Source of the DNA: Actinacidiphila cocklensis
GTDB lineage: Bacteria; Actinomycetota; Actinomycetes; Streptomycetales; Streptomycetaceae
Direction of reading: 5' to 3'
Length of the DNA stretch: 64,000 nt
Assembly: GCF_907177275.1 (NCBI RefSeq)
Contig: NZ_CAJSLV010000024.1
Location: forward strand, 73,296 to 137,295
This document shows positions 1 to 64,000 of the stretch, piece by piece. How positions within the stretch are numbered: position 1 is the first letter of the stretch; each line of letters starts with the position of its first letter. The position numbers and the translations under genes are program-made. The notes under the pieces were generated by a model that saw only the letters and a list, made by a program, of their open reading frames with translations, made no database searches and was not told the origin of the DNA.

Positions 1-80
1 GCGGGGGTCCGCCCGGGCACCCCGCCCCTTTCGCGTGCCCGCGGCCGGGAGGCGCGGGACCCGCTGTCAGCCCGGCCAAA

Positions 81-86
81 TAAGCT
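81..86 (+). promoter_or_regulatory. candidate -10 box for a leaderless murB transcript
   Basis: TAAGCT matches the TAnnnT form of actinobacterial -10 boxes and ends six bases before the murB GTG. Transcription would then begin at or next to the start codon. No purine-rich ribosome binding site lies between them. No convincing -35 is visible, so this is tentative. Confidence 0.3.
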
Positions 87-92
87 GGTCCC

Positions 93-1133
93 GTGCACCC
101 CCTCGCCCCGTACACCACCTTCCGCCTCGGCGGACCCGCCGCCCGCCTGGTCACGGCCCGCACCGACGCCGACCTCGTCGCCGCCGTCCGCGACGCCGAC
201 TCCCGCGGCGAGCCGGTCCTCCTGATCGGCGGCGGCAGCAACCTCGTCATCGCCGACCAGGGCTTCGACGGCACCGCGATCCGCATCGCCACCCAGGGCG
301 CCGACCTCAGCGGCCGCACCCTGGAACTCGCCGCCGGCGAGACCTGGAGCGACGCCGTCGCCGCGACCGTCCGCGCGGGCCTGGCCGGCATCGAGTGCCT
401 GGCCGGCATCCCCGGCTCGGCCGGCGCCACCCCGATCCAGAACGTCGGCGCCTACGGCCAGGAAGTCTCCAGCACCATCACCGAGGTCGTCGCCTACGAC
501 CGCAGGACCGCGGAGACGGTCACCCTCCCCGCCGCCGAGTGCGCCTTCTCGTACCGCAGTAGCCGGTTCAAGGAGGACCCGGCCCGCTACGTCGTCCTGC
601 GCGTCCGCTTCGCCCTGGAGGACGCCGGCGGGCTGTCCGCCCCGCTGAAGTACGCAGAGACCGCCCGCGCCCTGGGCGTGGAGCCGGGCGAGCGGGTGCC
701 GCTGGAGAAGGCCAGTGCGACGGTGCTGGCGCTGCGCGCGGGCAAGGGCATGGTGCTGGACGCGGCCGACCACGACACCTGGTCGGCCGGCTCCTTCTTC
801 ACCAACCCCGTGCTGTCCGCCGCCGAATTCGCCGCGTTCCTGGACCGCGTCCACGACCGCCTCGGCCCCGACACGGCCCCGCCCGCCTTCCCCGCGGACG
901 GCGAGCGCACGAAGACCTCAGCGGCCTGGGTGATCGACAAGGCCGGCTTCACCAAGGGCTACGGCACGGGGCGTGCCCGGATCTCCGGCAAGCACACGCT
1001 GGCGCTGACCAACCGCGGCGCCGCCACGACCGAGGACCTGCTCGCCCTAGCCCGCGAGGTCCGCGACGGCGTCCACGCGGCCTTCGGCGTGACGCTGGTG
1101 AACGAGCCGGTGATGGTCGGCGTCCACCTCTGA
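93..1133 (+). CDS. murB: UDP-N-acetylenolpyruvoylglucosamine reductase MurB
   Basis: MurB is the FAD- and NADPH-dependent enzyme that reduces UDP-GlcNAc-enolpyruvate to UDP-MurNAc, a committed cytosolic step of peptidoglycan synthesis. The 346-residue product shows the N-terminal TTFRLGGPA motif, the FAD-binding GGGSNLV loop (about residues 47-53), GIPGSAGATPIQNVGAYGQE with its catalytic-region residues (about 108-127), and the SAGSFFTNP serine motif (about 230-238). It ends with NEPVMVGV. Length and motifs fit a complete type I MurB. The GTG start is chosen because TTFRLGG must lie close to the N terminus. No Shine-Dalgarno sequence precedes it, so it may be leaderless. It stands alone, followed about 100 bp later by a regulator gene. 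Confidence 0.96.
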   Translation: MHPLAPYTTFRLGGPAARLVTARTDADLVAAVRDADSRGEPVLLIGGGSNLVIADQGFDGTAIRIATQGADLSGRTLELAAGETWSDAVAATVRAGLAGIECLAGIPGSAGATPIQNVGAYGQEVSSTITEVVAYDRRTAETVTLPAAECAFSYRSSRFKEDPARYVVLRVRFALEDAGGLSAPLKYAETARALGVEPGERVPLEKASATVLALRAGKGMVLDAADHDTWSAGSFFTNPVLSAAEFAAFLDRVHDRLGPDTAPPAFPADGERTKTSAAWVIDKAGFTKGYGTGRARISGKHTLALTNRGAATTEDLLALAREVRDGVHAAFGVTLVNEPVMVGVHL

Positions 1134-1236
1134 GTCCGTCACCGAGGGTGAGGCCCACCGCCATGCCCGGGATTTCCTGATTTACTCGGCGGTACGACGC
1201 CCCCCCACGGGAGCCCGCGCCCCACGGGAGAAAGCC

Positions 1237-3051
1237 GTGCTCACCCTCGACACCCTGATCAGCTCTGCCCCCGACCGGCTCCGCCGCGCCGGGCGGGTGG
1301 CCGGCGAGGGCGACCGGCCGGTCGCCGGGGTCTGGCCGGCCGACCCCGGAGCCGTTCCCGCCCGCGAGCGCGGTTGGCGCGACGTGCTGGCCGTACTGGC
1401 GGAGCCGTCCGCGCCCGCCGCACAGGACGCGGAGATCCGCGCCCTCGCGCAGGCCGGAGCGGCCGCGCTCGCGGTGAGCGAACCGGCACCGCAGCGCATC
1501 CTGGACGCGGCGGGGCGGCACCGGCTGCCGGTGCTGCTGACCGACCCCGAGACGTGCACGGTGCCGCGCCTGGCCCAGCTGCTCGCCGACCTGGAGGCCG
1601 CCGCCGGCCGCCGCCTCCAGGACCTGCTGGAGTCCGCCAAGCAGCTCTCGACGGCCCCCGAGACCGCGGCCGGCGTCCTGCACTGGCTGGCCGGCGCGGT
1701 CGGCGGCCAGGCCGTCCTGCTGGCCCCGCACCGCCCGCCGCCCCCGCTCGGCGGCGGCCTGACGCTGCCCGCCGACCGCGTCGCGGAACTGACCGACGGC
1801 AGGACGCAGGCCGCGACCGCGGACGTCGGCGAGTGGAACGTACGGCTGTACGCGCTCGGCCCGGTGCCGCCCCACGACGTGCTGGTGGTGGCGCGGGCGC
1901 GGACGGCCGGCTGGCCGCAGCCGGTCACCGAGGCCGTCACGATGGCCGAACTGCTGCTGTCCTCGTGGCTGCGGATGCGGGCCGCGGCGGACGGCGAGCG
2001 GGCGCCGATACGCTCCTCGGTCCTGCAGATGCTGATGTCCGGGCAGGTGCTGGCCGCCAGGCGGGCGGCGCACCCGCTGGGGATGAGCCCCGAGGTGCTC
2101 ACCGCGGACCACGCGCGGGTGTACGTCGTCGGCGGCCGGGCCGCCCACCGCGACACCCTGGTGTCGGCGTGCCACTACCACCTGGGCGACGCGGGGCTCG
2201 TCGTCGGCTGCCCGGTGGACGACCACCAGGTGATCATCGTCGCGACGCCCGACGCGCCCACCGAGGCCCTGCTGCGCGACCTGGTGTCCCGGCGCAAGGG
2301 CTTCCGGCTCGGCGCCAGCAGGACCGCACCGCTGGACGGGCTCGCCGACGCGCACGGCGAGGCGACGCGGGCGCTGGCCGCGGCCGGATCGAGCCCCGAC
2401 CGCTACGCGGTCTTCACGCCGGACATCGAACTGGTGCGCCTGCTGCCCGCCGCGGCCGCGGGCCGGTGGGCGGCGGCGCTGCTGGCCCCGCTCGACGGCT
2501 GGCCGCCCGCCCGCCGGGCCGAGTGGCTCGACGGGATGCGGCTGTGGCTGGCGTACGGCCCGATCGGCGCGGCGCGGCTGGCCGGCTTCCACCGCAACAC
2601 CGTGCGGCAGCGGGCGGAGGCGGTGGGGGAGGCGCTGGGGCTCGACCTCGGCCGGCTCGCCGACCGGATCAGGCTGGACCTGGCACTGCGGATCTCCCGG
2701 CTGGACCTGGACGCCACCGGGTCAGGACGCGTGCCCGGGTTCGACGAGCTGCTGGCGGACGCCGCGGCGCGGCGCTGGGCCGAGGAGTACCTGCGACGGC
2801 TGGACGCGGACCTGCTGCCGACGGTCGTCACGTGGATCGAGGCGGGGCAGCACACACCGGGCGCGGCCGGCCGGCTCGGGGTGCACCCCAAGACGGTGGC
2901 CGCCCGGCTGCGGCGGGCCGAGGCGCAGGTCCGCGAGCCGCTGATCTCCCACCCCGGGGCCGGCGGGCCGACCGCGCAGTCGGCCAACGGGGTGTGCGGC
3001 GTCCACGACCTCGCGCTGGCCGCCCACATCGCCGGTGCGCTCACCCTCTGA
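1237..3051 (+). CDS. PucR/CdaR-type helix-turn-helix transcriptional regulator
   Basis: This is a 604-residue cytosolic protein resembling PucR/CdaR-family regulators. It has an N-terminal ligand-sensing-like region (about 1-150), a middle region of GAF or GGDEF-like character, and a C-terminal helix-turn-helix around residue 445 with the family signature FHRNTVRQRAEAVGEALGLDL. A second, similar HTH (LGVHPKTVAARLRRAEAQ) lies near residue 545, so the DNA-binding part appears duplicated. The GTG start follows a GGGAGAAAG ribosome binding site. It is monocistronic and converges on add. PucR-type proteins often control nucleobase or nitrogen catabolism, and the adenosine deaminase neighbour makes a purine link tempting, but the sequence does not show the target. 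Confidence 0.8.
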   Translation: MLTLDTLISSAPDRLRRAGRVAGEGDRPVAGVWPADPGAVPARERGWRDVLAVLAEPSAPAAQDAEIRALAQAGAAALAVSEPAPQRILDAAGRHRLPVLLTDPETCTVPRLAQLLADLEAAAGRRLQDLLESAKQLSTAPETAAGVLHWLAGAVGGQAVLLAPHRPPPPLGGGLTLPADRVAELTDGRTQAATADVGEWNVRLYALGPVPPHDVLVVARARTAGWPQPVTEAVTMAELLLSSWLRMRAAADGERAPIRSSVLQMLMSGQVLAARRAAHPLGMSPEVLTADHARVYVVGGRAAHRDTLVSACHYHLGDAGLVVGCPVDDHQVIIVATPDAPTEALLRDLVSRRKGFRLGASRTAPLDGLADAHGEATRALAAAGSSPDRYAVFTPDIELVRLLPAAAAGRWAAALLAPLDGWPPARRAEWLDGMRLWLAYGPIGAARLAGFHRNTVRQRAEAVGEALGLDLGRLADRIRLDLALRISRLDLDATGSGRVPGFDELLADAAARRWAEEYLRRLDADLLPTVVTWIEAGQHTPGAAGRLGVHPKTVAARLRRAEAQVREPLISHPGAGGPTAQSANGVCGVHDLALAAHIAGALTL

Positions 3052-3157
3052 GCGCGCCCACCCGCACCCGGATGTGCATCGGGAGCGGCACCGGTGGCCC
3101 GACTGTGCATCGGAGCAGATGCGCGGGGCGCGCTCGCATGGTTGTTTGCTCGGCGGG

Positions 3158-3190
3158 GGTCTCGCCCGGGCGACGGGGGCGGGCGAGACC
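3158..3190. terminator. hairpin between convergent genes, probable bidirectional terminator
   Basis: An 11-bp perfect stem (GGTCTCGCCCG with its complement) encloses an 11-nt loop. It sits between the stop codons of the PucR-like regulator and add, which face each other. No U-run follows on either strand, which is common in high-GC actinomycetes. Confidence 0.5.
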
Positions 3191-3210
3191 AGGGGGCTTC
3201 CAGAAGGGCG

Positions 3211-4245
3211 TCAGCGCGCCCAGACGTCGATGTCGGCCAGCATGCGGTCGCGGACGTCCTGCGGCGCCCGGGAGGCGCGCACCGACTGGCGTGCCAGTTC
3301 CGCCAGCTCCTGGTCGGTGAACCCGTGGACGTCACGGGCGAGTTCGTACTGCGCGGCCAGCCGGGACCCGAAGAGCAGCGGGTCGTCGGCGCCCAGCGCC
3401 ATCGGGACCCCCGCGTCGTAGAGGTGCCGCAGCGGTACGTCCTCGGGCTTGTCGTAGACGCCCAGGGCGACGTTGGACGCCGGGCAGACCTCGCAGGTCA
3501 CGCCGGTCTCCGCGAGCCGGCGGACCAGATGCGGGTCCTCGGCCGCGCGTACGCCGTGGCCGACGCGCTGCGCGTGCAGGTCGTCCAGGCAGTCGCGGAC
3601 GCTGGCAGGCCCCGCCAGCTCCCCGCCGTGCGGTGCGGCGAGCAGGCCGCCGTCCCGGGCGATGGCGAAGGCGCGGTCGAAGTCCCTTGCCAGGCCCCGG
3701 CGTTCGTCGTTGGACAGGCCGAAGCCGACGACCCCCTGGTCGGCGTAGCGGACCGCGAGCCGGGCCAGCGTACGGGCGTCCAGCGGGTGCTTCATACGGT
3801 TCGCGGCGACCACTACGGCCATGCCGACGCCGGTGTCGCGGGAGGCGATACGGACCGCGTCGAGGATGATCTCCAGGGTCGGGATGAGCCCGCCGAGCCG
3901 GGGCGCGTATGAGGTCGGGTCGACCTGGATCTCCAGCCAGCCCGAGCCGTCGGCGGCGTCCTCCTGCGCGGCCTCGCGCACCAGCCGGTGGATGTCGTCC
4001 GGGGTGCGCAGGCAGGAGCGGGCGGCGTCGTACAGCCGCTGGAAGCGGAACCAGCCGCGCTCGTCGGTGGCCCGCAGCTTGGGCGGCTCGCCCGAGGTGA
4101 GGGCCTCGGGCAGGTGGACGCCGTGCTTGTCGGCCAGTTCCAGCAGGGTGGACGGGCGCATGGAGCCGGTGAAGTGCAGGTGGAGGTGTGCCTTGGGGAG
4201 GCGCCGGATGTCCCGCGCCGGCCCCGTACGTGCATCGCGTGCCAT
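3211..4245 (-). CDS. add: adenosine deaminase
   Basis: This zinc metalloenzyme deaminates adenosine or deoxyadenosine to inosine in purine salvage. The 344-residue product has the metal-binding HLHLHFTGSM motif near residues 20-29 (zinc histidines 22 and 24), the HGGELAG block with catalytic His and Glu (about 205), a HGVRAAEDP block, and the metal-ligand region ALGADDPLLFG near residue 297. The family usually reads AELHxHLxG; the His-for-Glu variant at the first block does not affect the HxH pair. The ATG start gives a typical actinobacterial length. It is followed on the same strand by nothing cotranscribed; its 3' end faces the PucR-like regulator. Confidence 0.93.
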   Translation of the reverse strand: MARDARTGPARDIRRLPKAHLHLHFTGSMRPSTLLELADKHGVHLPEALTSGEPPKLRATDERGWFRFQRLYDAARSCLRTPDDIHRLVREAAQEDAADGSGWLEIQVDPTSYAPRLGGLIPTLEIILDAVRIASRDTGVGMAVVVAANRMKHPLDARTLARLAVRYADQGVVGFGLSNDERRGLARDFDRAFAIARDGGLLAAPHGGELAGPASVRDCLDDLHAQRVGHGVRAAEDPHLVRRLAETGVTCEVCPASNVALGVYDKPEDVPLRHLYDAGVPMALGADDPLLFGSRLAAQYELARDVHGFTDQELAELARQSVRASRAPQDVRDRMLADIDVWAR

Positions 4246-4313
4246 TCCAAGATCCTGCTATACGCGAGCCCCCGCCCGGAACCGTTTTCTCCGAACGGGG
4301 GCTTGCCCGAATG

Positions 4314-4340
4314 CGCGCGCGGCCCGATTCCCCGCGCGCG
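4314..4340 (-). terminator. candidate terminator downstream of the aminotransferase gene
   Basis: A 9-bp CG-repeat stem (CGCGCGCGG paired with its complement) with a 9-nt loop lies just beyond the aminotransferase stop codon and before add on the same strand. A second, imperfect hairpin lies near 4270-4300. Confidence 0.4.
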
Positions 4341-4345
4341 GGGGG

Positions 4346-5584
<1,239 letters not shown>

Positions 5585-5708
5585 GACTGCATGGTCCCAG
5601 ACACCGGGACCGGGTGGCACCGGGGTTTGACGCTGGACTGAAGTTCGGGTGCATGTCGAGGTTTGAACCTGATTGCACGTGATCCTGAGCAACTCCCTTG
5701 CAAGGCGT

Positions 5709-5737
5709 TCGACGGGGAGCGCCGGAGCACGTACACT
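5709..5737 (+). promoter_or_regulatory. probable sigma-HrdB promoter for tRNA-Trp and secE-nusG
   Basis: TCGACG (5709-5714) and TACACT (5732-5737) are separated by 17 bp. The -35 has one mismatch to TTGACG and the -10 fits TAnnnT. The mature tRNA-Trp starts about 58 bp downstream, leaving a short 5' leader to be trimmed. Confidence 0.6.
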
Positions 5738-5795
5738 CAACCGTCGATGGCCCTCCCGGCGAAGTCGCCTGCGTTACGTTGGGAGTGTCTGTCGA

Positions 5796-5868
5796 AGGGT
5801 CGTAGCTCAATTGGTAGAGCACTGGTCTCCAAAACCAGCGGTTGGGGGTTCAAGTCCCTCCGGCCCTG
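5796..5868 (+). tRNA. trnW: tRNA-Trp (anticodon CCA)
   Basis: All arms of the cloverleaf can be traced. The acceptor stem AGGGTCG pairs with CGGCCCT (one G-U), followed by a D arm GCTC/GAGC, anticodon stem CTGGT/ACCAG with loop CTCCAAA (CCA at 5829-5831) and a T loop containing GGTTCAAGT. The discriminator is G and no genomic CCA follows. It precedes secE by about 100 bp, the usual streptomycete context, so cotranscription with secE-nusG is likely. Confidence 0.97.
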
Positions 5869-5966
5869 CTCCACACGTCCGACCTGGACGTGGGCAGGCA
5901 GATAAGCACTCGCCGTACCGCGCGACGGGCGCGGCACGGCCACGACCCGGAGTCAGGTGAGGACGA

Positions 5967-6260
5967 GTGACTGAGATCACGGACTCCATCGAGGTCCCGG
6001 AGCCTGACGCGACTCAGGACGACAAGGACACCGACCGGAAGCCCCGCCGCGGAGGCAAGCGCGGCAAGAAGGGCCCGCTGGGTCGCCTTGCGCTTTTCTA
6101 CCGCCAGATCATCGCGGAGCTTCGCAAGGTCGTCTGGCCCACCCGTAACGACCTCACCACGTACACCACTGTGGTGATTGTCTTCGTTGTGGTCGTCATC
6201 GGGTTCGTGGCCGTGGTTGACTGGGGCTTCGGGAAGCTTATTTCCGCCGTTTTCGGCTGA
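5967..6260 (+). CDS. secE: preprotein translocase subunit SecE
   Basis: SecE is the small essential subunit of the SecYEG channel and clamps the two halves of SecY. The 97-residue product has a charged N-terminal region rich in Lys and Arg, the conserved amphipathic segment FYRQIIAELRKVVWPTRNDL (about residues 46-65) and one C-terminal membrane helix (VVIVFVVVVIGFVAVVDWGF). This is the single-span form found in Gram-positives. The GTG start follows a GGTGAGGACGA sequence that serves as ribosome binding site. It lies between tRNA-Trp and nusG in the same orientation and is probably cotranscribed with them. Confidence 0.95.
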   Translation: MTEITDSIEVPEPDATQDDKDTDRKPRRGGKRGKKGPLGRLALFYRQIIAELRKVVWPTRNDLTTYTTVVIVFVVVVIGFVAVVDWGFGKLISAVFG

Positions 6261-6372
6261 GCAGCTTTCCGGCTGAGCTGTCTTCGGCCGGTCCCGCCAG
6301 TCCGCGGAGGGTGCAGGCCGCCGGCCGCCCCGCCCGCAGTGCCACCTTTGAAGTCAGGAAGAAGCTGTCACC

Positions 6373-7269
6373 GTGTCTGACCCGAACGTGTACGACACCG
6401 ACGAGTCCGTCGAGGGCGCCGAAACCGCGCTCGACATCGTCGAGGCCGCCGACGGCGACGTCGACCAGGCGGTTGCCGCCGACCTGGCCGAGGGTGAACC
6501 CGCCGAGCAGGCCGCCGTCCACGCATCGGAAGACGCGGAAGAGGCCGAGGGCTCTGCCGACGACGAGTCCGAGGACGAGTCCGCAGTAGAGTCCGAGGAC
6601 GAGACCGGCGATGAGGACGAGTCCGAGGACGAGGAGTCCGCGGCGCCCCTGACCCCGGTCGACGCGGTGGCCGCGTTCCGTGAGGAGCTGCGCACCCTGC
6701 CCGGCGAGTGGTACGTGATCCACACCTACGCCGGCTACGAGAACCGGGTGAAGTCCAACCTGGAGCAGCGTGCCGTCTCGCTGAACGTCGAGGAGTACAT
6801 CTACCAGGCCGAGGTCCCGCAGGAGGAAGTCGTTCAGATCAAGAACGGCGACCGCAAGACCATCCGGCAGAACAAGCTCCCCGGCTACGTCCTGGTCCGC
6901 ATGGACCTGACGAACGAGTCCTGGGGCGTCGTCCGCAACACCCCCGGTGTCACGGGCTTCGTGGGCAACGCGTACGACCCGTACCCGCTGACCCTCGACG
7001 AGATCGTGAAGATGCTGGCCCCCGAGGTCGAGGCAGCCGCCGAGGCCGCCGCGATCGCGGAGGGCACCGCCCAGCCCCGCAAGGTCGAGGTCCAGGTGCT
7101 GGACTTCGAGGTCGGCGACTCGGTCACCGTCACCGACGGCCCCTTCGCCACCCTCCAGGCGACGATCAACGAGATCAACGCGGACTCCAAGAAGGTCAAG
7201 GGCCTCGTCGAGATCTTCGGCCGGGAGACCCCGGTCGAGCTGAGCTTCGACCAGATCCAGAAGAACTGA
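6373..7269 (+). CDS. nusG: transcription termination/antitermination protein NusG
   Basis: NusG binds RNA polymerase and modulates pausing, Rho termination and coupling to ribosomes. The 298-residue protein has a long N-terminal tail (about 1-100) very rich in Glu, Asp and Ser, then the NGN domain starting at [20 protein letters not shown], the [11 protein letters not shown] and [12 protein letters not shown] blocks, and a C-terminal KOW motif ([20 protein letters not shown]). Acidic N-terminal extensions occur in actinobacterial NusG; the core alone would be about 180 residues. The GTG start follows GGAAGAAG. A strong hairpin follows the stop codon, so transcription probably ends here rather than reading into rplK. 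Confidence 0.96.
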
Positions 7270-7285
7270 CCCTCGCGTCTTCCGT

Positions 7286-7323
7286 CCGAGCCCCTGCTCC
7301 CGTTCGTGGGAGCAGGGGCTCGG
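7286..7323. terminator. strong hairpin terminator after nusG
   Basis: A perfect 16-bp stem (CCGAGCCCCTGCTCCC with its complement) closes a 6-nt loop GTTCGT. It lies between the nusG stop and the stop of the convergent SGNH hydrolase gene, so it can serve both strands and separates nusG from rplK. Confidence 0.8.
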
Positions 7324-7344
7324 TCGCGTACGGGGTGGCGCCGA

Positions 7345-8142
7345 TCAGTCGTTGGCGTTCAGGACCGGCAGGTAGCCGGCCGAGTGGCCGGTGGCCGTGG
7401 GGTGGTAGGACTCCCAGGACGGGGAGATGACCAGGGAGTGCAGGTAGTCGTCGCCCGAGCAGAGCTCGTGGCCCTTGAAGGTGGTCCGGACGTCGCCGAA
7501 GGTGAAGCCGTGGGCGGCCGCCACGGAGGCCGTGGTGGTGTCCAGGACGTCGGCGGCCTCGTCGATCTTCTGGTGCTTGGTGGCGCTGAGCCCGATGCAG
7601 AAGACGTTGAGGGTGTAGATGTCCGGGTAGCCGAGGACCACGACGTGGGCGTTGGGCGCCTTGGCGTGGATGGCGTTGTAGACGGTGTCGAGGCGGCCCG
7701 GCAGGGTGCTCCTGACGAAGGCCTCGGCGGTGTTGACCCGGTTGACGCAGGTGCTGTCGGAGCCGGTCACGCAGGTGGTGATGACGTCGGAGAAGCCCGC
7801 GTCATTGCCGCCGATGGTGACGGTGACCAGCCCGGTGGAGGAGTTGAGCCCGCCGAGCTGGCTGCCGGTCACATCGCTGGTCACCGCACCGGAGCAGGCG
7901 GCGAAGGTGAACGAGGACGGGCTGTGGGCGCTGGCCCACAGTGCCGGGTAGGCGCTGTTGCTGCGGTGGCAGTCGCCGCTGGAACTGATGTAGTTGCCTG
8001 CGCCGTTCCCGGCGGAGTACGAATCCCCGAGCGCGACATAGGCAGGCCCGGCAGCCTGTGCCGGGCCGGTGGTCAGCACCAGCGCCGCCACCAGGGCGAA
8101 CGCGAGTGCGGCGAGGGCGGTTAAGGACCTGGTCAGTCTCAC
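7345..8142 (-). CDS. secreted SGNH/GDSL-family lipase or esterase
   Basis: The 265-residue product carries a Sec signal peptide (positive MRLTR start, hydrophobic core, AQA cleavage region near residue 30). The mature part begins with the SGNH block I sequence [13 protein letters not shown], with nucleophile Ser41. [10 protein letters not shown] block III follows, and a C-terminal SYHPTATGH block contains the catalytic His. Paired cysteines resemble secreted Streptomyces lipases of this group. It probably hydrolyses ester substrates outside the cell. It is reversed relative to its neighbours and sits between nusG and rplK, which are normally adjacent in Streptomyces; this suggests insertion. 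A long upstream spacer (8143-8367) must hold both its promoter and that of rplK. Confidence 0.88.
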
Positions 8143-8303
8143 GGAACCTCCAAGAGCAGGATCGCTGCAGGACTTTGGTACCAGCCGGTAGCCCGCTCCG
8201 GGAAGTGTTCATGCCAAGAATTCTTCCCGCGTAGACCGGAACTTCAGGTGCTGCTGGGACGAGGGTGGGGCCGGCGGATTTCAGGGCAGGGGGCGTTACC
8301 CGC

Positions 8304-8309
8304 TATCGT
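8304..8309 (+). promoter_or_regulatory. candidate -10 box for rplK-rplA
   Basis: TATCGT fits TAnnnT and lies 58 bp upstream of rplK. The -35 region is weak. It is proposed mainly because the nusG terminator and the inserted reverse-strand gene require rplK to have its own promoter. Confidence 0.3.
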
Positions 8310-8367
8310 GGTGCGGTATGCCTGCTCGCAGGCACGGAAAAACTCTCAACAGGACCCGGAGAGAGCA

Positions 8368-8802
8368 ATGCCTCCCAAGAAGAAGAAGGTCACGGGGCTG
8401 ATCAAGCTCCAGATCAACGCCGGCGCGGCCAACCCGGCGCCGCCGGTCGGCCCCGCGCTGGGCCAGCACGGCGTGAACATCATGGAGTTCTGCAAGGCCT
8501 ACAACGCGGCGACGGAGTCGCAGCGCGGCATGGTGATCCCGGTGGAGATCACGGTCTACGAAGACCGCACCTTCACCTTCATCACCAAGACCCCGCCGGC
8601 GGCCAAGCTGATCCTCAAGGCCGCGGGTGTCGACAAGGGCTCCGGCGAGCCGCACGTCAAGAAGGTCGCCAAGCTCAGCCGCGCCCAGGTGCGGGAGATC
8701 GCCACGACGAAGCTCCCCGACCTGAACGCGAACGACCTCGACGCCGCCGAGAAGATCATCGCCGGTACCGCCCGTTCCATGGGCATCACGGTCGAGGGCT
8801 GA
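8368..8802 (+). CDS. rplK: 50S ribosomal protein L11
   Basis: L11 forms, with 23S rRNA and the L10-L12 stalk, the GTPase-associated centre, and is a target region for thiopeptides and the RelA stringent response. The 144-residue product starts [20 protein letters not shown] and contains the proline-rich [24 protein letters not shown] block; the C-terminal RNA-binding domain ends [13 protein letters not shown]. The ATG at 8368 follows GGAGAGAG and matches the family start; the open frame upstream is not coding. The last codons (VEG and stop) are part of a 90-bp unit that is duplicated immediately downstream. Confidence 0.96.
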
Positions 8803-8982
8803 CGCCCGAGCTCGCGCAGCGGCCGGCCGAGGAACGAGGCCGTCCGCGGAACGAGTGAGCAGGAAGCCCGAGCGAAAAAGGTCGAGGGCTGACGCCCGAG
8901 CTCGCGCAGCGGCCGGCCGAGGAACGAGGCCGTCCGCGGAACGAGTGAGCAGGAAGCCCGAGCGGAAAAGCGCGAGGGCTGA
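8791..8982 (+). repeat. 90-bp tandem duplication overlapping the rplK stop codon
   Basis: The unit at 8791-8880 begins GTCGAGGGCTGACGCCCGAG, whose first 12 bases are the last rplK codons and stop. It is repeated at 8881-8970 with a single A/G difference near the end, and the first 12 bases recur again, slightly changed, at 8971-8982. The unit contains internal short palindromes (CGGCCGGCCG, CCGCGG). It fills most of the rplK-rplA spacer. Confidence 0.95.
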
Positions 8983-9064
8983 TCAGCGAACCCCGCAAGG
9001 CACCACTGTGGAAGGGCCGGCTCGGCCCGCACCACGACTCCGTCACGACAACAGGAGCACGCAC

Positions 9065-9790
9065 GTGAGCAAGCGCAGCAAGTCTCTCCGCGCTGCGGAC
9101 GCCAAGATCGACCAGGAGCGCCTGTACGCGCCCCTGGAGGCCGTCCGCCTCGCCAAGGAGACCGCGACCACCAAGTTCGACTCGACCGTCGAGGTCGCCT
9201 TCCGCCTGGGTGTCGACCCGCGCAAGGCCGACCAGATGGTCCGTGGCACCGTGAACCTTCCGCACGGCACCGGCAAGACCGCCCGGGTCCTGGTCTTCGC
9301 GACCGGTGACCGTGCTGCGGCCGCGGAAGCCGCGGGAGCCGACATCGTCGGCTCCGACGAACTGATCGATGAGGTGGCGAAGGGCCGGCTGGACTTCGAC
9401 GCCGTCGTCGCCACCCCCGACCTCATGGGCAAGGTCGGCCGCCTCGGCCGCGTCCTCGGCCCGCGTGGTCTGATGCCGAACCCGAAGACCGGCACCGTGA
9501 CGCCCGACGTGGCGAAGGCGGTCACCGAGATCAAGGGCGGCAAGATCGAGTTCCGCGTGGACAAGCACTCCAACCTGCACTTCATCATCGGCAAGGTCTC
9601 CTTCGAGGAGACCCTCCTGGTGGAGAACTACGCAGCGGCGCTGGACGAGATCCTGCGGCTCAAGCCGTCCGCGGCCAAGGGCCGTTACGTCAAGAAGGCT
9701 GCCGTGTCCACCACCATGGGCCCCGGCATCCCGATCGACCCCAACCGCACCCGCAACCTCCTCGTCGAGGAGGACCCGGCCTCCGTCTGA
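9065..9790 (+). CDS. rplA: 50S ribosomal protein L1
   Basis: L1 binds 23S rRNA helices 76-78, forms the L1 stalk that moves E-site tRNA, and in many bacteria represses its own operon. The 241-residue product starts [16 protein letters not shown] and contains the two-domain L1 landmarks [31 protein letters not shown] and [17 protein letters not shown]. The GTG at 9065 follows ACAGGAGC. The frame is open further upstream only because the 90-bp repeat lacks stops in that frame. It is cotranscribed with rplK, and the duplicated sequence lies in the leader between them. Confidence 0.96.
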
Positions 9791-9817
9791 CACGACGGCG
9801 CCCGGGCGCGAAGCCTG

Positions 9818-9860
9818 AACGCCCCGCACCCCCCGGTCCTCCGGGGCGGTGCGGGGCGTT
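9818..9860 (+). terminator. terminator after rplA
   Basis: A 13-bp perfect outer stem (AACGCCCCGCACC with its complement) encloses an inner CCCCGG/CCGGGG hairpin. It follows the rplA stop by 27 bp and is followed by TTCG. Confidence 0.75.
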
Positions 9861-9993
9861 TCGCTGTGCTGCGGGGCAGGGTGCCCGCAGGCTCTCCGAA
9901 CAAGGCCTGCCCGACGCGGGGTTGTCAGCCGCGTGCGTTAGTGTTCCGCTGGTTGAGACGGGGGCGTGTGGTCCCCGCGAGGGGGCTGGGAAC

Positions 9994-10923
9994 ATGCGTG
10001 GGATCAGGGGTGTGGCGGCGGCGGGTGTCGCCGCCGTGTCGGCGCTGGCGCTGGCGGCCTGCGGGCCGCTCGGCTCGTCGGCGTCCGGGGGCGACAAGAC
10101 GGACGCCCCGACGGCCGCTCCGGCGGCCACGGACAACAGCAAGGGGCTGTCGGGGGTCGCGCACGCGATCACGGCACTGGACCTGGTGAAGAAGACGACC
10201 ACCGGCGTGCACTCGGCGAAGGTCGAGTCGGTGGTCTCGATGGGCAGCACGATGTCGATGACCGGCAAGGGCGAGATGGACTGGTCGGACGGCCTGGTCG
10301 GTGACATGTCGATCACCTACACCGGCGGCGCCATGGCCGACCAGCTGAAGAAGTCGGGGATGCCGGCCACGATGGCCGCGCGCTACCTTCCGGACGCGTA
10401 CTACGCGAACATGGGGCCGGCGATGGCCGCGCAGCTCGGCGGCAAGCACTGGATCAAGTACGGCTACGACTCCATGGCCAAGCTCGCCGGCGGCTCGGGT
10501 GCGGCCCTGAAGGATGCCGCCCAGAACTTCAACCCGGTCAAGAGCGTGGACGTGGCCCTGGCGTCCCCCAACGCCAAGAGCCTGGGCACCGAGACGGTCA
10601 GGGGCGTGCAGGCCACGCACTACCGGGCCACGCTCGACCTCCAGGACATCTCCGGGCGGACGATCCAGGGCCTCACAGCCGAGGAGCAGCAGGAGGTCAA
10701 GGACAGCCTGACCAAGGCGGGCATGACCACCGAGACCATCGACCTGTGGGTGTCGAAGGACAACCTTCCGGTGAAGGCCGTCTCCGTGGCGGCCGCCAAG
10801 ATCGGCATGATGAAGTCGACCGTCTACTACTCCGACTTCGGCACCACGGTGAGCACGCAGCCGCCGGCCGCGTTCGACACCGTCGACTTCGCCGACGCGA
10901 TGAAGCAGGGGCAGCAGAGCTGA
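9994..10923 (+). CDS. predicted lipoprotein (LppX/LprAFG-like fold)
   Basis: The 309-residue product has a lipoprotein signal peptide with lipobox LALAAC (Cys near residue 24), a Ser/Gly/Thr-rich tether and a globular part ([31 protein letters not shown] onward) resembling actinobacterial LppX/LprAFG-type lipoproteins, which carry acyl lipids or act as cell-envelope scaffolds. The ATG start follows GAGGGGG; the frame is open upstream without a signal-peptide start. Lipoprotein genes between rplA and rplJ are a known feature of streptomycetes, but their link to translation is unexplained. A terminator on each side suggests its own transcript. Ligand and role are unknown. Confidence 0.8.
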
Positions 10924-10956
10924 GGCCGGGCTGAGGCAGGCTGAGCCACGGCTGAG
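10919..10956 (+). repeat. four GCTGAG repeats at helical spacing
   Basis: GCTGAG occurs at 10919, 10930, 10940 and 10951, starting at the lipoprotein stop codon. Spacing is 10-11 bp, about one DNA turn. It immediately precedes the terminator hairpin. Confidence 0.7.
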
Positions 10957-10957
10957 G

Positions 10958-10991
10958 GCGGCCCCGCGGGCGATTTGCTCCGCGGGGCCGC
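10958..10991 (+). terminator. terminator after the rplA-rplJ lipoprotein gene
   Basis: A perfect 12-bp stem GCGGCCCCGCGG with its complement encloses a 10-nt loop. It separates the lipoprotein gene from the rplJ-rplL transcription unit. Confidence 0.65.
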
Positions 10992-11004
10992 TCTCCCGTA
11001 CGCT
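10975..11004 (+). promoter_or_regulatory. candidate promoter for rplJ-rplL
   Basis: TTGCTC (10975-10980) and TACGCT (10999-11004) are 18 bp apart; the -10 fits TAnnnT and the -35 keeps TTG. It overlaps the terminator stem, so promoter and terminator share sequence. It would give a leader of about 225 nt. Confidence 0.4.
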
Positions 11005-11009
11005 TCCCG

Positions 11010-11236
11010 AGAAGCCAAAGACCGCTGGTCGTCGCCGTGCCCCGAAAAGGGCGTGGCGGCCGAAGGATTCCGCAGCACGCGGACGGCCCGCGCAGGTGAT
11101 CGTGGAGTACTCCGAAGCCCCTTGTGGACTTCGTGGAGTCACGCCCCGTGCGCCTGCGCCGGGGCGTTCGTCATTGCCACGTCACCTCCTTCGACTCCGG
11201 GCGGTCCGCAATCACCCCGGAAGGAGGCCGAGACTC
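11010..11236 (+). ncRNA. L10-leader-like autoregulatory region
   Basis: A long untranslated leader lies upstream of rplJ. In many bacteria, including actinobacteria, the L10(L12)4 complex binds such a leader and represses rplJL. Short pairable segments are visible, such as GGCGCAGGCG-type arms around 11140-11170 and GGTGATCGTGGAGTACTCC. The kink-turn typical of Rfam L10_leader was not verified by folding; placement is by context. Confidence 0.5.
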
Positions 11237-11773
11237 ATGGCGAGGCCCGACAAGGCTGCCGCGGTTGCCGAGTTGACGGATCAGTTCCGCTCCTCGAACG
11301 CCGCAGTGCTGACCGAGTACCGCGGTCTCACCGTGGCGCAGCTCAAGACGCTGCGCCGTTCGCTCGGTGAGAACGCCACGTACGCCGTGGTGAAGAACAC
11401 GCTGACCAAGATCGCGGCCAACGAGGCCGGGATCAACCAGCTCGACGACCTGTTCGCGGGTCCGTCTGCTGTCGCCTTCGTGACCGGTGACCCGGTCGAG
11501 GCGGCGAAGGGTCTGCGCGACTTCGCCAAGGACAACCCCGCTCTCGTCATCAAGGGCGGTGTCCTTGACGGCAAGGCGCTGTCCGCCGACGAGATCAAGA
11601 AGCTTGCGGACCTCGAGTCCCGCGAGGTTCTGCTCGCCAAGCTGGCGGGTGCCATGAAGGCCAAGCAGTCCCAGACTGCCGCGCTCTTCCAGGCGCTCCC
11701 CTCGAAGTTCGTCCGCACCGCGGAGGCGCTTCGTGCCAAGAAGGCCGAGGCCGAGCAGGGCGGTGCCGAGTAA
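11237..11773 (+). CDS. rplJ: 50S ribosomal protein L10
   Basis: L10 anchors L7/L12 dimers at the ribosomal stalk base and represses its own synthesis. The 178-residue product starts [20 protein letters not shown] and contains the [17 protein letters not shown] and [13 protein letters not shown] blocks typical of the family; its C-terminal helix ([13 protein letters not shown]) is where L7/L12 binds. The ATG at 11237 follows GGAAGGAGG, a strong ribosome binding site. The gap to rplL is about 150 bp, larger than usual for an operon pair. The long upstream leader fits autoregulation. Confidence 0.96.
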
Positions 11774-11922
11774 TTCGGCTCGCACGATGACCGGCGCCGC
11801 AAGGCGCCGGTCAAGGCCGGCGCAACCGGGGCACGCCCCGGCGCACCGGCCGACGCGGGCCGACCGTACGCCCGCCGACTTGTACATCCGGCACCTGCCG
11901 ATTTAGTGGAAGGACCGCCATC

Positions 11923-12309
11923 ATGGCGACCAAGCTCAGCCAGGACGAACTGCTCGCCCAGTTCGAGACCCTCACCCTCATCGAGCTCGCCGAGTTCGTG
12001 AAGGCGTTCGAGGAGAAGTTCGACGTCACCGCCGCCGCCCCGGTCGCCGTTGCCGGCCCCGCGGGCCCGGGTGTCGTCGCCGACGCCGTCGAGGAGCAGG
12101 ACGAGTTCGACGTCATCCTCACCGCCGCCGGTGACAAGAAGATCCAGGTCATCAAGGTCGTGCGCGAGCTGACCTCGCTCGGCCTGAAGGAGGCCAAGGA
12201 CCTCGTGGACGGCGCTCCCAAGCCCGTCCTGGAGAAGGTCGCCAAGGACGCCGCGGAGAAGGGCGCCGAGGCGCTCAAGGCCGCCGGTGCCTCGGTCGAG
12301 GTCAAGTAA
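11923..12309 (+). CDS. rplL: 50S ribosomal protein L7/L12
   Basis: L7/L12 dimers recruit and stimulate translational GTPases (EF-G, EF-Tu, IF2, RF3). The 128-residue product has the N-terminal dimerisation helices ([24 protein letters not shown]), an Ala/Pro/Gly-rich hinge near residue 42-55, and the C-terminal factor-binding domain with [42 protein letters not shown]-type sequence. The ATG start follows GGAAGGA. It is cotranscribed with rplJ and ended by a strong hairpin 20 bp after the stop; it must be made in excess over L10. Confidence 0.96.
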
Positions 12310-12328
12310 CCTCTGCTCCACCCGCCGC

Positions 12329-12358
12329 AGGGCGGCCACCCGAAAGGGTGGCCGCCCT
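12329..12358 (+). terminator. strong terminator after rplL
   Basis: A perfect 13-bp stem (AGGGCGGCCACCC with its complement) is capped by a GAAA tetraloop and followed by CGGTCGTTCC. It separates rplJL from rpoBC, although partial readthrough is known at this junction in other bacteria. Confidence 0.85.
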
Positions 12359-12693
12359 CGGTCGTTCCCGGCGCCGGCGGCGGGCCGTAGCGGCTCTGTC
12401 GTACCCGCCGGGTAGTGTGATCCCTTCCTGCGGGGAGCGGGTCCGCGGACAGGCCTCGGAGCAGGTCCGCAGGGCTGGGGCCTTGACGTATGGCACGCGG
12501 CGCGCAATTCTCAGGACGCGCCGCAGACTTCGGTCGAGGTCCGATGCATGGATCGGCGGCGATGCGGGAATGCATGGCTATGCAGCAGGACGCAGCACGA
12601 CGGCAGGGTTGACGGACGCGGTTCCAGGTTCCGAGGCTGGGACCCGCCAGACGGGCAGAGGGGGCGACGATTCGGTACTCCGAATCTCAGCTC

Positions 12694-12722
12694 TGGACAT
12701 CAGTGTGCCAAGTGGCTACACT
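12694..12722 (+). promoter_or_regulatory. probable main promoter of rpoB-rpoC
   Basis: TGGACA (12694-12699) and TACACT (12717-12722) are separated by exactly 17 bp. The -35 matches TTGACA in five of six positions and the -10 fits TAnnnT. It gives a leader of about 155 nt before the rpoB TTG. The spacer 12359-12693 holds no gene; a weaker TTGACG at about 12482 has a poor -10. Confidence 0.65.
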
Positions 12723-12881
12723 GACCCTTTGCGCTGCCTGTTAGCTGCTGCCTGGCCCGTCACCAGGAGCATGCCCACGTCTGAGCACTGCTGAAGAGGC
12801 CCGTCATCAGGGTTTTCTTCTGGTCCTCAGGGGCGGACCGGTACGCGCGTAGTGAGTCCGAGCCCTCGGAAGGACCCCCTC

Positions 12882-15800
12882 TTGGCCGCCTCGCGCAACG
12901 CCTCGACCACCAATTCGAACAACGGCGCAAGCACCGCTCCGCTGCGCATCTCCTTCGCGAAGATCCGTGAACCGCTCGAAGTTCCGAACCTCCTCGCGCT
13001 TCAGACCGAGAGCTTTGACTGGCTGCTCGGCAATGCCGCGTGGAAGGCTCGGGTCGAGGCGGCCCTGGACAGCGGGCAGGACGTCCCCAGGAAGTCAGGT
13101 CTCGAGGAGATCTTCGAGGAGATCTCCCCGATCGAGGACTTCTCCGGGTCGATGTCGCTCACTTTCCGTGACCACCGGTTCGAGCCGCCGAAGAACTCGC
13201 TCGACGAGTGCAAGGAGCGCGACTTCACGTACGGCGCCCCGCTCTTCGTCACCGCCGAGTTCACCAACAACGAGACCGGCGAGATCAAGTCCCAGACGGT
13301 CTTCATGGGCGACTTCCCGCTGATGACCAACAAGGGCACCTTCTGCATCAACGGCACCGAGCGTGTCGTCGTCTCGCAGCTGGTCCGCTCGCCCGGCGTG
13401 TACTTCGACAGCTCCATCGACAAGACGTCTGACAAGGACATCTTCTCGGCCAAGATCATCCCCTCCCGGGGTGCCTGGCTGGAGATGGAGATCGACAAGC
13501 GCGACATGGTCGGTGTCCGCATCGACCGCAAGCGCAAGCAGTCGGTCACGGTGCTGCTCAAGGCCCTCGGCTGGAGCACCGAGCAGATCCTGGAGGAGTT
13601 CGGCGAGTACGAGTCGATGCGCGCCACCCTGGAGAAGGACCACACCCAGGGCCAGGACGACGCGCTGCTCGACATCTACCGCAAGCTGCGCCCGGGCGAG
13701 CCGCCGACCAAGGAGGCCGCCCAGACGCTGCTGGAGAACCTCTACTTCAACCCGAAGCGCTACGACCTGGCCAAGGTCGGCCGCTACAAGGTCAACAAGA
13801 AGCTCGGCGCCGACGAGCCGCTGGACGCCGGCGTGCTCACCACCGACGACATCCTCGCCACGATCAAGTACCTGGTGAGGCTGCACGCCGGCGAGACCGA
13901 GACGGTCGGCGAGTCCGGCCGCTCGATCATGGTCGAGACCGATGACATCGACCACTTCGGCAACCGCCGCATCCGCAACGTCGGCGAGCTGATCCAGAAC
14001 CAGGTCCGTACGGGTCTCGCCCGTATGGAAAGGGTCGTGCGCGAGCGCATGACCACTCAGGACGTCGAGGCGATCACGCCGCAGACTCTGATCAACATCC
14101 GGCCGGTCGTCGCCTCCATCAAGGAGTTCTTCGGCACCAGCCAGCTGTCCCAGTTCATGGACCAGACGAACCCGCTGTCGGGCCTGACGCACAAGCGCCG
14201 GCTCAACGCGCTCGGCCCCGGTGGTCTGTCCCGTGAGCGGGCCGGCTTCGAGGTCCGTGACGTGCACCCGTCGCACTACGGCCGGATGTGCCCGATCGAG
14301 ACGCCGGAAGGCCCGAACATCGGTCTGATCGGCTCGCTGGCCTCCTACGGCCGGGTCAACGCGTTCGGCTTCATCGAGACGCCGTACCGCAAGGTCGTCG
14401 AGGGCGTCGTCACCGACGACGTCGACTACCTGACCGCCGACGAGGAGGACCGCTTCGTCATCGCGCAGGCCAACGCGCCGCTGACCGAGGACCTGCGGTT
14501 CGCCGAGTCCCGCGTGCTGGTCCGCCGCCGTGGCGGCGAGATCGACTACATCCCCGGTGACGACGTCGACTACATGGACGTCTCGCCGCGCCAGATGGTG
14601 TCGGTCGCGACCGCGATGATCCCGTTCCTGGAGCACGACGACGCCAACCGCGCCCTGATGGGCGCGAACATGATGCGCCAGGCCGTGCCGCTGATCAAGG
14701 CCGAGGCGCCGCTGGTCGGCACCGGCATGGAGTACCGCTGCGCGGTCGACGCCGGCGACGTGATCAAGGCCGAGAAGGACGGTGTGGTCCAGGAGGTCTC
14801 CGCCGACTACGTCACGGTGACCAACGACGACGGTACGTACACCACCTACCGGGTCGCGAAGTTCTCCCGCTCCAACCAGGGCACCTCCTTCAACCAGAAG
14901 GTCGTCGTCGACGAGGGCGACCGGGTCGTCGTGGGCCAGGTGCTGGTCGACGGTCCGTCGACCGACGAGGGCGAGATGGCGCTCGGCAAGAACCTGCTGG
15001 TCGCGTTCATGCCGTGGGAGGGCCACAACTACGAGGACGCGATCATCCTGTCGCAGCGCCTCGTGCAGGACGACGTCCTGTCCTCGATCCACATCGAGGA
15101 GCACGAGGTCGACGCCCGTGACACCAAGCTCGGCCCGGAGGAGATCACCCGGGACATCCCGAACGTCTCCGAGGAGGTCCTCGCGGACCTCGACGAGCGC
15201 GGCATCATCCGGATCGGCGCCGACGTGGTCGCCGGCGACATCCTGGTCGGCAAGGTCACCCCGAAGGGCGAGACCGAGCTGACCCCGGAGGAGCGCCTGC
15301 TGCGGGCGATCTTCGGTGAGAAGGCCCGCGAGGTGCGCGACACCTCGCTGAAGGTCCCGCACGGCGAGGTCGGCAAGATCATCGGCGTCCGGGTCTTCGA
15401 CCGCGAGGAGGGCGACGAGCTTCCCCCCGGTGTGAACCAGCTGGTGCGCGTGTACGTGGCGCAGAAGCGCAAGATCACCGACGGCGACAAGCTGGCCGGA
15501 CGCCACGGCAACAAGGGCGTCATCTCCAAGATCCTCCCCGTCGAGGACATGCCGTTCCTGGAGGACGGCACCCCGGTCGACATCATCCTCAACCCGCTCG
15601 GCGTCCCGTCCCGGATGAACCCGGGACAGGTGCTGGAGATCCACCTGGGCTGGCTGGCCAAGCAGGGCTGGGACGTCTCCGGTGTCGCCGACGAGTGGGC
15701 CCGCCGCCTGGAGGCGATCGACGCCCACCGGGTCGAGCCCGGCACCAACGTGGCGACGCCGGTCTTCGACGGCGCCCGGGAGGACGAGATCCGTGGACTG

Positions 15801-16367
15801 TTCGAGTCCACGGTCCCGAACCGCGACGGCGACCGCATGGTGCTGCCGTCCGGCAAGGCCCGGCTCTTCGACGGCCGCTCCGGCGAGCCGTTCCCCGAGC
15901 CGGTCTCGATCGGCTACATGTACATCCTCAAGCTGCACCACCTGGTGGACGACAAGCTGCACGCCCGGTCCACCGGTCCGTACTCGATGATCACCCAGCA
16001 GCCGCTGGGTGGTAAGGCGCAGTTCGGCGGGCAGCGATTCGGCGAGATGGAGGTGTGGGCGCTGGAGGCGTACGGCGCCGCATACGCACTCCAGGAACTG
16101 CTGACCATCAAGTCCGACGACGTGCTCGGCCGCGTGAAGGTCTACGAGGCCATCGTCAAGGGCGAGAACATCCCCGAGCCCGGCATTCCCGAGTCCTTCA
16201 AGGTGCTCATCAAGGAAATGCAGTCGCTGTGCCTCAACGTGGAGGTGCTGTCCTCGGACGGCATGTCCATCGAGATGCGCGACACCGACGAGGACGTGTT
16301 CCGCGCCGCGGAAGAGCTCGGAATCGACCTGTCCCGGCGCGAGCCGAGCAGCGTCGAAGAGGTCTGA
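12882..16367 (+). CDS. rpoB: DNA-directed RNA polymerase subunit beta
   Basis: RpoB forms, with RpoC, the catalytic centre of RNA polymerase and the rifamycin site. The 1161-residue product begins (M/L)[14 protein letters not shown]. The TTG at 12882 is preferred over the in-frame GTG at 12852 because GGAAGG lies 8-13 bases before it and the resulting length is the usual streptomycete one. The rifampicin region reads [18 protein letters not shown] then [14 protein letters not shown]; residue 442, equivalent to E. coli Ser531, is Asn. Asp427 and His437 equivalents are unchanged. KMSRRSR-like and [12 protein letters not shown] blocks toward the C terminus are intact. It is followed by a hairpin and rpoC. 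Confidence 0.97.
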
Positions 16368-16373
16368 CGGGTT

Positions 16374-16410
16374 GCCGCCCGGACCCCTTTGGAAGGGGAG
16401 CCCGGGCGGC
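16374..16410 (+). other. nested hairpin between rpoB and rpoC
   Basis: A 9-bp outer stem GCCGCCCGG/CCGGGCGGC encloses an inner CCCCTT-TGG-AAGGGG hairpin. It begins six bases after the rpoB stop and lies 56 bp before rpoC. No U-run follows, so it may be an RNA processing, stability or partial attenuation element rather than a full terminator. Confidence 0.6.
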
Positions 16411-16466
16411 CCCCACGACCCGTTCAGACCATTTGAGAATCAACCCTGAGAGGGATTGACGACACA

Positions 16467-20366
<3,900 letters not shown>

Positions 20367-20402
20367 TCGGTCGCCGCCTTCCGGTAGTTCCAGGCACGTC
20401 AC

Positions 20403-20435
20403 AGAGCGGTCGCTCCCTCGCGGAGCGGCCGCTCT
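20403..20435 (+). terminator. terminator of the rpoBC operon
   Basis: A 14-bp stem with one G-U pair (AGAGCGGTCGCTCC with GGAGCGGCCGCTCT) and a 5-nt loop lies just after rpoC and before the next small gene. Confidence 0.75.
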
Positions 20436-20451
20436 GCGGCATCATGGAGAC

Positions 20452-20913
20452 ATGCTGGCCGGGGATGCGGATCGGGAGAGAGCGGTGAACGTCCTCAAGG
20501 ACGCCTTCACTGAGGGGCGGCTCACGCAGCCGGAGTACGAGGACCGGATCGGCCGGGCCTACCAGTCGCGTACGTACGGTGAGTTGGACCAGGTCACGGC
20601 GGACATTCCGGCCCGGATCGTGCCGCCGGCGTTCCTGCCGGCCGCGCCGCCGTACGTCCCGCTGCCGGCGCCGCTGCCGGCGACGAACGGGCAGGCGATC
20701 GGCTCGCTGGTGTGCGGGATATGCGCTCCGTTCACCGGGGGGCTGTCCGCGATTCCGGCGATCGCGCTCGGCCACATCGCCAAGAACAAGATCCGGTACA
20801 CCGGTCAGCAGGGCGAGGGCCTGGCGATCGCGGGGCTGATCCTCGGCTATCTGACGGTCGCCGGGTTCGCGGCGCTGATCCTGCTGTTCGCGCTGTTCTC
20901 CATCGGCTCGTGA
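20452..20913 (+). CDS. DUF1707 and DUF4190 domain membrane protein
   Basis: The 153-residue product begins with a DUF1707 domain (GDADRERAVNVLKDAFTEGRLTQPEYEDRIGRAYQSRTYGELDQVTADIP, about residues 4-53), a Pro/Ala-rich linker and a DUF4190-like C terminus with two hydrophobic spans (about 85-105 and 123-150) joined by the GHIAKNKIRYTGQQGEGLAIAG loop. DUF1707 proteins are abundant in actinomycetes and of unknown function, sometimes tied to envelope or developmental traits. The ATG follows GGAGAC. Its location between rpoC and rpsL looks like a small independent unit downstream of the rpoBC terminator. No catalytic residues are apparent. Confidence 0.8.
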   Translation: MLAGDADRERAVNVLKDAFTEGRLTQPEYEDRIGRAYQSRTYGELDQVTADIPARIVPPAFLPAAPPYVPLPAPLPATNGQAIGSLVCGICAPFTGGLSAIPAIALGHIAKNKIRYTGQQGEGLAIAGLILGYLTVAGFAALILLFALFSIGS

Positions 20914-20965
20914 GCGTCCGGGGCGGGGCTGTGAGCTGGCGGAATCCAGCCCGTATGGATGTGTT

Positions 20966-20994
20966 TTGACCGCAGCCGATGCGGTAGGTAGGCT
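20966..20994 (+). promoter_or_regulatory. promoter of the str operon (rpsL)
   Basis: TTGACC (20966-20971) and TAGGCT (20989-20994) have a 17-bp spacer, a near-ideal sigma-HrdB promoter for high-GC DNA. Transcription would start near 21001 and give a leader of about 190 nt before rpsL. Confidence 0.75.
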
Positions 20995-21117
20995 CTGACC
21001 TTGTGCCTGGGGTGTGCCCGGGTTCTCGCGCGTGCCATGTGACCGGGCGAGGGCACCGAGGCCGCGACACCCGAAGACGCACGTCCCCTTTGTTGCGATC
21101 GGGGAAGTGCGGGGTCC

Positions 21118-21143
21118 GCGACACACCCGACCGCGTGGGTCGG
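21118..21143 (+). promoter_or_regulatory. GCGACAC-hairpin leader motif of rpsL
   Basis: GCGACAC plus one base is followed by a perfect 7-bp hairpin CCCGACC-GCGT-GGGTCGG. It differs at one base from the element upstream of rpsJ and lies at the same 48-nt distance from the start codon. A second GCGACAC without the hairpin occurs at 21064-21070. Likely an RNA element; function unknown. Confidence 0.75.
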
Positions 21144-21191
21144 TCCCCAGGTTAGATTTATCGAGATCGGCACACAGAAACCGGAGAAACG

Positions 21192-21563
21192 GTGCCTACG
21201 ATCCAGCAGCTGGTCCGAAAGGGCCGGCAGGACAAGGTCGAGAAGAACAAGACGCCCGCGCTGAAGGGTTCCCCCCAGCGTCGTGGCGTTTGCACGCGTG
21301 TGTACACGACCACCCCGAAGAAGCCGAACTCGGCCCTCCGTAAGGTCGCCCGTGTGCGCCTTACCAGTGGCATCGAGGTCACCGCTTACATCCCGGGCGA
21401 GGGCCACAACCTGCAGGAGCACTCGATCGTGCTCGTGCGTGGCGGTCGTGTGAAGGACCTGCCGGGTGTTCGCTACAAGATCATCCGTGGCTCCCTCGAC
21501 ACGCAGGGCGTCAAGAACCGTAAGCAGGCTCGCAGCCGCTACGGCGCCAAGAAGGAGAAGTAA
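21192..21563 (+). CDS. rpsL: 30S ribosomal protein S12
   Basis: S12 lies at the decoding site and controls accuracy; it is the classical streptomycin-resistance locus. The 123-residue product starts [20 protein letters not shown] and contains [12 protein letters not shown] and [13 protein letters not shown]. Lys43 and Lys88, the usual resistance positions, are both wild type, so this allele predicts streptomycin sensitivity. The GTG start follows CCGGAGAAA. It is first in the str operon rpsL-rpsG-fusA-tuf and has a structured leader of nearly 200 nt. Confidence 0.97.
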
Positions 21564-21565
21564 GA

Positions 21566-22036
21566 ATGCCTCGTAAGGGCCCCGCCCCGAAGCGCCCGGT
21601 CATCATCGACCCGGTTTACGGCTCCCCGCTGGTGACGTCTCTCGTCAACAAGATCCTCCTGCACGGGAAGCGCTCCACCGCCGAGCGCATCGTGTACGGC
21701 GCTCTCGAGGGCGTGCGCGAGAAGGCCGGCGCCGACCCGGTCATCACGCTCAAGCGCGCTCTGGAGAACATCAAGCCGACCCTTGAGGTCAAGTCCCGCC
21801 GCGTCGGCGGCGCGACCTACCAGGTGCCGGTCGAGGTCCGTCCGGGCCGCCAGAACACGCTGGCGCTGCGCTGGATGGTCGGGTACTCCCGCGCCCGTCG
21901 CGAGAAGACCATGACCGAGCGGCTGATGAACGAGATCCTCGACGCCAGCAATGGCCTCGGCGCCTCCGTGAAGCGTCGCGAGGACACGCACAAGATGGCC
22001 GAGTCCAACAAGGCCTTCGCGCACTACCGCTGGTAG
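21566..22036 (+). CDS. rpsG: 30S ribosomal protein S7
   Basis: S7 nucleates assembly of the 30S head and contacts E-site tRNA. The 156-residue product begins [47 protein letters not shown] and keeps the rRNA-binding beta-hairpin segment [18 protein letters not shown] and the [12 protein letters not shown] helix. The ATG lies two bases after the rpsL stop, with the ribosome binding site AAGGAGAAG inside the end of rpsL, so the two genes are translationally coupled. In enterobacteria S7 represses this operon; whether that holds here is unknown. Confidence 0.97.
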
Positions 22037-22074
22037 TCACCACCCCCATCGAAACCGAGAGAAGACTGAGCCAC

Positions 22075-24204
<2,130 letters not shown>

Positions 24205-24211
24205 CCCGCCG

Positions 24212-24217
24212 TAGGCT
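24212..24217 (+). promoter_or_regulatory. candidate -10 box of an internal tuf promoter
   Basis: TAGGCT lies in the fusA-tuf gap, 70 bp before tuf. An additional tuf promoter in this gap is established in Streptomyces. The -35 is poor, so assignment is tentative. Confidence 0.4.
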
Positions 24218-24286
24218 TGCATTCCAGCAAAGATCACCTGGCGCCGATGAAGCAAGGCGTACAGATCCACCCCCAGGAGGAACCCA

Positions 24287-25480
<1,194 letters not shown>

Positions 25481-25497
25481 CGCTGCGCTAGCTGTAC

Positions 25498-25539
25498 GGA
25501 AAGGTCCCGCACCGCTTTCGAGCGGTGCGGGACCTTTCC
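25498..25539. terminator. terminator of the str operon
   Basis: A perfect 18-bp stem (GGAAAGGTCCCGCACCGC with its complement) with a 6-nt loop lies 17 bp after tuf, followed by GTTTGCCC. It also faces the end of the convergent PIG-L gene. Confidence 0.9.
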
Positions 25540-25560
25540 GTTTGCCCTGGAAGGGGGCAC

Positions 25561-27342
25561 CTACGTGCCTATCGTCTCCTGCAGCTGCGTCGCGGACGCG
25601 GGGCGGCGGTAGGTGAGGGCGATCGCGCCGTCGGGCGCCAGCGCGACCGTGGGGACGTCGGCCGGGCAGGGCAGGGTGCCCAGGGGCTGGAAGGCCACCG
25701 CGGCCGAGGGGGCCGGCTGTGCCCAGTGGTGGACCGTGTCGCGGCCCGCCGCGAAGACGTGGATGCGGCCCTGCCGGTCGGTCACGGTCGAGAGCCCGTC
25801 CTGCACCTCGGTGCCGCCGAGGTCGGCCCACGTCCCCCAGGTGCCGCCGGGCTCGCGGACCAGGGTGCTGAGCCCCTTGTCGGCGTTCCGCACGAACACG
25901 TGCACCCGGCCGTCCGCGGTGCGTACCGCGGACGGCGGGCCGACCCGCCGCCCCCGGTCCTCCGTGTCCTCGGGGTTGCCGAGCGAGGTCCAGTGGCCGG
26001 CGTCACCCACCACGATCTCCCGCGCGTTGCCGCCCCCGTGCCCTTCGAGGGCCGCGAACCGCAGCCCGAACACCAGCGTCCCGCCGCCCGGCACCGCCAC
26101 GCACGCCAGCTGCGGCGCGAGCGGCCCGCCGCCCAGGTCCCTGGCCGGACCCCACTGCCCGCTGCCGGGCGCGGTCTCGGTGCGTACGGCCGCGCGCAGG
26201 CCCAGCACCTCGTACGCCGTCCGCCGCGCGCCCTTGGCGGCCGCCGGCACGACGACCTGCCCGGCGCCCGGGTAGCGCCGGTGGGTCGAGCGTATCCAGC
26301 CCCTGCGGTTGACCAGCGGCTGGTTGCGGCCCTGGCCGTAGTCGCCGCAGCCGCCGGGGTCGCCGCACGCCCAGTCGGGGTCGCCGCCGTACTGCAGCAG
26401 GAAGCGGGCCTTGAGCGCGACGGTCGCGGGCGGCAGGTTGAAGGGCCAGCGCTGGTTGTAGTAGCCGCGGTAGGCCGTGGTCGTGAAGCCGCGGGCGCCC
26501 GAGTCCGCCCACCGGCTGAGCGCCTTCCACGCGAAGAGCGCCACGGGCGTGTGGTCGCGGTGGTCGGAGTAGCCGACCTGGTCGCTGCCCTTGGGGTGCT
26601 TCTTGTCGTGGATCTGGATGTCCGGGTCCGGGTCGAGGGTGCGCACATGCGTGGGCGTGTACCGCTTCAGCAGCTCGACCAGGACGTCGACCAGCTTGTC
26701 GTGGGTGTACGTCGCGGACGCGTTCGACGGCGACGGGCTGTCCAGCGCGGGCAGGTACGGCAGGGTCGTGCCTGGCTTGTCCCACAGCATCTGCACGCTC
26801 GCGCTCTGGGTCAGCTCGTGCATCGACACCTGGAGGAAGACCAGGCTCGCGCTGCGGGCGCCGTTGGTGAGCGTGTCTATCTGCGCGTGCAGCCCGCCCG
26901 GCAGGCCCAGCACCTCGCTGTGCCAGCGCGTGAAGTGCGGAAGTCCCAGCATGGTGGCGTACGCCTGCCGCAGCCCCTGGTGCCGCGCCGCCGAATACGC
27001 CGCCGTGTCGGCGTGGTGGTGCTTGTGCGACCCGCCCGGCGGGGTGTTCCACCCCACCGACTCGCCCGCGGTCACGTACACCGACACCACCGGGGTGCCC
27101 GCCTGGATGTCGTGCAGCGTGTCGGGGTTCATGAAGAAGAGGTCGTCGTCGGGATGTGCGAGCACCTGCATGGCCAGCGCCCCGGCCTCCCTGCTGTACG
27201 GCCCCGCCGGCGGCGCCGGTGCTACCTTCGCCGCCACCTCGTGCGCCGCGCCCCTGCACCCTGTCCCGGCCAGCGCCACGGCCCCCACGACCCCGGCCAA
27301 CGCGGCACGCCGGGAGGGGTGTTGTACGTCATGCGTCCTCAT
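25561..27342 (-). CDS. secreted PIG-L family deacetylase with C-terminal propeller-like domain
   Basis: The 593-residue product has a twin-arginine-like signal ([19 protein letters not shown], about residues 10-28). A PIG-L/LmbE deacetylase domain follows with the zinc motif AHPDDDLFF at residues 62-70 and a HRDH motif near 261-264. Such enzymes remove N-acetyl groups from GlcNAc-type sugars. Residues from about 380 on contain repeats with [15 protein letters not shown] and [14 protein letters not shown], resembling blades of a PLL or sialidase-like beta-propeller that may bind sugar. Substrate is unknown; an exported enzyme points to cell-wall or environmental glycans. It is monocistronic and faces tuf. 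Confidence 0.82.
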
Positions 27343-27414
27343 ACCCGGGTTGAGCGGATTCCCCCCGCGCGGGTTCCTTCCCGGGGGTGTGAATTGCCCG
27401 ACGGACCCGCGGGG

Positions 27415-27930
27415 TTACCCGGCGCCGCCGGTGAGGGAGCGGGTCAGCCAGACGACGTCGCCCCGCTCGTCCTGGGTGGTGCGGTGGTACGTGAAGCCGG
27501 TCTTCTCCAGGACGCGGAGGGAGGGCTTGTTCTCCGGCCGCGTCGTCGACCACAGGCGGGTGCGGCCGGTCGCCGCCGCGGCGGCGACCACGGCCCGCGC
27601 CGCCTCGGTGGCGTAGCCGTGCCCGTGGACGCGGCGGAGCAGCTCGTAGGCGATCTCCGGCTCCTCCACGGTCGAGCGCCCCACGACCAGGCCGCAGTAG
27701 CCGATGAAGTCGCCCTCCTCCCGCCGCACCATCGCGAGCAGCGAGACGCCGGCCGCCGCCTCCCGCTCGCGCAGCACCTCGACGTCCCGCCGGGACTCCT
27801 CGGCGGTCGGGGTGCCGTTGCCGCGCTCTGCGAACAGCGCCCGCAGCTCCTCGGCGTCCGTGTCGGCCCACGGGCGCAGCGTCAGCCGCTCGGTCTCCAG
27901 GTGCGTTGCCATCTGCTCGTACGCGGGCAT
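27415..27930 (-). CDS. GNAT family N-acetyltransferase (RimJ/RimL-like)
   Basis: The 171-residue product starts MPAYEQMATHLETERLTLRPW, the usual beginning of RimJ/RimL-type acetyltransferases. An acetyl-CoA loop region is seen in RRVHGHGYATEAARAVV (about residues 92-108) and NKPSLRVLEKTGFTYH near 135-150 is the family C-terminal motif. The ATG at 27930 follows a strong GGAGGA site. Acceptor substrate cannot be predicted; relatives modify ribosomal proteins, antibiotics or small amines. The next gene upstream on this strand is also a GNAT, 19 bp away, so they probably form a pair. Confidence 0.85.
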   Translation of the reverse strand: MPAYEQMATHLETERLTLRPWADTDAEELRALFAERGNGTPTAEESRRDVEVLREREAAAGVSLLAMVRREEGDFIGYCGLVVGRSTVEEPEIAYELLRRVHGHGYATEAARAVVAAAAATGRTRLWSTTRPENKPSLRVLEKTGFTYHRTTQDERGDVVWLTRSLTGGAG

Positions 27931-27949
27931 ACGTCCTCCTCTCGCTGTC

Positions 27950-28417
27950 TCAGGCCAGGGTCAGCGCGACGTCGGGGATCTCGGCCGCGCGGGACTCGGC
28001 GTAGACGGTGGAGTGCGCGGTGATCTCGAAGCCGCATTTCTGCAGGACGCGGATCGAGGCGGCGTTGTCGGCCGCCGCGCGGGCGTACACGGGGCGGGCG
28101 GGTTCGAGGGCGAGCAGGGCGGTGAGGGCGGTGGTCGCTATGCCCTTGCCCCAGTGGGCGCCGGCGATCCAGTAGGTGACCTCGCGCTCCTCGGGCGGCC
28201 CGTACAGCGACACGTGGCCGACGACCTCGCCGTCGGCGAGCACGGCACGCATCAGGACGGCGGGGTCGGCGAGGATGCGCGCCCAGTGGGCGTCGAAGAG
28301 GGAGCGGTCGTAGTGGTAGGGCCGGGTGACGGCGGCCATGTGCTGTGCGGCCGGGTCGGACAGGTGCCCCCAGAAGACCGCCAGGTCGCTGTCGTGCACC
28401 TCGCGGAGCGAGATCAT
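27950..28417 (-). CDS. GNAT family N-acetyltransferase
   Basis: This 155-residue protein has the GNAT fold pattern: MISLREVHDSDLAVFWGHLSD at the start, VVGHVSLYG, an acetyl-CoA binding region WGKGIATTALTALL (about residues 93-106) and DNAASIRVLQKCGFEI (about 120-135). It is 13 bp downstream of the membrane protein gene and 19 bp upstream of the other GNAT gene on the same strand, suggesting a five-gene transcript with the ABC ATPase. The two GNATs differ too much to be a recent duplication. Substrate unknown. Confidence 0.83.
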   Translation of the reverse strand: MISLREVHDSDLAVFWGHLSDPAAQHMAAVTRPYHYDRSLFDAHWARILADPAVLMRAVLADGEVVGHVSLYGPPEEREVTYWIAGAHWGKGIATTALTALLALEPARPVYARAAADNAASIRVLQKCGFEITAHSTVYAESRAAEIPDVALTLA

Positions 28418-28430
28418 GCCGGGGAACCTC

Positions 28431-30185
28431 TCAGTGGCGCATCAGGCGGTCGGACATGCGGGTCGTCAGGAGCAGGAGGAGGGACGTCAGGAGGACCGAG
28501 ACGACGGCCGCCTGGGTGACGGCGGCGCTGGTGCCGGTGCGCAGGACCGGGGCCAGGGCGAGGCTCATGGCGGTGAGGGCCAGCAGCGGGCCCGCGGCGT
28601 ACCACGCCACGTAGATGAGCGGCCCCGGGCCGCCGAGGGGGGAGCCGCCGCCGAGGAAGAGGAGCTGGGTGCGGGCCGGGCCGCGGGCCGCCGAGACCAG
28701 GGCGGCGCCGGTGAAGGGCGGTGCGCACAGCGGCAGCAGGACCAGGGTCCAGGTGTGCCCCGCCGCCGCGTAGGGAATGGCGGCGAGCAGGCCCAGGACG
28801 GCGCCGAGCACGGCGGGCACGATGCCGTGGTGGAGCATCAGCGTGCGGAAGCGGTACGGCGCCCAGGCGGCCCTGCGGACGTCGTCGGTCTCCAGCCGGG
28901 CGGGCTCGGCCAGCGCGCCGACGGCGAGGTAGCCGAAGAGCAGGCCGACGACGAGCCCGACCCAGCGGCGCTCGCCGCCGAGGTCGGCGCCGAGCCCCGC
29001 GACCGCCGCGCCGCACGCGGTCCACAGCGCGGCCTTGCCGAGCCGGCCCGGCGTACGCAGCAGCGTCAGCGTGTCGCGCCAGGCCACGACCAGGTGCCGT
29101 CCGAGGCGCCCGCGCGGCGGGCGGAACCGGATCTGGCGGACGGGGGCGCCGCCGCCCGCGTCCATGATCGCCAGCTTGGCGGCCCGCAGTTCGAGCGACC
29201 AGGCCACCGAGGACACCGTGGTGGCCGTCGCGGCGCGCTCGCGCAGCCGGGCGGTCGGGACGAGGGCCGCGTCGCGGTACGCCGCGAGCATCGCCGCGGC
29301 CGTGGCCGCGGCGAGCAGGGCGACGGCGGCGGGCCAGGCCGGTGCGCTGCCGCCGACCGCGTCCACCACGGGCTGGCCCGCCCAGCCCCACGGGCCGCTC
29401 CACAGCTCGGCCTGCTCGGCGGCGGGGGAGCGGTGGCCGTTCGCGGCCAGCACCACCTGGGCGGCGAGTGCGCCCAGCACCAGGACCGCGGGGGCGGTCC
29501 ACCGCCGTACCGCACGGGCGGCCGCGGGCCGCCGCTCGACCGCCATGCCGAGCGCGACCGCCAGCAGCGGCAGGCACACGGCCGCGGGGATCGCGGCGAG
29601 CAGTGCGGTGCCGAGCGGGGCCAGCCCTGTGACCTTGATGACGGAGGCGGCGCCGACCCCGGCCAGCAGCCCCGGCAGCAGCGACAGCCCGGCCGACAGC
29701 CGGAACCACGGCCGCAGCACCCGGCCCCGCTTGACGGGCTGCGCCAGCAGCCATCCCACGCTCGGCCCCGGCACCACCACCGGCCCGCGCCACAGGGCGT
29801 CCCGCGCGGCGAGCACGCCGGCCCCGAGCGCGCAGAAGGCGAAGAGCGCGGGCATCCCCGCGCGCAGGTCCCGTGCGGCGTCGGCGTATCCGGAGCCGTC
29901 CTCCAGCCCGCGCAGGAAGCTGACGGCGAAGCTGCTGCCGTAGCCGGCGACGGCGATCAGCACCGTATAGACCAGGACGGCCGTCTCCCGCCCCTTGGCC
30001 CGCCGGTGCGCCTGCCGCTTGCGCCGCAGCCAGGCCAGCGTCTCCTCGGTGCGGTCGTCGTCCTCCTCGGACCAGGGGGCGTCCTCGTCGTCCATGTCGT
30101 CCGCGACGTCCGGGTCGAGGGCGGCCTCGGGTTCGTCCGTGACGGCGGTGTCGTCGTGCGGTGCGGGTCGCAGGCCGTCGCTCAT
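28431..30185 (-). CDS. multi-spanning membrane protein, DUF6297-like ABC transporter partner
   Basis: The 584-residue product has an acidic, charged N terminus (DVADDMDDEDAPWSEEDDDR) and then about a dozen hydrophobic segments from residue 70 onward, interrupted near residue 325-365 by a charged region. It overlaps by 4 bp the gene for an ABC ATPase, so it is almost certainly the membrane partner of that transporter. I recognise the pattern as DUF6297-like but cannot name a substrate. Such pairs in actinomycetes are generally treated as exporters. The family assignment is from memory of sequence style, so moderate confidence. Confidence 0.7.
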   Translation of the reverse strand: MSDGLRPAPHDDTAVTDEPEAALDPDVADDMDDEDAPWSEEDDDRTEETLAWLRRKRQAHRRAKGRETAVLVYTVLIAVAGYGSSFAVSFLRGLEDGSGYADAARDLRAGMPALFAFCALGAGVLAARDALWRGPVVVPGPSVGWLLAQPVKRGRVLRPWFRLSAGLSLLPGLLAGVGAASVIKVTGLAPLGTALLAAIPAAVCLPLLAVALGMAVERRPAAARAVRRWTAPAVLVLGALAAQVVLAANGHRSPAAEQAELWSGPWGWAGQPVVDAVGGSAPAWPAAVALLAAATAAAMLAAYRDAALVPTARLRERAATATTVSSVAWSLELRAAKLAIMDAGGGAPVRQIRFRPPRGRLGRHLVVAWRDTLTLLRTPGRLGKAALWTACGAAVAGLGADLGGERRWVGLVVGLLFGYLAVGALAEPARLETDDVRRAAWAPYRFRTLMLHHGIVPAVLGAVLGLLAAIPYAAAGHTWTLVLLPLCAPPFTGAALVSAARGPARTQLLFLGGGSPLGGPGPLIYVAWYAAGPLLALTAMSLALAPVLRTGTSAAVTQAAVVSVLLTSLLLLLTTRMSDRLMRH

Positions 30186-30886
30186 GCGCGGACGCCCAGC
30201 TCGCGCAGCACCGTCGCGGGCGTGCCGTCGGCGATGACCTGGCCGTCGTCCAGCGCGATCATCCGGTCGGCGACCGCTTCGGCCAGGTCGGGCTGGTGGG
30301 TGGCGAGCAGGACGGCGACGCCGTCGGCCTTCTCGGCGACGAGCAGGTCGGCCAGCCGCTGCCGGGCCGCGGGGTCGAGGCGCTGCTCGGGCTCGTCGAG
30401 GATGAGCAGGTCGCGCGGGCGTACCAGGGCCGCGGCCAGCAGCAGCGACTGGAGCTGCCCCGAGGACAGCGAGCCCGGCAGCGCGCGGGCGTGGTCGGAC
30501 AGCCGTCGGTCGGCGAGCACCTGGTCGATCCAGGCGTCGGCGTCGTCCACGGCGTGCGCGACGGTGACCAGCTCCAGGTGCTCGCGGACGGTGAGGTCCG
30601 GGTAGCAGGCGACGGTGTCGCCGACGACGGCGACCCTGGCGCGCACCTCCGGGTCGTCCTCGTTGACCGCCCGCCCCGCGAAGAGCGCGTCACCGCTGGT
30701 GGGCGCGTCACGTCCGCCGGCTATCCGCAGCAGCGTGGACTTGCCCGAGCCGTTCTGCCCGTACAGCGCGACGCACTCCCCGGCGGCCAGCTCCAGGTCG
30801 ATCGGGTGCAGCGCGTGCCGCTGCCCGTACGTACGGCTCACCTTCCGCAGCCGCAGCAGCGCGCTGCCCTTGCCCGTCGCGCGCAT
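30182..30886 (-). CDS. ABC transporter ATP-binding protein
   Basis: The 234-residue product is a single ABC ATPase domain. Walker A GQNGSGKST lies near residue 39, the Q-loop region follows, the signature is LSSGQLQ, Walker B is LLILDEP, and the H-loop is ATHQPD. The ATG at 30886 follows GGAGGCGG; the frame is open upstream but lacks family similarity. The gene overlaps the downstream membrane protein gene by 4 bp (ATGA), which implies coupled translation and a two-component transporter. No periplasmic-binding protein gene is nearby, consistent with export. Confidence 0.88.
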   Translation of the reverse strand: MRATGKGSALLRLRKVSRTYGQRHALHPIDLELAAGECVALYGQNGSGKSTLLRIAGGRDAPTSGDALFAGRAVNEDDPEVRARVAVVGDTVACYPDLTVREHLELVTVAHAVDDADAWIDQVLADRRLSDHARALPGSLSSGQLQSLLLAAALVRPRDLLILDEPEQRLDPAARQRLADLLVAEKADGVAVLLATHQPDLAEAVADRMIALDDGQVIADGTPATVLRELGVRA

Positions 30887-30989
30887 CGCGCCACCGCCTC
30901 CGTGCCATGTGCCACCCGCCGTGTGCAGGTATTCGCCTGGCCGAGAGTAGTGCGCAGACTCCGGCGGCGGGCGACCGCCCTGACGCCAC

Positions 30990-31553
30990 TCAGGGGGAAT
31001 CGAGCAGTCCTTCCGCCCTGGCCCAGTCCAGAAAGTCCGAGCCTCCGCAGGGCAGGAACGCCTCCGCGTCACGCAACGCGTCGACGACCGAGCAGGCGTC
31101 CTCCTCCGCGATGAGCTGATTGCGCAGGCCGTGGCACAGGAGGTGCAGCGAGCTGGACATCGATATGCCGTACGCGGTGCCGATGTTCCTGCCCACCCGG
31201 TCGTCGACGACCGCCGTACAGCGGTGCAGCTCGGCGTAGGCCAGCGTGGTGGCCTCTCCGATGTCCTTCATGTCGCGCCGGCTGCCGCCGAGCCGGCCGT
31301 GGAAGGTGGAGAACAGGCTCAGGAAGCGCATCGAGTCGTCGTTCACCACGCTGAGCCATGGCTGGGCGCCGATCATGTGTAAGCGGCTGTTGCGGGACGC
31401 ACCCCGCTGCAGTTCCTCGGCGACTGCCGTGGTGATCAGGCAGGCGCGGTCCTCGACGAGCTTTTCCAGGGTGTCCAGGTGACCGGCACGGGTGAAGTAG
31501 TTCAGCGGTGAGCTGTCGAACACCAGGCTGACGCCGAGACGGTCGGCCGTCAC
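30990..31553 (-). CDS. PIN-domain-like protein, candidate toxin or regulated nuclease
   Basis: The 187-residue protein looks like a PIN-fold ribonuclease. The acidic pattern is VFDSSPLNYFTRAG (Asp13), a Glu in TTAVAEELQRG (about 46), DIGEATTLAYA (about 97-107) and VVDDRVGR (about 117). These would form the metal-binding site. Its GTG start overlaps the stop of the upstream XRE/ImmA-IrrE gene (GTGA), so they form one unit. PIN nucleases with an XRE partner are often toxin-antitoxin modules, and PIN proteins paired with XRE-COG2856 proteins have been noted in genome surveys. At 187 residues it is longer than VapC toxins (about 130), so other roles remain possible. Confidence 0.65.
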   Translation of the reverse strand: MTADRLGVSLVFDSSPLNYFTRAGHLDTLEKLVEDRACLITTAVAEELQRGASRNSRLHMIGAQPWLSVVNDDSMRFLSLFSTFHGRLGGSRRDMKDIGEATTLAYAELHRCTAVVDDRVGRNIGTAYGISMSSSLHLLCHGLRNQLIAEEDACSVVDALRDAEAFLPCGGSDFLDWARAEGLLDSP

Positions 31554-32674
31554 GGCAGGATCTCTCCCAGCTCTCCGCGCAGGGCTTCCAGGGGTACCAC
31601 GTCAGGCTGGCCCAGGTCCTCGCTGCGGAACTGGTCGTCCCTGATGATCTCCAGGGCGCGGGTCGCGGAGATCTTGTGCGTCCGGTACGCGCGGACGGCC
31701 GCCGCTCTGACGCCCGTCGGGACGTGGCCCTCCCCGAGCTCCTCCACCACCCTGACGCCGGCCTCCATGTAGTCGGCCCGGGTGGGCGAGGACCGGTTCA
31801 GGCTGCGCCACTCCTCCTCACTGACCACTTCGTAGCTGCGCAGCTGGCGCAGGGCGGTGGACCAGCTGACCCGGTACTGGACGGCCAGGGTGATGACGGT
31901 CGTGCGCAGGGAGTTCTGACGGCGCAGCTGCCGGAACTCACCGGTCGCGCCGGGCGGGAGGAGGAAGGCCGCGGCGAACGCGTCGACTGCGCGTTCGTGG
32001 GCGCCGGTGTCCACGCCCCAGTCGCTCGAGTACGCGTCGGCCAGGAGGTGGTGGCCGAACTCGTGGGCGAGGGTGGAGCGGCGGCGGCCCGCGTCCACCG
32101 CGCTGTTGACGACGGCGACCCCGAGGTCGCCCAGCGCGGCGTAGCTGCCGTCGACACCCTGCTCCCCGAGGTGGACGGACCAGGTGTACAGACCTGCCTT
32201 CTCCAGGGTGTCCGCCAGACCGTGCAGCGCCTCCCGGGAGTCCGCGCCCACCAGGCGTCGTGCGTCGGTGGCCGTCCTGACGACGGCCGCGGTGTCCTCC
32301 GCGGTGAACGGCTCGACGGGGGAACGGGGGCCGGTGGACCTGATGACCGCGGAGTCGACAAGGGTGCGCAGGTCCCGTACGCAGTCGTCCAGGGCGTGCT
32401 CGCTGGCCTTGTCACTGCGCTGTGCGGGCTCGGCCCGCCTGCTGGCGGCAGCGGCCTCGGGCGGGGTGACGAACCACGACAGGGGCCGGTCGAGCGCCGA
32501 ACCGAGGGCGGCGAGTTCGAGCGAGTTGAGCTGCCTGCGGCCGGTCTCGATCTTGGCCACGGCGAAACGCTCGATGCCGGTGCGCTCGGCCAGTTGCTCC
32601 TGGCTGAGCCCGCGGGCGTTGCGGGCTTCCGCAACTCTGGCGCCTACGTCACTCCACGTCCACTGGTCATCCAC
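31550..32674 (-). CDS. XRE regulator fused to ImmA/IrrE-type zinc peptidase
   Basis: The protein has an N-terminal XRE helix-turn-helix (VGARVAEARNARGLSQEQLAERTGIERFAVAKIETGRR) and a central COG2856/ImmA-IrrE domain with the zinc-peptidase motif HEFGHHLLAD, followed by the Glu-rich helix DAFAAAFLLP. Related proteins cleave repressors (ImmA of ICEBs1) or DdrO (IrrE of Deinococcus). Start: the GTG at 32674 is preferred, with GATATT seven to twelve bases upstream suggesting a leaderless transcript; a TTG at 32692 is the alternative. It overlaps the PIN gene by 4 bp. The combination suggests a repressor or antitoxin with built-in protease control. Confidence 0.78.
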   Translation of the reverse strand: MDDQWTWSDVGARVAEARNARGLSQEQLAERTGIERFAVAKIETGRRQLNSLELAALGSALDRPLSWFVTPPEAAAASRRAEPAQRSDKASEHALDDCVRDLRTLVDSAVIRSTGPRSPVEPFTAEDTAAVVRTATDARRLVGADSREALHGLADTLEKAGLYTWSVHLGEQGVDGSYAALGDLGVAVVNSAVDAGRRRSTLAHEFGHHLLADAYSSDWGVDTGAHERAVDAFAAAFLLPPGATGEFRQLRRQNSLRTTVITLAVQYRVSWSTALRQLRSYEVVSEEEWRSLNRSSPTRADYMEAGVRVVEELGEGHVPTGVRAAAVRAYRTHKISATRALEIIRDDQFRSEDLGQPDVVPLEALRGELGEILP

Positions 32675-32759
32675 TGTGCCAATATCGCACAACGCGTGCG
32701 TGCGAGGTGGCGCTCTTCCGGAACCCGTTTCCCCGCCGGCTGATGTGGCAGCGGGCGTC

Positions 32760-32789
32760 TTGACGGGTGGGTGGATGCGTCGGTACGCC
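32760..32789 (+). promoter_or_regulatory. promoter of the CBM2 esterase gene
   Basis: TTGACG (32760-32765) and TACGCC (32784-32789) have an 18-bp spacer. The predicted start lies inside the first CebR box, an ideal position for repression. Confidence 0.5.
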
Positions 32790-32791
32790 TA

Positions 32792-32805
32792 TGGGAGCGC
32801 TCCCA
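32792..32805 (+). promoter_or_regulatory. CebR operator box 1
   Basis: TGGGAGCGCTCCCA is the exact 14-bp palindrome bound by CebR, the cellobiose/cellotriose-responsive LacI-type repressor of streptomycetes. It sits 39 bp before the esterase ATG at the predicted transcription start. Confidence 0.88.
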
Positions 32806-32809
32806 TACA

Positions 32810-32823
32810 TCGGAGCGCTCCCC
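32810..32823 (+). promoter_or_regulatory. CebR operator box 2 (imperfect)
   Basis: TCGGAGCGCTCCCC matches the CebR palindrome in 12 of 14 positions and lies 18 bp (centre to centre) from box 1. Two boxes would allow cooperative binding. Confidence 0.6.
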
Positions 32824-32843
32824 CCACCCGGAAGGACCCGGCC

Positions 32844-34013
32844 ATGTCCAGCGAAGCTCAACCCGCCCGGCGCGTACTGCGGGCGCCGAGGTTACTGCTC
32901 GCCCTGCTGCTGCTCGCCTTCGGCGCCGTCGTCGCGGTCGGCGGGGCGCGGTCCGCCGCGGCCGCGCCCCAGGCGGCCGCCGCCGCGCCCGTGCGGATCA
33001 TGCCGCTCGGCGACTCGATCACCGGGTCGCCCGGCTGCTGGCGCGCCCTGCTCTGGAACCAGCTCCAGAACGCCGGCTACACGAACATCGACTTCGTCGG
33101 GACCCTTCCGCCGCAGGGCTGCGGGGTGGCGTACGACGGGGACAACGAGGGGCACGGCGGCATCCTGGCCACCAACATCGCGAACCAGAACCAGCTGCCG
33201 GCCTGGCTTTCGGCGACCACGCCGGACATCGTGCTGATGCACCTCGGGACGAACGACGTGTGGAGCAACATCCCGCCGAGCCAGATCCTGGCCGCCTTCA
33301 CGACGATGGTCGGGCAGATGCGGGCCAGTAACCCGAACATGAAGGTGCTGGTCGCGCAGATCATCCCGATGAACCCGCCGACCTGCCCCGAGTGCGCGCA
33401 GCGCGTGATCGACTTCGACGCGCAGATACCCGCGTGGGCGCAGTCGATCAGCACCGCGCAGTCCCCGGTGACCGTCGTCGACCAGTGGACCGGCTTCGAC
33501 GACGCGACGGACACCGGTGACGGCGTCCACCCGAACGACGCGGGCATCGTGAAGGTGGCGGCGCGCTGGTACCCGCCGCTGGCGGCGCTGCTGACCCCCG
33601 GGTCGGGGACGTCGGCGGGTACGTCCACGGGTACGTCGTCCGGTACGTCCACCGGCACCTCGACGGGTACGTCCAGCGGTACGTCCACGGGTACCTCCAC
33701 CGGCTCGACCGGCGGTACCGGTGGCGGTGCCTGCACCGCCGCGCTCAGCGTCACCAACTCCTGGCAGGGCGGCTACCAGGCCGCCGCCACGGTCACCGCC
33801 GTGAAGGCGCTGACCAGTTGGACGGTGACCCTCACCGGCGTCACGGTCACCCAGGCGTGGAACGGCAGCGTCGTCACCAACCCCGACGGCACCGTCGTCA
33901 TCCACAGCGCCGCCTGGAACGGCACCCTCGCACCCGGCGCCTCGACCACCTTCGGCTTCCTGGCCTCCAGCTCCCCGACCCCGGCGCCGACCGCCACCTG
34001 CTCGACGCCCTGA
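32844..34013 (+). CDS. secreted SGNH esterase with cellulose-binding domain CBM2
   Basis: The 389-residue product has a Sec signal peptide (about 1-41). An SGNH esterase domain follows, with nucleophile Ser58 in MPLGDSIT, block III HLGTNDVW and the C-terminal GDGVHPNDAG holding the catalytic Asp and His. This layout fits carbohydrate esterase family 3 (acetyl xylan esterase). A Gly-Thr-Ser repeat linker (about 254-292) leads to a C-terminal CBM2 with flanking Cys residues (GACTAALSVT and ATCSTP) and conserved Trp. The ATG follows GGAAGGA. The CebR boxes indicate induction by cello-oligosaccharides. Probable role: deacetylating plant cell-wall polysaccharide in cellulose-degrading cultures. 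Confidence 0.88.
   Translation: MSSEAQPARRVLRAPRLLLALLLLAFGAVVAVGGARSAAAAPQAAAAAPVRIMPLGDSITGSPGCWRALLWNQLQNAGYTNIDFVGTLPPQGCGVAYDGDNEGHGGILATNIANQNQLPAWLSATTPDIVLMHLGTNDVWSNIPPSQILAAFTTMVGQMRASNPNMKVLVAQIIPMNPPTCPECAQRVIDFDAQIPAWAQSISTAQSPVTVVDQWTGFDDATDTGDGVHPNDAGIVKVAARWYPPLAALLTPGSGTSAGTSTGTSSGTSTGTSTGTSSGTSTGTSTGSTGGTGGGACTAALSVTNSWQGGYQAAATVTAVKALTSWTVTLTGVTVTQAWNGSVVTNPDGTVVIHSAAWNGTLAPGASTTFGFLASSSPTPAPTATCSTP
33604..33715 (+). repeat. GTS-type coding tandem repeat (linker)
   Basis: The DNA repeats units of ggtacgtcc/ggcacctcg type encoding Gly-Thr-Ser(-Thr/Ser). It encodes the flexible linker between the esterase and CBM2 domains. Unit number may vary between strains by slippage. 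Confidence 0.85.
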
Positions 34014-34087
34014 CCCGTACCCGCCGCCCCCGGGGACCGCGCGTCCCCGGGGGCGGCGGCCTGGACGCCCGATGGAAGGATGCCGCC

Positions 34088-34807
34088 ATGACCTCAGCCA
34101 CCGCGGCCGACTACGCCTGGATACGCACCCCGTCGCTGTTCTCCTTCGCCCGCGACGTCGGCTACGCCGTGACGCTGGTGCGGGGTGCCACGCCCGACGA
34201 GGTGCTGTCGCGGGCGGGCGCCGAGGCGCGGCGGGTGTGCGCAGGGGGCGACGAACTCATCGCCGCGTACTGGGACTTCGCGGAGGAGGGCGGCCTGTAC
34301 GACTCCTCCCTCGTCGGGGCCTTCACGCTGCCGGGCGAGGGCGGGGACTGGACCCTCGTCCTGGAGCTGGGCGGCGACTCGGCCATGACGCCGCGCCTGT
34401 CGGCCGAACTGTCCGCCGGGACGCGGGTCGTCGCGCACACCGGGAACGGGGGCAAGCCCCTGGACTTCTTCCACTGGTACGAGGACGGCGAGCTGCGCAC
34501 GAGCTTCGAGGGTCCGTGGCACAGGACCGGCGCCACCCCCGACGCCCTCAACGCCGACCTGGCCGACCTCGGCTTCGACCCCTTCGGCGACCCGGGCGAC
34601 CCGGCTCCCGACAGAAAGGCGACGGTCCTCGCGCTGACCGAGCGCCTGACCGGCGTCCGGCTCACCGCGGGCACCCTGGCGGCGGCCGACTACGAGGTCG
34701 GCGAGATCCCGGACGAGCCGACCGGGGACTGGAGCCGCGCCGCGGCCGACATCACCGACGCGCACGGCGCCCGCACCTTCGCGCAGTTCCGCATCGACCC
34801 GCTCTGA
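34088..34807 (+). CDS. DUF6461-like protein of unknown function
   Basis: The 239-residue product starts MTSATAADYAWIRTPSLFSFARDVGYAVTLVRGATPDEVLSRAGAEA. The aromatic DYAWI start and VTLVRGATPDEVL segment fit the DUF6461 family common in actinomycetes. It has no signal peptide, membrane span or recognisable catalytic motif. Mid-protein GTRVVAHTGNGGKPLDFFHWYEDGEL is another family-like block. The ATG follows GGAAGGA. It follows the esterase by 75 bp in the same direction, but the CebR context suggests independent regulation. Function unknown. Confidence 0.65.
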   Translation: MTSATAADYAWIRTPSLFSFARDVGYAVTLVRGATPDEVLSRAGAEARRVCAGGDELIAAYWDFAEEGGLYDSSLVGAFTLPGEGGDWTLVLELGGDSAMTPRLSAELSAGTRVVAHTGNGGKPLDFFHWYEDGELRTSFEGPWHRTGATPDALNADLADLGFDPFGDPGDPAPDRKATVLALTERLTGVRLTAGTLAAADYEVGEIPDEPTGDWSRAAADITDAHGARTFAQFRIDPL

Positions 34808-34948
34808 TCGCTGGCGAACGCATCACCCTTTCGCCTTGCGGGGAATCGGTTCTGCTTGGGCTGCCCCGGTGAGCGTGAAGAACATGGACAGCGTGACGCG
34901 GTACGTCGACGCCTTTGTTGTCTGCATTACCCCTGAAAAGGGAAATGC

Positions 34949-34983
34949 GGCGGCGCGCTCCACGAGGGTCAGAGCGCGCCGCC
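34949..34983. terminator. bidirectional terminator between DUF6461 and Uma2 genes
   Basis: A perfect 12-bp stem GGCGGCGCGCTC with its complement encloses an 11-nt loop. It lies between two convergent stop codons. Confidence 0.7.
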
Positions 34984-34995
34984 TGACGTCCGGGG

Positions 34996-35583
34996 CTACC
35001 GGTACCGCGGCAGGCCCGCCGTGGAGATCGTCCACGCGCCGATGGTGACGTCCTCGCCGTAGACGAAGTCGGTGCGCGTCGCGTACCGCGGCCCGTTGGG
35101 CGTCGGGTGGATGTCGGAGAGAACGGCACCCTCGCCGGTGCGCGGGTCGAAGAGGACGTAGACCGGGATGCCGAGCAGCGGGTAGTCCCGCATCTTGCCG
35201 ACCCAGTCGTTGTCCGGGTTGGACCGGGACACCACCTCGATGGCGGCGAGCAGCGTGGTGGGGTCGAAGGACCCCTCGACCTCCATGTCCGCCTCGGCGA
35301 TGACCATGACGTCCGGGTGGCGCATCACGCCTTCGTGGACGTCCTCCACATCGGGCGTGCCGGTGTGCGCGAGCAGGCCCTCGGGCATGACCTTCTCCAG
35401 CCGGCGGCTGACCCTGGCGGCGGTCAGCTCGTGCGGGCCGCCGGGGGACGTCATGTCGTGGACGATCCCTTCCTTGGTGATCTCCAGCTTGCCGGGCACG
35501 GCCGGCTGCATCTGTTCGACGATGTCGCGCATGGCCAGGTAGGGGAGCGCGTCGCGCTGTGCGTCGCCCGGGGCGATGGTCAT
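34996..35583 (-). CDS. Uma2 family endonuclease (restriction endonuclease-like fold)
   Basis: The 195-residue product resembles Uma2 (DUF820) proteins of the PD-(D/E)XK nuclease superfamily. Catalytic-type residues appear in VMRHPDVMVIAEADM (Asp), LLAAIEVVSRSNPDND (Glu with VVSRSN) and DWVGKMRDYPLLGIPVYVLFDP (Lys). Start: ATG at 35583 follows GGAAGGAGC; a longer open frame lacks similarity. Uma2 genes are very common in Streptomyces and cyanobacteria, often as single genes with unknown target. No methylase or partner is next to it. Confidence 0.8.
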   Translation of the reverse strand: MTIAPGDAQRDALPYLAMRDIVEQMQPAVPGKLEITKEGIVHDMTSPGGPHELTAARVSRRLEKVMPEGLLAHTGTPDVEDVHEGVMRHPDVMVIAEADMEVEGSFDPTTLLAAIEVVSRSNPDNDWVGKMRDYPLLGIPVYVLFDPRTGEGAVLSDIHPTPNGPRYATRTDFVYGEDVTIGAWTISTAGLPRYR

Positions 35584-35774
35584 GGCACCCGCTCCTTCCG
35601 CTCCGAGGAGTCCTGCCCTCATGTTATCGGGCCGCCCTGGTCCCGCCCGGCCGCCGATCCGGGCTTGGTGGTCTTGGCCGCAGCGGGCGTCAGGCCTGCG
35701 GGGCGGAGTGGGGCGCGGACACGATCGGATAGCGTGCGGGTGCCCGCAACGGGGGCCATGATCGAGGGGGACAA

Positions 35775-36329
35775 GTGCCGCGCTCTATAGGGGTGTTGGC
35801 GGGGGTGCTGCTGCCGGTGGCGGTGGTGGCCGCGCTGAGCGGGTGTTCGTCGTCCGGCGACGACAAGAAGCCGGCGGACAAGGCGACCGAGGCGACCGTA
35901 CCGGCCGCACCCGCCGCGTCCGCGTCTGCGTCCAGCAGTCAGGACGCCGGCGGCACCCATGGCCGCCTGGACTACACCGGCTCGCTCAGCGGCGGCTTCG
36001 ACGTGACGGCCGGCGTAGGATGCCGCATCCTCTTCGGCGAGCTCGAAGCGGTGACGTCGCCCGACGCGGATGAGCCGGACGGCTCCGGGTTCGCCGCTCC
36101 GTCCTTCGACGCGACGACCGGCCATGTGAGCGTCGTTACGCTGATCACGCCGGACGGCCACACCTTCGAGCGGGTCGGCGCGAAGGGCGTGTCCGCGGCG
36201 AAGCAGGGCGACGTCTGGACGGTCACCATCTCCGGCGCGGAACTCCGCGCCGCTGACTCCTCCGGCGGCTCCGTGACCGTCAACGGTCACCTCACCTGCA
36301 CGAAGGTGCACGGCACCGAGGCCCCTTAG
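35775..36329 (+). CDS. predicted lipoprotein of unknown function
   Basis: The 184-residue product has a lipoprotein signal peptide with lipobox ALSGC (Cys near residue 24), an Ala/Ser/Lys-rich tether (about 25-58) and a small globular part with two further cysteines (VGCRILFGE and HLTCTKVHG) that could form a disulphide. No family is recognised. The GTG start lacks a clear ribosome binding site. Its stop codon overlaps the stop of the convergent ATPase gene by four bases, a tight arrangement with no terminator space. Confidence 0.7.
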   Translation: MPRSIGVLAGVLLPVAVVAALSGCSSSGDDKKPADKATEATVPAAPAASASASSSQDAGGTHGRLDYTGSLSGGFDVTAGVGCRILFGELEAVTSPDADEPDGSGFAAPSFDATTGHVSVVTLITPDGHTFERVGAKGVSAAKQGDVWTVTISGAELRAADSSGGSVTVNGHLTCTKVHGTEAP

Positions 36330-36754
36330 CGCCGGGTCAGATCCACCTCGGCCCACACCGTCTTCGCCGGGTACGGCCCCGACGTCACGCCCCACCGGTC
36401 GGCCAGCGCGTCGACCAGCAGCAGACCCCGCCCGGACTCGGCGTCGTCGCCCGCCGGGCGGGGGACACCCGGCAGCCGCTCCGCCCGCGCGTCGGTGACC
36501 TCGATACGCAGCCGCGTCCCGGTCGCCGACAGCGCCAGCCGGAAATCCCGGCCGGGCAGGCGCCCGTGCAGTGCCGCGTTCGCGGCCAGCTCGGCGACGA
36601 CGTGCTCCGCCGCCTCGTACGGCAGCCGCCACTGCGCGAGCTGGGCGACGGCCACCCGCCGCGCCCGCTGGGCGCCCTTCCGGGTGCTGGGCAGCAGCAT
36701 GCTGAACTTCCGCGTGTCCGCGGCGACTTCATGGGTACGGATGTCATGGCTCAC
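36326..36754 (-). CDS. ATP-binding regulatory protein, RsbW/SpoIIAB-like
   Basis: The 142-residue protein is a histidine-kinase-like ATPase domain. The N-box is EHVVAELAANAALHG (about residues 48-62), and later IEVTDA and GRGLLLVDALADRWGV provide the G-boxes. Such proteins act as anti-sigma factors or developmental regulators in Streptomyces. It is divergent from the DUF5753 regulator and DUF397 genes. That trio is the arrangement seen at whiJ and abaA loci, where an RsbW-like protein accompanies the pair. No sigma factor gene is adjacent. Confidence 0.8.
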   Translation of the reverse strand: MSHDIRTHEVAADTRKFSMLLPSTRKGAQRARRVAVAQLAQWRLPYEAAEHVVAELAANAALHGRLPGRDFRLALSATGTRLRIEVTDARAERLPGVPRPAGDDAESGRGLLLVDALADRWGVTSGPYPAKTVWAEVDLTRR

Positions 36755-36931
36755 CTCACCGAGAGTGGCCGCGCCGCCACTCCCGTGACCAGCACCGCAG
36801 GCCGCCCTGTTGCCTCCTGTCCGCCTGCGCGGCCGGCCCCGCGCCCGCCTGTACGGCTCTGTACGGGCCGCCGGCGCCCCGGAACGGGTGACTTTCCGTC
36901 AGTTCCCGAGACGCGCACATATGTCCGCGTC

Positions 36932-36950
36932 TATCGTGCGTAGTACGCAC
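36932..36950 (+). promoter_or_regulatory. candidate operator and promoter of the WhiJ-like regulator gene
   Basis: GTGCGTA-G-TACGCAC (36936-36950) is a 15-nt inverted repeat with a single central base. It overlaps TATCGT (36932-36937), a -10-like hexamer, and ends 23 bp before the regulator ATG. This is where an autorepressor would bind. Confidence 0.5.
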
Positions 36951-36973
36951 AGAACTACCACGCGGGAGCCGCG

Positions 36974-37846
36974 ATGACGATAGGCGAGGGCAGGAACTAC
37001 ACGACGGACGGCGCGGACGGTCCCGACTGGGATTCCGGCCTGGAAGACGACTCCACCAGCGTCATGAAGACGGTCGGCCGCCAGATCAAGGCATGGCGCG
37101 AGGCCGCGAACCTCACTCAGGCGGAGTTCGGCTCCGCCATCGGCTACGGCGAGGAGATGGTCTCCAAGGTCGAGCGGGGCGTCCGCGTCCCGAAGCCGGC
37201 GTTCCTCGACAACGCGGATCGCGTCCTGGACGCGGGTGGGAAGTTGTCCGCCATGAAGCCGGACGTCGAGGAGGCGCGCTACCCGAAGAAGGTTCGGGAT
37301 CTGGCCAAGCTTGAGGCCGACGCGGTCGAGCTGGGCGCGTACGGCAACACCGTCGTGCACGGCCTTCTCCAGACGGAGGAGTACGCCCTCGCGAACTTCT
37401 GCCAGCGGCAACCGGCGTACTCGCAAGACGAGATCGAGCGGCTGGTGTCCGCGCGGATGGCCCGGCAGAGCATTTTCGACCGGCGGCCCGCGCCGCTGCT
37501 GACCTTCGTCCAGGAAGAGGCGGTACTGCGACGGCCGGTCGGCGGCAGAATGGTCCTGCGGCGCCAACTCGAACACCTGCTGGACCTCGGGAAGTTGCGG
37601 CATGTGGAGATCCAGGTGATGCCCACCGCGACCGAGGAGCACGCGGGGCTAGGAGGATCACTGCGCGTGCTGAAACTCAAGACTGGCAAGGCAGTTGGGC
37701 ACAACGAGGTCCAGCTCACCAGCCGTGTGATCTCCGACCCGAAGGAGGTCCAGGTCCTGGAGATGCGGTATGGCGTGATCCGGGCCCAGGCCCTGACGCC
37801 GCGCCAGTCGCTGGCCTTCATCGACAAACTGCGGGGAGAGATATGA
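36974..37846 (+). CDS. WhiJ-like XRE regulator with DUF5753 (Scr1 family)
   Basis: The 290-residue product has an XRE HTH domain (MKTVGRQIKAWREAANLTQAEFGSAIGYGEEMVSKVERGVR, about residues 35-75) and a C-terminal DUF5753 domain beginning YGNTVVHGLLQTEEYALA and ending with QSLAFIDKL. These are typical of WhiJ-like regulators, of which Streptomyces has dozens; WhiJ itself represses development until relieved by a DUF397 partner. The gene overlaps the DUF397 gene by 4 bp (ATGA) and is divergent from an RsbW-like gene. A palindrome lies just upstream. It also resembles antitoxin-like regulators called Scr1 in annotation pipelines. Confidence 0.85.
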   Translation: MTIGEGRNYTTDGADGPDWDSGLEDDSTSVMKTVGRQIKAWREAANLTQAEFGSAIGYGEEMVSKVERGVRVPKPAFLDNADRVLDAGGKLSAMKPDVEEARYPKKVRDLAKLEADAVELGAYGNTVVHGLLQTEEYALANFCQRQPAYSQDEIERLVSARMARQSIFDRRPAPLLTFVQEEAVLRRPVGGRMVLRRQLEHLLDLGKLRHVEIQVMPTATEEHAGLGGSLRVLKLKTGKAVGHNEVQLTSRVISDPKEVQVLEMRYGVIRAQALTPRQSLAFIDKLRGEI

Positions 37847-38109
37847 CCCTCAAGCCTTCTGCCGGAGCCGGTTCCGCACTGGGGTGGACCAAGAGCAGCT
37901 ACAGCACGAACGACGGCCCCGACTGCGTCGAGGTCGCCTGGGTCAAGAGCAGCTACAGCAGCAATGACGGCCCCGACTGCGTCGAGGTCGCCGCGTCGTC
38001 CGGCGCGATCCTGGTTCGGGACTCCAAGGACCCGGAGGGTCCCCGCTTCTCGTTCACGCCCGAGGCCTGGGCCTCGTTCCTGGCGTACGCGGCGACGCGC
38101 GAGGTCTGA
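37843..38109 (+). CDS. DUF397 protein with duplicated N-terminal motif
   Basis: This 88-residue small acidic protein is a DUF397 member. The usual motif (WxKSSYSxxxGxxCVEVA) is present twice: TKSSYSTNDGPDCVEVA and VKSSYSSNDGPDCVEVA, then SSGAILVRDSKDPEGPRFSFTPEAWASFL completes the domain. The DNA repeat is 48 bp at a 54-bp period and in frame. DUF397 proteins work with the adjacent DUF5753 regulators as partners. Overlap with the regulator gene by ATGA implies coupled translation and fixed stoichiometry. Confidence 0.85.
   Translation: MTLKPSAGAGSALGWTKSSYSTNDGPDCVEVAWVKSSYSSNDGPDCVEVAASSGAILVRDSKDPEGPRFSFTPEAWASFLAYAATREV
37891..37992 (+). repeat. 54-bp-period coding duplication in the DUF397 gene
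   Basis: The segment starting AAGAGCAGCTACAGC at 37891 recurs at 37945 with few changes. It duplicates the first 18 residues of the DUF397 motif in frame. Confidence 0.9.
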
Positions 38110-38120
38110 GTACGGAGTGC

Positions 38121-38148
38121 GGGGCGCCGCCCGGGTGGGCGGCGCCCC
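38121..38148. terminator. bidirectional terminator after the DUF397 gene
   Basis: A perfect 12-bp stem GGGGCGCCGCCC with its complement and a GGGT loop lies between convergent stops. Confidence 0.8.
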
Positions 38149-38155
38149 GGCGTGC

Positions 38156-39025
38156 TCAGGCCACCGGCAGGGTCACCACGGCGGTGTGGAGCGTGCCGCC
38201 CGTCTGGAACTGGAGGAAGAGCCGCCAGTTGCCGGACGTGGGCAGGTCGGCGTGGAAGGCCAGGTCCGGGCCGCCGCGGTCGCCGGTCGCCTCGGTGACC
38301 GGGTGGAGGTGGGCGAAGGCGGCGTCGCCCTCGTGGAAGGCCGTGAGGTGGGCGTACGTGCCCAGGTACGGCTGGAGGTCGGTGACCGGCTTTCCGGCCT
38401 TGGCGACCGTGACGTTGAGCGGGCCGGTCATGCCCGCCATGGGATCGCCCGTGACGGTGACGGTGTAACCGTCGACCTCCGTGCTGCCCGCGGCGGCGGG
38501 CAACGGCGTCTTCGTCGCCGTGCCGGGCACGGTGACCGGGAGCGACAGGACGACGTCCTTGCCGCTGACCGGGGTGAACGAGGCGAACATGCGCCACGAG
38601 CCCGGGGTGAGGGCGGCCAGGCCGGCGGTCCAGGTGCCGTTGGCGGCCATCGTCGGGTGGACGTGCTGGAAGCCGGTGAGGTCGGAGCGGATGGCGTAGA
38701 AGTGCATGCGCTTGGTCTGCTCGACGGTGAAGTCGGTGACCGGCTTGCCGCTCTGGCCCGTCACGGTGAAACGGTACGGGGTCGGCCGGCCGGCGGGCAG
38801 GGTGGCCGCCTCGGCGGTGAGGCCGTAGCCGTCCTCGGTGGCGGACAGGCCGGTGCCGGGTGCCATGTGGTCCATGCCGGGCATGCCGCCGTCCGAGGGT
38901 GCGGCGGATACGGAGGCGGGCGCCGACGCCATGGCGCTGTGGGCCGTGGAGGAGTGGCCGCAGGCGGTCAGCGTCAGGGCGAGGCCCGCTGCTGCGAGCA
39001 GGGCGAATCGTGTGCTGGTGGACAT
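38156..39025 (-). CDS. Met/His-rich lipoprotein, possible metal-related envelope protein
   Basis: The 289-residue product has a lipoprotein signal with lipobox LTLTAC (Cys near residue 22). The mature N terminus is rich in Met, His and Ser (AMASAPAS, GGMPGMDHMAPG). Two repeated beta domains follow; each contains an aromatic/His block (MHFYAIRSDLTGFQHVHPTM and YLGTYAHLTAFHEGDAAFAHLHPV). Repeating HVHP and HLHP motifs suggest metal, probably copper, binding; this is inference. The start ATG at 39025 follows GGAAAGA. A DUF6153 protein, also Met/His-rich, lies immediately upstream on the same strand. Confidence 0.7.
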   Translation of the reverse strand: MSTSTRFALLAAAGLALTLTACGHSSTAHSAMASAPASVSAAPSDGGMPGMDHMAPGTGLSATEDGYGLTAEAATLPAGRPTPYRFTVTGQSGKPVTDFTVEQTKRMHFYAIRSDLTGFQHVHPTMAANGTWTAGLAALTPGSWRMFASFTPVSGKDVVLSLPVTVPGTATKTPLPAAAGSTEVDGYTVTVTGDPMAGMTGPLNVTVAKAGKPVTDLQPYLGTYAHLTAFHEGDAAFAHLHPVTEATGDRGGPDLAFHADLPTSGNWRLFLQFQTGGTLHTAVVTLPVA

Positions 39026-39126
39026 GGGGCAGTCGTCTTTCCGGGTGGGCGCACCACGCCGGTGGCGCGCGGAAGGGCAGGACACGGGCCGCGGTTCCGG
39101 CGGGAGCCGTTACGCGGGGGTGCCTG

Positions 39127-39558
39127 TCACGTCCGTGCGATGCACACCTGGAGCAGGAGTGGTCGCCCGCTTGCGGGCGGCGGCCCGCGGCGCCGGGCGG
39201 GGGGCGCGGCCCAGGCGCCCAGCGCGATGAGGGCCACGGCGAGCAGGGCGGGCGCGGGCAGGTGGAGCCGCTCGTGGGCCGGGGTCGCGACGCACACCGC
39301 CCCGGGCATCCCGGGGGCGTCCGCGGTGCGGTGCCCGGCTGTCGCGGGGGAGTGGGCTGCGTCCGCCATCGGCGCGGCCGTCACCGGAAGGTGGGGTGCG
39401 TCCGCCATCGGCGCGGACATCGCGGATATCGCCGGCATGGCGCCGTGGCAGCCTTGCGCTGCGCTTGCGGGGGTGCCGTGCATCAGGAACAGGCCGAACA
39501 GCACGGCGCATGCGGCAAGGAGCCGGGTTGCGCCCCGGCGCTTCGCCTTGCTGGCCAC
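39127..39558 (-). CDS. DUF6153 family small membrane protein
   Basis: The 143-residue product has an N-terminal hydrophobic span (LLAACAVLFGLFLMHGTPASA), a Met/His/Ala-rich extracytoplasmic part with the repeated MADAPHLP/MADAAHSP segments and two Cys (QGCHG and AVCVA), and a C-terminal membrane span (LLAVALIALGAWA). This fits DUF6153, common in Streptomyces. The GTG at 39558 follows GGAAGGGG. With the adjacent Met/His-rich lipoprotein gene it probably forms a unit; metal handling is an inference from composition. Confidence 0.7.
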   Translation of the reverse strand: MASKAKRRGATRLLAACAVLFGLFLMHGTPASAAQGCHGAMPAISAMSAPMADAPHLPVTAAPMADAAHSPATAGHRTADAPGMPGAVCVATPAHERLHLPAPALLAVALIALGAWAAPPARRRGPPPASGRPLLLQVCIART

Positions 39559-39910
39559 GCTTGCCCCTTCCGGTCCGCCCCCGGCGAACGATACCCGCCC
39601 CGGGTATCCCCCGCTCATCGCCTCCGGCGGTTGGTCCGTCTCCGAACGGAAGTGCCCCTTTGGGTCGGTGGCGACCCGCCCCTCCGGTGGGGGCTGGTCG
39701 CGCAGTTCCCCGCGCTCCTGAAAGACGCTCGCCCTCTGCGGTAGAGGGTGCCCACCGGGGGCGCGAGGGACTGCGCGCTCAGCTCGTCACCGTCCGGTGG
39801 TCCGTCTCCGGACCGAGGAGCCCCTTTGGGTCGGTGGCGACCCGCGCCCCGGCGGTGGGCTGGTCGCGCAGTTCCTCGCGCCCCTGAAAAACGCTCGCCC
39901 AAGGGCGGGC
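39559..39910. repeat. intergenic region with two 102-bp direct repeats
   Basis: No gene is seen here. Copy A (39633-39734) and copy B (39799-39900) both start GGTCCGTCTCCG, share CCCCTTTGGGTCGGTGGCGA, GGCTGGTCGCGCAGTTCC and ACGCTCGCCC, and have a 166-bp period. The core GGCTGGTCGCGCAGTTCC(C/T)CGCG belongs to a family also found near 60955 and 62700 in this window. Confidence 0.9.
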
Positions 39911-40291
39911 TCAGGGCATGCGGCGGGAGCGGATCGTCGGGAGGAGGGTCCAGCCGTCGAGGGTGAGGGCGGGGGGATCGTCGGGGTCCCAGCCCTGGGC
40001 GAGGGCCTCGTCGAGGAGGGCGCGGGCGGTGCCGGGCTCGTACAGGTTGAGGAAGCCCTCGTCCGTGCCGACCGCGCCGGACTGGAGGATGCCGTCGGGG
40101 ACGTAGCGGCCGGGACCGGACGCGAAGACGACCACGAGCCGGCCGCGGGCACCGTACCGGCGCAGGACGACGGACTCGGTGCAGTCCAGGTAGCCGCCGC
40201 CCTCGGGCAGCTGGTGGCTGTGGCCCACCGACCACAGGTACGTGTCGTCGCCGACGAGCAGGCGGCGGGCCTTGCGCTCGCTGCGGCTCAT
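39911..40291 (-). CDS. conserved hypothetical protein
   Basis: The 126-residue product starts MSRSERKARRLLVGDDTYLWSVGHSHQ. It is hydrophilic, without signal peptide or membrane span. Blocks such as CTESVVLRRYGARGRLVVVFASGPGRYVPDG and GFLNLYEPGTARALLDEALAQGWDP suggest a compact alpha/beta protein, but I recognise no family. Its ATG overlaps the stop of the CPT-like kinase gene by 4 bp, so it is translated with it. Function unknown. Confidence 0.65.
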   Translation of the reverse strand: MSRSERKARRLLVGDDTYLWSVGHSHQLPEGGGYLDCTESVVLRRYGARGRLVVVFASGPGRYVPDGILQSGAVGTDEGFLNLYEPGTARALLDEALAQGWDPDDPPALTLDGWTLLPTIRSRRMP

Positions 40292-40821
40292 GCGGCGGCC
40301 GCCGCGATGATCCCTGCGACGGCCGCCGGATGGGCGTCCGTGGTGTCGACCTCCAGGTCGTACGCCACGCCCCGGTGGACGAGCTCCGCCTGGAGCGCCG
40401 CCATGCCGGGCGTACGGTCGCCGCGGGCCGTCTCGCGGGCGGTGGCGGCCGCAGGGTCGCAGTGGACGCCGACCCACAGGGTCGGCAGGTCGCCGAGGGC
40501 GCGGCGCCAGCGGTCCTGGGAGTCGGCGCCGCCGAGGAAGACCTCGTCGACGATGACGTGCGCGCCCGCACGGGCCATCGCGGCGATCCCGGTGACCCAG
40601 GCCGTGTCCAGCGCGCGGAAGGCGGGGCCGACCGTCACGCCGCCGTCGGAGGCGAAGGCGATGCCCGCGTCCGAGGACAGCAGGGCCGCGGGCAGCGCGT
40701 CGACGAAGTCGTCCACGCCGAAGGTCAGCCAGGGGTCGGGCAGCACCGTCTGGAGGCTGCGGGCAAGCGTGGACTTGCCAGAGCTGGAACCGCCGTTGAG
40801 CACGATCACCTGAGTCGTCAC
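40288..40821 (-). CDS. chloramphenicol phosphotransferase-like P-loop kinase
   Basis: The 177-residue product has a Walker A GGSSSGKST at residues 9-17 and the CPT-family layout (FGVDDFVDALP, VIVDEVFLG, LWVGVHCDP, RGDRTPGMAALQ). CPT of Streptomyces venezuelae phosphorylates chloramphenicol; many homologues have other small-molecule substrates. The GTG at 40821 is chosen to place the P-loop near the N terminus; the much longer open frame upstream is antisense to the Nudix and ICL genes and not coding. It is divergent from the Nudix gene. Confidence 0.78.
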   Translation of the reverse strand: MTTQVIVLNGGSSSGKSTLARSLQTVLPDPWLTFGVDDFVDALPAALLSSDAGIAFASDGGVTVGPAFRALDTAWVTGIAAMARAGAHVIVDEVFLGGADSQDRWRRALGDLPTLWVGVHCDPAAATARETARGDRTPGMAALQAELVHRGVAYDLEVDTTDAHPAAVAGIIAAAAA

Positions 40822-40911
40822 CGGGTCACGGTAACGACGCCGCCGCGGTGACCGGAAAGCCTTTTTCACGCGTCCCGGCACCGGCTGCGCCATCCGCTCT
40901 GGCAGGGTGGG

Positions 40912-41394
40912 GTGATGCGTATACCCAGGCAGGCGGCCCGAGTTGCCGTGCTCGACCCCGTGGGGGCGGTCTTCATGTTCCGCTACGACAACCCGGAGGT
41001 CGGCGTCCACTGGGCGATGCCCGGCGGGGGCATCGACCCCGGCGAGACGCCCGAGCAGGCGGCGCTGCGGGAGCTGCGCGAGGAGACCGGCTGGACCGAC
41101 CTCGGCCTCGGACCCGTGCTGTGCCGGTGGGAGCACGACTTCACCCGGGTCGACGTGCCGGTACGCCAGTACGAGCACATCTTCCTCGCGTACGGGCCGC
41201 ACCGGGACCTCCAGGGCGACGTGGCCGCCGCCCACGCGGCGGACCGCATCCAGCACGGCCGCTGGTGGCCCCCGGCGGAACTGGCCGCGACGACCGAGGC
41301 CCTGTGGCCGCCCCAACTCCCGGCCCTGCTCGCCGCCGTCGAGGCCACTGGCGCCCCCGCGGCCCCGGTCGACCTCGGCTTCGTCCCGTCCTGA
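40912..41394 (+). CDS. Nudix hydrolase
   Basis: The 160-residue protein contains a complete Nudix box ([24 protein letters not shown], about residues 38-61) with the REEXGU-type catalytic glutamates, flanked by the beta strands [15 protein letters not shown] and [10 protein letters not shown]. It hydrolyses nucleoside diphosphates linked to another moiety, X unspecified. The start is GTG at 40912 or ATG at 40915; GGGTGGGG precedes both. A single gene divergent from the CPT-like kinase. Confidence 0.87.
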
Positions 41395-41470
41395 CAGGGA
41401 CGTACGGCGTCCGGACGCTGATGTCGGATTCCCGCCGGAGAACGGCCGCGGCCTGCGGTTGACTGCTCGC

Positions 41471-42283
41471 ATGATCACTGCACAGCAGGACAAGGCCCGG
41501 CTCTTCCGCGCGCTGCACAGCGGCACCGCGCCGCTCGCGCTCGCCAACGCCTGGGACGTCGCGAGCGCCCGGATCATCGAGGCCGCGGGCGCCCCGGCGA
41601 TCGCCACGACCAGCGCGGGGGTCGCCTGGTCGCTGGGCGCGCCGGACGGTGACGCGCTCGGCCGCGCGCAGGCGCTCGGGCTGATCACGCGGATCACCGC
41701 CGCCGTGGCGGTGCCGGTCAGCGCGGACATCGAAGGCGGGTACGGGCAGGACGCGGACGGCGTCGAGGAGACGGCCGCAGGCGTGATCGAGGCGGGTGCC
41801 GTCGGCGTCAACATCGAGGACGGGACCCGCGCGCCGGGGGAGCTGGTCGAGCGGCTGGGAGCGGTGCGCCGGGCGGCGGACAAGGCGGGCGCCGGCCTTT
41901 TCGTCAACGCCCGCGTCGACACGTACCTCTTGGGGCTCGGCGACCCGGAGACCCGGCTCGCGGACACCCTGGACCGGGCACGTCGGTACGCCGACGCAGG
42001 TGCGGACGGTGTTTTCGTGCCCGGGGTCGCCGACCCCGACGTCATTGCCGCGCTGGCCGCGGACATCCCCGTACCGCTGAACATCCTGGCCGGGCCTGGC
42101 TCCCCGGCCGTCGCCGAGCTCGGCGCCCTCGGGGTGGCCAGGGTGAGCCTCGGCTCCGCGGTGGCGGAGGCCGCGTACGCCGTCGCCCGCCGCGCCGCAA
42201 CCGAGCTGGCCGCATCCGGCGGCTACACCGCGCTCGCCGGGGGCATCCCCTTCCCCGAGCTGAACGCGCTGCTCACTTCTTGA
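41471..42283 (+). CDS. isocitrate lyase/phosphoenolpyruvate mutase superfamily protein
   Basis: The 270-residue product is an ICL/PEPM-type barrel enzyme. Conserved parts include LANAWDVASARIIEAAGAPAIATTSAGVAWSLGAPDGD, the metal-binding SADIEGGYG (about residues 88-96), GVNIEDG and VNARVDTYL. The KKCGH signature of true isocitrate lyases is absent, so it is probably a PEP mutase-, oxaloacetate hydrolase- or methylisocitrate lyase-like member. The ATG start follows no strong ribosome binding site. Its last 11 bases overlap the end of the convergent DJ-1 gene. Exact reaction unknown. Confidence 0.8.
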   Translation: MITAQQDKARLFRALHSGTAPLALANAWDVASARIIEAAGAPAIATTSAGVAWSLGAPDGDALGRAQALGLITRITAAVAVPVSADIEGGYGQDADGVEETAAGVIEAGAVGVNIEDGTRAPGELVERLGAVRRAADKAGAGLFVNARVDTYLLGLGDPETRLADTLDRARRYADAGADGVFVPGVADPDVIAALAADIPVPLNILAGPGSPAVAELGALGVARVSLGSAVAEAAYAVARRAATELAASGGYTALAGGIPFPELNALLTS

Positions 42284-42971
42284 GGATCTCCAGCATCCGC
42301 TTGCCCAGCACCGCGGCGGAGTGCGGGTTCTGGCCGGTGACGAGGTTGCGGTCCTCGACCATGTACGGCTCCCAGATCGGGCCGCGGCTGTAGTCGACCT
42401 CCACCTTCTCCTTCAGGTCGGTCTCCAGCAGCCAGGTCGCCCGGGGGGCCAGGCCGACGCCCTCCTCCTCCTCGTTGGTGAAGCCGGTGACCTTGTAGCC
42501 CTTGAAGGGCGAGACGCCGTGGATGCGGGTGGCCAGCAGCGCGGCCGGTGCGTGGCACACGATGAACAGCGGATTCCCCGACTCCAGCTGGGCGGTGAGC
42601 AGGCGCCCTGCGTCGGCGTCGAACGCCAGGTCCGCCATCGGGCCGTGGCCGCCGGGCAGGTACACGGCGTCGTAGTCCTCCAGGCGCACGTCGGACAGCT
42701 GCAGCGGGCGCCGCATCACTTCGGCGTCCCGGATGATCGCCTCCAGGTCGAGTGCGCCCTGCTCGCCGCCGGCCATGGAGGGGCGCAGGCTCATCATGTC
42801 GACGTTCGGGGTGGTGCCGCCCGGTGTGGCGACGACGACCGAGTGCCCGGCGTCCGTGAGGATCTTGTAGGGGTTCGCGAACTCCTCGGCCCAGTAACCC
42901 GTGGCGTACCTGGTGCCGTCCTTCAGCACCCAGTAGGTGGCTCCGCTCACGATGAACAGGACTTTCGCCAT
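42273..42971 (-). CDS. DJ-1/PfpI family protein (Hsp31-like)
   Basis: The 232-residue product is a class I glutamine amidotransferase-like protein. The nucleophile elbow is FIVCHAPAALL (Cys near residue 131), the PGGHGPM loop precedes it, and the N terminus KVLFIVSGATYW fits the Hsp31/YajL-like branch. Proposed activities are glyoxalase III or deglycase and chaperone; these are debated. The ATG at 42971 follows GAGGAGGCG. It overlaps the ICL/PEPM gene tail by 11 bases on the opposite strand. Confidence 0.82.
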   Translation of the reverse strand: MAKVLFIVSGATYWVLKDGTRYATGYWAEEFANPYKILTDAGHSVVVATPGGTTPNVDMMSLRPSMAGGEQGALDLEAIIRDAEVMRRPLQLSDVRLEDYDAVYLPGGHGPMADLAFDADAGRLLTAQLESGNPLFIVCHAPAALLATRIHGVSPFKGYKVTGFTNEEEEGVGLAPRATWLLETDLKEKVEVDYSRGPIWEPYMVEDRNLVTGQNPHSAAVLGKRMLEILKK

Positions 42972-43141
42972 TACACAGTCGCCTCCTCGGCTCATTTCAT
43001 CCGTTTGGCGCGATTAATACCCCTTTCGTCATGTTATGCACCAGTACACCCGCCTGCATGGCGACCACCGGCCGGCACCTGCCACCCGGTCGCCGGGCAT
43101 CGGCCGGCTCCGCGCCCGACAACCCGAGAGGACCGACGACA

Positions 43142-43537
43142 GTGAGTGCCCTGACGTTGCAGGAAGCCGAGGACCGCACGGCGGCCGGCCTTGCCAAGGC
43201 CGCCGAGATGGGGGTGGCGATGAACATCGCCGTCGTGGACGCCGGCGGTCACCTGCTCCACTTCTCCCGGATGGAGGACGCCTGGCTGGGCTCCATCGAC
43301 ATCGCCATCAGGAAGGCCAGGACCGCCGCGTTCTTCAAGATGCCGACGGCGGCGATCGGCGAGCTGTCCCAGCCGGGCGGTGACCTCTACAACGTCGAGG
43401 TCACCAACGGCGGCCTGGTGAGCTTCGGCGGCGGTCTCCCCGTCGTCGCGGCGGACGGCCGGGTGATCGGGGCGGTCGGAGTGTCGGGAGGGCAGGTGTC
43501 CGAGGACACGGTGGTCGCCGAGGCGTGCCTCGTCTGA
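43142..43537 (+). CDS. GlcG/HbpS family heme-binding-like protein
   Basis: The 131-residue product has the DUF336 (GlcG/HbpS) pattern: MNIAVVDAGGHLLHFSRMEDAWLGSIDIAIRKARTAAFF, then the glycine-rich GGLPVVAADGRVIGAVGVSGG. Streptomyces HbpS binds heme and couples oxidative stress to the SenS-SenR system, but HbpS is secreted and this protein has no signal peptide, so it is more GlcG-like. The GTG follows GAGAGGA. It is divergent from the DJ-1 gene, about 170 bp apart. Confidence 0.8.
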   Translation: MSALTLQEAEDRTAAGLAKAAEMGVAMNIAVVDAGGHLLHFSRMEDAWLGSIDIAIRKARTAAFFKMPTAAIGELSQPGGDLYNVEVTNGGLVSFGGGLPVVAADGRVIGAVGVSGGQVSEDTVVAEACLV

Positions 43538-43665
43538 GCGCGGCCGTCCTGCCTGCCGGGAGGCCGGCGGGACGGCCGTACACCCGCCCGTGGATCGGGC
43601 CGGTGAGGCGCCCGCGGGGTCCGCCCCCCCAGGTACCCCCGGGGGCGCCACCGCGGTCGGGCCGC

Positions 43666-44139
43666 TCAGTCGAACATGCCCGGCTGGTACGCGCCGGCAG
43701 GCTGCCGGACCATGACGTTCATCCGGTTGAAGGCGTTGATGACGGCGATCATGCCGACCAGCGCCGCCAGCTCGTGCTCGTCGAAGTGCTTGGCCGCGTT
43801 CTCCCACGCCTCGTCCGTGACGCCGCCGGGGTTCTCCGAGATACGGGTGCCCTGCTCGGCCAGCTCCAGGGCGGCGCGCTCGGCGTCGGTGAAGGCGGTG
43901 GACTCGCGCCAGGCCGCGACCATGTGCAGGCGCTCGGGGGTCTCCCCGGCCGCCGCCGCGTCCTTGGTGTGCATGTCGAGGCAGAAGCCGCAGCCGTTGA
44001 TCTGGCTGGCCCGGATGCGTACCAGTTCCTGGGTGGCCTGCGGCACCGTCGAGCCCTTCAGGCCGCGGCCGGCGCTGGTGATGTGCTTGAGGGAGCTGGC
44101 GACCATCGGAGTGTCGAGGACATTGATGCGAGGGTTCAT
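43666..44139 (-). CDS. carboxymuconolactone decarboxylase/AhpD-like peroxidase
   Basis: The 157-residue all-helical protein belongs to the CMD/AhpD family. The CxxC motif with following His (NGCGFCLDMHTKDA, about residues 50-63) is the active site of AhpD-type peroxidases, which keep alkyl hydroperoxide reductase reduced. The ATG at 44139 starts MNPRINVLDTP. It is monocistronic. The nearby DJ-1 and GlcG/HbpS-like genes make a loose redox-stress neighbourhood, with no proof of coregulation. Confidence 0.85.
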   Translation of the reverse strand: MNPRINVLDTPMVASSLKHITSAGRGLKGSTVPQATQELVRIRASQINGCGFCLDMHTKDAAAAGETPERLHMVAAWRESTAFTDAERAALELAEQGTRISENPGGVTDEAWENAAKHFDEHELAALVGMIAVINAFNRMNVMVRQPAGAYQPGMFD

Positions 44140-44339
44140 GGTGGTGTCCTTGCGTCGTACTGGTCTGACACCTGTATGACAACCCGGCTCGGCCGCATGT
44201 GACGGCAAACGCGTCGATTACCCCTTTCGGGGGTTTCTCGGCACAGTTGCACCGGTGCCGCTGGGCCGGATGCCGCCCGCGTTTGCGCCCCCACTGCGGA
44301 GGGGTAAGCTACCCGGCTCGATTGGCGCCGGGTGCGGCC

Positions 44340-44657
44340 CGTATGGCAGACTACCCAAGTTGCTCGGTCGAGCGCCGATGCTGCGCGCCTCCCGTCGGGA
44401 GGACCGGAAGCGAGTCCCACGGTACTCGTCGCCCTAACTGCCCTGGTGGGCAGCGCTGGGGCGGACGTACGGGAATCTTCCGGGAAGTGTCAGTGCGGCT
44501 CCGACCAGGCATCCGGTGGGTGATTTCTCCCACGCAACCCCCTGGTCAGGGAATTCCGCATGCGGAAAACCATGACGAGGGGCGCGACACGCCCGACCGC
44601 GTGGGTCGGAGCAAGCGGATGCCGGAGCTGAATAGAGACAAGGACTACGGAGTAGCC
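44340..44657 (+). ncRNA. long structured leader of the S10 operon
   Basis: No gene is seen in 44140-44657. The part before rpsJ contains perfect hairpins CCTCCC-GTC-GGGAGG (44388-44402) and CTGCCC-TGGT-GGGCAG (44438-44453), inverted GGGAATCTTCC-like sequence, and the GCGACAC-hairpin motif at 44584-44609. A -10-like TATGGC or CAGACT near 44342-44352 may mark the start. Its extent is set by context; S10 operons are often regulated through such leaders, for example by L4 in enterobacteria. Confidence 0.5.
44584..44609 (+). promoter_or_regulatory. GCGACAC-hairpin leader motif of rpsJ
   Basis: It is identical to the rpsL leader element except for one base (G for A after GCGACAC). The 7-bp hairpin CCCGACC-GCGT-GGGTCGG is conserved. 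The distance to the rpsJ ATG is 48 nt, the same as in rpsL. Confidence 0.75.
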
Positions 44658-44966
44658 ATGGCGGGACAGAAGATCCGCATCCGGCTCAAGGCCTACGACC
44701 ACGAAGTCATCGACTCCTCGGCGAAGAAGATCGTCGAGACGGTGACGCGTACTGGTGCGCAGGTCGCGGGCCCGGTGCCGCTGCCCACTGAGAAGAACGT
44801 GTACTGCGTCATCAAGTCGCCGCACAAGTACAAGGACTCGCGCGAGCACTTCGAGATGCGCACGCACAAGCGCCTGATCGACATCCTCGACCCGACGCCC
44901 AAGACCGTTGACTCGTTGATGCGCCTGGACCTTCCGGCCGGCGTCGACATCGAGATCAAGCTCTGA
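44658..44966 (+). CDS. rpsJ: 30S ribosomal protein S10
   Basis: S10 is in the 30S head and also acts with NusB in antitermination. The 102-residue product [27 protein letters not shown]... ends VDIEIKL, complete and of standard length. The [33 protein letters not shown] region is typical. The ATG at 44658 follows GGACTACGGAGTA. It is first in the S10 operon, behind a leader of about 300 nt. Confidence 0.97.
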
Positions 44967-44979
44967 GAGGCGCGGACAG

Positions 44980-45624
44980 ATGACCAAGCAGATCAAGGGC
45001 ATCCTGGGCGAGAAGCTCGGCATGACCCAGGTCTGGGACGAGAACAACCGTGTCGTCCCTGTGACCGTGGTCAAGGCCGGCCCGAACGTCGTGACCCAGG
45101 TCCGTACGAACGACGGCGACGGCTACGAGTCGGTCCAGCTCGCCTTCGGCGAGATCGACCCTCGCAAGGTGAACAAGCCCCTCAAGGGCCACTTCGCCAA
45201 GGCCGACGTCACCCCGCGCCGCCACCTGGTGGAGCTGCGTACCGCCGACGCGGCCGAGTACACGCTCGGCCAGGAGATCACCGCTGAGGTGTTCGAGGCC
45301 GGTATCAAGGTCGACGTGACCGGCAAGAGCAAGGGCAAGGGCTTCGCCGGTGTCATGAAGCGTCACAACTTCAAGGGCCTCGGCGCCGGCCACGGCGTCC
45401 AGCGCAAGCACCGCTCGCCGGGTTCCATCGGCGGCTGCGCCACCCCTGGGCGTGTCTTCAAGGGCATGCGCATGGCGGGCCGTATGGGCAACGAGCGGGT
45501 CACCACTCAGAACCTGACCGTCCACGCCGTTGACGCGGAGAAGGGACTGCTGCTCATCAAGGGCGCTATCCCGGGTCCGAACGGCGGCCTCGTCCTGGTC
45601 CGCACCGCGGCCAAGGGGGCTTGA
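44980..45624 (+). CDS. rplC: 50S ribosomal protein L3
   Basis: L3 is a primary 23S rRNA binder whose loop reaches the peptidyl transferase centre. The 214-residue product starts [19 protein letters not shown] and includes [15 protein letters not shown] and [25 protein letters not shown], the loop with the conserved Gly/Arg-rich tip. The ATG is 13 bases after the rpsJ stop with GAGAGG as ribosome binding site. No resistance-type changes were evaluated. Confidence 0.97.
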
Positions 45625-45628
45625 GGAT

Positions 45629-46285
45629 ATGAGCACCATTGACATCCTGTCGCCCGCGGGCGACACGACCGGGACCGTTGAGCTTCCGGCCGAGATCTTC
45701 GACGCCAAGGTCAGCATCCCGCTGATCCACCAGGTCGTCGTCGCGCAGCTGGCCGCCGCCCGTCAGGGCACGCACAAGGTCAAGACGCGTGGCGAGGTCC
45801 GCGGTGGTGGCCGCAAGCCGTACCGCCAGAAGGGCACCGGTCGTGCCCGCCAGGGCTCGACCCGCGCGCCGCAGTTCGCCGGCGGTGGCGTCGTCCACGG
45901 TCCGGTACCGCGCGACTACTCGCAGCGCACCCCGAAGAAGATGGTCAAGGCCGCCCTGCGCGGTGCCCTGACCGACCGGGCGCGCCACAACCGCATTCAC
46001 GTCGTCACCGGCGTGATCGAGGGTGGGACGCCGTCCACGAAGGCCGCCAAGACGCTGCTCGGCAAGATCAGTGAGCGCAAGAACGTGCTCCTGGTCATCG
46101 AGCGGGCCGACGAGGCCGCGTGGCTGTCCGCACGCAACCTGCCCCAGGTGCACATCCTGGACGCCGGTCAGCTGAACACGTACGACGTGCTCGTCTCCGA
46201 CGACGTGGTCTTCACCAAGGGCGCGTTCGACCGCTTCACCGGCGCCGGTGTCGACGAGGCCGAGCTCGAAGGGAGCGAAGCCTGA
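45629..46285 (+). CDS. rplD: 50S ribosomal protein L4
   Basis: L4 lines the exit tunnel and contacts the macrolide site by its extended loop. The 218-residue product starts [25 protein letters not shown]. The loop [25 protein letters not shown] (about residues 60-84) has the conserved KGTGRAR motif without alteration. The ATG lies four bases after the rplC stop, with TTGAGGAT as ribosome binding site. In E. coli L4 autoregulates this operon; not shown here. Confidence 0.97.
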
Positions 46286-46626
46286 TGAGCGAAGTGAACG
46301 ACGCCGCAGTGACGACGGTCACCAGCAAGACGTTCTTTGACCCGCGCGACCTGCTGATCAAGCCGGTCGTCTCGGAGAAGAGCTACGCGCTGCTCGACGA
46401 GAACAAGTACACCTTCGTCGTCGACCCGCGCGCCAACAAGACCCAGATCAAGCAGGCCGTCGAGACGGTCTTCCAGGTCAAGGTCACCGGGGTCAACACG
46501 ATCAACCGGCAGGGCAAGCGCAAGCGCACCCGCACCGGTTTCGGCAAGCGCGCCAACACCAAGCGCGCCATCGTGACCCTCGCCGAGGGCGACCGAATCG
46601 ACATCTTCGGCGGCCCGGTCTCCTAA
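46285..46626 (+). CDS. rplW: 50S ribosomal protein L23
   Basis: L23 sits at the tunnel exit and docks trigger factor and SRP. The 113-residue product starts [46 protein letters not shown], with a longer N terminus than the bare PVVSEKS start seen elsewhere. The ATG overlaps the rplD stop (TGATG), with GGGAGCGAAG as ribosome binding site, so translation is coupled. Confidence 0.96.
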
Positions 46627-46672
46627 CGGAGACTGGCCGTTCAGAAGTCCGGAATCATCCGAGGACTGAGAA

Positions 46673-47509
46673 ATGGGTATCCGCAAGTACAAGCCGACGA
46701 CCCCGGGCCGTCGTGGCTCCAGCGTCGCCGACTTTGTCGAGATCACGCGGTCCACGCCGGAGAAGTCGCTGGTCCGCCCGCTGCACAGCAAGGGCGGCCG
46801 TAACAACGCCGGTCGTGTGACCGTTCGCCACCAGGGTGGTGGCCACAAGCGCGCCTACCGTGTCATCGACTTCCGTCGGCACGACAAGGACGGCGTGCCC
46901 GCCAAGGTCGCGCACATCGAGTACGACCCCAACCGCACCGCGCGCATCGCGCTGCTGCACTACGCGGACGGCGAGAAGCGCTACATCCTCGCCCCCGCGA
47001 AGCTCCAGCAGGGCGACCGGATCGAGAACGGCGCCAACGCCGACATCAAGCCGGGCAACAACCTGCCGCTGCGCAACATCCCGGTCGGTACCACGATCCA
47101 CGCGATCGAGCTGCGGCCCGGTGGCGGCGCGAAGATCTCCCGCTCCGCGGGCGCTTCGGTCCAGCTGCTGGCGAAGGAGGGCAACATGGCCACCCTTCGT
47201 ATGCCGTCCGGCGAGGTCCGGATGGTCGACGTCCGCTGCCGCGCCACCATCGGCGAGGTCGGCAACGCCGAGCAGTCGAACATCAACTGGGGCAAGGCCG
47301 GCCGCATGCGGTGGAAGGGCGTTCGCCCGACCGTCCGCGGTGTCGCCATGAACCCGGTGGACCACCCGCACGGTGGTGGTGAGGGCAAGACCTCCGGTGG
47401 TCGCCACCCGGTCTCGCCCTGGGGTCAGAAGGAAGGTCGTACTCGCTCGCCGAAGAAGGCGTCCAGCAAGTACATCGTCCGCCGCCGCAAGACGAACAAG
47501 AAGCGCTAG
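46673..47509 (+). CDS. rplB: 50S ribosomal protein L2
   Basis: L2 is essential for subunit association and peptidyl transferase function. The 278-residue product starts [24 protein letters not shown] and contains [28 protein letters not shown]-type sequence and the catalytic-region [28 protein letters not shown] with the conserved His229-equivalent. The ATG follows GAGGACTGAG. Complete, standard. Confidence 0.97.
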
Positions 47510-47521
47510 GAGCGGGTTTAG

Positions 47522-47803
47522 ATGCCGCGCAGTCTCAAGAAGGGGCCCTTCGTCGACGACCACCTGATCAAGAAGGTGGACGTCCAGAACGAAGCAGGCA
47601 CCAAGAACGTCATCAAGACCTGGTCCCGCCGCTCGATGATCATCCCGGCGATGCTGGGCCACACGATCGCGGTGCACGACGGCCGTAAGCACGTCCCGGT
47701 GTTTGTCACTGAGTCGATGGTCGGCCACAAGCTCGGCGAGTTCGCACCGACCCGCACCTTCCGCGGGCACGAGAAGGACGACCGCAAGTCGCGGCGTCGC
47801 TGA
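47522..47803 (+). CDS. rpsS: 30S ribosomal protein S19
   Basis: S19 lies in the 30S head near the A site and forms bridge B1. The 93-residue product [23 protein letters not shown]... includes [45 protein letters not shown], the full family pattern. The ATG is 12 bases after rplB, with AGGAGCGG as ribosome binding site. Confidence 0.97.
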
Positions 47804-47847
47804 GCGGGCTGAAAACCGTGACGAAGACAGACACTGAAGGGACGACC

Positions 47848-48195
47848 ATGGAAGCCAGGGCCCAGGCGCGGTACATCCGCGTCACGCCCATGAAGGCCCG
47901 CCGTGTGGTGGACCTCATCCGTGGCATGAACGCCACGGAGGCTCAGGCGGTCCTGCGTTTCACCCCGCAGGCCGCGAGCGAGCCGGTCGGCAAGGTGCTG
48001 GACAGCGCCATCGCCAACGCCGCGCACAACTACGACCACACGGACGCCGAGTCGCTGTACATCAGCGAGGCGTACGTGGACGAGGGTCCGACCCTGAAGC
48101 GGTTCCGGCCGCGCGCCCAGGGCCGTGCCTACCGGATCCGCAAGCGGACCAGCCACATCACCGTGGTCGTCGCCAGCAAGGAAGGGACCCGGTAA
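47848..48195 (+). CDS. rplV: 50S ribosomal protein L22
   Basis: L22 lines the exit tunnel beside L4 and its hairpin can influence macrolide response. The 115-residue product starts [26 protein letters not shown]; the hairpin [24 protein letters not shown] is unaltered. ATG 47848 is preferred over an upstream GTG at 47818 because GAAGGGACG lies just before it and the protein then begins as the family does. Its stop overlaps the rpsC start. Confidence 0.95.
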
Positions 48196-49037
48196 TGGGC
48201 CAGAAGGTTAACCCTTACGGGTTCCGGCTCGGCATCACCACGGACTTCAAGTCCCGGTGGTACGCCGACAAGCTGTACAAGGACTACGTCAAGGAAGACG
48301 TCGCCATCCGCAAGATGATGACGCAGGGCATGGAGCGGGCGGGCATCTCCAAGGTGGAGATCGAGCGCACCCGTGACCGCGTCCGCGTCGACATCCACAC
48401 CGCGCGTCCGGGCATCGTCATCGGCCGCCGCGGCGCGGAGGCCGACCGTATCCGCGGCGACCTGGAGAAGCTGACCGGCAAGCAGGTCCAGCTGAACATC
48501 CTCGAGGTCAAGAACCCCGAGATGGACGCTCAGCTGGTGGCCCAGGCCGTCGCCGAGCAGCTGTCCTCCCGCGTCTCCTTCCGCCGTGCCATGCGCAAGA
48601 GCATGCAGGGCACGCTGAAGGCCGGCGCCAAGGGCATCAAGATCCAGTGCGGCGGCCGTCTCGGCGGCGCCGAGATGTCCCGCTCGGAGTTCTACCGCGA
48701 GGGTCGGGTCCCGCTGCACACGCTGCGGGCGAACGTGGACTACGGCTTCTTCGAGGCCAAGACCACCTTCGGCCGGATCGGTGTGAAGGTCTGGATCTAC
48801 AAGGGCAATGTCAAGAACATCGCCGAGGTCCGTGCCGACAACGCGGCCGCCAGGGCGGGCAACCGTCCGGCCCGTGGTGGCGGCAACGAGCGTCCGCAGC
48901 GTCGCGGTGGCGAGCGCGGTGGCGAGCGCGGTGGCCGAGGCCGTCGTCCCCAGACGGAAGGCGCCCAGGCTCCGAAGACGGATGCCGCGCCTGCCGCTGA
49001 GGTCCCGGCCGCGGAGACCCCCGGAACGGAAGGCTAA
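48195..49037 (+). CDS. rpsC: 30S ribosomal protein S3
   Basis: S3 contributes to the mRNA entry helicase site. The 280-residue product starts [28 protein letters not shown] and has a KH domain with the GXXG-type loop [13 protein letters not shown] (about residues 75-87). After residue 215 comes an extra Arg/Gly- then Ala/Pro-rich tail ([20 protein letters not shown]) that is longer than in E. coli S3 (233 residues) and typical of actinobacteria. The ATG overlaps the rplV stop (TAATG). Confidence 0.96.
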
Positions 49038-49042
49038 GTACC

Positions 49043-49461
<419 letters not shown>

Positions 49462-49462
<1 letters not shown>

Positions 49463-49695
49463 TGGCGGCCGGTACCAAGGCGACCGAGCTGCGCCAGCTG
49501 GGCGACGAGGAACTCGTCGGCAAGCTGCGTGAGGCCAAGGAGGAGCTGTTCAACCTCCGCTTCCAGGCGGCCACGGGACAGCTTGAGAACAACAGCCGGC
49601 TCAGGGTCGTCCGCAAGGACATCGCCCGGATCTACACCCTCATGCGTGAGCGCGAGCTGGGCATCGAGACGGTAGAGACGGTGGAGAGCGCCTGA
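49462..49695 (+). CDS. rpmC: 50S ribosomal protein L29
   Basis: L29 is a small tunnel-exit protein next to L23. The 77-residue product [67 protein letters not shown] forms the two-helix hairpin of the family. ATG 49462 and GTG 49459 are both in frame; the ATG is chosen. It overlaps the rplP stop and the rpsQ start, so all three are coupled. Confidence 0.95.
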
Positions 49696-49982
49696 TGAGC
49701 GAGAACAACGTGACTGAGACCAGCACCGAGCAGCGCGGTTTCCGCAAGACCCGTGAGGGTCTGGTGGTCAGCGACAAGATGGACAAGACCGTCGTCGTGG
49801 CCGTCGAGGACCGTGTCAAGCACGCCCTGTACGGCAAGGTCATCCGCCGCACGAACAAGCTCAAGGCGCACGACGAGCAGAACGCCGCCGGCATCGGCGA
49901 CCGGGTCCTCCTGATGGAGACCCGGCCGACCTCCGCCACGAAGCGGTGGCGCGTCGTCGAGATCCTCGAGAAGGCCAAGTAG
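49695..49982 (+). CDS. rpsQ: 30S ribosomal protein S17
   Basis: S17 is an early-assembly OB-fold protein on 16S rRNA. The 95-residue product [61 protein letters not shown] has a 15-residue N-terminal extension before the conserved R(K/T)[13 protein letters not shown] motif. It overlaps rpmC by TGATG. It is the last gene of the S10 cluster before a hairpin-rich gap. Confidence 0.96.
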
Positions 49983-49992
49983 TCCAGCAAAC

Positions 49993-50014
49993 CCTGAGCG
50001 GGTATCCGCTCAGG
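49993..50014 (+). terminator. hairpin between rpsQ and rplN
   Basis: A perfect 9-bp stem CCTGAGCGG with its complement and GTAT loop follows rpsQ by 11 bases. A second hairpin (CGGCGGGGTC and GACCCC-C-CGCCG arms) lies about 50031-50070. They mark the S10/spc operon junction and may attenuate or terminate. Confidence 0.55.
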
Positions 50015-50094
50015 ACCGTTCCGTCAGGCTCGGCGGCGGGGTCGCCCCAGGGTGACCCCCCGCCGGGAACCGACGCGACAAACAGGAGATAGAC

Positions 50095-50463
50095 GTGATC
50101 CAGCAGGAGTCGCGACTCCGTATTGCTGACAACACCGGTGCCAAGGAGATCCTTTGCATCCGTGTTCTCGGCGGTTCGGGTCGCCGCTACGCGGGAATCG
50201 GTGACGTCATCGTCGCCACCGTCAAGGACGCGATCCCCGGTGGCAACGTGAAGAAGGGCGAGGTCGTCAAGGCGGTCATCGTCCGGACTGTCAAGGAGCG
50301 CCGTCGTGCCGACGGCTCGTACATCCGGTTCGACGAGAACGCCGCCGTCATCCTCAAGAACGACGGCGACCCCCGCGGCACCCGTATCTTCGGCCCCGTC
50401 GGCCGTGAGCTGCGCGAGAAGAAGTTCATGAAGATCGTCTCGCTCGCGCCGGAGGTGCTGTAA
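50095..50463 (+). CDS. rplN: 50S ribosomal protein L14
   Basis: L14 contributes to intersubunit bridges B5 and B8. The 122-residue product [68 protein letters not shown] matches the family from end to end. The GTG start follows CAGGAGAT. It heads the spc cluster after a 112-bp gap with hairpins, so a separate promoter or readthrough are both possible. Confidence 0.97.
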
Positions 50464-50466
50464 CCG

Positions 50467-50790
50467 ATGAAGATCAAGAAGGGCGACCTGGTCCAGGTCA
50501 TCACCGGTAAGGACAAGGGCAAGCAGGGCAAGGTCATCGTGGCCTACCCCGCTCAGGACCGCGTCCTCGTCGAGGGTGTCAACCGGGTCAAGAAGCACAC
50601 CAAGGCCGGCGCGACCGACCGCGGTTCGAAGACCGGCGGCATCATCACCACCGAGGCGCCCGTCCACGTCAGCAACGTGCAGCTGGTTGTTGAGAAGGAC
50701 GGCAAGAAGGTCGTGACCCGCGTCGGCTACCGCTTCGACGACGAGGGCAACAAGATCCGCGTTGCCAAGCGGACCGGTGAGGACATCTGA
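50467..50790 (+). CDS. rplX: 50S ribosomal protein L24
   Basis: L24 initiates 50S assembly and lies at the tunnel exit. The 107-residue product [47 protein letters not shown] has the KOW motif at its N terminus. The ATG lies three bases after rplN; the stop overlaps the rplE start (TGATG). Confidence 0.97.
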
Positions 50791-51350
50791 TGACTGCCAC
50801 CACCACTTCACCGCGTCTCAAGGCGCGCTACCGCGAGGAGATCGCGGGCAAGATGCGTGACCAGTTCTCCTACGAGAACGTCATGCAGATCCCCGGTCTG
50901 ACCAAGATCGTGGTCAACATGGGTGTGGGCGACGCCGCCCGCGACTCCAAGCTGATCGAGGGCGCGATCCGCGACCTCGCCACGATCACCGGCCAGAAGC
51001 CGCAGGTCACCAAGGCCCGCAAGTCCATCGCGCAGTTCAAGCTGCGTGAGGGTCAGCCGATCGGTGCGCACGTCACGCTGCGCGGCGACCGCATGTGGGA
51101 GTTCCTGGACCGGCTGCTGTCGCTGGCGCTGCCGCGTATCCGCGACTTCCGCGGCCTGTCGCCGAAGCAGTTCGACGGCCGGGGCAACTACACCTTCGGT
51201 CTCACGGAGCAGGTCATGTTCCACGAGATCGACCAGGACAAGATCGACCGGGTCCGGGGCATGGACATCACCGTGGTCACCACGGCGACCAACGACGACG
51301 AGGGTCGTGCCCTCCTTCGTCACCTCGGCTTCCCGTTCAAGGAGAACTGA
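50790..51350 (+). CDS. rplE: 50S ribosomal protein L5
   Basis: L5 binds 5S rRNA and the P-site tRNA loop. The 186-residue product starts [49 protein letters not shown] and includes [39 protein letters not shown], the standard core. Coupled to rplX by TGATG. Confidence 0.97.
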
Positions 51351-51352
51351 CC

Positions 51353-51538
51353 GTGGCGAAGAAGGCTCTGATCGCTAAGGCCGCTCGCAAGCCCAAGTTC
51401 ACTGTGCGCGGTTACAACCGCTGCCAGCGCTGTGGCCGGCCGCACTCCGTCTACCGCAAGTTCGGCCTGTGCCGTGTGTGCCTTCGTGAGATGGCCCACC
51501 GCGGCGAGCTGCCGGGCGTGACCAAGAGCTCCTGGTAG
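51353..51538 (+). CDS. rpsN: 30S ribosomal protein S14, zinc-binding type
   Basis: This 61-residue S14 ([61 protein letters not shown]) is the short form with two CxxC pairs (Cys24/27 and 40/43), the C+ zinc-ribbon type. Streptomyces usually also has a zinc-independent paralogue under Zur elsewhere; none is in this window. The GTG start is two bases after rplE, with AAGGAGAAC as ribosome binding site inside rplE. Confidence 0.96.
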
Positions 51539-51801
51539 TTCCTTCCACCCGCCGCCCGACGACCGCCCCTCAAGGCGGCTCTTCGGGCCGGCAGCTGGAA
51601 TCGGATCACCAGGAACTCTCGGTAAGCAGATGGACGGCGGGACCCCGCCCTTTCTTCCCGTAGGGTAGAAGGGTTGGGCGCCCGCCGCCCGCATCGACTT
51701 ACTACGCCGTAGGTCCACCGCACCGCACCCGTCCCCGGTTCGCCCGGGGGAGAGGGATGGAGCACCAGGAAACCCCGGCGAGAGAGGCCCAGGGCCACCT
51801 C
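51539..51801 (+). promoter_or_regulatory. gene-free gap before rpsH with possible promoter elements
   Basis: No open frame is credible here. TAGGGT (about 51661) and TAGGTC (about 51709) look like -10 boxes but have no good -35. A CTACGCCGTAG short palindrome lies near 51701-51711. An internal promoter or S8-binding leader are plausible. Confidence 0.3.
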
Positions 51802-52200
51802 ATGACCATGACCGACCCCATCGCAGACATGCTGACCCGTCTGCGTAACGCAAACTCGGCGTACCACGACGACGTCGTGATGCCGTTCAGCAAGATCAAG
51901 TCGCACATCGCGGAGATCCTCCAGCAGGAGGGCTACATCACCGGCTGGAAGGTCGAGGACGCCGAGGTCGGCAAGAACCTCACCCTCGAGCTGAAGTTCG
52001 GCCCGGAGCGCCAGCGTTCCATCGCCGGCATCAAGCGGATCAGCAAGCCGGGTCTGCGGGTCTACGCGAAGTCCACCAACCTGCCGAAGGTGCTCGGCGG
52101 CCTCGGCGTGGCGATCATCTCCACGTCGCACGGTCTGCTCACCGGCCAGCAGGCTCAGAAGAAGGGCGTGGGTGGGGAAGTCCTCGCCTACGTCTGGTAA
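51802..52200 (+). CDS. rpsH: 30S ribosomal protein S8
   Basis: S8 binds 16S helix 21 and, in E. coli, represses the spc operon. The 132-residue product [46 protein letters not shown] ends [10 protein letters not shown], complete. The ATG at 51802 is preferred over the upstream GTG frame extension; MTDPIADML (51808) is the minimal alternative. A 263-bp gap after rpsN, larger than other gaps in the cluster, contains no gene. Confidence 0.95.
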
Positions 52201-52221
52201 CCGGGAAAGCGAGGTATAGCA

Positions 52222-52761
52222 ATGTCGCGCATCGGCAAGCTGCCCATCTCGGTTCCCGCCGGAGTGGACGTCACCATCGACGGCCGCACGGTTGCGGTGA
52301 AGGGCCCCAAGGGCTCGCTCACGCACACCGTCGCCGCGCCGATCGACATCGCCAAGGGCGAGGACGGCACTCTGCTCGTCACCCGCCCCAACGACGAGCG
52401 TGTCTCGAAGGCCCTGCACGGCCTGTCCCGCACGCTGGTGGCGAACATGATCACCGGCGTGACCGCGGGCTACAGCAAGCAGCTCGAAATCAGCGGTGTC
52501 GGCTACCGCGTCCAGGCGAAGGGCTCCAACCTGGAGTTCGCCCTGGGCTACAGCCACCCGATCCTCGTCGAGGCCCCCGAGGGGATCTCGTTCAAGGTCG
52601 AGAACCCGACGAAGTTCTCCGTCGAGGGCATCGACAAGCAGAGGGTCGGCGAGGTCGCCGCGAAGATCCGCAAGCTGCGGAAGCCCGACCCGTACAAGGC
52701 CAAGGGCGTCAAGTACGCGGGCGAGGTCATCCGCCGCAAGGTCGGAAAGGCGGGTAAGTAG
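52222..52761 (+). CDS. rplF: 50S ribosomal protein L6
   Basis: L6 lies near the factor-binding site. The 179-residue product [37 protein letters not shown] ends with the [26 protein letters not shown] signature, complete. The ATG follows AAAGCGAGG. Standard spc-operon position. Confidence 0.97.
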
Positions 52762-52763
52762 CC

Positions 52764-53147
52764 ATGGCATTCGGTGTAAAGATCGCCAAGGGCAAGGCCT
52801 ACAAGAGCGCTGCGATCAAGCGGCGCCACATCCGGGTGCGCAAGCGCGTCTCCGGCACGACCGAGCGTCCGCGCCTGGTCGTGACCCGTTCCAACCGGGG
52901 AATCGTGGCGCAGGTCATCGACGACCTCGCGGGCCACACGCTCGCGTCGGCGTCGACCCTCGACGCGTCCATCCGCGGCGGCGAAGGCGACAAGAGCGCC
53001 AAGGCGAAGCAGGTCGGCCAGCTCGTGGCCGAGCGTGCGAAGGCCAAGGGCGTCGAGGCTGTCGTGTTCGACCGTGGCGGCAACCAGTACGCGGGGCGCA
53101 TCGCCGCCCTGGCGGACGCCGCCCGTGAAGCCGGTCTGAAGTTCTAG
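52764..53147 (+). CDS. rplR: 50S ribosomal protein L18
   Basis: L18 carries 5S rRNA with L5. The 127-residue product [54 protein letters not shown] keeps the RxRVRKxxxGTxxRPRL motif and ends [17 protein letters not shown]. Start two bases after rplF. Confidence 0.97.
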
Positions 53148-53199
53148 CCGGTTCCGTCACTCAGCGGAGAAACGCTAAAAGGATCGAGAGGTAATTCCA

Positions 53200-53805
53200 A
53201 TGGCTGGACCCCAGCGCCGCGGTAGCGGTGCCGGTGGCGGCGAGCGACGGGACCGTAAGGACCGGCGGGACGGCGGCCAGCAGGCCGAGAAGACCGCCTA
53301 TGTCGAGCGTGTCGTCGCGATCAATCGCGTCGCCAAGGTTGTGAAGGGTGGTCGTCGCTTCAGCTTCACCGCGCTGGTCGTGGTGGGCGATGGCGACGGC
53401 ACCGTCGGTGTCGGCTACGGCAAGGCCAAGGAGGTGCCGGCCGCCATCGCCAAGGGTGTTGAGGAGGCCAAGAAGCACTTCTTCAAGGTCCCCCGTATCC
53501 AGGGCACCATCCCGCACCCGATCCAGGGCGAGAAGGCTGCAGGCGTCGTCCTGCTCAAGCCGGCTTCCCCCGGTACCGGCGTCATCGCCGGTGGCCCGGT
53601 GCGTGCCGTGCTGGAGTGCGCGGGCATCCACGACGTGCTGTCCAAGAGCCTCGGCTCGGACAACGCGATCAACATCGTGCACGCCACGGTGGCGGCGCTC
53701 CAGGGCCTTCAGCGGCCCGAGGAGATCGCGGCCCGCCGCGGTCTGCCGATCGAGGACGTCGCGCCCGCCGCGCTGCTGCGCGCCCGAGCCGGGGTCGGTG
53801 TCTGA
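53200..53805 (+). CDS. rpsE: 30S ribosomal protein S5
   Basis: S5 affects accuracy and is the spectinomycin-resistance protein. The 201-residue product starts [26 protein letters not shown], an Arg/Gly-rich extension, then [41 protein letters not shown]. The spectinomycin loop [11 protein letters not shown] is wild type. Stop overlaps rpmD (TGATG). Confidence 0.97.
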
Positions 53806-53987
53806 TGGCGCGTCTCAAGGTCACGCAGACCAAGTCCTACATCGGCAGCAAGCAGAACCACCGTGACACCCTGCGTTCGCTCGGGCTCAAGCGCCTGCAC
53901 GACGTCGTGGTCAAGGAGGACCGCCCGGAGATCCGCGGCATGGTCCACACCGTCCGCCACCTCGTCACGGTCGAGGAGGTCGACTGA
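53805..53987 (+). CDS. rpmD: 50S ribosomal protein L30
   Basis: The 60-residue product [60 protein letters not shown] is a complete L30, with the SxIGxxxxxRxTLxxLGL pattern. The ATG overlaps the rpsE stop; the rplO ATG follows two bases after its stop. Confidence 0.96.
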
Positions 53988-53989
53988 TC

Positions 53990-54442
53990 ATGGGTGACAA
54001 CCCGATCAAGATCCACAACCTGCGTCCCGCCCCGGGCGCCAAGACCGCGAAGACCCGTGTGGGTCGCGGTGAGGCGTCGAAGGGCAAGACGGCCGGTCGT
54101 GGCACCAAGGGCACCAAGGCCCGCTACCAGGTTCCGGAGCGCTTCGAGGGCGGGCAGATGCCCCTCCACATGCGCCTCCCGAAGCTCAAGGGCTTCAAGA
54201 ACCCGTTCCGCACCGAGTTCCAGGTCGTCAACCTGGACAAGCTCGCGACCCTCTACCCGGAGGGTGGCGAGGTGACCGTGGCCGACCTGGTCGCCAAGGG
54301 TGCGGTGCGCAAGAACCAGCTCGTCAAGGTGCTCGGCACCGGCGAGGTCTCCGTGGCGCTTCAGGTGACCGTTGACGCGGTTTCCGGCTCCGCCAAGGAG
54401 AAGATTGCCGCTGCCGGCGGCACGGTCACCGAGCTCGTCTGA
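53990..54442 (+). CDS. rplO: 50S ribosomal protein L15
   Basis: L15 is a late-assembly protein with a long N-terminal extension into the 50S. The 150-residue product [69 protein letters not shown] is complete. It ends the spc cluster; a strong terminator follows before secY. Confidence 0.97.
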
Positions 54443-54455
54443 GCCCGATGACGAC

Positions 54456-54497
54456 ACGACCGGGGATGCCCAGAAACTCTTGGGCATCCCCGGTCGT
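54456..54497 (+). terminator. terminator after rplO
   Basis: A perfect 17-bp stem ACGACCGGGGATGCCCA with its complement and an 8-nt loop, followed by TCGTTCCTGTGATTTT, is the best U-containing terminator in the window. It separates the spc cluster from secY. Confidence 0.9.
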
Positions 54498-54554
54498 TCG
54501 TTCCTGTGATTTTCCTTCCCCGGTTGGTCATTCCTTGCGGGGCTAAGTCGCCGG

Positions 54555-54560
54555 TAGGCT
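54555..54560 (+). promoter_or_regulatory. candidate -10 box for secY-adk
   Basis: TAGGCT lies 72 bp before the secY GTG, downstream of the terminator. No good -35 at 17 bp; TCCTTG is nearest. The preceding terminator makes a secY promoter necessary. Confidence 0.4.
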
Positions 54561-54632
54561 AACCGACGCTGCTGTCGTCAGTTACCTCATAAACCGTCCT
54601 TCCGCCCTCGCGCGGGGGGTGCAGGAGGCACC

Positions 54633-55949
54633 GTGCTCACCGCGTTCGCACGGGCGTTCAGGACGCCCGACCTGCGCAAGAAGCTGCTGTTCACTCTGAG
54701 CATCGTGGTGGTCTACCGCCTCGGAGCGCACGTACCGGTGCCGGGCATCGACTACACGGTCGTCAACCAGTGCATCAAGGACACGAAGGGCAACAACAGC
54801 CTCTTCGGGCTGGTGAACATGTTCAGTGGCGGCGCACTGCTGCAGCTGACGATCTTCGCGCTGGGGATCATGCCGTACATCACGGCGAGCATCATCCTCC
54901 AGCTGCTGACGGTGGTGATCCCGCGTCTGGAGGCCCTCAAGAAGGAGGGCCAGGCCGGCACCACCAAGATCACCCAGTACACCCGGTATCTGACGGTCGC
55001 TCTGGCCGTGCTGCAGGGCACCGGCCTGGTGGCCACCGCCCGCTCCGGCAGCCTGTTCTCCGGCTGCAACAACGCCGGGTCCATCGTGCCGAACCAGTCG
55101 ATCTTCACCACGATCACGATGGTCACCACGATGACCGCCGGCACCGTGGTGATCATGTGGCTCGGTGAGCTCGTCACCGACCGCGGCATCGGCAACGGCA
55201 TGTCGATCCTGATGTTCGTCTCCATCGCGGCCGGCTTCCCCGGCTCGCTGTGGGCGATCAAGGTCTCCGGCACGATCGCCGACGGCTGGGTGGAGTTCCT
55301 CGCGGTCCTCGCGGTCGGCCTGGCGATGGTGGGCCTGGTGGTCTTCGTCGAGCAGGCGCAACGGCGCATCCCCGTGCAGTACGCGAAGCGCATGATCGGG
55401 CGCCGCTCCTACGGCGGCACCTCGACGTACATCCCGCTCAAGGTGAACCAGGCCGGTGTCATCCCGGTCATCTTCGCCTCGTCGCTGCTGTACATCCCGG
55501 CGCTGATCGTGCAGTTCTCGGGCTCGACCTCGGGCTGGGCGCAATGGATCAGCCGCAACTTCACCAAGGGCGACCACCCGGTGTACATGGCGGCCTACTT
55601 CCTGCTGATCGTCTTCTTCGCCTTCTTCTACGTCGCGATCTCGTTCAACCCCGAAGAAGTCGCCGATAATATGAAGAAGTATGGTGGGTTCATCCCGGGC
55701 ATCCGCGCCGGCCGACCCACCGCCGAATACCTGAGTTACGTGCTGAACCGCATCACGTGGCCAGGCGCGCTGTACCTGGGCCTCATCGCTCTCGTGCCGA
55801 CGGTCGCGATCGCGATCTTCAACGGCAGCAACGGCAACTTCCCGCTCGGCGGTACCAGCATCCTGATCATCGTGGGTGTCGGTCTGGAGACGGTGAAGCA
55901 GATCGAGAGCCAGCTACAGCAGCGTAACTACGAAGGGTTCCTCCGCTGA
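54633..55949 (+). CDS. secY: preprotein translocase subunit SecY
   Basis: SecY is the ten-helix protein-conducting channel. The 438-residue product starts MLTAFARAFRTPDLRKKLLFTLSIVVVYRLGAHVPVPGID. The plug helix region FGLVNMFSGGALLQLTIFALGIMPYITASIILQLL, the cytoplasmic loop with RRSYGGTSTYIPLKVNQAGVIPVIFASSLL and NPEEVADNMKKYGGFIPGIRAGRPT are all canonical. The GTG follows AGGAGGCACC. Stop overlaps adk (TGATG), so SecY and Adk are coupled. Confidence 0.97.
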   Translation: MLTAFARAFRTPDLRKKLLFTLSIVVVYRLGAHVPVPGIDYTVVNQCIKDTKGNNSLFGLVNMFSGGALLQLTIFALGIMPYITASIILQLLTVVIPRLEALKKEGQAGTTKITQYTRYLTVALAVLQGTGLVATARSGSLFSGCNNAGSIVPNQSIFTTITMVTTMTAGTVVIMWLGELVTDRGIGNGMSILMFVSIAAGFPGSLWAIKVSGTIADGWVEFLAVLAVGLAMVGLVVFVEQAQRRIPVQYAKRMIGRRSYGGTSTYIPLKVNQAGVIPVIFASSLLYIPALIVQFSGSTSGWAQWISRNFTKGDHPVYMAAYFLLIVFFAFFYVAISFNPEEVADNMKKYGGFIPGIRAGRPTAEYLSYVLNRITWPGALYLGLIALVPTVAIAIFNGSNGNFPLGGTSILIIVGVGLETVKQIESQLQQRNYEGFLR

Positions 55950-56605
55950 TGCGTATCGTCCTGGTCGGGCCGCCCGGCGCGGGCAAGGGGACGCAGGCCG
56001 CGTACCTCGCCAAGAACCTGTCGATCCCGCACATCTCCACGGGCGACCTGTTCCGCGCCAACATCAGCCAGGGCACAGAGCTGGGCAAGCAGGCGAAGGC
56101 GTACATGGACGCGGGGGACCTGGTCCCCGACGAGGTCACCATCGGTATGGCGGAGGACCGGCTCAACCAGTCCGACGCCGCCGGGGGCTTCCTGCTCGAC
56201 GGATTCCCGCGCAACGTCGGCCAGGCCCAGGCGCTGGACGCCTACCTGGCCTCGCACGGCATCGCGCTCGACGGGGTCCTCGACCTGGAGGTCCCCGAGG
56301 ACGAGGTCGTCAAGCGGATCGCGGGCCGCCGGGTGTGCCGCAACGACAGCGCGCACGTCTTCCACGTCGAGTACAACCAGCCGCAGGCGGCCGGCGTGTG
56401 CGACGACTGCGGCGGTGAGCTGTACCAGCGTCCCGACGACGCCGAGGACAAGGTGCGCAACCGCCTCGACGTGTACCACCGCGAGACCGAGCCGATCATC
56501 GACTACTACAAGCAGCAGGGCCTGGTGCAGACGATCCCGGCCCTCGGCAAGGTGGCCGAGGTCACCCAGCGCGCGATGGACGCACTCAGGCGCGACGCCG
56601 CCTGA
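55949..56605 (+). CDS. adk: adenylate kinase
   Basis: Adk interconverts AMP, ADP and ATP. The 218-residue product has the P-loop GPPGAGKGT (residues 7-15), AMP-binding STGDLFRANI, and LIDdomain with the zinc-like pattern CRNDSAHVFHVEYNQPQAAGVCDDCGGELYQRPDD: three cysteines with a His, so a long-lid, possibly metal-stabilised form. DGFPRN is present. It overlaps secY by four bases. Confidence 0.96.
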   Translation: MRIVLVGPPGAGKGTQAAYLAKNLSIPHISTGDLFRANISQGTELGKQAKAYMDAGDLVPDEVTIGMAEDRLNQSDAAGGFLLDGFPRNVGQAQALDAYLASHGIALDGVLDLEVPEDEVVKRIAGRRVCRNDSAHVFHVEYNQPQAAGVCDDCGGELYQRPDDAEDKVRNRLDVYHRETEPIIDYYKQQGLVQTIPALGKVAEVTQRAMDALRRDAA

Positions 56606-56629
56606 CGCACGGCAGTACGACAGCACGGC

Positions 56630-56667
56630 ATACGGCCGTGGTGCCCCCGGGGGCACCACGGCCGTAT
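56630..56667. terminator. perfect 38-bp palindrome between adk and map
   Basis: The left arm ATACGGCCGTGGTGCCCCC and its exact complement adjoin with no spacer. It lies 25 bp after adk and acts as a terminator; it could also form a cruciform or bind a dimeric protein. Followed by CGTTG. Confidence 0.75.
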
Positions 56668-56728
56668 CGTTGAACGGGCACAGGGTGCCCCGTACCCGCA
56701 GACCGCAAGTGAGGAAGGCGTCAGCCGC

Positions 56729-57565
56729 ATGGTGGAGATCAAGACCCCGGAGCAGATCGCCACGATGAGGCGGGCCGGTCTTGTCGTCGCGGCTATCCAC
56801 GAGGCGACCCGTGCGGCGGCCGTGCCCGGTGCCACGACCAAGGACCTGGACGAGATCGCCGCCAAGGTCATCGCCGACCACGGCGCCAAGCCGAACTTCC
56901 TCGGCTACGGCGGCTTCCCCGGCAACATCTGCACCTCGGTCAACGACGTGGTCGTCCACGGCATCCCCGACCGCAAGACCGTGCTCAAGGACGGCGACAT
57001 CATCGCCATCGACGCCGGCGCCATCGTGGAGGGCTGGCACGGCGACGCCGCCTTCACCTGCCTGGTCGGCACCGGCCACGCGCCCGAGCTGGCCGAGCTG
57101 AGCCGGGTCACCGAGGAGTCCATGTGGGCCGGCATCGCCGCCTTCCGCAAGGGCAACCGGCTGGAGGACATCTCCCGGGCCGTCGAGGGCTACATCCGCC
57201 GCCAGCCGCGCCCCGCCTCGGGCAAGTACGGCATCGTCGAGGAGTACGGCGGCCACGGCATCGGCACCGAGATGCACATGGACCCGCACCTGCTGAACTA
57301 CGTCACCAAGAAGCGCGGCCGCGGCATCAAGCTCATCCCCGGGGTGTGCCTGGCGATCGAACCGATGGTCACCCTCGGCTCCCCGCACACCCACGTCATG
57401 GACGACGAGTGGACGGTCAAGTCCGACGACGGCTCCTGGTCCTCGCACTGGGAGCACACCATCGCGCTGACCGAGGACGGCCCGCTGGTGCTCACCGCCC
57501 CGGACGGCGGCCGCGCCAAGCTCGCCGAATTCGGCATCACGACCGCCCCCGACCCGGCAGCGTAA
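56729..57565 (+). CDS. map: type I methionine aminopeptidase
   Basis: Map removes N-terminal Met from new proteins. The 278-residue product keeps the five metal ligands in DAGAIVEGWHGDAAFT, GHGIGTEMHMDPHLLNY, CLAIEPMVT and WSSHWEHTIALTEDGPLVLT, and starts MVEIKTPEQIATMRRAGLVVAAIHEATRA. The ATG follows GAGGAAGG. It is a single unit between palindromic terminator and infA. Confidence 0.95.
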   Translation: MVEIKTPEQIATMRRAGLVVAAIHEATRAAAVPGATTKDLDEIAAKVIADHGAKPNFLGYGGFPGNICTSVNDVVVHGIPDRKTVLKDGDIIAIDAGAIVEGWHGDAAFTCLVGTGHAPELAELSRVTEESMWAGIAAFRKGNRLEDISRAVEGYIRRQPRPASGKYGIVEEYGGHGIGTEMHMDPHLLNYVTKKRGRGIKLIPGVCLAIEPMVTLGSPHTHVMDDEWTVKSDDGSWSSHWEHTIALTEDGPLVLTAPDGGRAKLAEFGITTAPDPAA

Positions 57566-57619
57566 CGATCATGAGGCGTGGGCATAACCAGTGGATTCGT
57601 CTTTCCGGGGGCCGTGTCG

Positions 57620-57625
57620 TAGACT
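57620..57625 (+). promoter_or_regulatory. candidate -10 box for infA
   Basis: TAGACT lies 71 bp before infA; TTCGTC lies 18 bp upstream as a weak -35. It gives infA-rpmJ an own transcript. Confidence 0.45.
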
Positions 57626-57696
57626 GACACGTCGGCTCTCGCGTGTCTTCCGGCATGCCCAGAGTCGATCAAGGTAGCCGATCCCGAAAGCAGGAC

Positions 57697-57918
57697 ATGG
57701 CCAAAAAGCAAGGCGCCATCGAAATCGAGGGCACCGTGATCGAGTCTCTGCCGAACGCCATGTTCAAGGTGGAGCTGCAGAACGGTCACAAGGTCCTCGC
57801 GCACATCAGCGGCAAGATGCGGATGCACTACATCCGTATCCTTCCGGATGACCGGGTCGTCGTGGAGCTGTCTCCCTACGACCTGACGCGCGGACGGATC
57901 GTCTACCGATACAAGTAG
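57697..57918 (+). CDS. infA: translation initiation factor IF-1
   Basis: IF-1 occupies the A site during initiation. The 73-residue OB-fold product [73 protein letters not shown] is a standard IF-1. The ATG at 57697 follows GAAAGCAGG. rpmJ follows 29 bp later. Confidence 0.97.
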
Positions 57919-57947
57919 ATCTCAAGACCCGGAGAACCTGACATCCC

Positions 57948-58061
57948 ATGAAGGTCAAGCCGAGCGTCAAGAAGATCTGCGACAAGTGCAAGGTGATCCG
58001 CCGCCACGGCCGGGTCATGGTCATCTGCGACAACCTGCGCCACAAGCAGCGCCAGGGCTGA
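57948..58061 (+). CDS. rpmJ: 50S ribosomal protein L36, zinc-binding type
   Basis: This short gene encodes 37 residues, [20 protein letters not shown] then [17 protein letters not shown]. Cys11, Cys14, Cys27 and His32 form the C+ zinc ribbon of L36. The ATG follows CCCGGAGAACC. It lies between infA and rpsM in the standard position. A zinc-independent paralogue would be expected elsewhere in Streptomyces under Zur. Confidence 0.97.
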
Positions 58062-58148
58062 CGCACGACCTGCACCTTCTGCACCGCCGCAGAGATTCGC
58101 GCGACGCACACACGTACATACGCAGCGCCCGTCCCCTGAACGAAGGGG

Positions 58149-58173
58149 GCGACACCCCCGGCGGAGGCCGGGG
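58149..58173 (+). promoter_or_regulatory. GCGACAC-hairpin-like element in the rpsM leader
   Basis: GCGACAC is followed directly by CCCCGGC-GGAG-GCCGGGG, again a 7-bp stem with a 4-nt loop. The architecture matches the rpsL and rpsJ elements but the stem bases differ, with 75 nt before the start codon. Confidence 0.5.
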
Positions 58174-58180
58174 ACCCGTC

Positions 58181-58198
58181 CGGTACCTGACACGGCCG
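58181..58198 (+). promoter_or_regulatory. 18-nt shared leader element of rpsM
   Basis: CGGTACCTGACACGGCCG occurs identically upstream of rplQ at 61172-61189. No close -35 box was found, so it is not an obvious promoter. Confidence 0.6.
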
Positions 58199-58248
58199 CC
58201 GGGAACCGGCACTGCGGAAGACCTCCGACATCACCAGGAGCCACACAC

Positions 58249-58629
58249 ATGGCACGCCTTTCAGGCGTTGACCTCCCGCGCGAAAAGCGCGTGGAGATCG
58301 CCCTCACCTATGTCTTCGGCATCGGGCGCTCGCGCGCCCAGGACATCCTGAAGAACACCGGTGTGAACCCCGACGTCCGCGTGCGCGACCTTCCCGAGGA
58401 AGACCTCGTCAAGATCGCCAAGTGGGTCGACGACAACTACACGACCGAGGGTGACCTCCGTCGTTCGGTGCAGGCCGACATCCGCCGCAAGGTCGAGATC
58501 GGCTGCTACCAGGGTCTGCGTCACCGTCGGGGCCTGCCCGTCCACGGGCAGCGCACGCACACCAACGCCCGCACCCGCAAGGGCCCGCGTCGCGCCATCG
58601 CCGGCAAGAAGAAGCCGGGCAAGAAGTAG
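58249..58629 (+). CDS. rpsM: 30S ribosomal protein S13
   Basis: S13 contacts the P-site tRNA and 50S bridge B1. The 126-residue product [60 protein letters not shown] ends [17 protein letters not shown], complete. The ATG follows CACCAGGAG. It starts the alpha operon after a 187-bp leader. Confidence 0.97.
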
Positions 58630-58698
58630 TCCTCAGCAGGACCCACACCAGCGGTCTTCGCCAAAGGACCGACCACCTCCACCGGGAGAACGTGACAC

Positions 58699-59103
58699 AT
58701 GCCTCCTAAGGGCCGTCAGGGCGCAGCCAAGAAGGTGCGCCGCAAGGAAAAGAAGAACGTCGCTCACGGGCACGCCCACATCAAGAGCACGTTCAACAAC
58801 ACGATCGTCTCGATCACCGACCCCTCGGGCAACGTGATCTCCTGGGCCTCCGCCGGCCACGTCGGCTTCAAGGGCTCGCGCAAGTCCACCCCCTTCGCCG
58901 CGCAGATGGCCGCCGAGTCGGCCGCCCGTCGCGCGCAGGAGCACGGCATGCGCAAGGTCGACGTCTTCGTGAAGGGTCCCGGCTCCGGCCGCGAGACCGC
59001 GATCCGCTCCCTCCAGGCCACCGGCCTTGAGGTCGGGTCGATCCAGGACGTCACCCCGACCCCGCACAACGGCTGCCGCCCGCCGAAGCGCCGCCGCGTC
59101 TGA
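58699..59103 (+). CDS. rpsK: 30S ribosomal protein S11
   Basis: S11 forms the 30S platform and contacts mRNA in the E site. The 134-residue product [73 protein letters not shown] ends [11 protein letters not shown], the universally conserved C terminus. The ATG follows CCGGGAGAA. Confidence 0.97.
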
Positions 59104-59129
59104 CCAGCTGAAACAGGAGAAACGAGACA

Positions 59130-59756
59130 ATGGCGCGTTATACCGGGGCCGACTGCAAGCGATGCCGTCGGGAGAAGCAGAAGCTCTTCCTCAAGGGAGC
59201 TAAGTGCGAGAGCGCGAAGTGCCCGATCGAGATCCGTCCTTACCCCCCGGGTGAGCACGGACGCGGGCGCACCAAGGACAGCGAGTACCTGCTTCAGCTG
59301 CGTGAGAAGCAGAAGTGCGCGCGTATCTACGGTGTCCTCGAGAAGCAGTTCGTGAACTACTACAAGGAAGCGAACCAGAAGACCGGCAAGACCGGTGAGA
59401 ACCTTCTGCGCATCCTTGAGACCCGCCTCGACAACGTGGTGTACCGGGCCGGCTTCGCCAAGTCCCGCGACCACGCCCGTCAGCTGGTCCGTCACGGACA
59501 CATCACCGTCAACGGCCGCAAGAACGACATCCCGTCGGCTCGCGTGTCCGTGAACGACATCGTCGAGGTCCGCGAGTCGTCCCGCACCCTGACCCCCTTC
59601 CAGGTGGCGCAGGGCGAGGCCGGCGACAAGACCGTGCCGGCGTGGCTCGAGGCCAACGCGGGCAAGCTGCGCATCCTCGTGCACAGCCTGCCCGAGCGCC
59701 AGGTGATCGACACCCAGGTGCAGGAGCAGCTGATCGTCGAGCTCTACTCCAAGTAG
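59130..59756 (+). CDS. rpsD: 30S ribosomal protein S4, zinc-binding (C+) type
   Basis: S4 nucleates 30S assembly and shapes the mRNA entry helicase. The 208-residue product starts MARYTGADCKRCRREKQKLF; Cys9, Cys12, Cys26 and Cys31 match the zinc site of Thermus S4. The S4 domain follows (LDNVVYRAGFAKSRDHARQLVRHGHITVNGRKNDIPS). In Streptomyces coelicolor rpsK and rpoA are adjacent and a zinc-free rpsD lies elsewhere, so this gene and its zinc form are unusual for the group. The ATG follows AACAGGAGAA. It is coupled by position to rpsK (26 bp). Confidence 0.95.
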   Translation: MARYTGADCKRCRREKQKLFLKGAKCESAKCPIEIRPYPPGEHGRGRTKDSEYLLQLREKQKCARIYGVLEKQFVNYYKEANQKTGKTGENLLRILETRLDNVVYRAGFAKSRDHARQLVRHGHITVNGRKNDIPSARVSVNDIVEVRESSRTLTPFQVAQGEAGDKTVPAWLEANAGKLRILVHSLPERQVIDTQVQEQLIVELYSK

Positions 59757-59767
59757 CAGCTCGCGGT

Positions 59768-59817
59768 TACGGGCGGTACGGCCGCCGTCACACGACGGTT
59801 TCGCCGTGCCGCCCGTA
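59768..59817 (+). other. nested hairpin between rpsD and rpoA
   Basis: A 15-bp outer stem (TACGGGCGGTACGGC with GCCGTGCCGCCCGTA, one G-U pair) encloses an inner CCGTC-ACAC-GACGG hairpin (59785-59798). It starts 12 bases after rpsD. No U-run follows; attenuator, processing site or S4-binding element are possible. Confidence 0.65.
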
Positions 59818-59875
59818 CCCTCGTAGTACAGGGGGCGTCAAATAGCGGGCGCCCACGACAGAAGGACCCAAGAAA

Positions 59876-60898
59876 ATGCTGATTGCTCAGCGTCCCTCGT
59901 TGACCGAAGAGGTCGTCGACGAATTCCGCTCCCGGTTCGTGATCGAGCCGCTGGAGCCGGGCTTCGGCTACACCCTCGGCAACTCCCTGCGCCGTACGCT
60001 CCTCTCCTCGATCCCGGGTGCCGCGGTCACCTCGATCCGGGTCGACGGTGTCCTGCACGAGTTCACCACCGTGCCGGGCGTCAAGGAGGACGTGACCGAC
60101 GTCATCCTCAACATCAAGCAGCTGGTCGTCTCCTCGGAGCACGACGAGCCGGTCGTGATGTACCTGCGCAAGCAGGGTCCGGGTGTCGTCACCGCCGCCG
60201 ACATCGCGCCGCCGGCCGGTGTCGAGGTGCACAACCCCGACCTGGTCCTGGCCACGCTCAACGCCAAGGGCAAGCTGGAGATGGAGCTGACCGTCGAGCG
60301 CGGTCGCGGCTACGTCTCCGCGGTGCAGAACAAGCAGCAGGGCCAGGAGATCGGCCGCATCCCGGTCGACTCCATCTACAGCCCGGTGCTCAAGGTCACC
60401 TACAAGGTCGAGGCGACCCGTGTCGAGCAGCGCACCGACTTCGACAAGCTGATCGTCGACGTCGAGACCAAGCAGGCCATGCGGCCGCGTGACGCCATGG
60501 CGTCGGCCGGCAAGACCCTGGTCGAGCTGTTCGGCCTGGCCCGCGAGCTGAACGTCGACGCCGAGGGCATCGACATGGGCCCGTCCCCGACGGACGCCGC
60601 CCTGGCCGCGGACCTGGCGCTGCCGATCGAGGAGCTGGAACTGACCGTCCGCTCCTACAACTGCCTCAAGCGCGAGGGCATCCACTCCGTGGGCGAACTC
60701 GTCGCACGCTCCGAGGCGGACCTGCTCGACATCCGCAACTTCGGTGCGAAGTCGATCGACGAGGTCAAGGCGAAGCTGGCCGGCATGGGCCTGGCCCTCA
60801 AGGACAGCCCGCCCGGATTCGACCCGACCGCCGCCGCCGACGCCTTCGGCGCCGACGACGACGTCGACGCCGGTTTCGTCGAGACCGAGCAGTACTGA
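59876..60898 (+). CDS. rpoA: DNA-directed RNA polymerase subunit alpha
   Basis: RpoA dimers scaffold RNA polymerase. The 340-residue product starts [45 protein letters not shown] (NTD dimer core) and ends in a CTD with [52 protein letters not shown], the helix-hairpin-helix that binds UP elements. The acidic tail [17 protein letters not shown] is typical of actinobacteria. ATG follows AGAAGGAC. Hairpins precede and follow it. Confidence 0.97.
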
Positions 60899-61213
60899 TC
60901 GCTTCCGGCGGTTCGCCGGTCGCTGCGGTTCCCCCGCGCCGAGGGGTGCCCCTCAGGGGCGCGGGGAACTGCGCGACCAGCCCACCACCTGGGCGCGGGT
61001 CGTCACCGGCCCGAAGGGGCTGTTGCTGTCGCATCCGGACCACCGGCCGGTGGCTGGTTGCGCGCGCAGTTCCCCGCGCCCCTCTATGGCGCCCTCTGGG
61101 CGCCACTGCAAGCCTCCCGAGGCGCAGCCTCGGGACCCCACGAGCTGGCAGCCGCCAGTTCGCACTGACATCGGTACCTGACACGGCCGGTGCAGCGTAG
61201 AAGGAGAACCACC
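60899..61213 (+). repeat. hairpin train and repeat-family copies between rpoA and rplQ
   Basis: No gene is present. An inverted pair (60956-60982 and 61052-61082) carries the repeat core with arms GGGGCGCGGGGAACTGCGCG and complement. Two further perfect hairpins follow: TGGCGCCC-TCT-GGGCGCCA (61087-61105) and TCCCGAGGC-GCA-GCCTCGGGA (61115-61135). They separate two normally cotranscribed genes. Confidence 0.85.
61172..61189 (+). promoter_or_regulatory. 18-nt shared leader element of rplQ
   Basis: CGGTACCTGACACGGCCG is identical to the element at 58181-58198 in the rpsM leader. Here it ends 24 nt before the rplQ ATG. Confidence 0.6.
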
Positions 61214-61723
61214 ATGCCTCAGCCCGCCAAGGGTGCCCGTCTGGGCGGCAGCGCCGCGCACGAGAAGCTGCTCCTCGCGAACCTCGCGAAGGCGCTTTTC
61301 GAGCACGGCCGCATCACCACCACCGAGGCCAAGGCGCGCCGGCTGCGCCCGGTCGCGGAGCGCCTGATCACCAAGGCGAAGAAGGGCGACATCCACAACC
61401 GTCGCCAGGTGCTGCAGACCATCACGGACAAGAGCGTCGTCCACACGCTCTTCACCGAGATCGGCCCGCGGTACGAGAACCGCCCGGGTGGCTACACCCG
61501 CATCACCAAGGTCGGTCCCCGTCGCGGCGACAACGCGCCGATGGCGGTCATCGAGCTGGTCGAGGCCCTGACCGTGCAGCAGTCCGCTGTCGGTGAGGCC
61601 GAGGCCGCCACGAAGCGTTCCGCGAAGGACGCTGCGGGTGACGAGGCCCTGGCCGACATCAAGAAGGACGAGGCCGCCGAGGCTGCCGCGGCCGACGAGT
61701 CGGACGAGGCCAAGGACGCCTGA
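61214..61723 (+). CDS. rplQ: 50S ribosomal protein L17
   Basis: L17 lies near the tunnel exit. The 169-residue product starts [59 protein letters not shown] and has an extra Ala/Asp/Glu/Lys-rich C terminus (about residues 120-169) beyond the usual core, common in actinobacteria. ATG 61214 follows AGAAGGAGAA. It is followed by a terminator and truA. Confidence 0.96.
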
Positions 61724-61745
61724 GGCGTTCGACAGGTTCTGCGGG

Positions 61746-61776
61746 CGGACCCGTACCCCCTGGGGGTACGGGTCCG
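61746..61776 (+). terminator. terminator after rplQ
   Basis: A 15-bp perfect stem CGGACCCGTACCCCC with its complement and a single-base (effectively 3-5 nt) loop ends in TTCCGTTCC. It lies 22 bp after rplQ. Confidence 0.8.
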
Positions 61777-61804
61777 TTCCGTTCCCCACGGTGAGGAGCT
61801 ACGC

Positions 61805-62653
61805 GTGAGCGACGATGCGGCACCCGGTTTCGTACGGGTCCGGCTGGACCTGGCCTACGACGGGGCCGACTTCTCCGGCTGGGCCAAGCAGCGCACCAGG
61901 CGCACGGTGCAGGGCGAGCTGGAGTCGGCGATCGCCACGGTGCTGCGGCTGCCGGAGCCGGTCGAGCTGACCGTCGCAGGCCGCACCGACGCCGGCGTCC
62001 ACGCGCGCGGTCAGGTCGCCCACGTCGACCTCCCGGAGGACGTGTGGGCCGTCGAGCGCGACAAGCTGCGCAGGCGGCTGGCGGGGCGGCTGCCCTGGGA
62101 CGTCAGGGTCTTCGGCGTCCGCGAGGCGCCCTCCGGCTTCAACGCGCGCTTCTCCGCGATCTGGCGGCGGTACGCCTACCGGGTCGGCGACCACCCCGGC
62201 GGGGTCGACCCGCTGCTGCGCGGGCACGTGCTCTGGCACGACCGGCCCGTCGACGTCGACGCCATGAACGCCGCCGCCGAGTTGCTGCTCGGGGAGCACG
62301 ACTTCGCCGCGTACTGCAAGAAGCGGGAGGGCGCGACGACCATCCGCACGCTGCTGGACGTGCGCTGGGAGCGGCAGGGCGACGGCGTGGCCGTCGCCAC
62401 GGTGCGGGCCGACGCCTTCTGCCACAACATGGTGCGGGCGCTGGTCGGCGCGATGATCCTGGTCGGTGACGGGCACCGCCCGGTGGCCTTCCCCGCGGAA
62501 GTCCTGGCCGGACGGGTTCGGCACTCCGCGGTGAACGTCGTCCGCCCGCACGGCCTCACGCTGGAGGAGGTCGGCTACCCCGCGGACGCGCTCCTCGCGG
62601 CCCGTAGCCGCGAAGCCCGCAACCTCCGCACTTTGCCTGGCGGCGCCTGCTGA
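61805..62653 (+). CDS. truA: tRNA pseudouridine(38-40) synthase
   Basis: TruA isomerises uridine 38-40 in tRNA anticodon stem-loops. The 282-residue product has the catalytic Asp in [16 protein letters not shown] (about residue 63), [17 protein letters not shown] at the N terminus and [17 protein letters not shown] near the C terminus. GTG start follows GGTGAGGAGC. Its position after rplQ is conserved in many bacteria; a terminator between makes an independent or read-through transcript possible. Confidence 0.95.
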
Positions 62654-63009
62654 GAGGGTGCCCCTTGCGCTGGGGGTTCGCCTTTCCCCCGGCGGTGGGC
62701 TGCGCGCGCAGTTCCGCCCCCAGAGCCGCCGGAAAAACTCTCGCCCTCCGCGCAGAGGGCAAGCCCCTGCCAGGGGCGAACCTCGTGCGTTGGAGGACGC
62801 AGGCCAAAGGGGCGCGGGGAACTGCGCGCGCAGCCACGACGCACCGGAAGGTGCGCGCCCTCGGCGAGGGGCAATCACCAGGGGGCGCTGGGGGTACCCC
62901 CAGGCGAAGCTCTGGGGGCGGAACTGCGCGACAAGCCACGATGCAGCCGCAGGCAAGGGACGCACCGCATGGGGCGATCACCCGGGGGACGCGGGGGCAC
63001 CCCGCGGGG
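62654..63009. repeat. gene-free region with repeat-family copies and hairpins after truA
   Basis: Repeat-core copies are at 62697-62724 (forward), 62809-62835 and 62914-62937 (reverse). A 21-nt exact inverted repeat lies at 62705-62725 and 62910-62930 (CGCGCAGTTCCGCCCCCAGA and complement). Other features: GCCCTC-CGCGCA-GAGGGC (62743-62760), GCCCCT-GCC-AGGGGC (about 62763-62778) and the 16-nt palindrome CTGGGGGTACCCCCAG (62888-62903). No open frame is credible. Confidence 0.85.
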
Positions 63010-64000
63010 TCACTGCTGGCGGGACGGGTCCGCCGCGGCCGCGTCCTTGCCGCGTTGGACGATGCGGCTGAAGGCGAAGTCGGACGCGTCGTTGGCCGCC
63101 TGCTTGCCCACCGTGTCGTTGGCCGCGAGCGTCTTGCCGTTCTTGAAGCCGGAGATCGCGAAGTAGGCGTACCGGCCGACCGCGTTCGAGGTCATCTGGC
63201 AGCGCACGGCGTGGCAGAAGTCGGCGACGCCGCCGCCGTTGAGCGGGGCCAGGTACTGGGAGACGCCCGCGACCTTCTTCGCGCGGGTGTTGTCGGGGAA
63301 GACGGCGACGCCGACGGTCACCGCGAGCCCGCCCTGCGTGTACGTCGCGCGGATCAGCTTCTGGCATCCGTTGGCGGCGAGGGCCGTCGCGACGGCCTTC
63401 CGCGCGTTCTTCGCGCAGGACGCCGTGACGTCGCTCCCGGTCTTGACGTAGGTGCGGCCCTCCCAGACGAACTGCTTGCCGGGGAAGAGGGACTGCGGGG
63501 TGAGCGGCGCCTTGTCCTTGGCGGCGGTGTTCAGGTAGTCCAGCGGGTTGGCCGGCGGGGGCGGGGCGACCGAGGAGAAGGTCGGCAGGGGCGGCAGCGT
63601 CGGCTGGTTCTTGCTGGCGGTGGCCGAGGAGGACGGTCCCGCGACCGGCTTGTCGTCGCTCTTGCCTGACATGACGACGGCGGTGGCGACACCGCCGGCT
63701 ATCACCGCGACGGCGACGATCCCGCCGGTGAGCATCAGCACGCGGCGCCGCCGCGCTCCGCTGACCTCCTGCTGCTCGGCGAGCGCGCCCCAGTCCGGTG
63801 TCGACGCCTCCGGCTCCGGCGTCTGCGTGCGGGGAGCGGGCCGCGGGGCGCTGCCGCCCGCGAACGGCACGTGCCCGCCGGCTTGCTGCTGGGCGGGCTG
63901 CGGCGGCTGCTGCCGGGGCGCCTGCTGCCGGGGCTGCTGGGCGTGCTGGGGGCCGGGCCGGCCCCCGTGCTGCTGCTGGGCCGGGGGCTGCGGCTGCTGC
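63010..64000 (-). CDS. Pro/Gln-rich single-span membrane protein, 5' partial
   Basis: The gene runs off the window. The visible 330 codons begin in a Gln/Pro-rich low-complexity region (QQQ, PPQP types), then SAPRPAPRTQTPEPEAS, a cytosolic Arg patch ARRRRV, one membrane span VLMLTGGIVAVAVIAGGVATAVVM, a Ser/Pro-rich linker and an extracytoplasmic domain ending DFAFSRIVQRGKDAAAADPSRQQ. Within it are Cys pairs around TASCAKNARKAVATALAANGCQKLIRATY and DFCHAVRCQMTS. The family is not recognised; proteins of this layout are frequent in Streptomyces, with Pro/Gln tails facing the cytosol. Start unknown. Confidence 0.7.
   Translation of the reverse strand, partial: QQPQPPAQQQHGGRPGPQHAQQPRQQAPRQQPPQPAQQQAGGHVPFAGGSAPRPAPRTQTPEPEASTPDWGALAEQQEVSGARRRRVLMLTGGIVAVAVIAGGVATAVVMSGKSDDKPVAGPSSSATASKNQPTLPPLPTFSSVAPPPPANPLDYLNTAAKDKAPLTPQSLFPGKQFVWEGRTYVKTGSDVTASCAKNARKAVATALAANGCQKLIRATYTQGGLAVTVGVAVFPDNTRAKKVAGVSQYLAPLNGGGVADFCHAVRCQMTSNAVGRYAYFAISGFKNGKTLAANDTVGKQAANDASDFAFSRIVQRGKDAAAADPSRQQ

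What the first reader, a model, noticed from the sequence alone, without database searches (positions are those of the whole stretch)
32760..34013. Cellulose-linked esterase under two CebR-like operators
An exact CebR palindrome TGGGAGCGCTCCCA sits at the predicted start site and a 12/14 match lies 18 bp downstream. The gene encodes a secreted SGNH esterase with CBM2. It would place this esterase in the cellobiose/cellotriose-induced regulon. The double box is stronger than the single boxes typically seen.
Basis: partly seen in the sequence, partly recalled or inferred. Interest (0 to 1): 0.55.

Follow-up and report, generated by a model that had tools for sequence, protein, structure and literature searches.

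The report
Acetyl esterase in the cellulose regulon
A soil bacterium's gene for a secreted, cellulose-binding acetyl esterase carries the standard DNA switch of its cellulose-eating genes, which is a solid but ordinary new member of a known control circuit.

Summary
In detail: an exact CebR palindrome at 32792-32805 and a 12/14 copy at 32810-32823 precede a 389-aa secreted SGNH esterase with CBM2 (32844-34013). Regulon membership is well supported at sequence level. The genome has 21 exact boxes against 0 of the reversed control; 20 of 21 front plant-cell-wall-type genes or cebE beside a LacI-type regulator. The esterase's box is present in 15 of 15 Streptomycetaceae among 80 related loci (14 exact) but 1 of 65 others, and lies 31-45 bp behind a TTGAC in 19 of 20 boxed promoters examined. 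The catalytic domain matches the two solved CE3 acetylesterases. The claim that the double box is stronger is not supported: inexact boxes are barely above background genome-wide, the second copy occurs in 2 of 8 genus orthologues and 0 of 12 other boxed homologues, and it may instead be a 5'-leader hairpin arm, or neutral. Verdict: ordinary, new member of a known regulon; no binding or induction was tested. In passing: another exact CebR box opens a conserved NRPS cluster in 4 of 4 genomes carrying its first gene; in the papers I saw, thaxtomin is the only gene cluster under direct CebR control.

The parts
32760..32765 (+). TTGACG, probable -35 element
   Evidence: TTGAC lies 31-45 bp before the box in 19 of 20 boxed orthologue/homologue promoters; the consensus scan itself reported no promoter
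32784..32789 (+). TACGCC, weak -10 candidate (18-bp spacer); would put the transcription start inside the first box
   Evidence: read; inference
32792..32805 (.). CebR box 1, TGGGAGCGCTCCCA, exact palindrome
   Evidence: 21 exact in genome vs 0 control; conserved in 8 of 8 genus orthologues
32810..32823 (.). second, imperfect box TCGGAGCGCTCCCC (12/14); also the 3' arm of a possible RNA hairpin with box 1
   Evidence: 2 of 8 genus orthologues
32830..32836 (+). GGAAGGA, ribosome-binding site
   Evidence: the same GGAAGGA stands before the start codon in the 8 genus orthologues printed
32844..34013 (+). secreted CE3-like SGNH esterase with C-terminal CBM2, 389 aa (P0001)
32844..32969 (+). probable signal peptide (about residues 1-42)
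   Evidence: sequence reading; no predictor run
32991..33593 (+). SGNH/CE3 catalytic domain (residues 50-250); Ser58 (GDSIT), Gly105 (GHGG), Asn137 (LGTND), Asp226 and His229 (DGVHPN)
   Evidence: these five residues identical in 81 of 81 aligned sequences
33594..33731 (+). Gly/Ser/Thr-rich linker (about residues 251-296)
33732..33992 (+). CBM2 (residues 297-383); Trp307, Trp339, Trp358

Best explanation
The gene encodes a secreted acetylesterase of the CE3 type, tethered to cellulose by a CBM2, that takes acetyl groups off plant cell-wall polysaccharide or oligosaccharide. Its transcription is held off by the LacI-family cellulose repressor CebR bound to the exact palindrome at 32792-32805, over the likely transcription start, and is released when imported cellobiose (or cellotriose) inactivates CebR. 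Shown: the exact box, its genome-wide company, its conservation and promoter position, the domain make-up, intact catalytic residues, and a LacI-type regulator next to cebEFG. Inferred: that this regulator is CebR and binds here, steric blocking, induction, secretion, substrate. The second 12/14 box is at most an accessory feature of two close genomes.
For: 21 exact boxes vs 0 reversed. 20 of the 21 front plant-cell-wall-type genes (GH5, GH6, GH9, GH12, GH44, GH48, GH3, AA10, PL11, Cip1-like, CBM2 proteins) or cebE, and in 18 of 21 the downstream gene has a CBM_2; three of these (L043, L044, L017) have CBM2 but no clear catalytic call. LacI-type regulator with HTH (PF00356) at L023:9455-10489, divergent from cebE/F/G, with boxes between them. 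Box in 15 of 15 Streptomycetaceae (14 exact, 1 with one mismatch) vs 1 of 65 others (one mismatch), the 80 being the best of 157; Fisher 2e-15 without correction for kinship. 8 of 8 genus orthologues at 68% identity or more are boxed, all exact. TTGAC 31-45 bp upstream in 19 of 20. CE3: best solved relatives 5b5s/5b5l 3e-33 and 2vpt 6e-16, named GDSL-2/CE3 in PMC9487903. CebR deletion derepresses cellulases in Streptomyces sp. SirexAA-E (PMC4898821 section 11).
Against: No binding or expression data for this genome. No sigma-70-like promoter by the simple scan. A 43%-identity homologue in G027 has no box. Streptosporangiaceae with 14-19 exact boxes (4 genomes) leave their homologue unboxed, so function of the enzyme does not require this control. 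CebR was named from its place and domains, not by comparison with a characterised CebR; NCBIfam has no CebR hit and gives only below-cut-off LacI-family matches. TTGAC at -28 to -45 is found in only 14 of 22 promoter orientations in this genome, without a control.
Confidence: 0.85

Rival explanations
1. The tandem boxes are two working operators: two repressor dimers bind together and give tighter repression than a single box.
For: A 12/14 copy 4 bp from an exact box; best leader match p=0.003 against 300 shuffles, the lowest value possible; kept letter for letter in the 89%-identity orthologue. Imperfect CebR sites are functional in S. scabies according to PMC5332605 (section 5).
Against: 2 of 8 genus orthologues, 0 of 12 other boxed homologues. 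Inexact boxes genome-wide are near background. Centre spacing 18 bp is about 1.7 helical turns, so the two sites face different sides (inference). Over the 20 other exact sites, leaders are not enriched in box-like sequence (Fisher p=0.13).
Confidence: 0.3
2. The second copy matters as RNA: because each box is its own complement, box 1 and box 2 pair into a strong hairpin at the 5' end of the message that affects stability or translation.
For: Fold of 32790-32846 is -30.3 kcal/mol, z -4.3, 0 of 200 shuffles as good; the A. bryophytorum leader gives -30.6, z -4.3; G030, which has lost the palindrome, still pairs box 1 (z -2.4). With the box held fixed, 20 other leaders of the regulon fold better than shuffles taken together (Fisher p=4e-4).
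Against: Other genus orthologues: z -1.7, -1.0, -0.9, -0.15, +0.6; none of 12 farther homologues has p below 0.19. The arm is invariant as an operator, so no covariation test is possible. If transcription starts inside box 1 the stem is shorter than folded. The Fisher value leans on a few leaders (L037, L045, L030).
Confidence: 0.2
3. The second copy is neutral: a recent local duplication or chance sequence shared by two sister genomes.
For: Narrow distribution; background rate of inexact boxes.
Against: Close spacing to an exact box is unlikely by chance, by my estimate about 0.015 over 21 sites from the density.
Confidence: 0.45
4. The boxes are bound by another LacI-family regulator, not CebR.
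For: LacI-family regulators recognise related palindromes (recalled).
Against: The exact 14-mer is the published CebR/CelR consensus (PMC4898821, PMC5332605), and the exact set in this genome is cellulose-type genes plus cebE.
Confidence: 0.06

Closest known systems
CebR/CelR cellulose regulon of Streptomyces (SirexAA-E, S. griseus, S. scabies)
   Same: Identical 14-bp consensus, similar number of sites (21 here; 18 and 19 in S. scabiei and S. acidiscabies per PMC4898821 section 11), CBM2 cellulases as targets, cebR beside cebEFG
   Different: The CE3-CBM2 esterase is not named as a target in the passages I saw; the supplementary target table of PMC4898821 was not readable here
CE3 acetylesterases TcAE206 (5B5S/5B5L) and CtCes3-1 (2VPT)
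   Same: SGNH fold by sequence (E 3e-33 and 6e-16), GXSXT block I, DFVG...DXD calcium loop, and both cysteines of the TcAE206 disulfide (Cys16/Cys47 align with Cys65/Cys93)
   Different: Bacterial CBM2 instead of the fungal CBM1 or the dockerin; block II is GHGG rather than GXSG; substrate untested
CBM2 of Cex (1EXG)
   Same: Three tryptophans align (307, 339, 358)
   Different: Two short deletions in the alignment; Trp358 is Tyr in 16 of 81 homologues

Membership tests
CebR regulon | 14-bp palindrome TGGGAGCGCTCCCA near the promoter | tested here: met
   exact at 32792; 21 vs 0 control
CebR regulon | operator conserved upstream of orthologues | tested here: met
   8 of 8 genus orthologues, 15 of 15 Streptomycetaceae of 80 loci; 1 of 65 outside
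CebR regulon | genome encodes CebR with a LacI HTH beside cebEFG | tested here: met
   L023:9455-10489 with PF00356, next to an SBP gene and two permease genes; identity to a characterised CebR not tested
CebR regulon | CebR binding and induction by cellobiose | not testable with these tools
   needs EMSA and expression
CE3 / GDSL-2 SGNH esterase | catalytic Ser, Gly, Asn and Asp/His blocks | tested here: met
   Ser58, Gly105, Asn137, Asp226, His229 identical in 81 of 81
CE3 / GDSL-2 SGNH esterase | closest solved relatives are CE3 | tested here: met
   5b5s, 5b5l, 2vpt first three of 9 hits; CE3 status from PMC9487903 passages
CE3 / GDSL-2 SGNH esterase | canonical block II GXSG | tested here: not met
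   GHGG at 103-106; PMC9487903 notes a characterised putative CE3 (SmEst24) that also departs from it
CE3 / GDSL-2 SGNH esterase | acetylesterase activity | not testable with these tools
   -
CBM2 | Pfam CBM_2 above cut-off and three aligned surface Trp | tested here: met
   51 bits vs 24; alignment to 1exg; role of the Trp recalled

The most novel reading that the evidence does not exclude
In this Actinacidiphila-like lineage the cellulose repressor does more than run cellulases: it couples plant-wall attack, including this CE3-CBM2 acetylesterase and a pectin-type PL11-CBM2 lyase, to an undescribed NRPS natural-product cluster whose first gene starts at an exact CebR box. That would be a second gene cluster under direct CebR control beside thaxtomin, in a lineage where none is described in the papers I saw.
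Probability: 0.4. Interest if true: 0.55.

Novelty: new member of a known kind. Interest (0 to 1): 0.25.

Why it matters
It adds a deacetylating, cellulose-anchored enzyme to the set of genes that streptomycetes switch on together when cellobiose arrives, consistent with acetyl groups being removed while cellulose is exposed. The contrast between Streptomycetaceae (boxed) and Streptosporangiaceae (large box sets, esterase unboxed) makes the recruitment of one enzyme into a regulon datable. The NRPS cluster under the same box would matter more: a nutrient signal from plant cell wall directly gating a natural product.

Tried and rejected
Scored the second box by letters alone: 89 sites at up to 2 mismatches against 58 reversed, so rejected as evidence by itself. 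Consensus promoter and terminator scan: nothing found. Leader hairpin as a conserved element: strong in two sister leaders, moderate in one, weak or absent in the other five genus orthologues and in 12 farther homologues; kept only as a rival. In one search the consensus box was folded also for L053 and L064, whose own box has one mismatch. NCBIfam did not name the regulator or the esterase (only below-cut-off hits). Correlation of esterase presence with regulon size: 8 carriers have 16-23 exact boxes, 27 non-carriers a median of 9, p=1e-4, but kinship is not corrected for, and 4 non-carriers have 16 or more (G017 25, G027 21, G024 18, G034 16). Paper searches for the esterase as a CebR target: CebR+GDSL 7 papers, by title none on this subject, listing only; SGNH+CBM2+Streptomyces+cellulose 3, listing only; CebR+esterase+CBM2+Streptomyces 1, passages read, no SGNH target; CE3+acetyl xylan esterase+CBM2 0; CebR+CE3+Streptomyces 0. 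The mBio 2015 CebR paper is not held. No structure prediction was run. Gene starts in the regulon survey come from my own codon-position script and are approximate.

Full report
What is there. Box 1, TGGGAGCGCTCCCA, is exact at 32792-32805; box 2, TCGGAGCGCTCCCC, is at 32810-32823. The gene runs from ATG 32844 to 34013 behind GGAAGGA. The 389-aa product has a signal-like N-terminus, a GDSL/SGNH domain, a Gly/Ser/Thr linker and a CBM2.

Is the box more than chance? In the whole genome (9.14 Mb, 134 contigs) the exact palindrome occurs 21 times and its reversed control 0 times. In 35 genomes of the genus I sum 392 exact boxes against 1 reversed. Inexact boxes are different: at up to 2 mismatches 89 sites, 21 of them exact, stand against 58 reversed, so a 12/14 match by itself says little.

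Who else has the box? I read the genes at all 21 exact sites with a codon-position gene caller and scanned the adjoining genes. The sites front GH9 (two), PL11, AA10, the focal esterase, GH3, GH12 (two), the divergent GH48/GH5 pair, cebE, GH6 (three), GH5 (two more), a Cip1-like protein, GH44, a BNR-repeat CBM2 protein, an expansin-like CBM2 protein (weak NCBIfam match), an fn3-CBM2 protein, and one NRPS operon. Thus 20 of 21 are of plant-cell-wall type or the cello-oligosaccharide transporter, and 18 of 21 have CBM_2 in the downstream gene. A LacI-family gene with an HTH (L023:9455-10489, minus strand) is divergent from cebE with two boxes between them and a third behind it. I name it CebR by place and domains; I did not compare it with a characterised CebR.

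Conservation. Of the best 80 of 157 homologous loci, 15 of 15 Streptomycetaceae have the box (14 exact, L053 with one mismatch) within 600 bp upstream; 1 of 65 others does (L064, a Micromonosporaceae MAG, one mismatch; L080 has a 3-mismatch sequence). In the genus, 8 of 35 genomes have an orthologue at 68% identity or more, all with an exact box; a 43% homologue in G027 has none. Four of these eight are the same genomes as named loci, so there are 20 distinct boxed promoters; TTGAC lies 31-45 bp before the box in 19 of them. On a quick tree the label needs two changes, and the 16 Streptomycetaceae rows group with SH-aLRT 94, below the tool's 95 mark. Four Streptosporangiaceae genomes have 14-19 exact boxes yet their homologues are unboxed, so the esterase seems to have joined the regulon in Streptomycetaceae, or left it elsewhere.

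Promoter. TTGACG at 32760 with a weak TACGCC at 32784 would put the start inside box 1 (inference). The simple scan found no promoter. In this genome 14 of 22 box-promoter orientations have TTGAC at -28 to -45; 8 do not, and no control was run for that count.

The second box. It is kept in the A. bryophytorum orthologue and in none of the other six genus orthologues as a box of up to 3 mismatches; the best leader match in the 12 farther homologues has 6 or more mismatches. Four of 21 exact boxes, this one included, have another box of up to 2 mismatches within 200 bp, at 18, 86, 148 and 166 bp; the GH6 gene of L045 has a 3-mismatch copy 20 bp behind its box. As RNA the two boxes pair into a hairpin (-30.3 kcal/mol, z -4.3). 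That pairing is strong in two leaders, moderate in G030 (z -2.4) and weak or absent in five. I cannot tell operator, hairpin and neutral apart, and rate neutral slightly highest.

The enzyme. The best solved relatives are 5b5s/5b5l and 2vpt, which PMC9487903 (passages) describes as the CE3 enzymes TcAE206 and CtCes3-1. Ser58, Gly105, Asn137, Asp226 and His229 are identical in 81 of 81 aligned sequences. Block II is GHGG, not GXSG. The calcium-loop motif DFVG...DXD is present (F84 is M in 16 of 81). Three CBM2 tryptophans align with 1EXG.

Known or new. PMC4898821 (section 11 and passages) shows that this 14-mer is the CebR site, that cebR deletion derepresses secreted cellulases, and that site number tracks cellulolytic ability. 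PMC5332605 (abstract and section 5) gives the same consensus and says that 14 of 18 S. scabies cellulase genes have at least one perfect site. The esterase is therefore a new member of a known regulon.

An unplanned lead. The one exact box not at a cell-wall-type gene (G000:C124:37907-37920) abuts the start of a SIS/GmhA-like isomerase gene followed by a sugar O-methyltransferase, a condensation-domain protein, a GT2, a HAD phosphatase and NRPS genes. 4 of 35 genus genomes have that first gene, each with an exact box at the same place although the bases after it differ; the first six genes are colinear in the three relatives, while the next, large NRPS gene is colinear in two and not found in G014, and the G004 stretch I fetched ends inside the following gene. 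There the box lies about 80 bp behind a TTGAC and overlaps the start codon region, unlike the other targets. In the passages I saw, PMC12527672 lists only thaxtomin for CebR, and PMC8914351 says that in S. scabiei no other cello-oligosaccharide-responsive cluster seems directly CebR-controlled.

Noticed in passing
L157:9908-9921 and downstream, L158 (G000:C124:37907 on; outside the window): Exact CebR box at the start of a conserved NRPS cluster (SIS isomerase, O-methyltransferase, condensation, GT2, HAD, NRPS, AMP ligase, luciferase-type oxygenase); exact box in 4 of 4 genomes with the first gene, of 35 in the genus.
   Followed up: partly
L160:896-909 (G000:C57:43895; outside the window): One-mismatch box (CGGGAGCGCTCCCA) about 235 bp before a large NRPS gene, with a transposase gene on the other side; 2 of 6 homologous loci have such a box.
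   Followed up: partly
window 33036 and 33120 (codons of Cys65 and Cys93): The cysteine pair that aligns with the TcAE206 disulfide, described in PMC9487903 as absent from other characterised CE3 enzymes, is invariant in 81 of 81 actinobacterial CE3-CBM2 sequences; a second pair, Cys181/Cys184, is invariant too.
   Followed up: partly
L037:4214 (G000:C12:135213): An exact CebR box fronts a PL11-type rhamnogalacturonan lyase with CBM2, so a cellulose signal may gate a pectin enzyme; its leader also folds strongly with the box.
   Followed up: no
L045:4191-4238 (G000:C78): A GH6 promoter has a second, 3-mismatch box 20 bp behind the exact one and a strong leader fold, the nearest parallel to the focal tandem.
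   Followed up: no
window 31550-32659 and 30990-31553, minus strand: Divergent neighbour: HTH plus ImmA/IrrE-type peptidase (M78) gene followed by a 187-aa gene without Pfam match.
   Followed up: no
window 34088-34807, plus strand: Downstream gene encodes a DUF6461 protein; no box at it.
   Followed up: no
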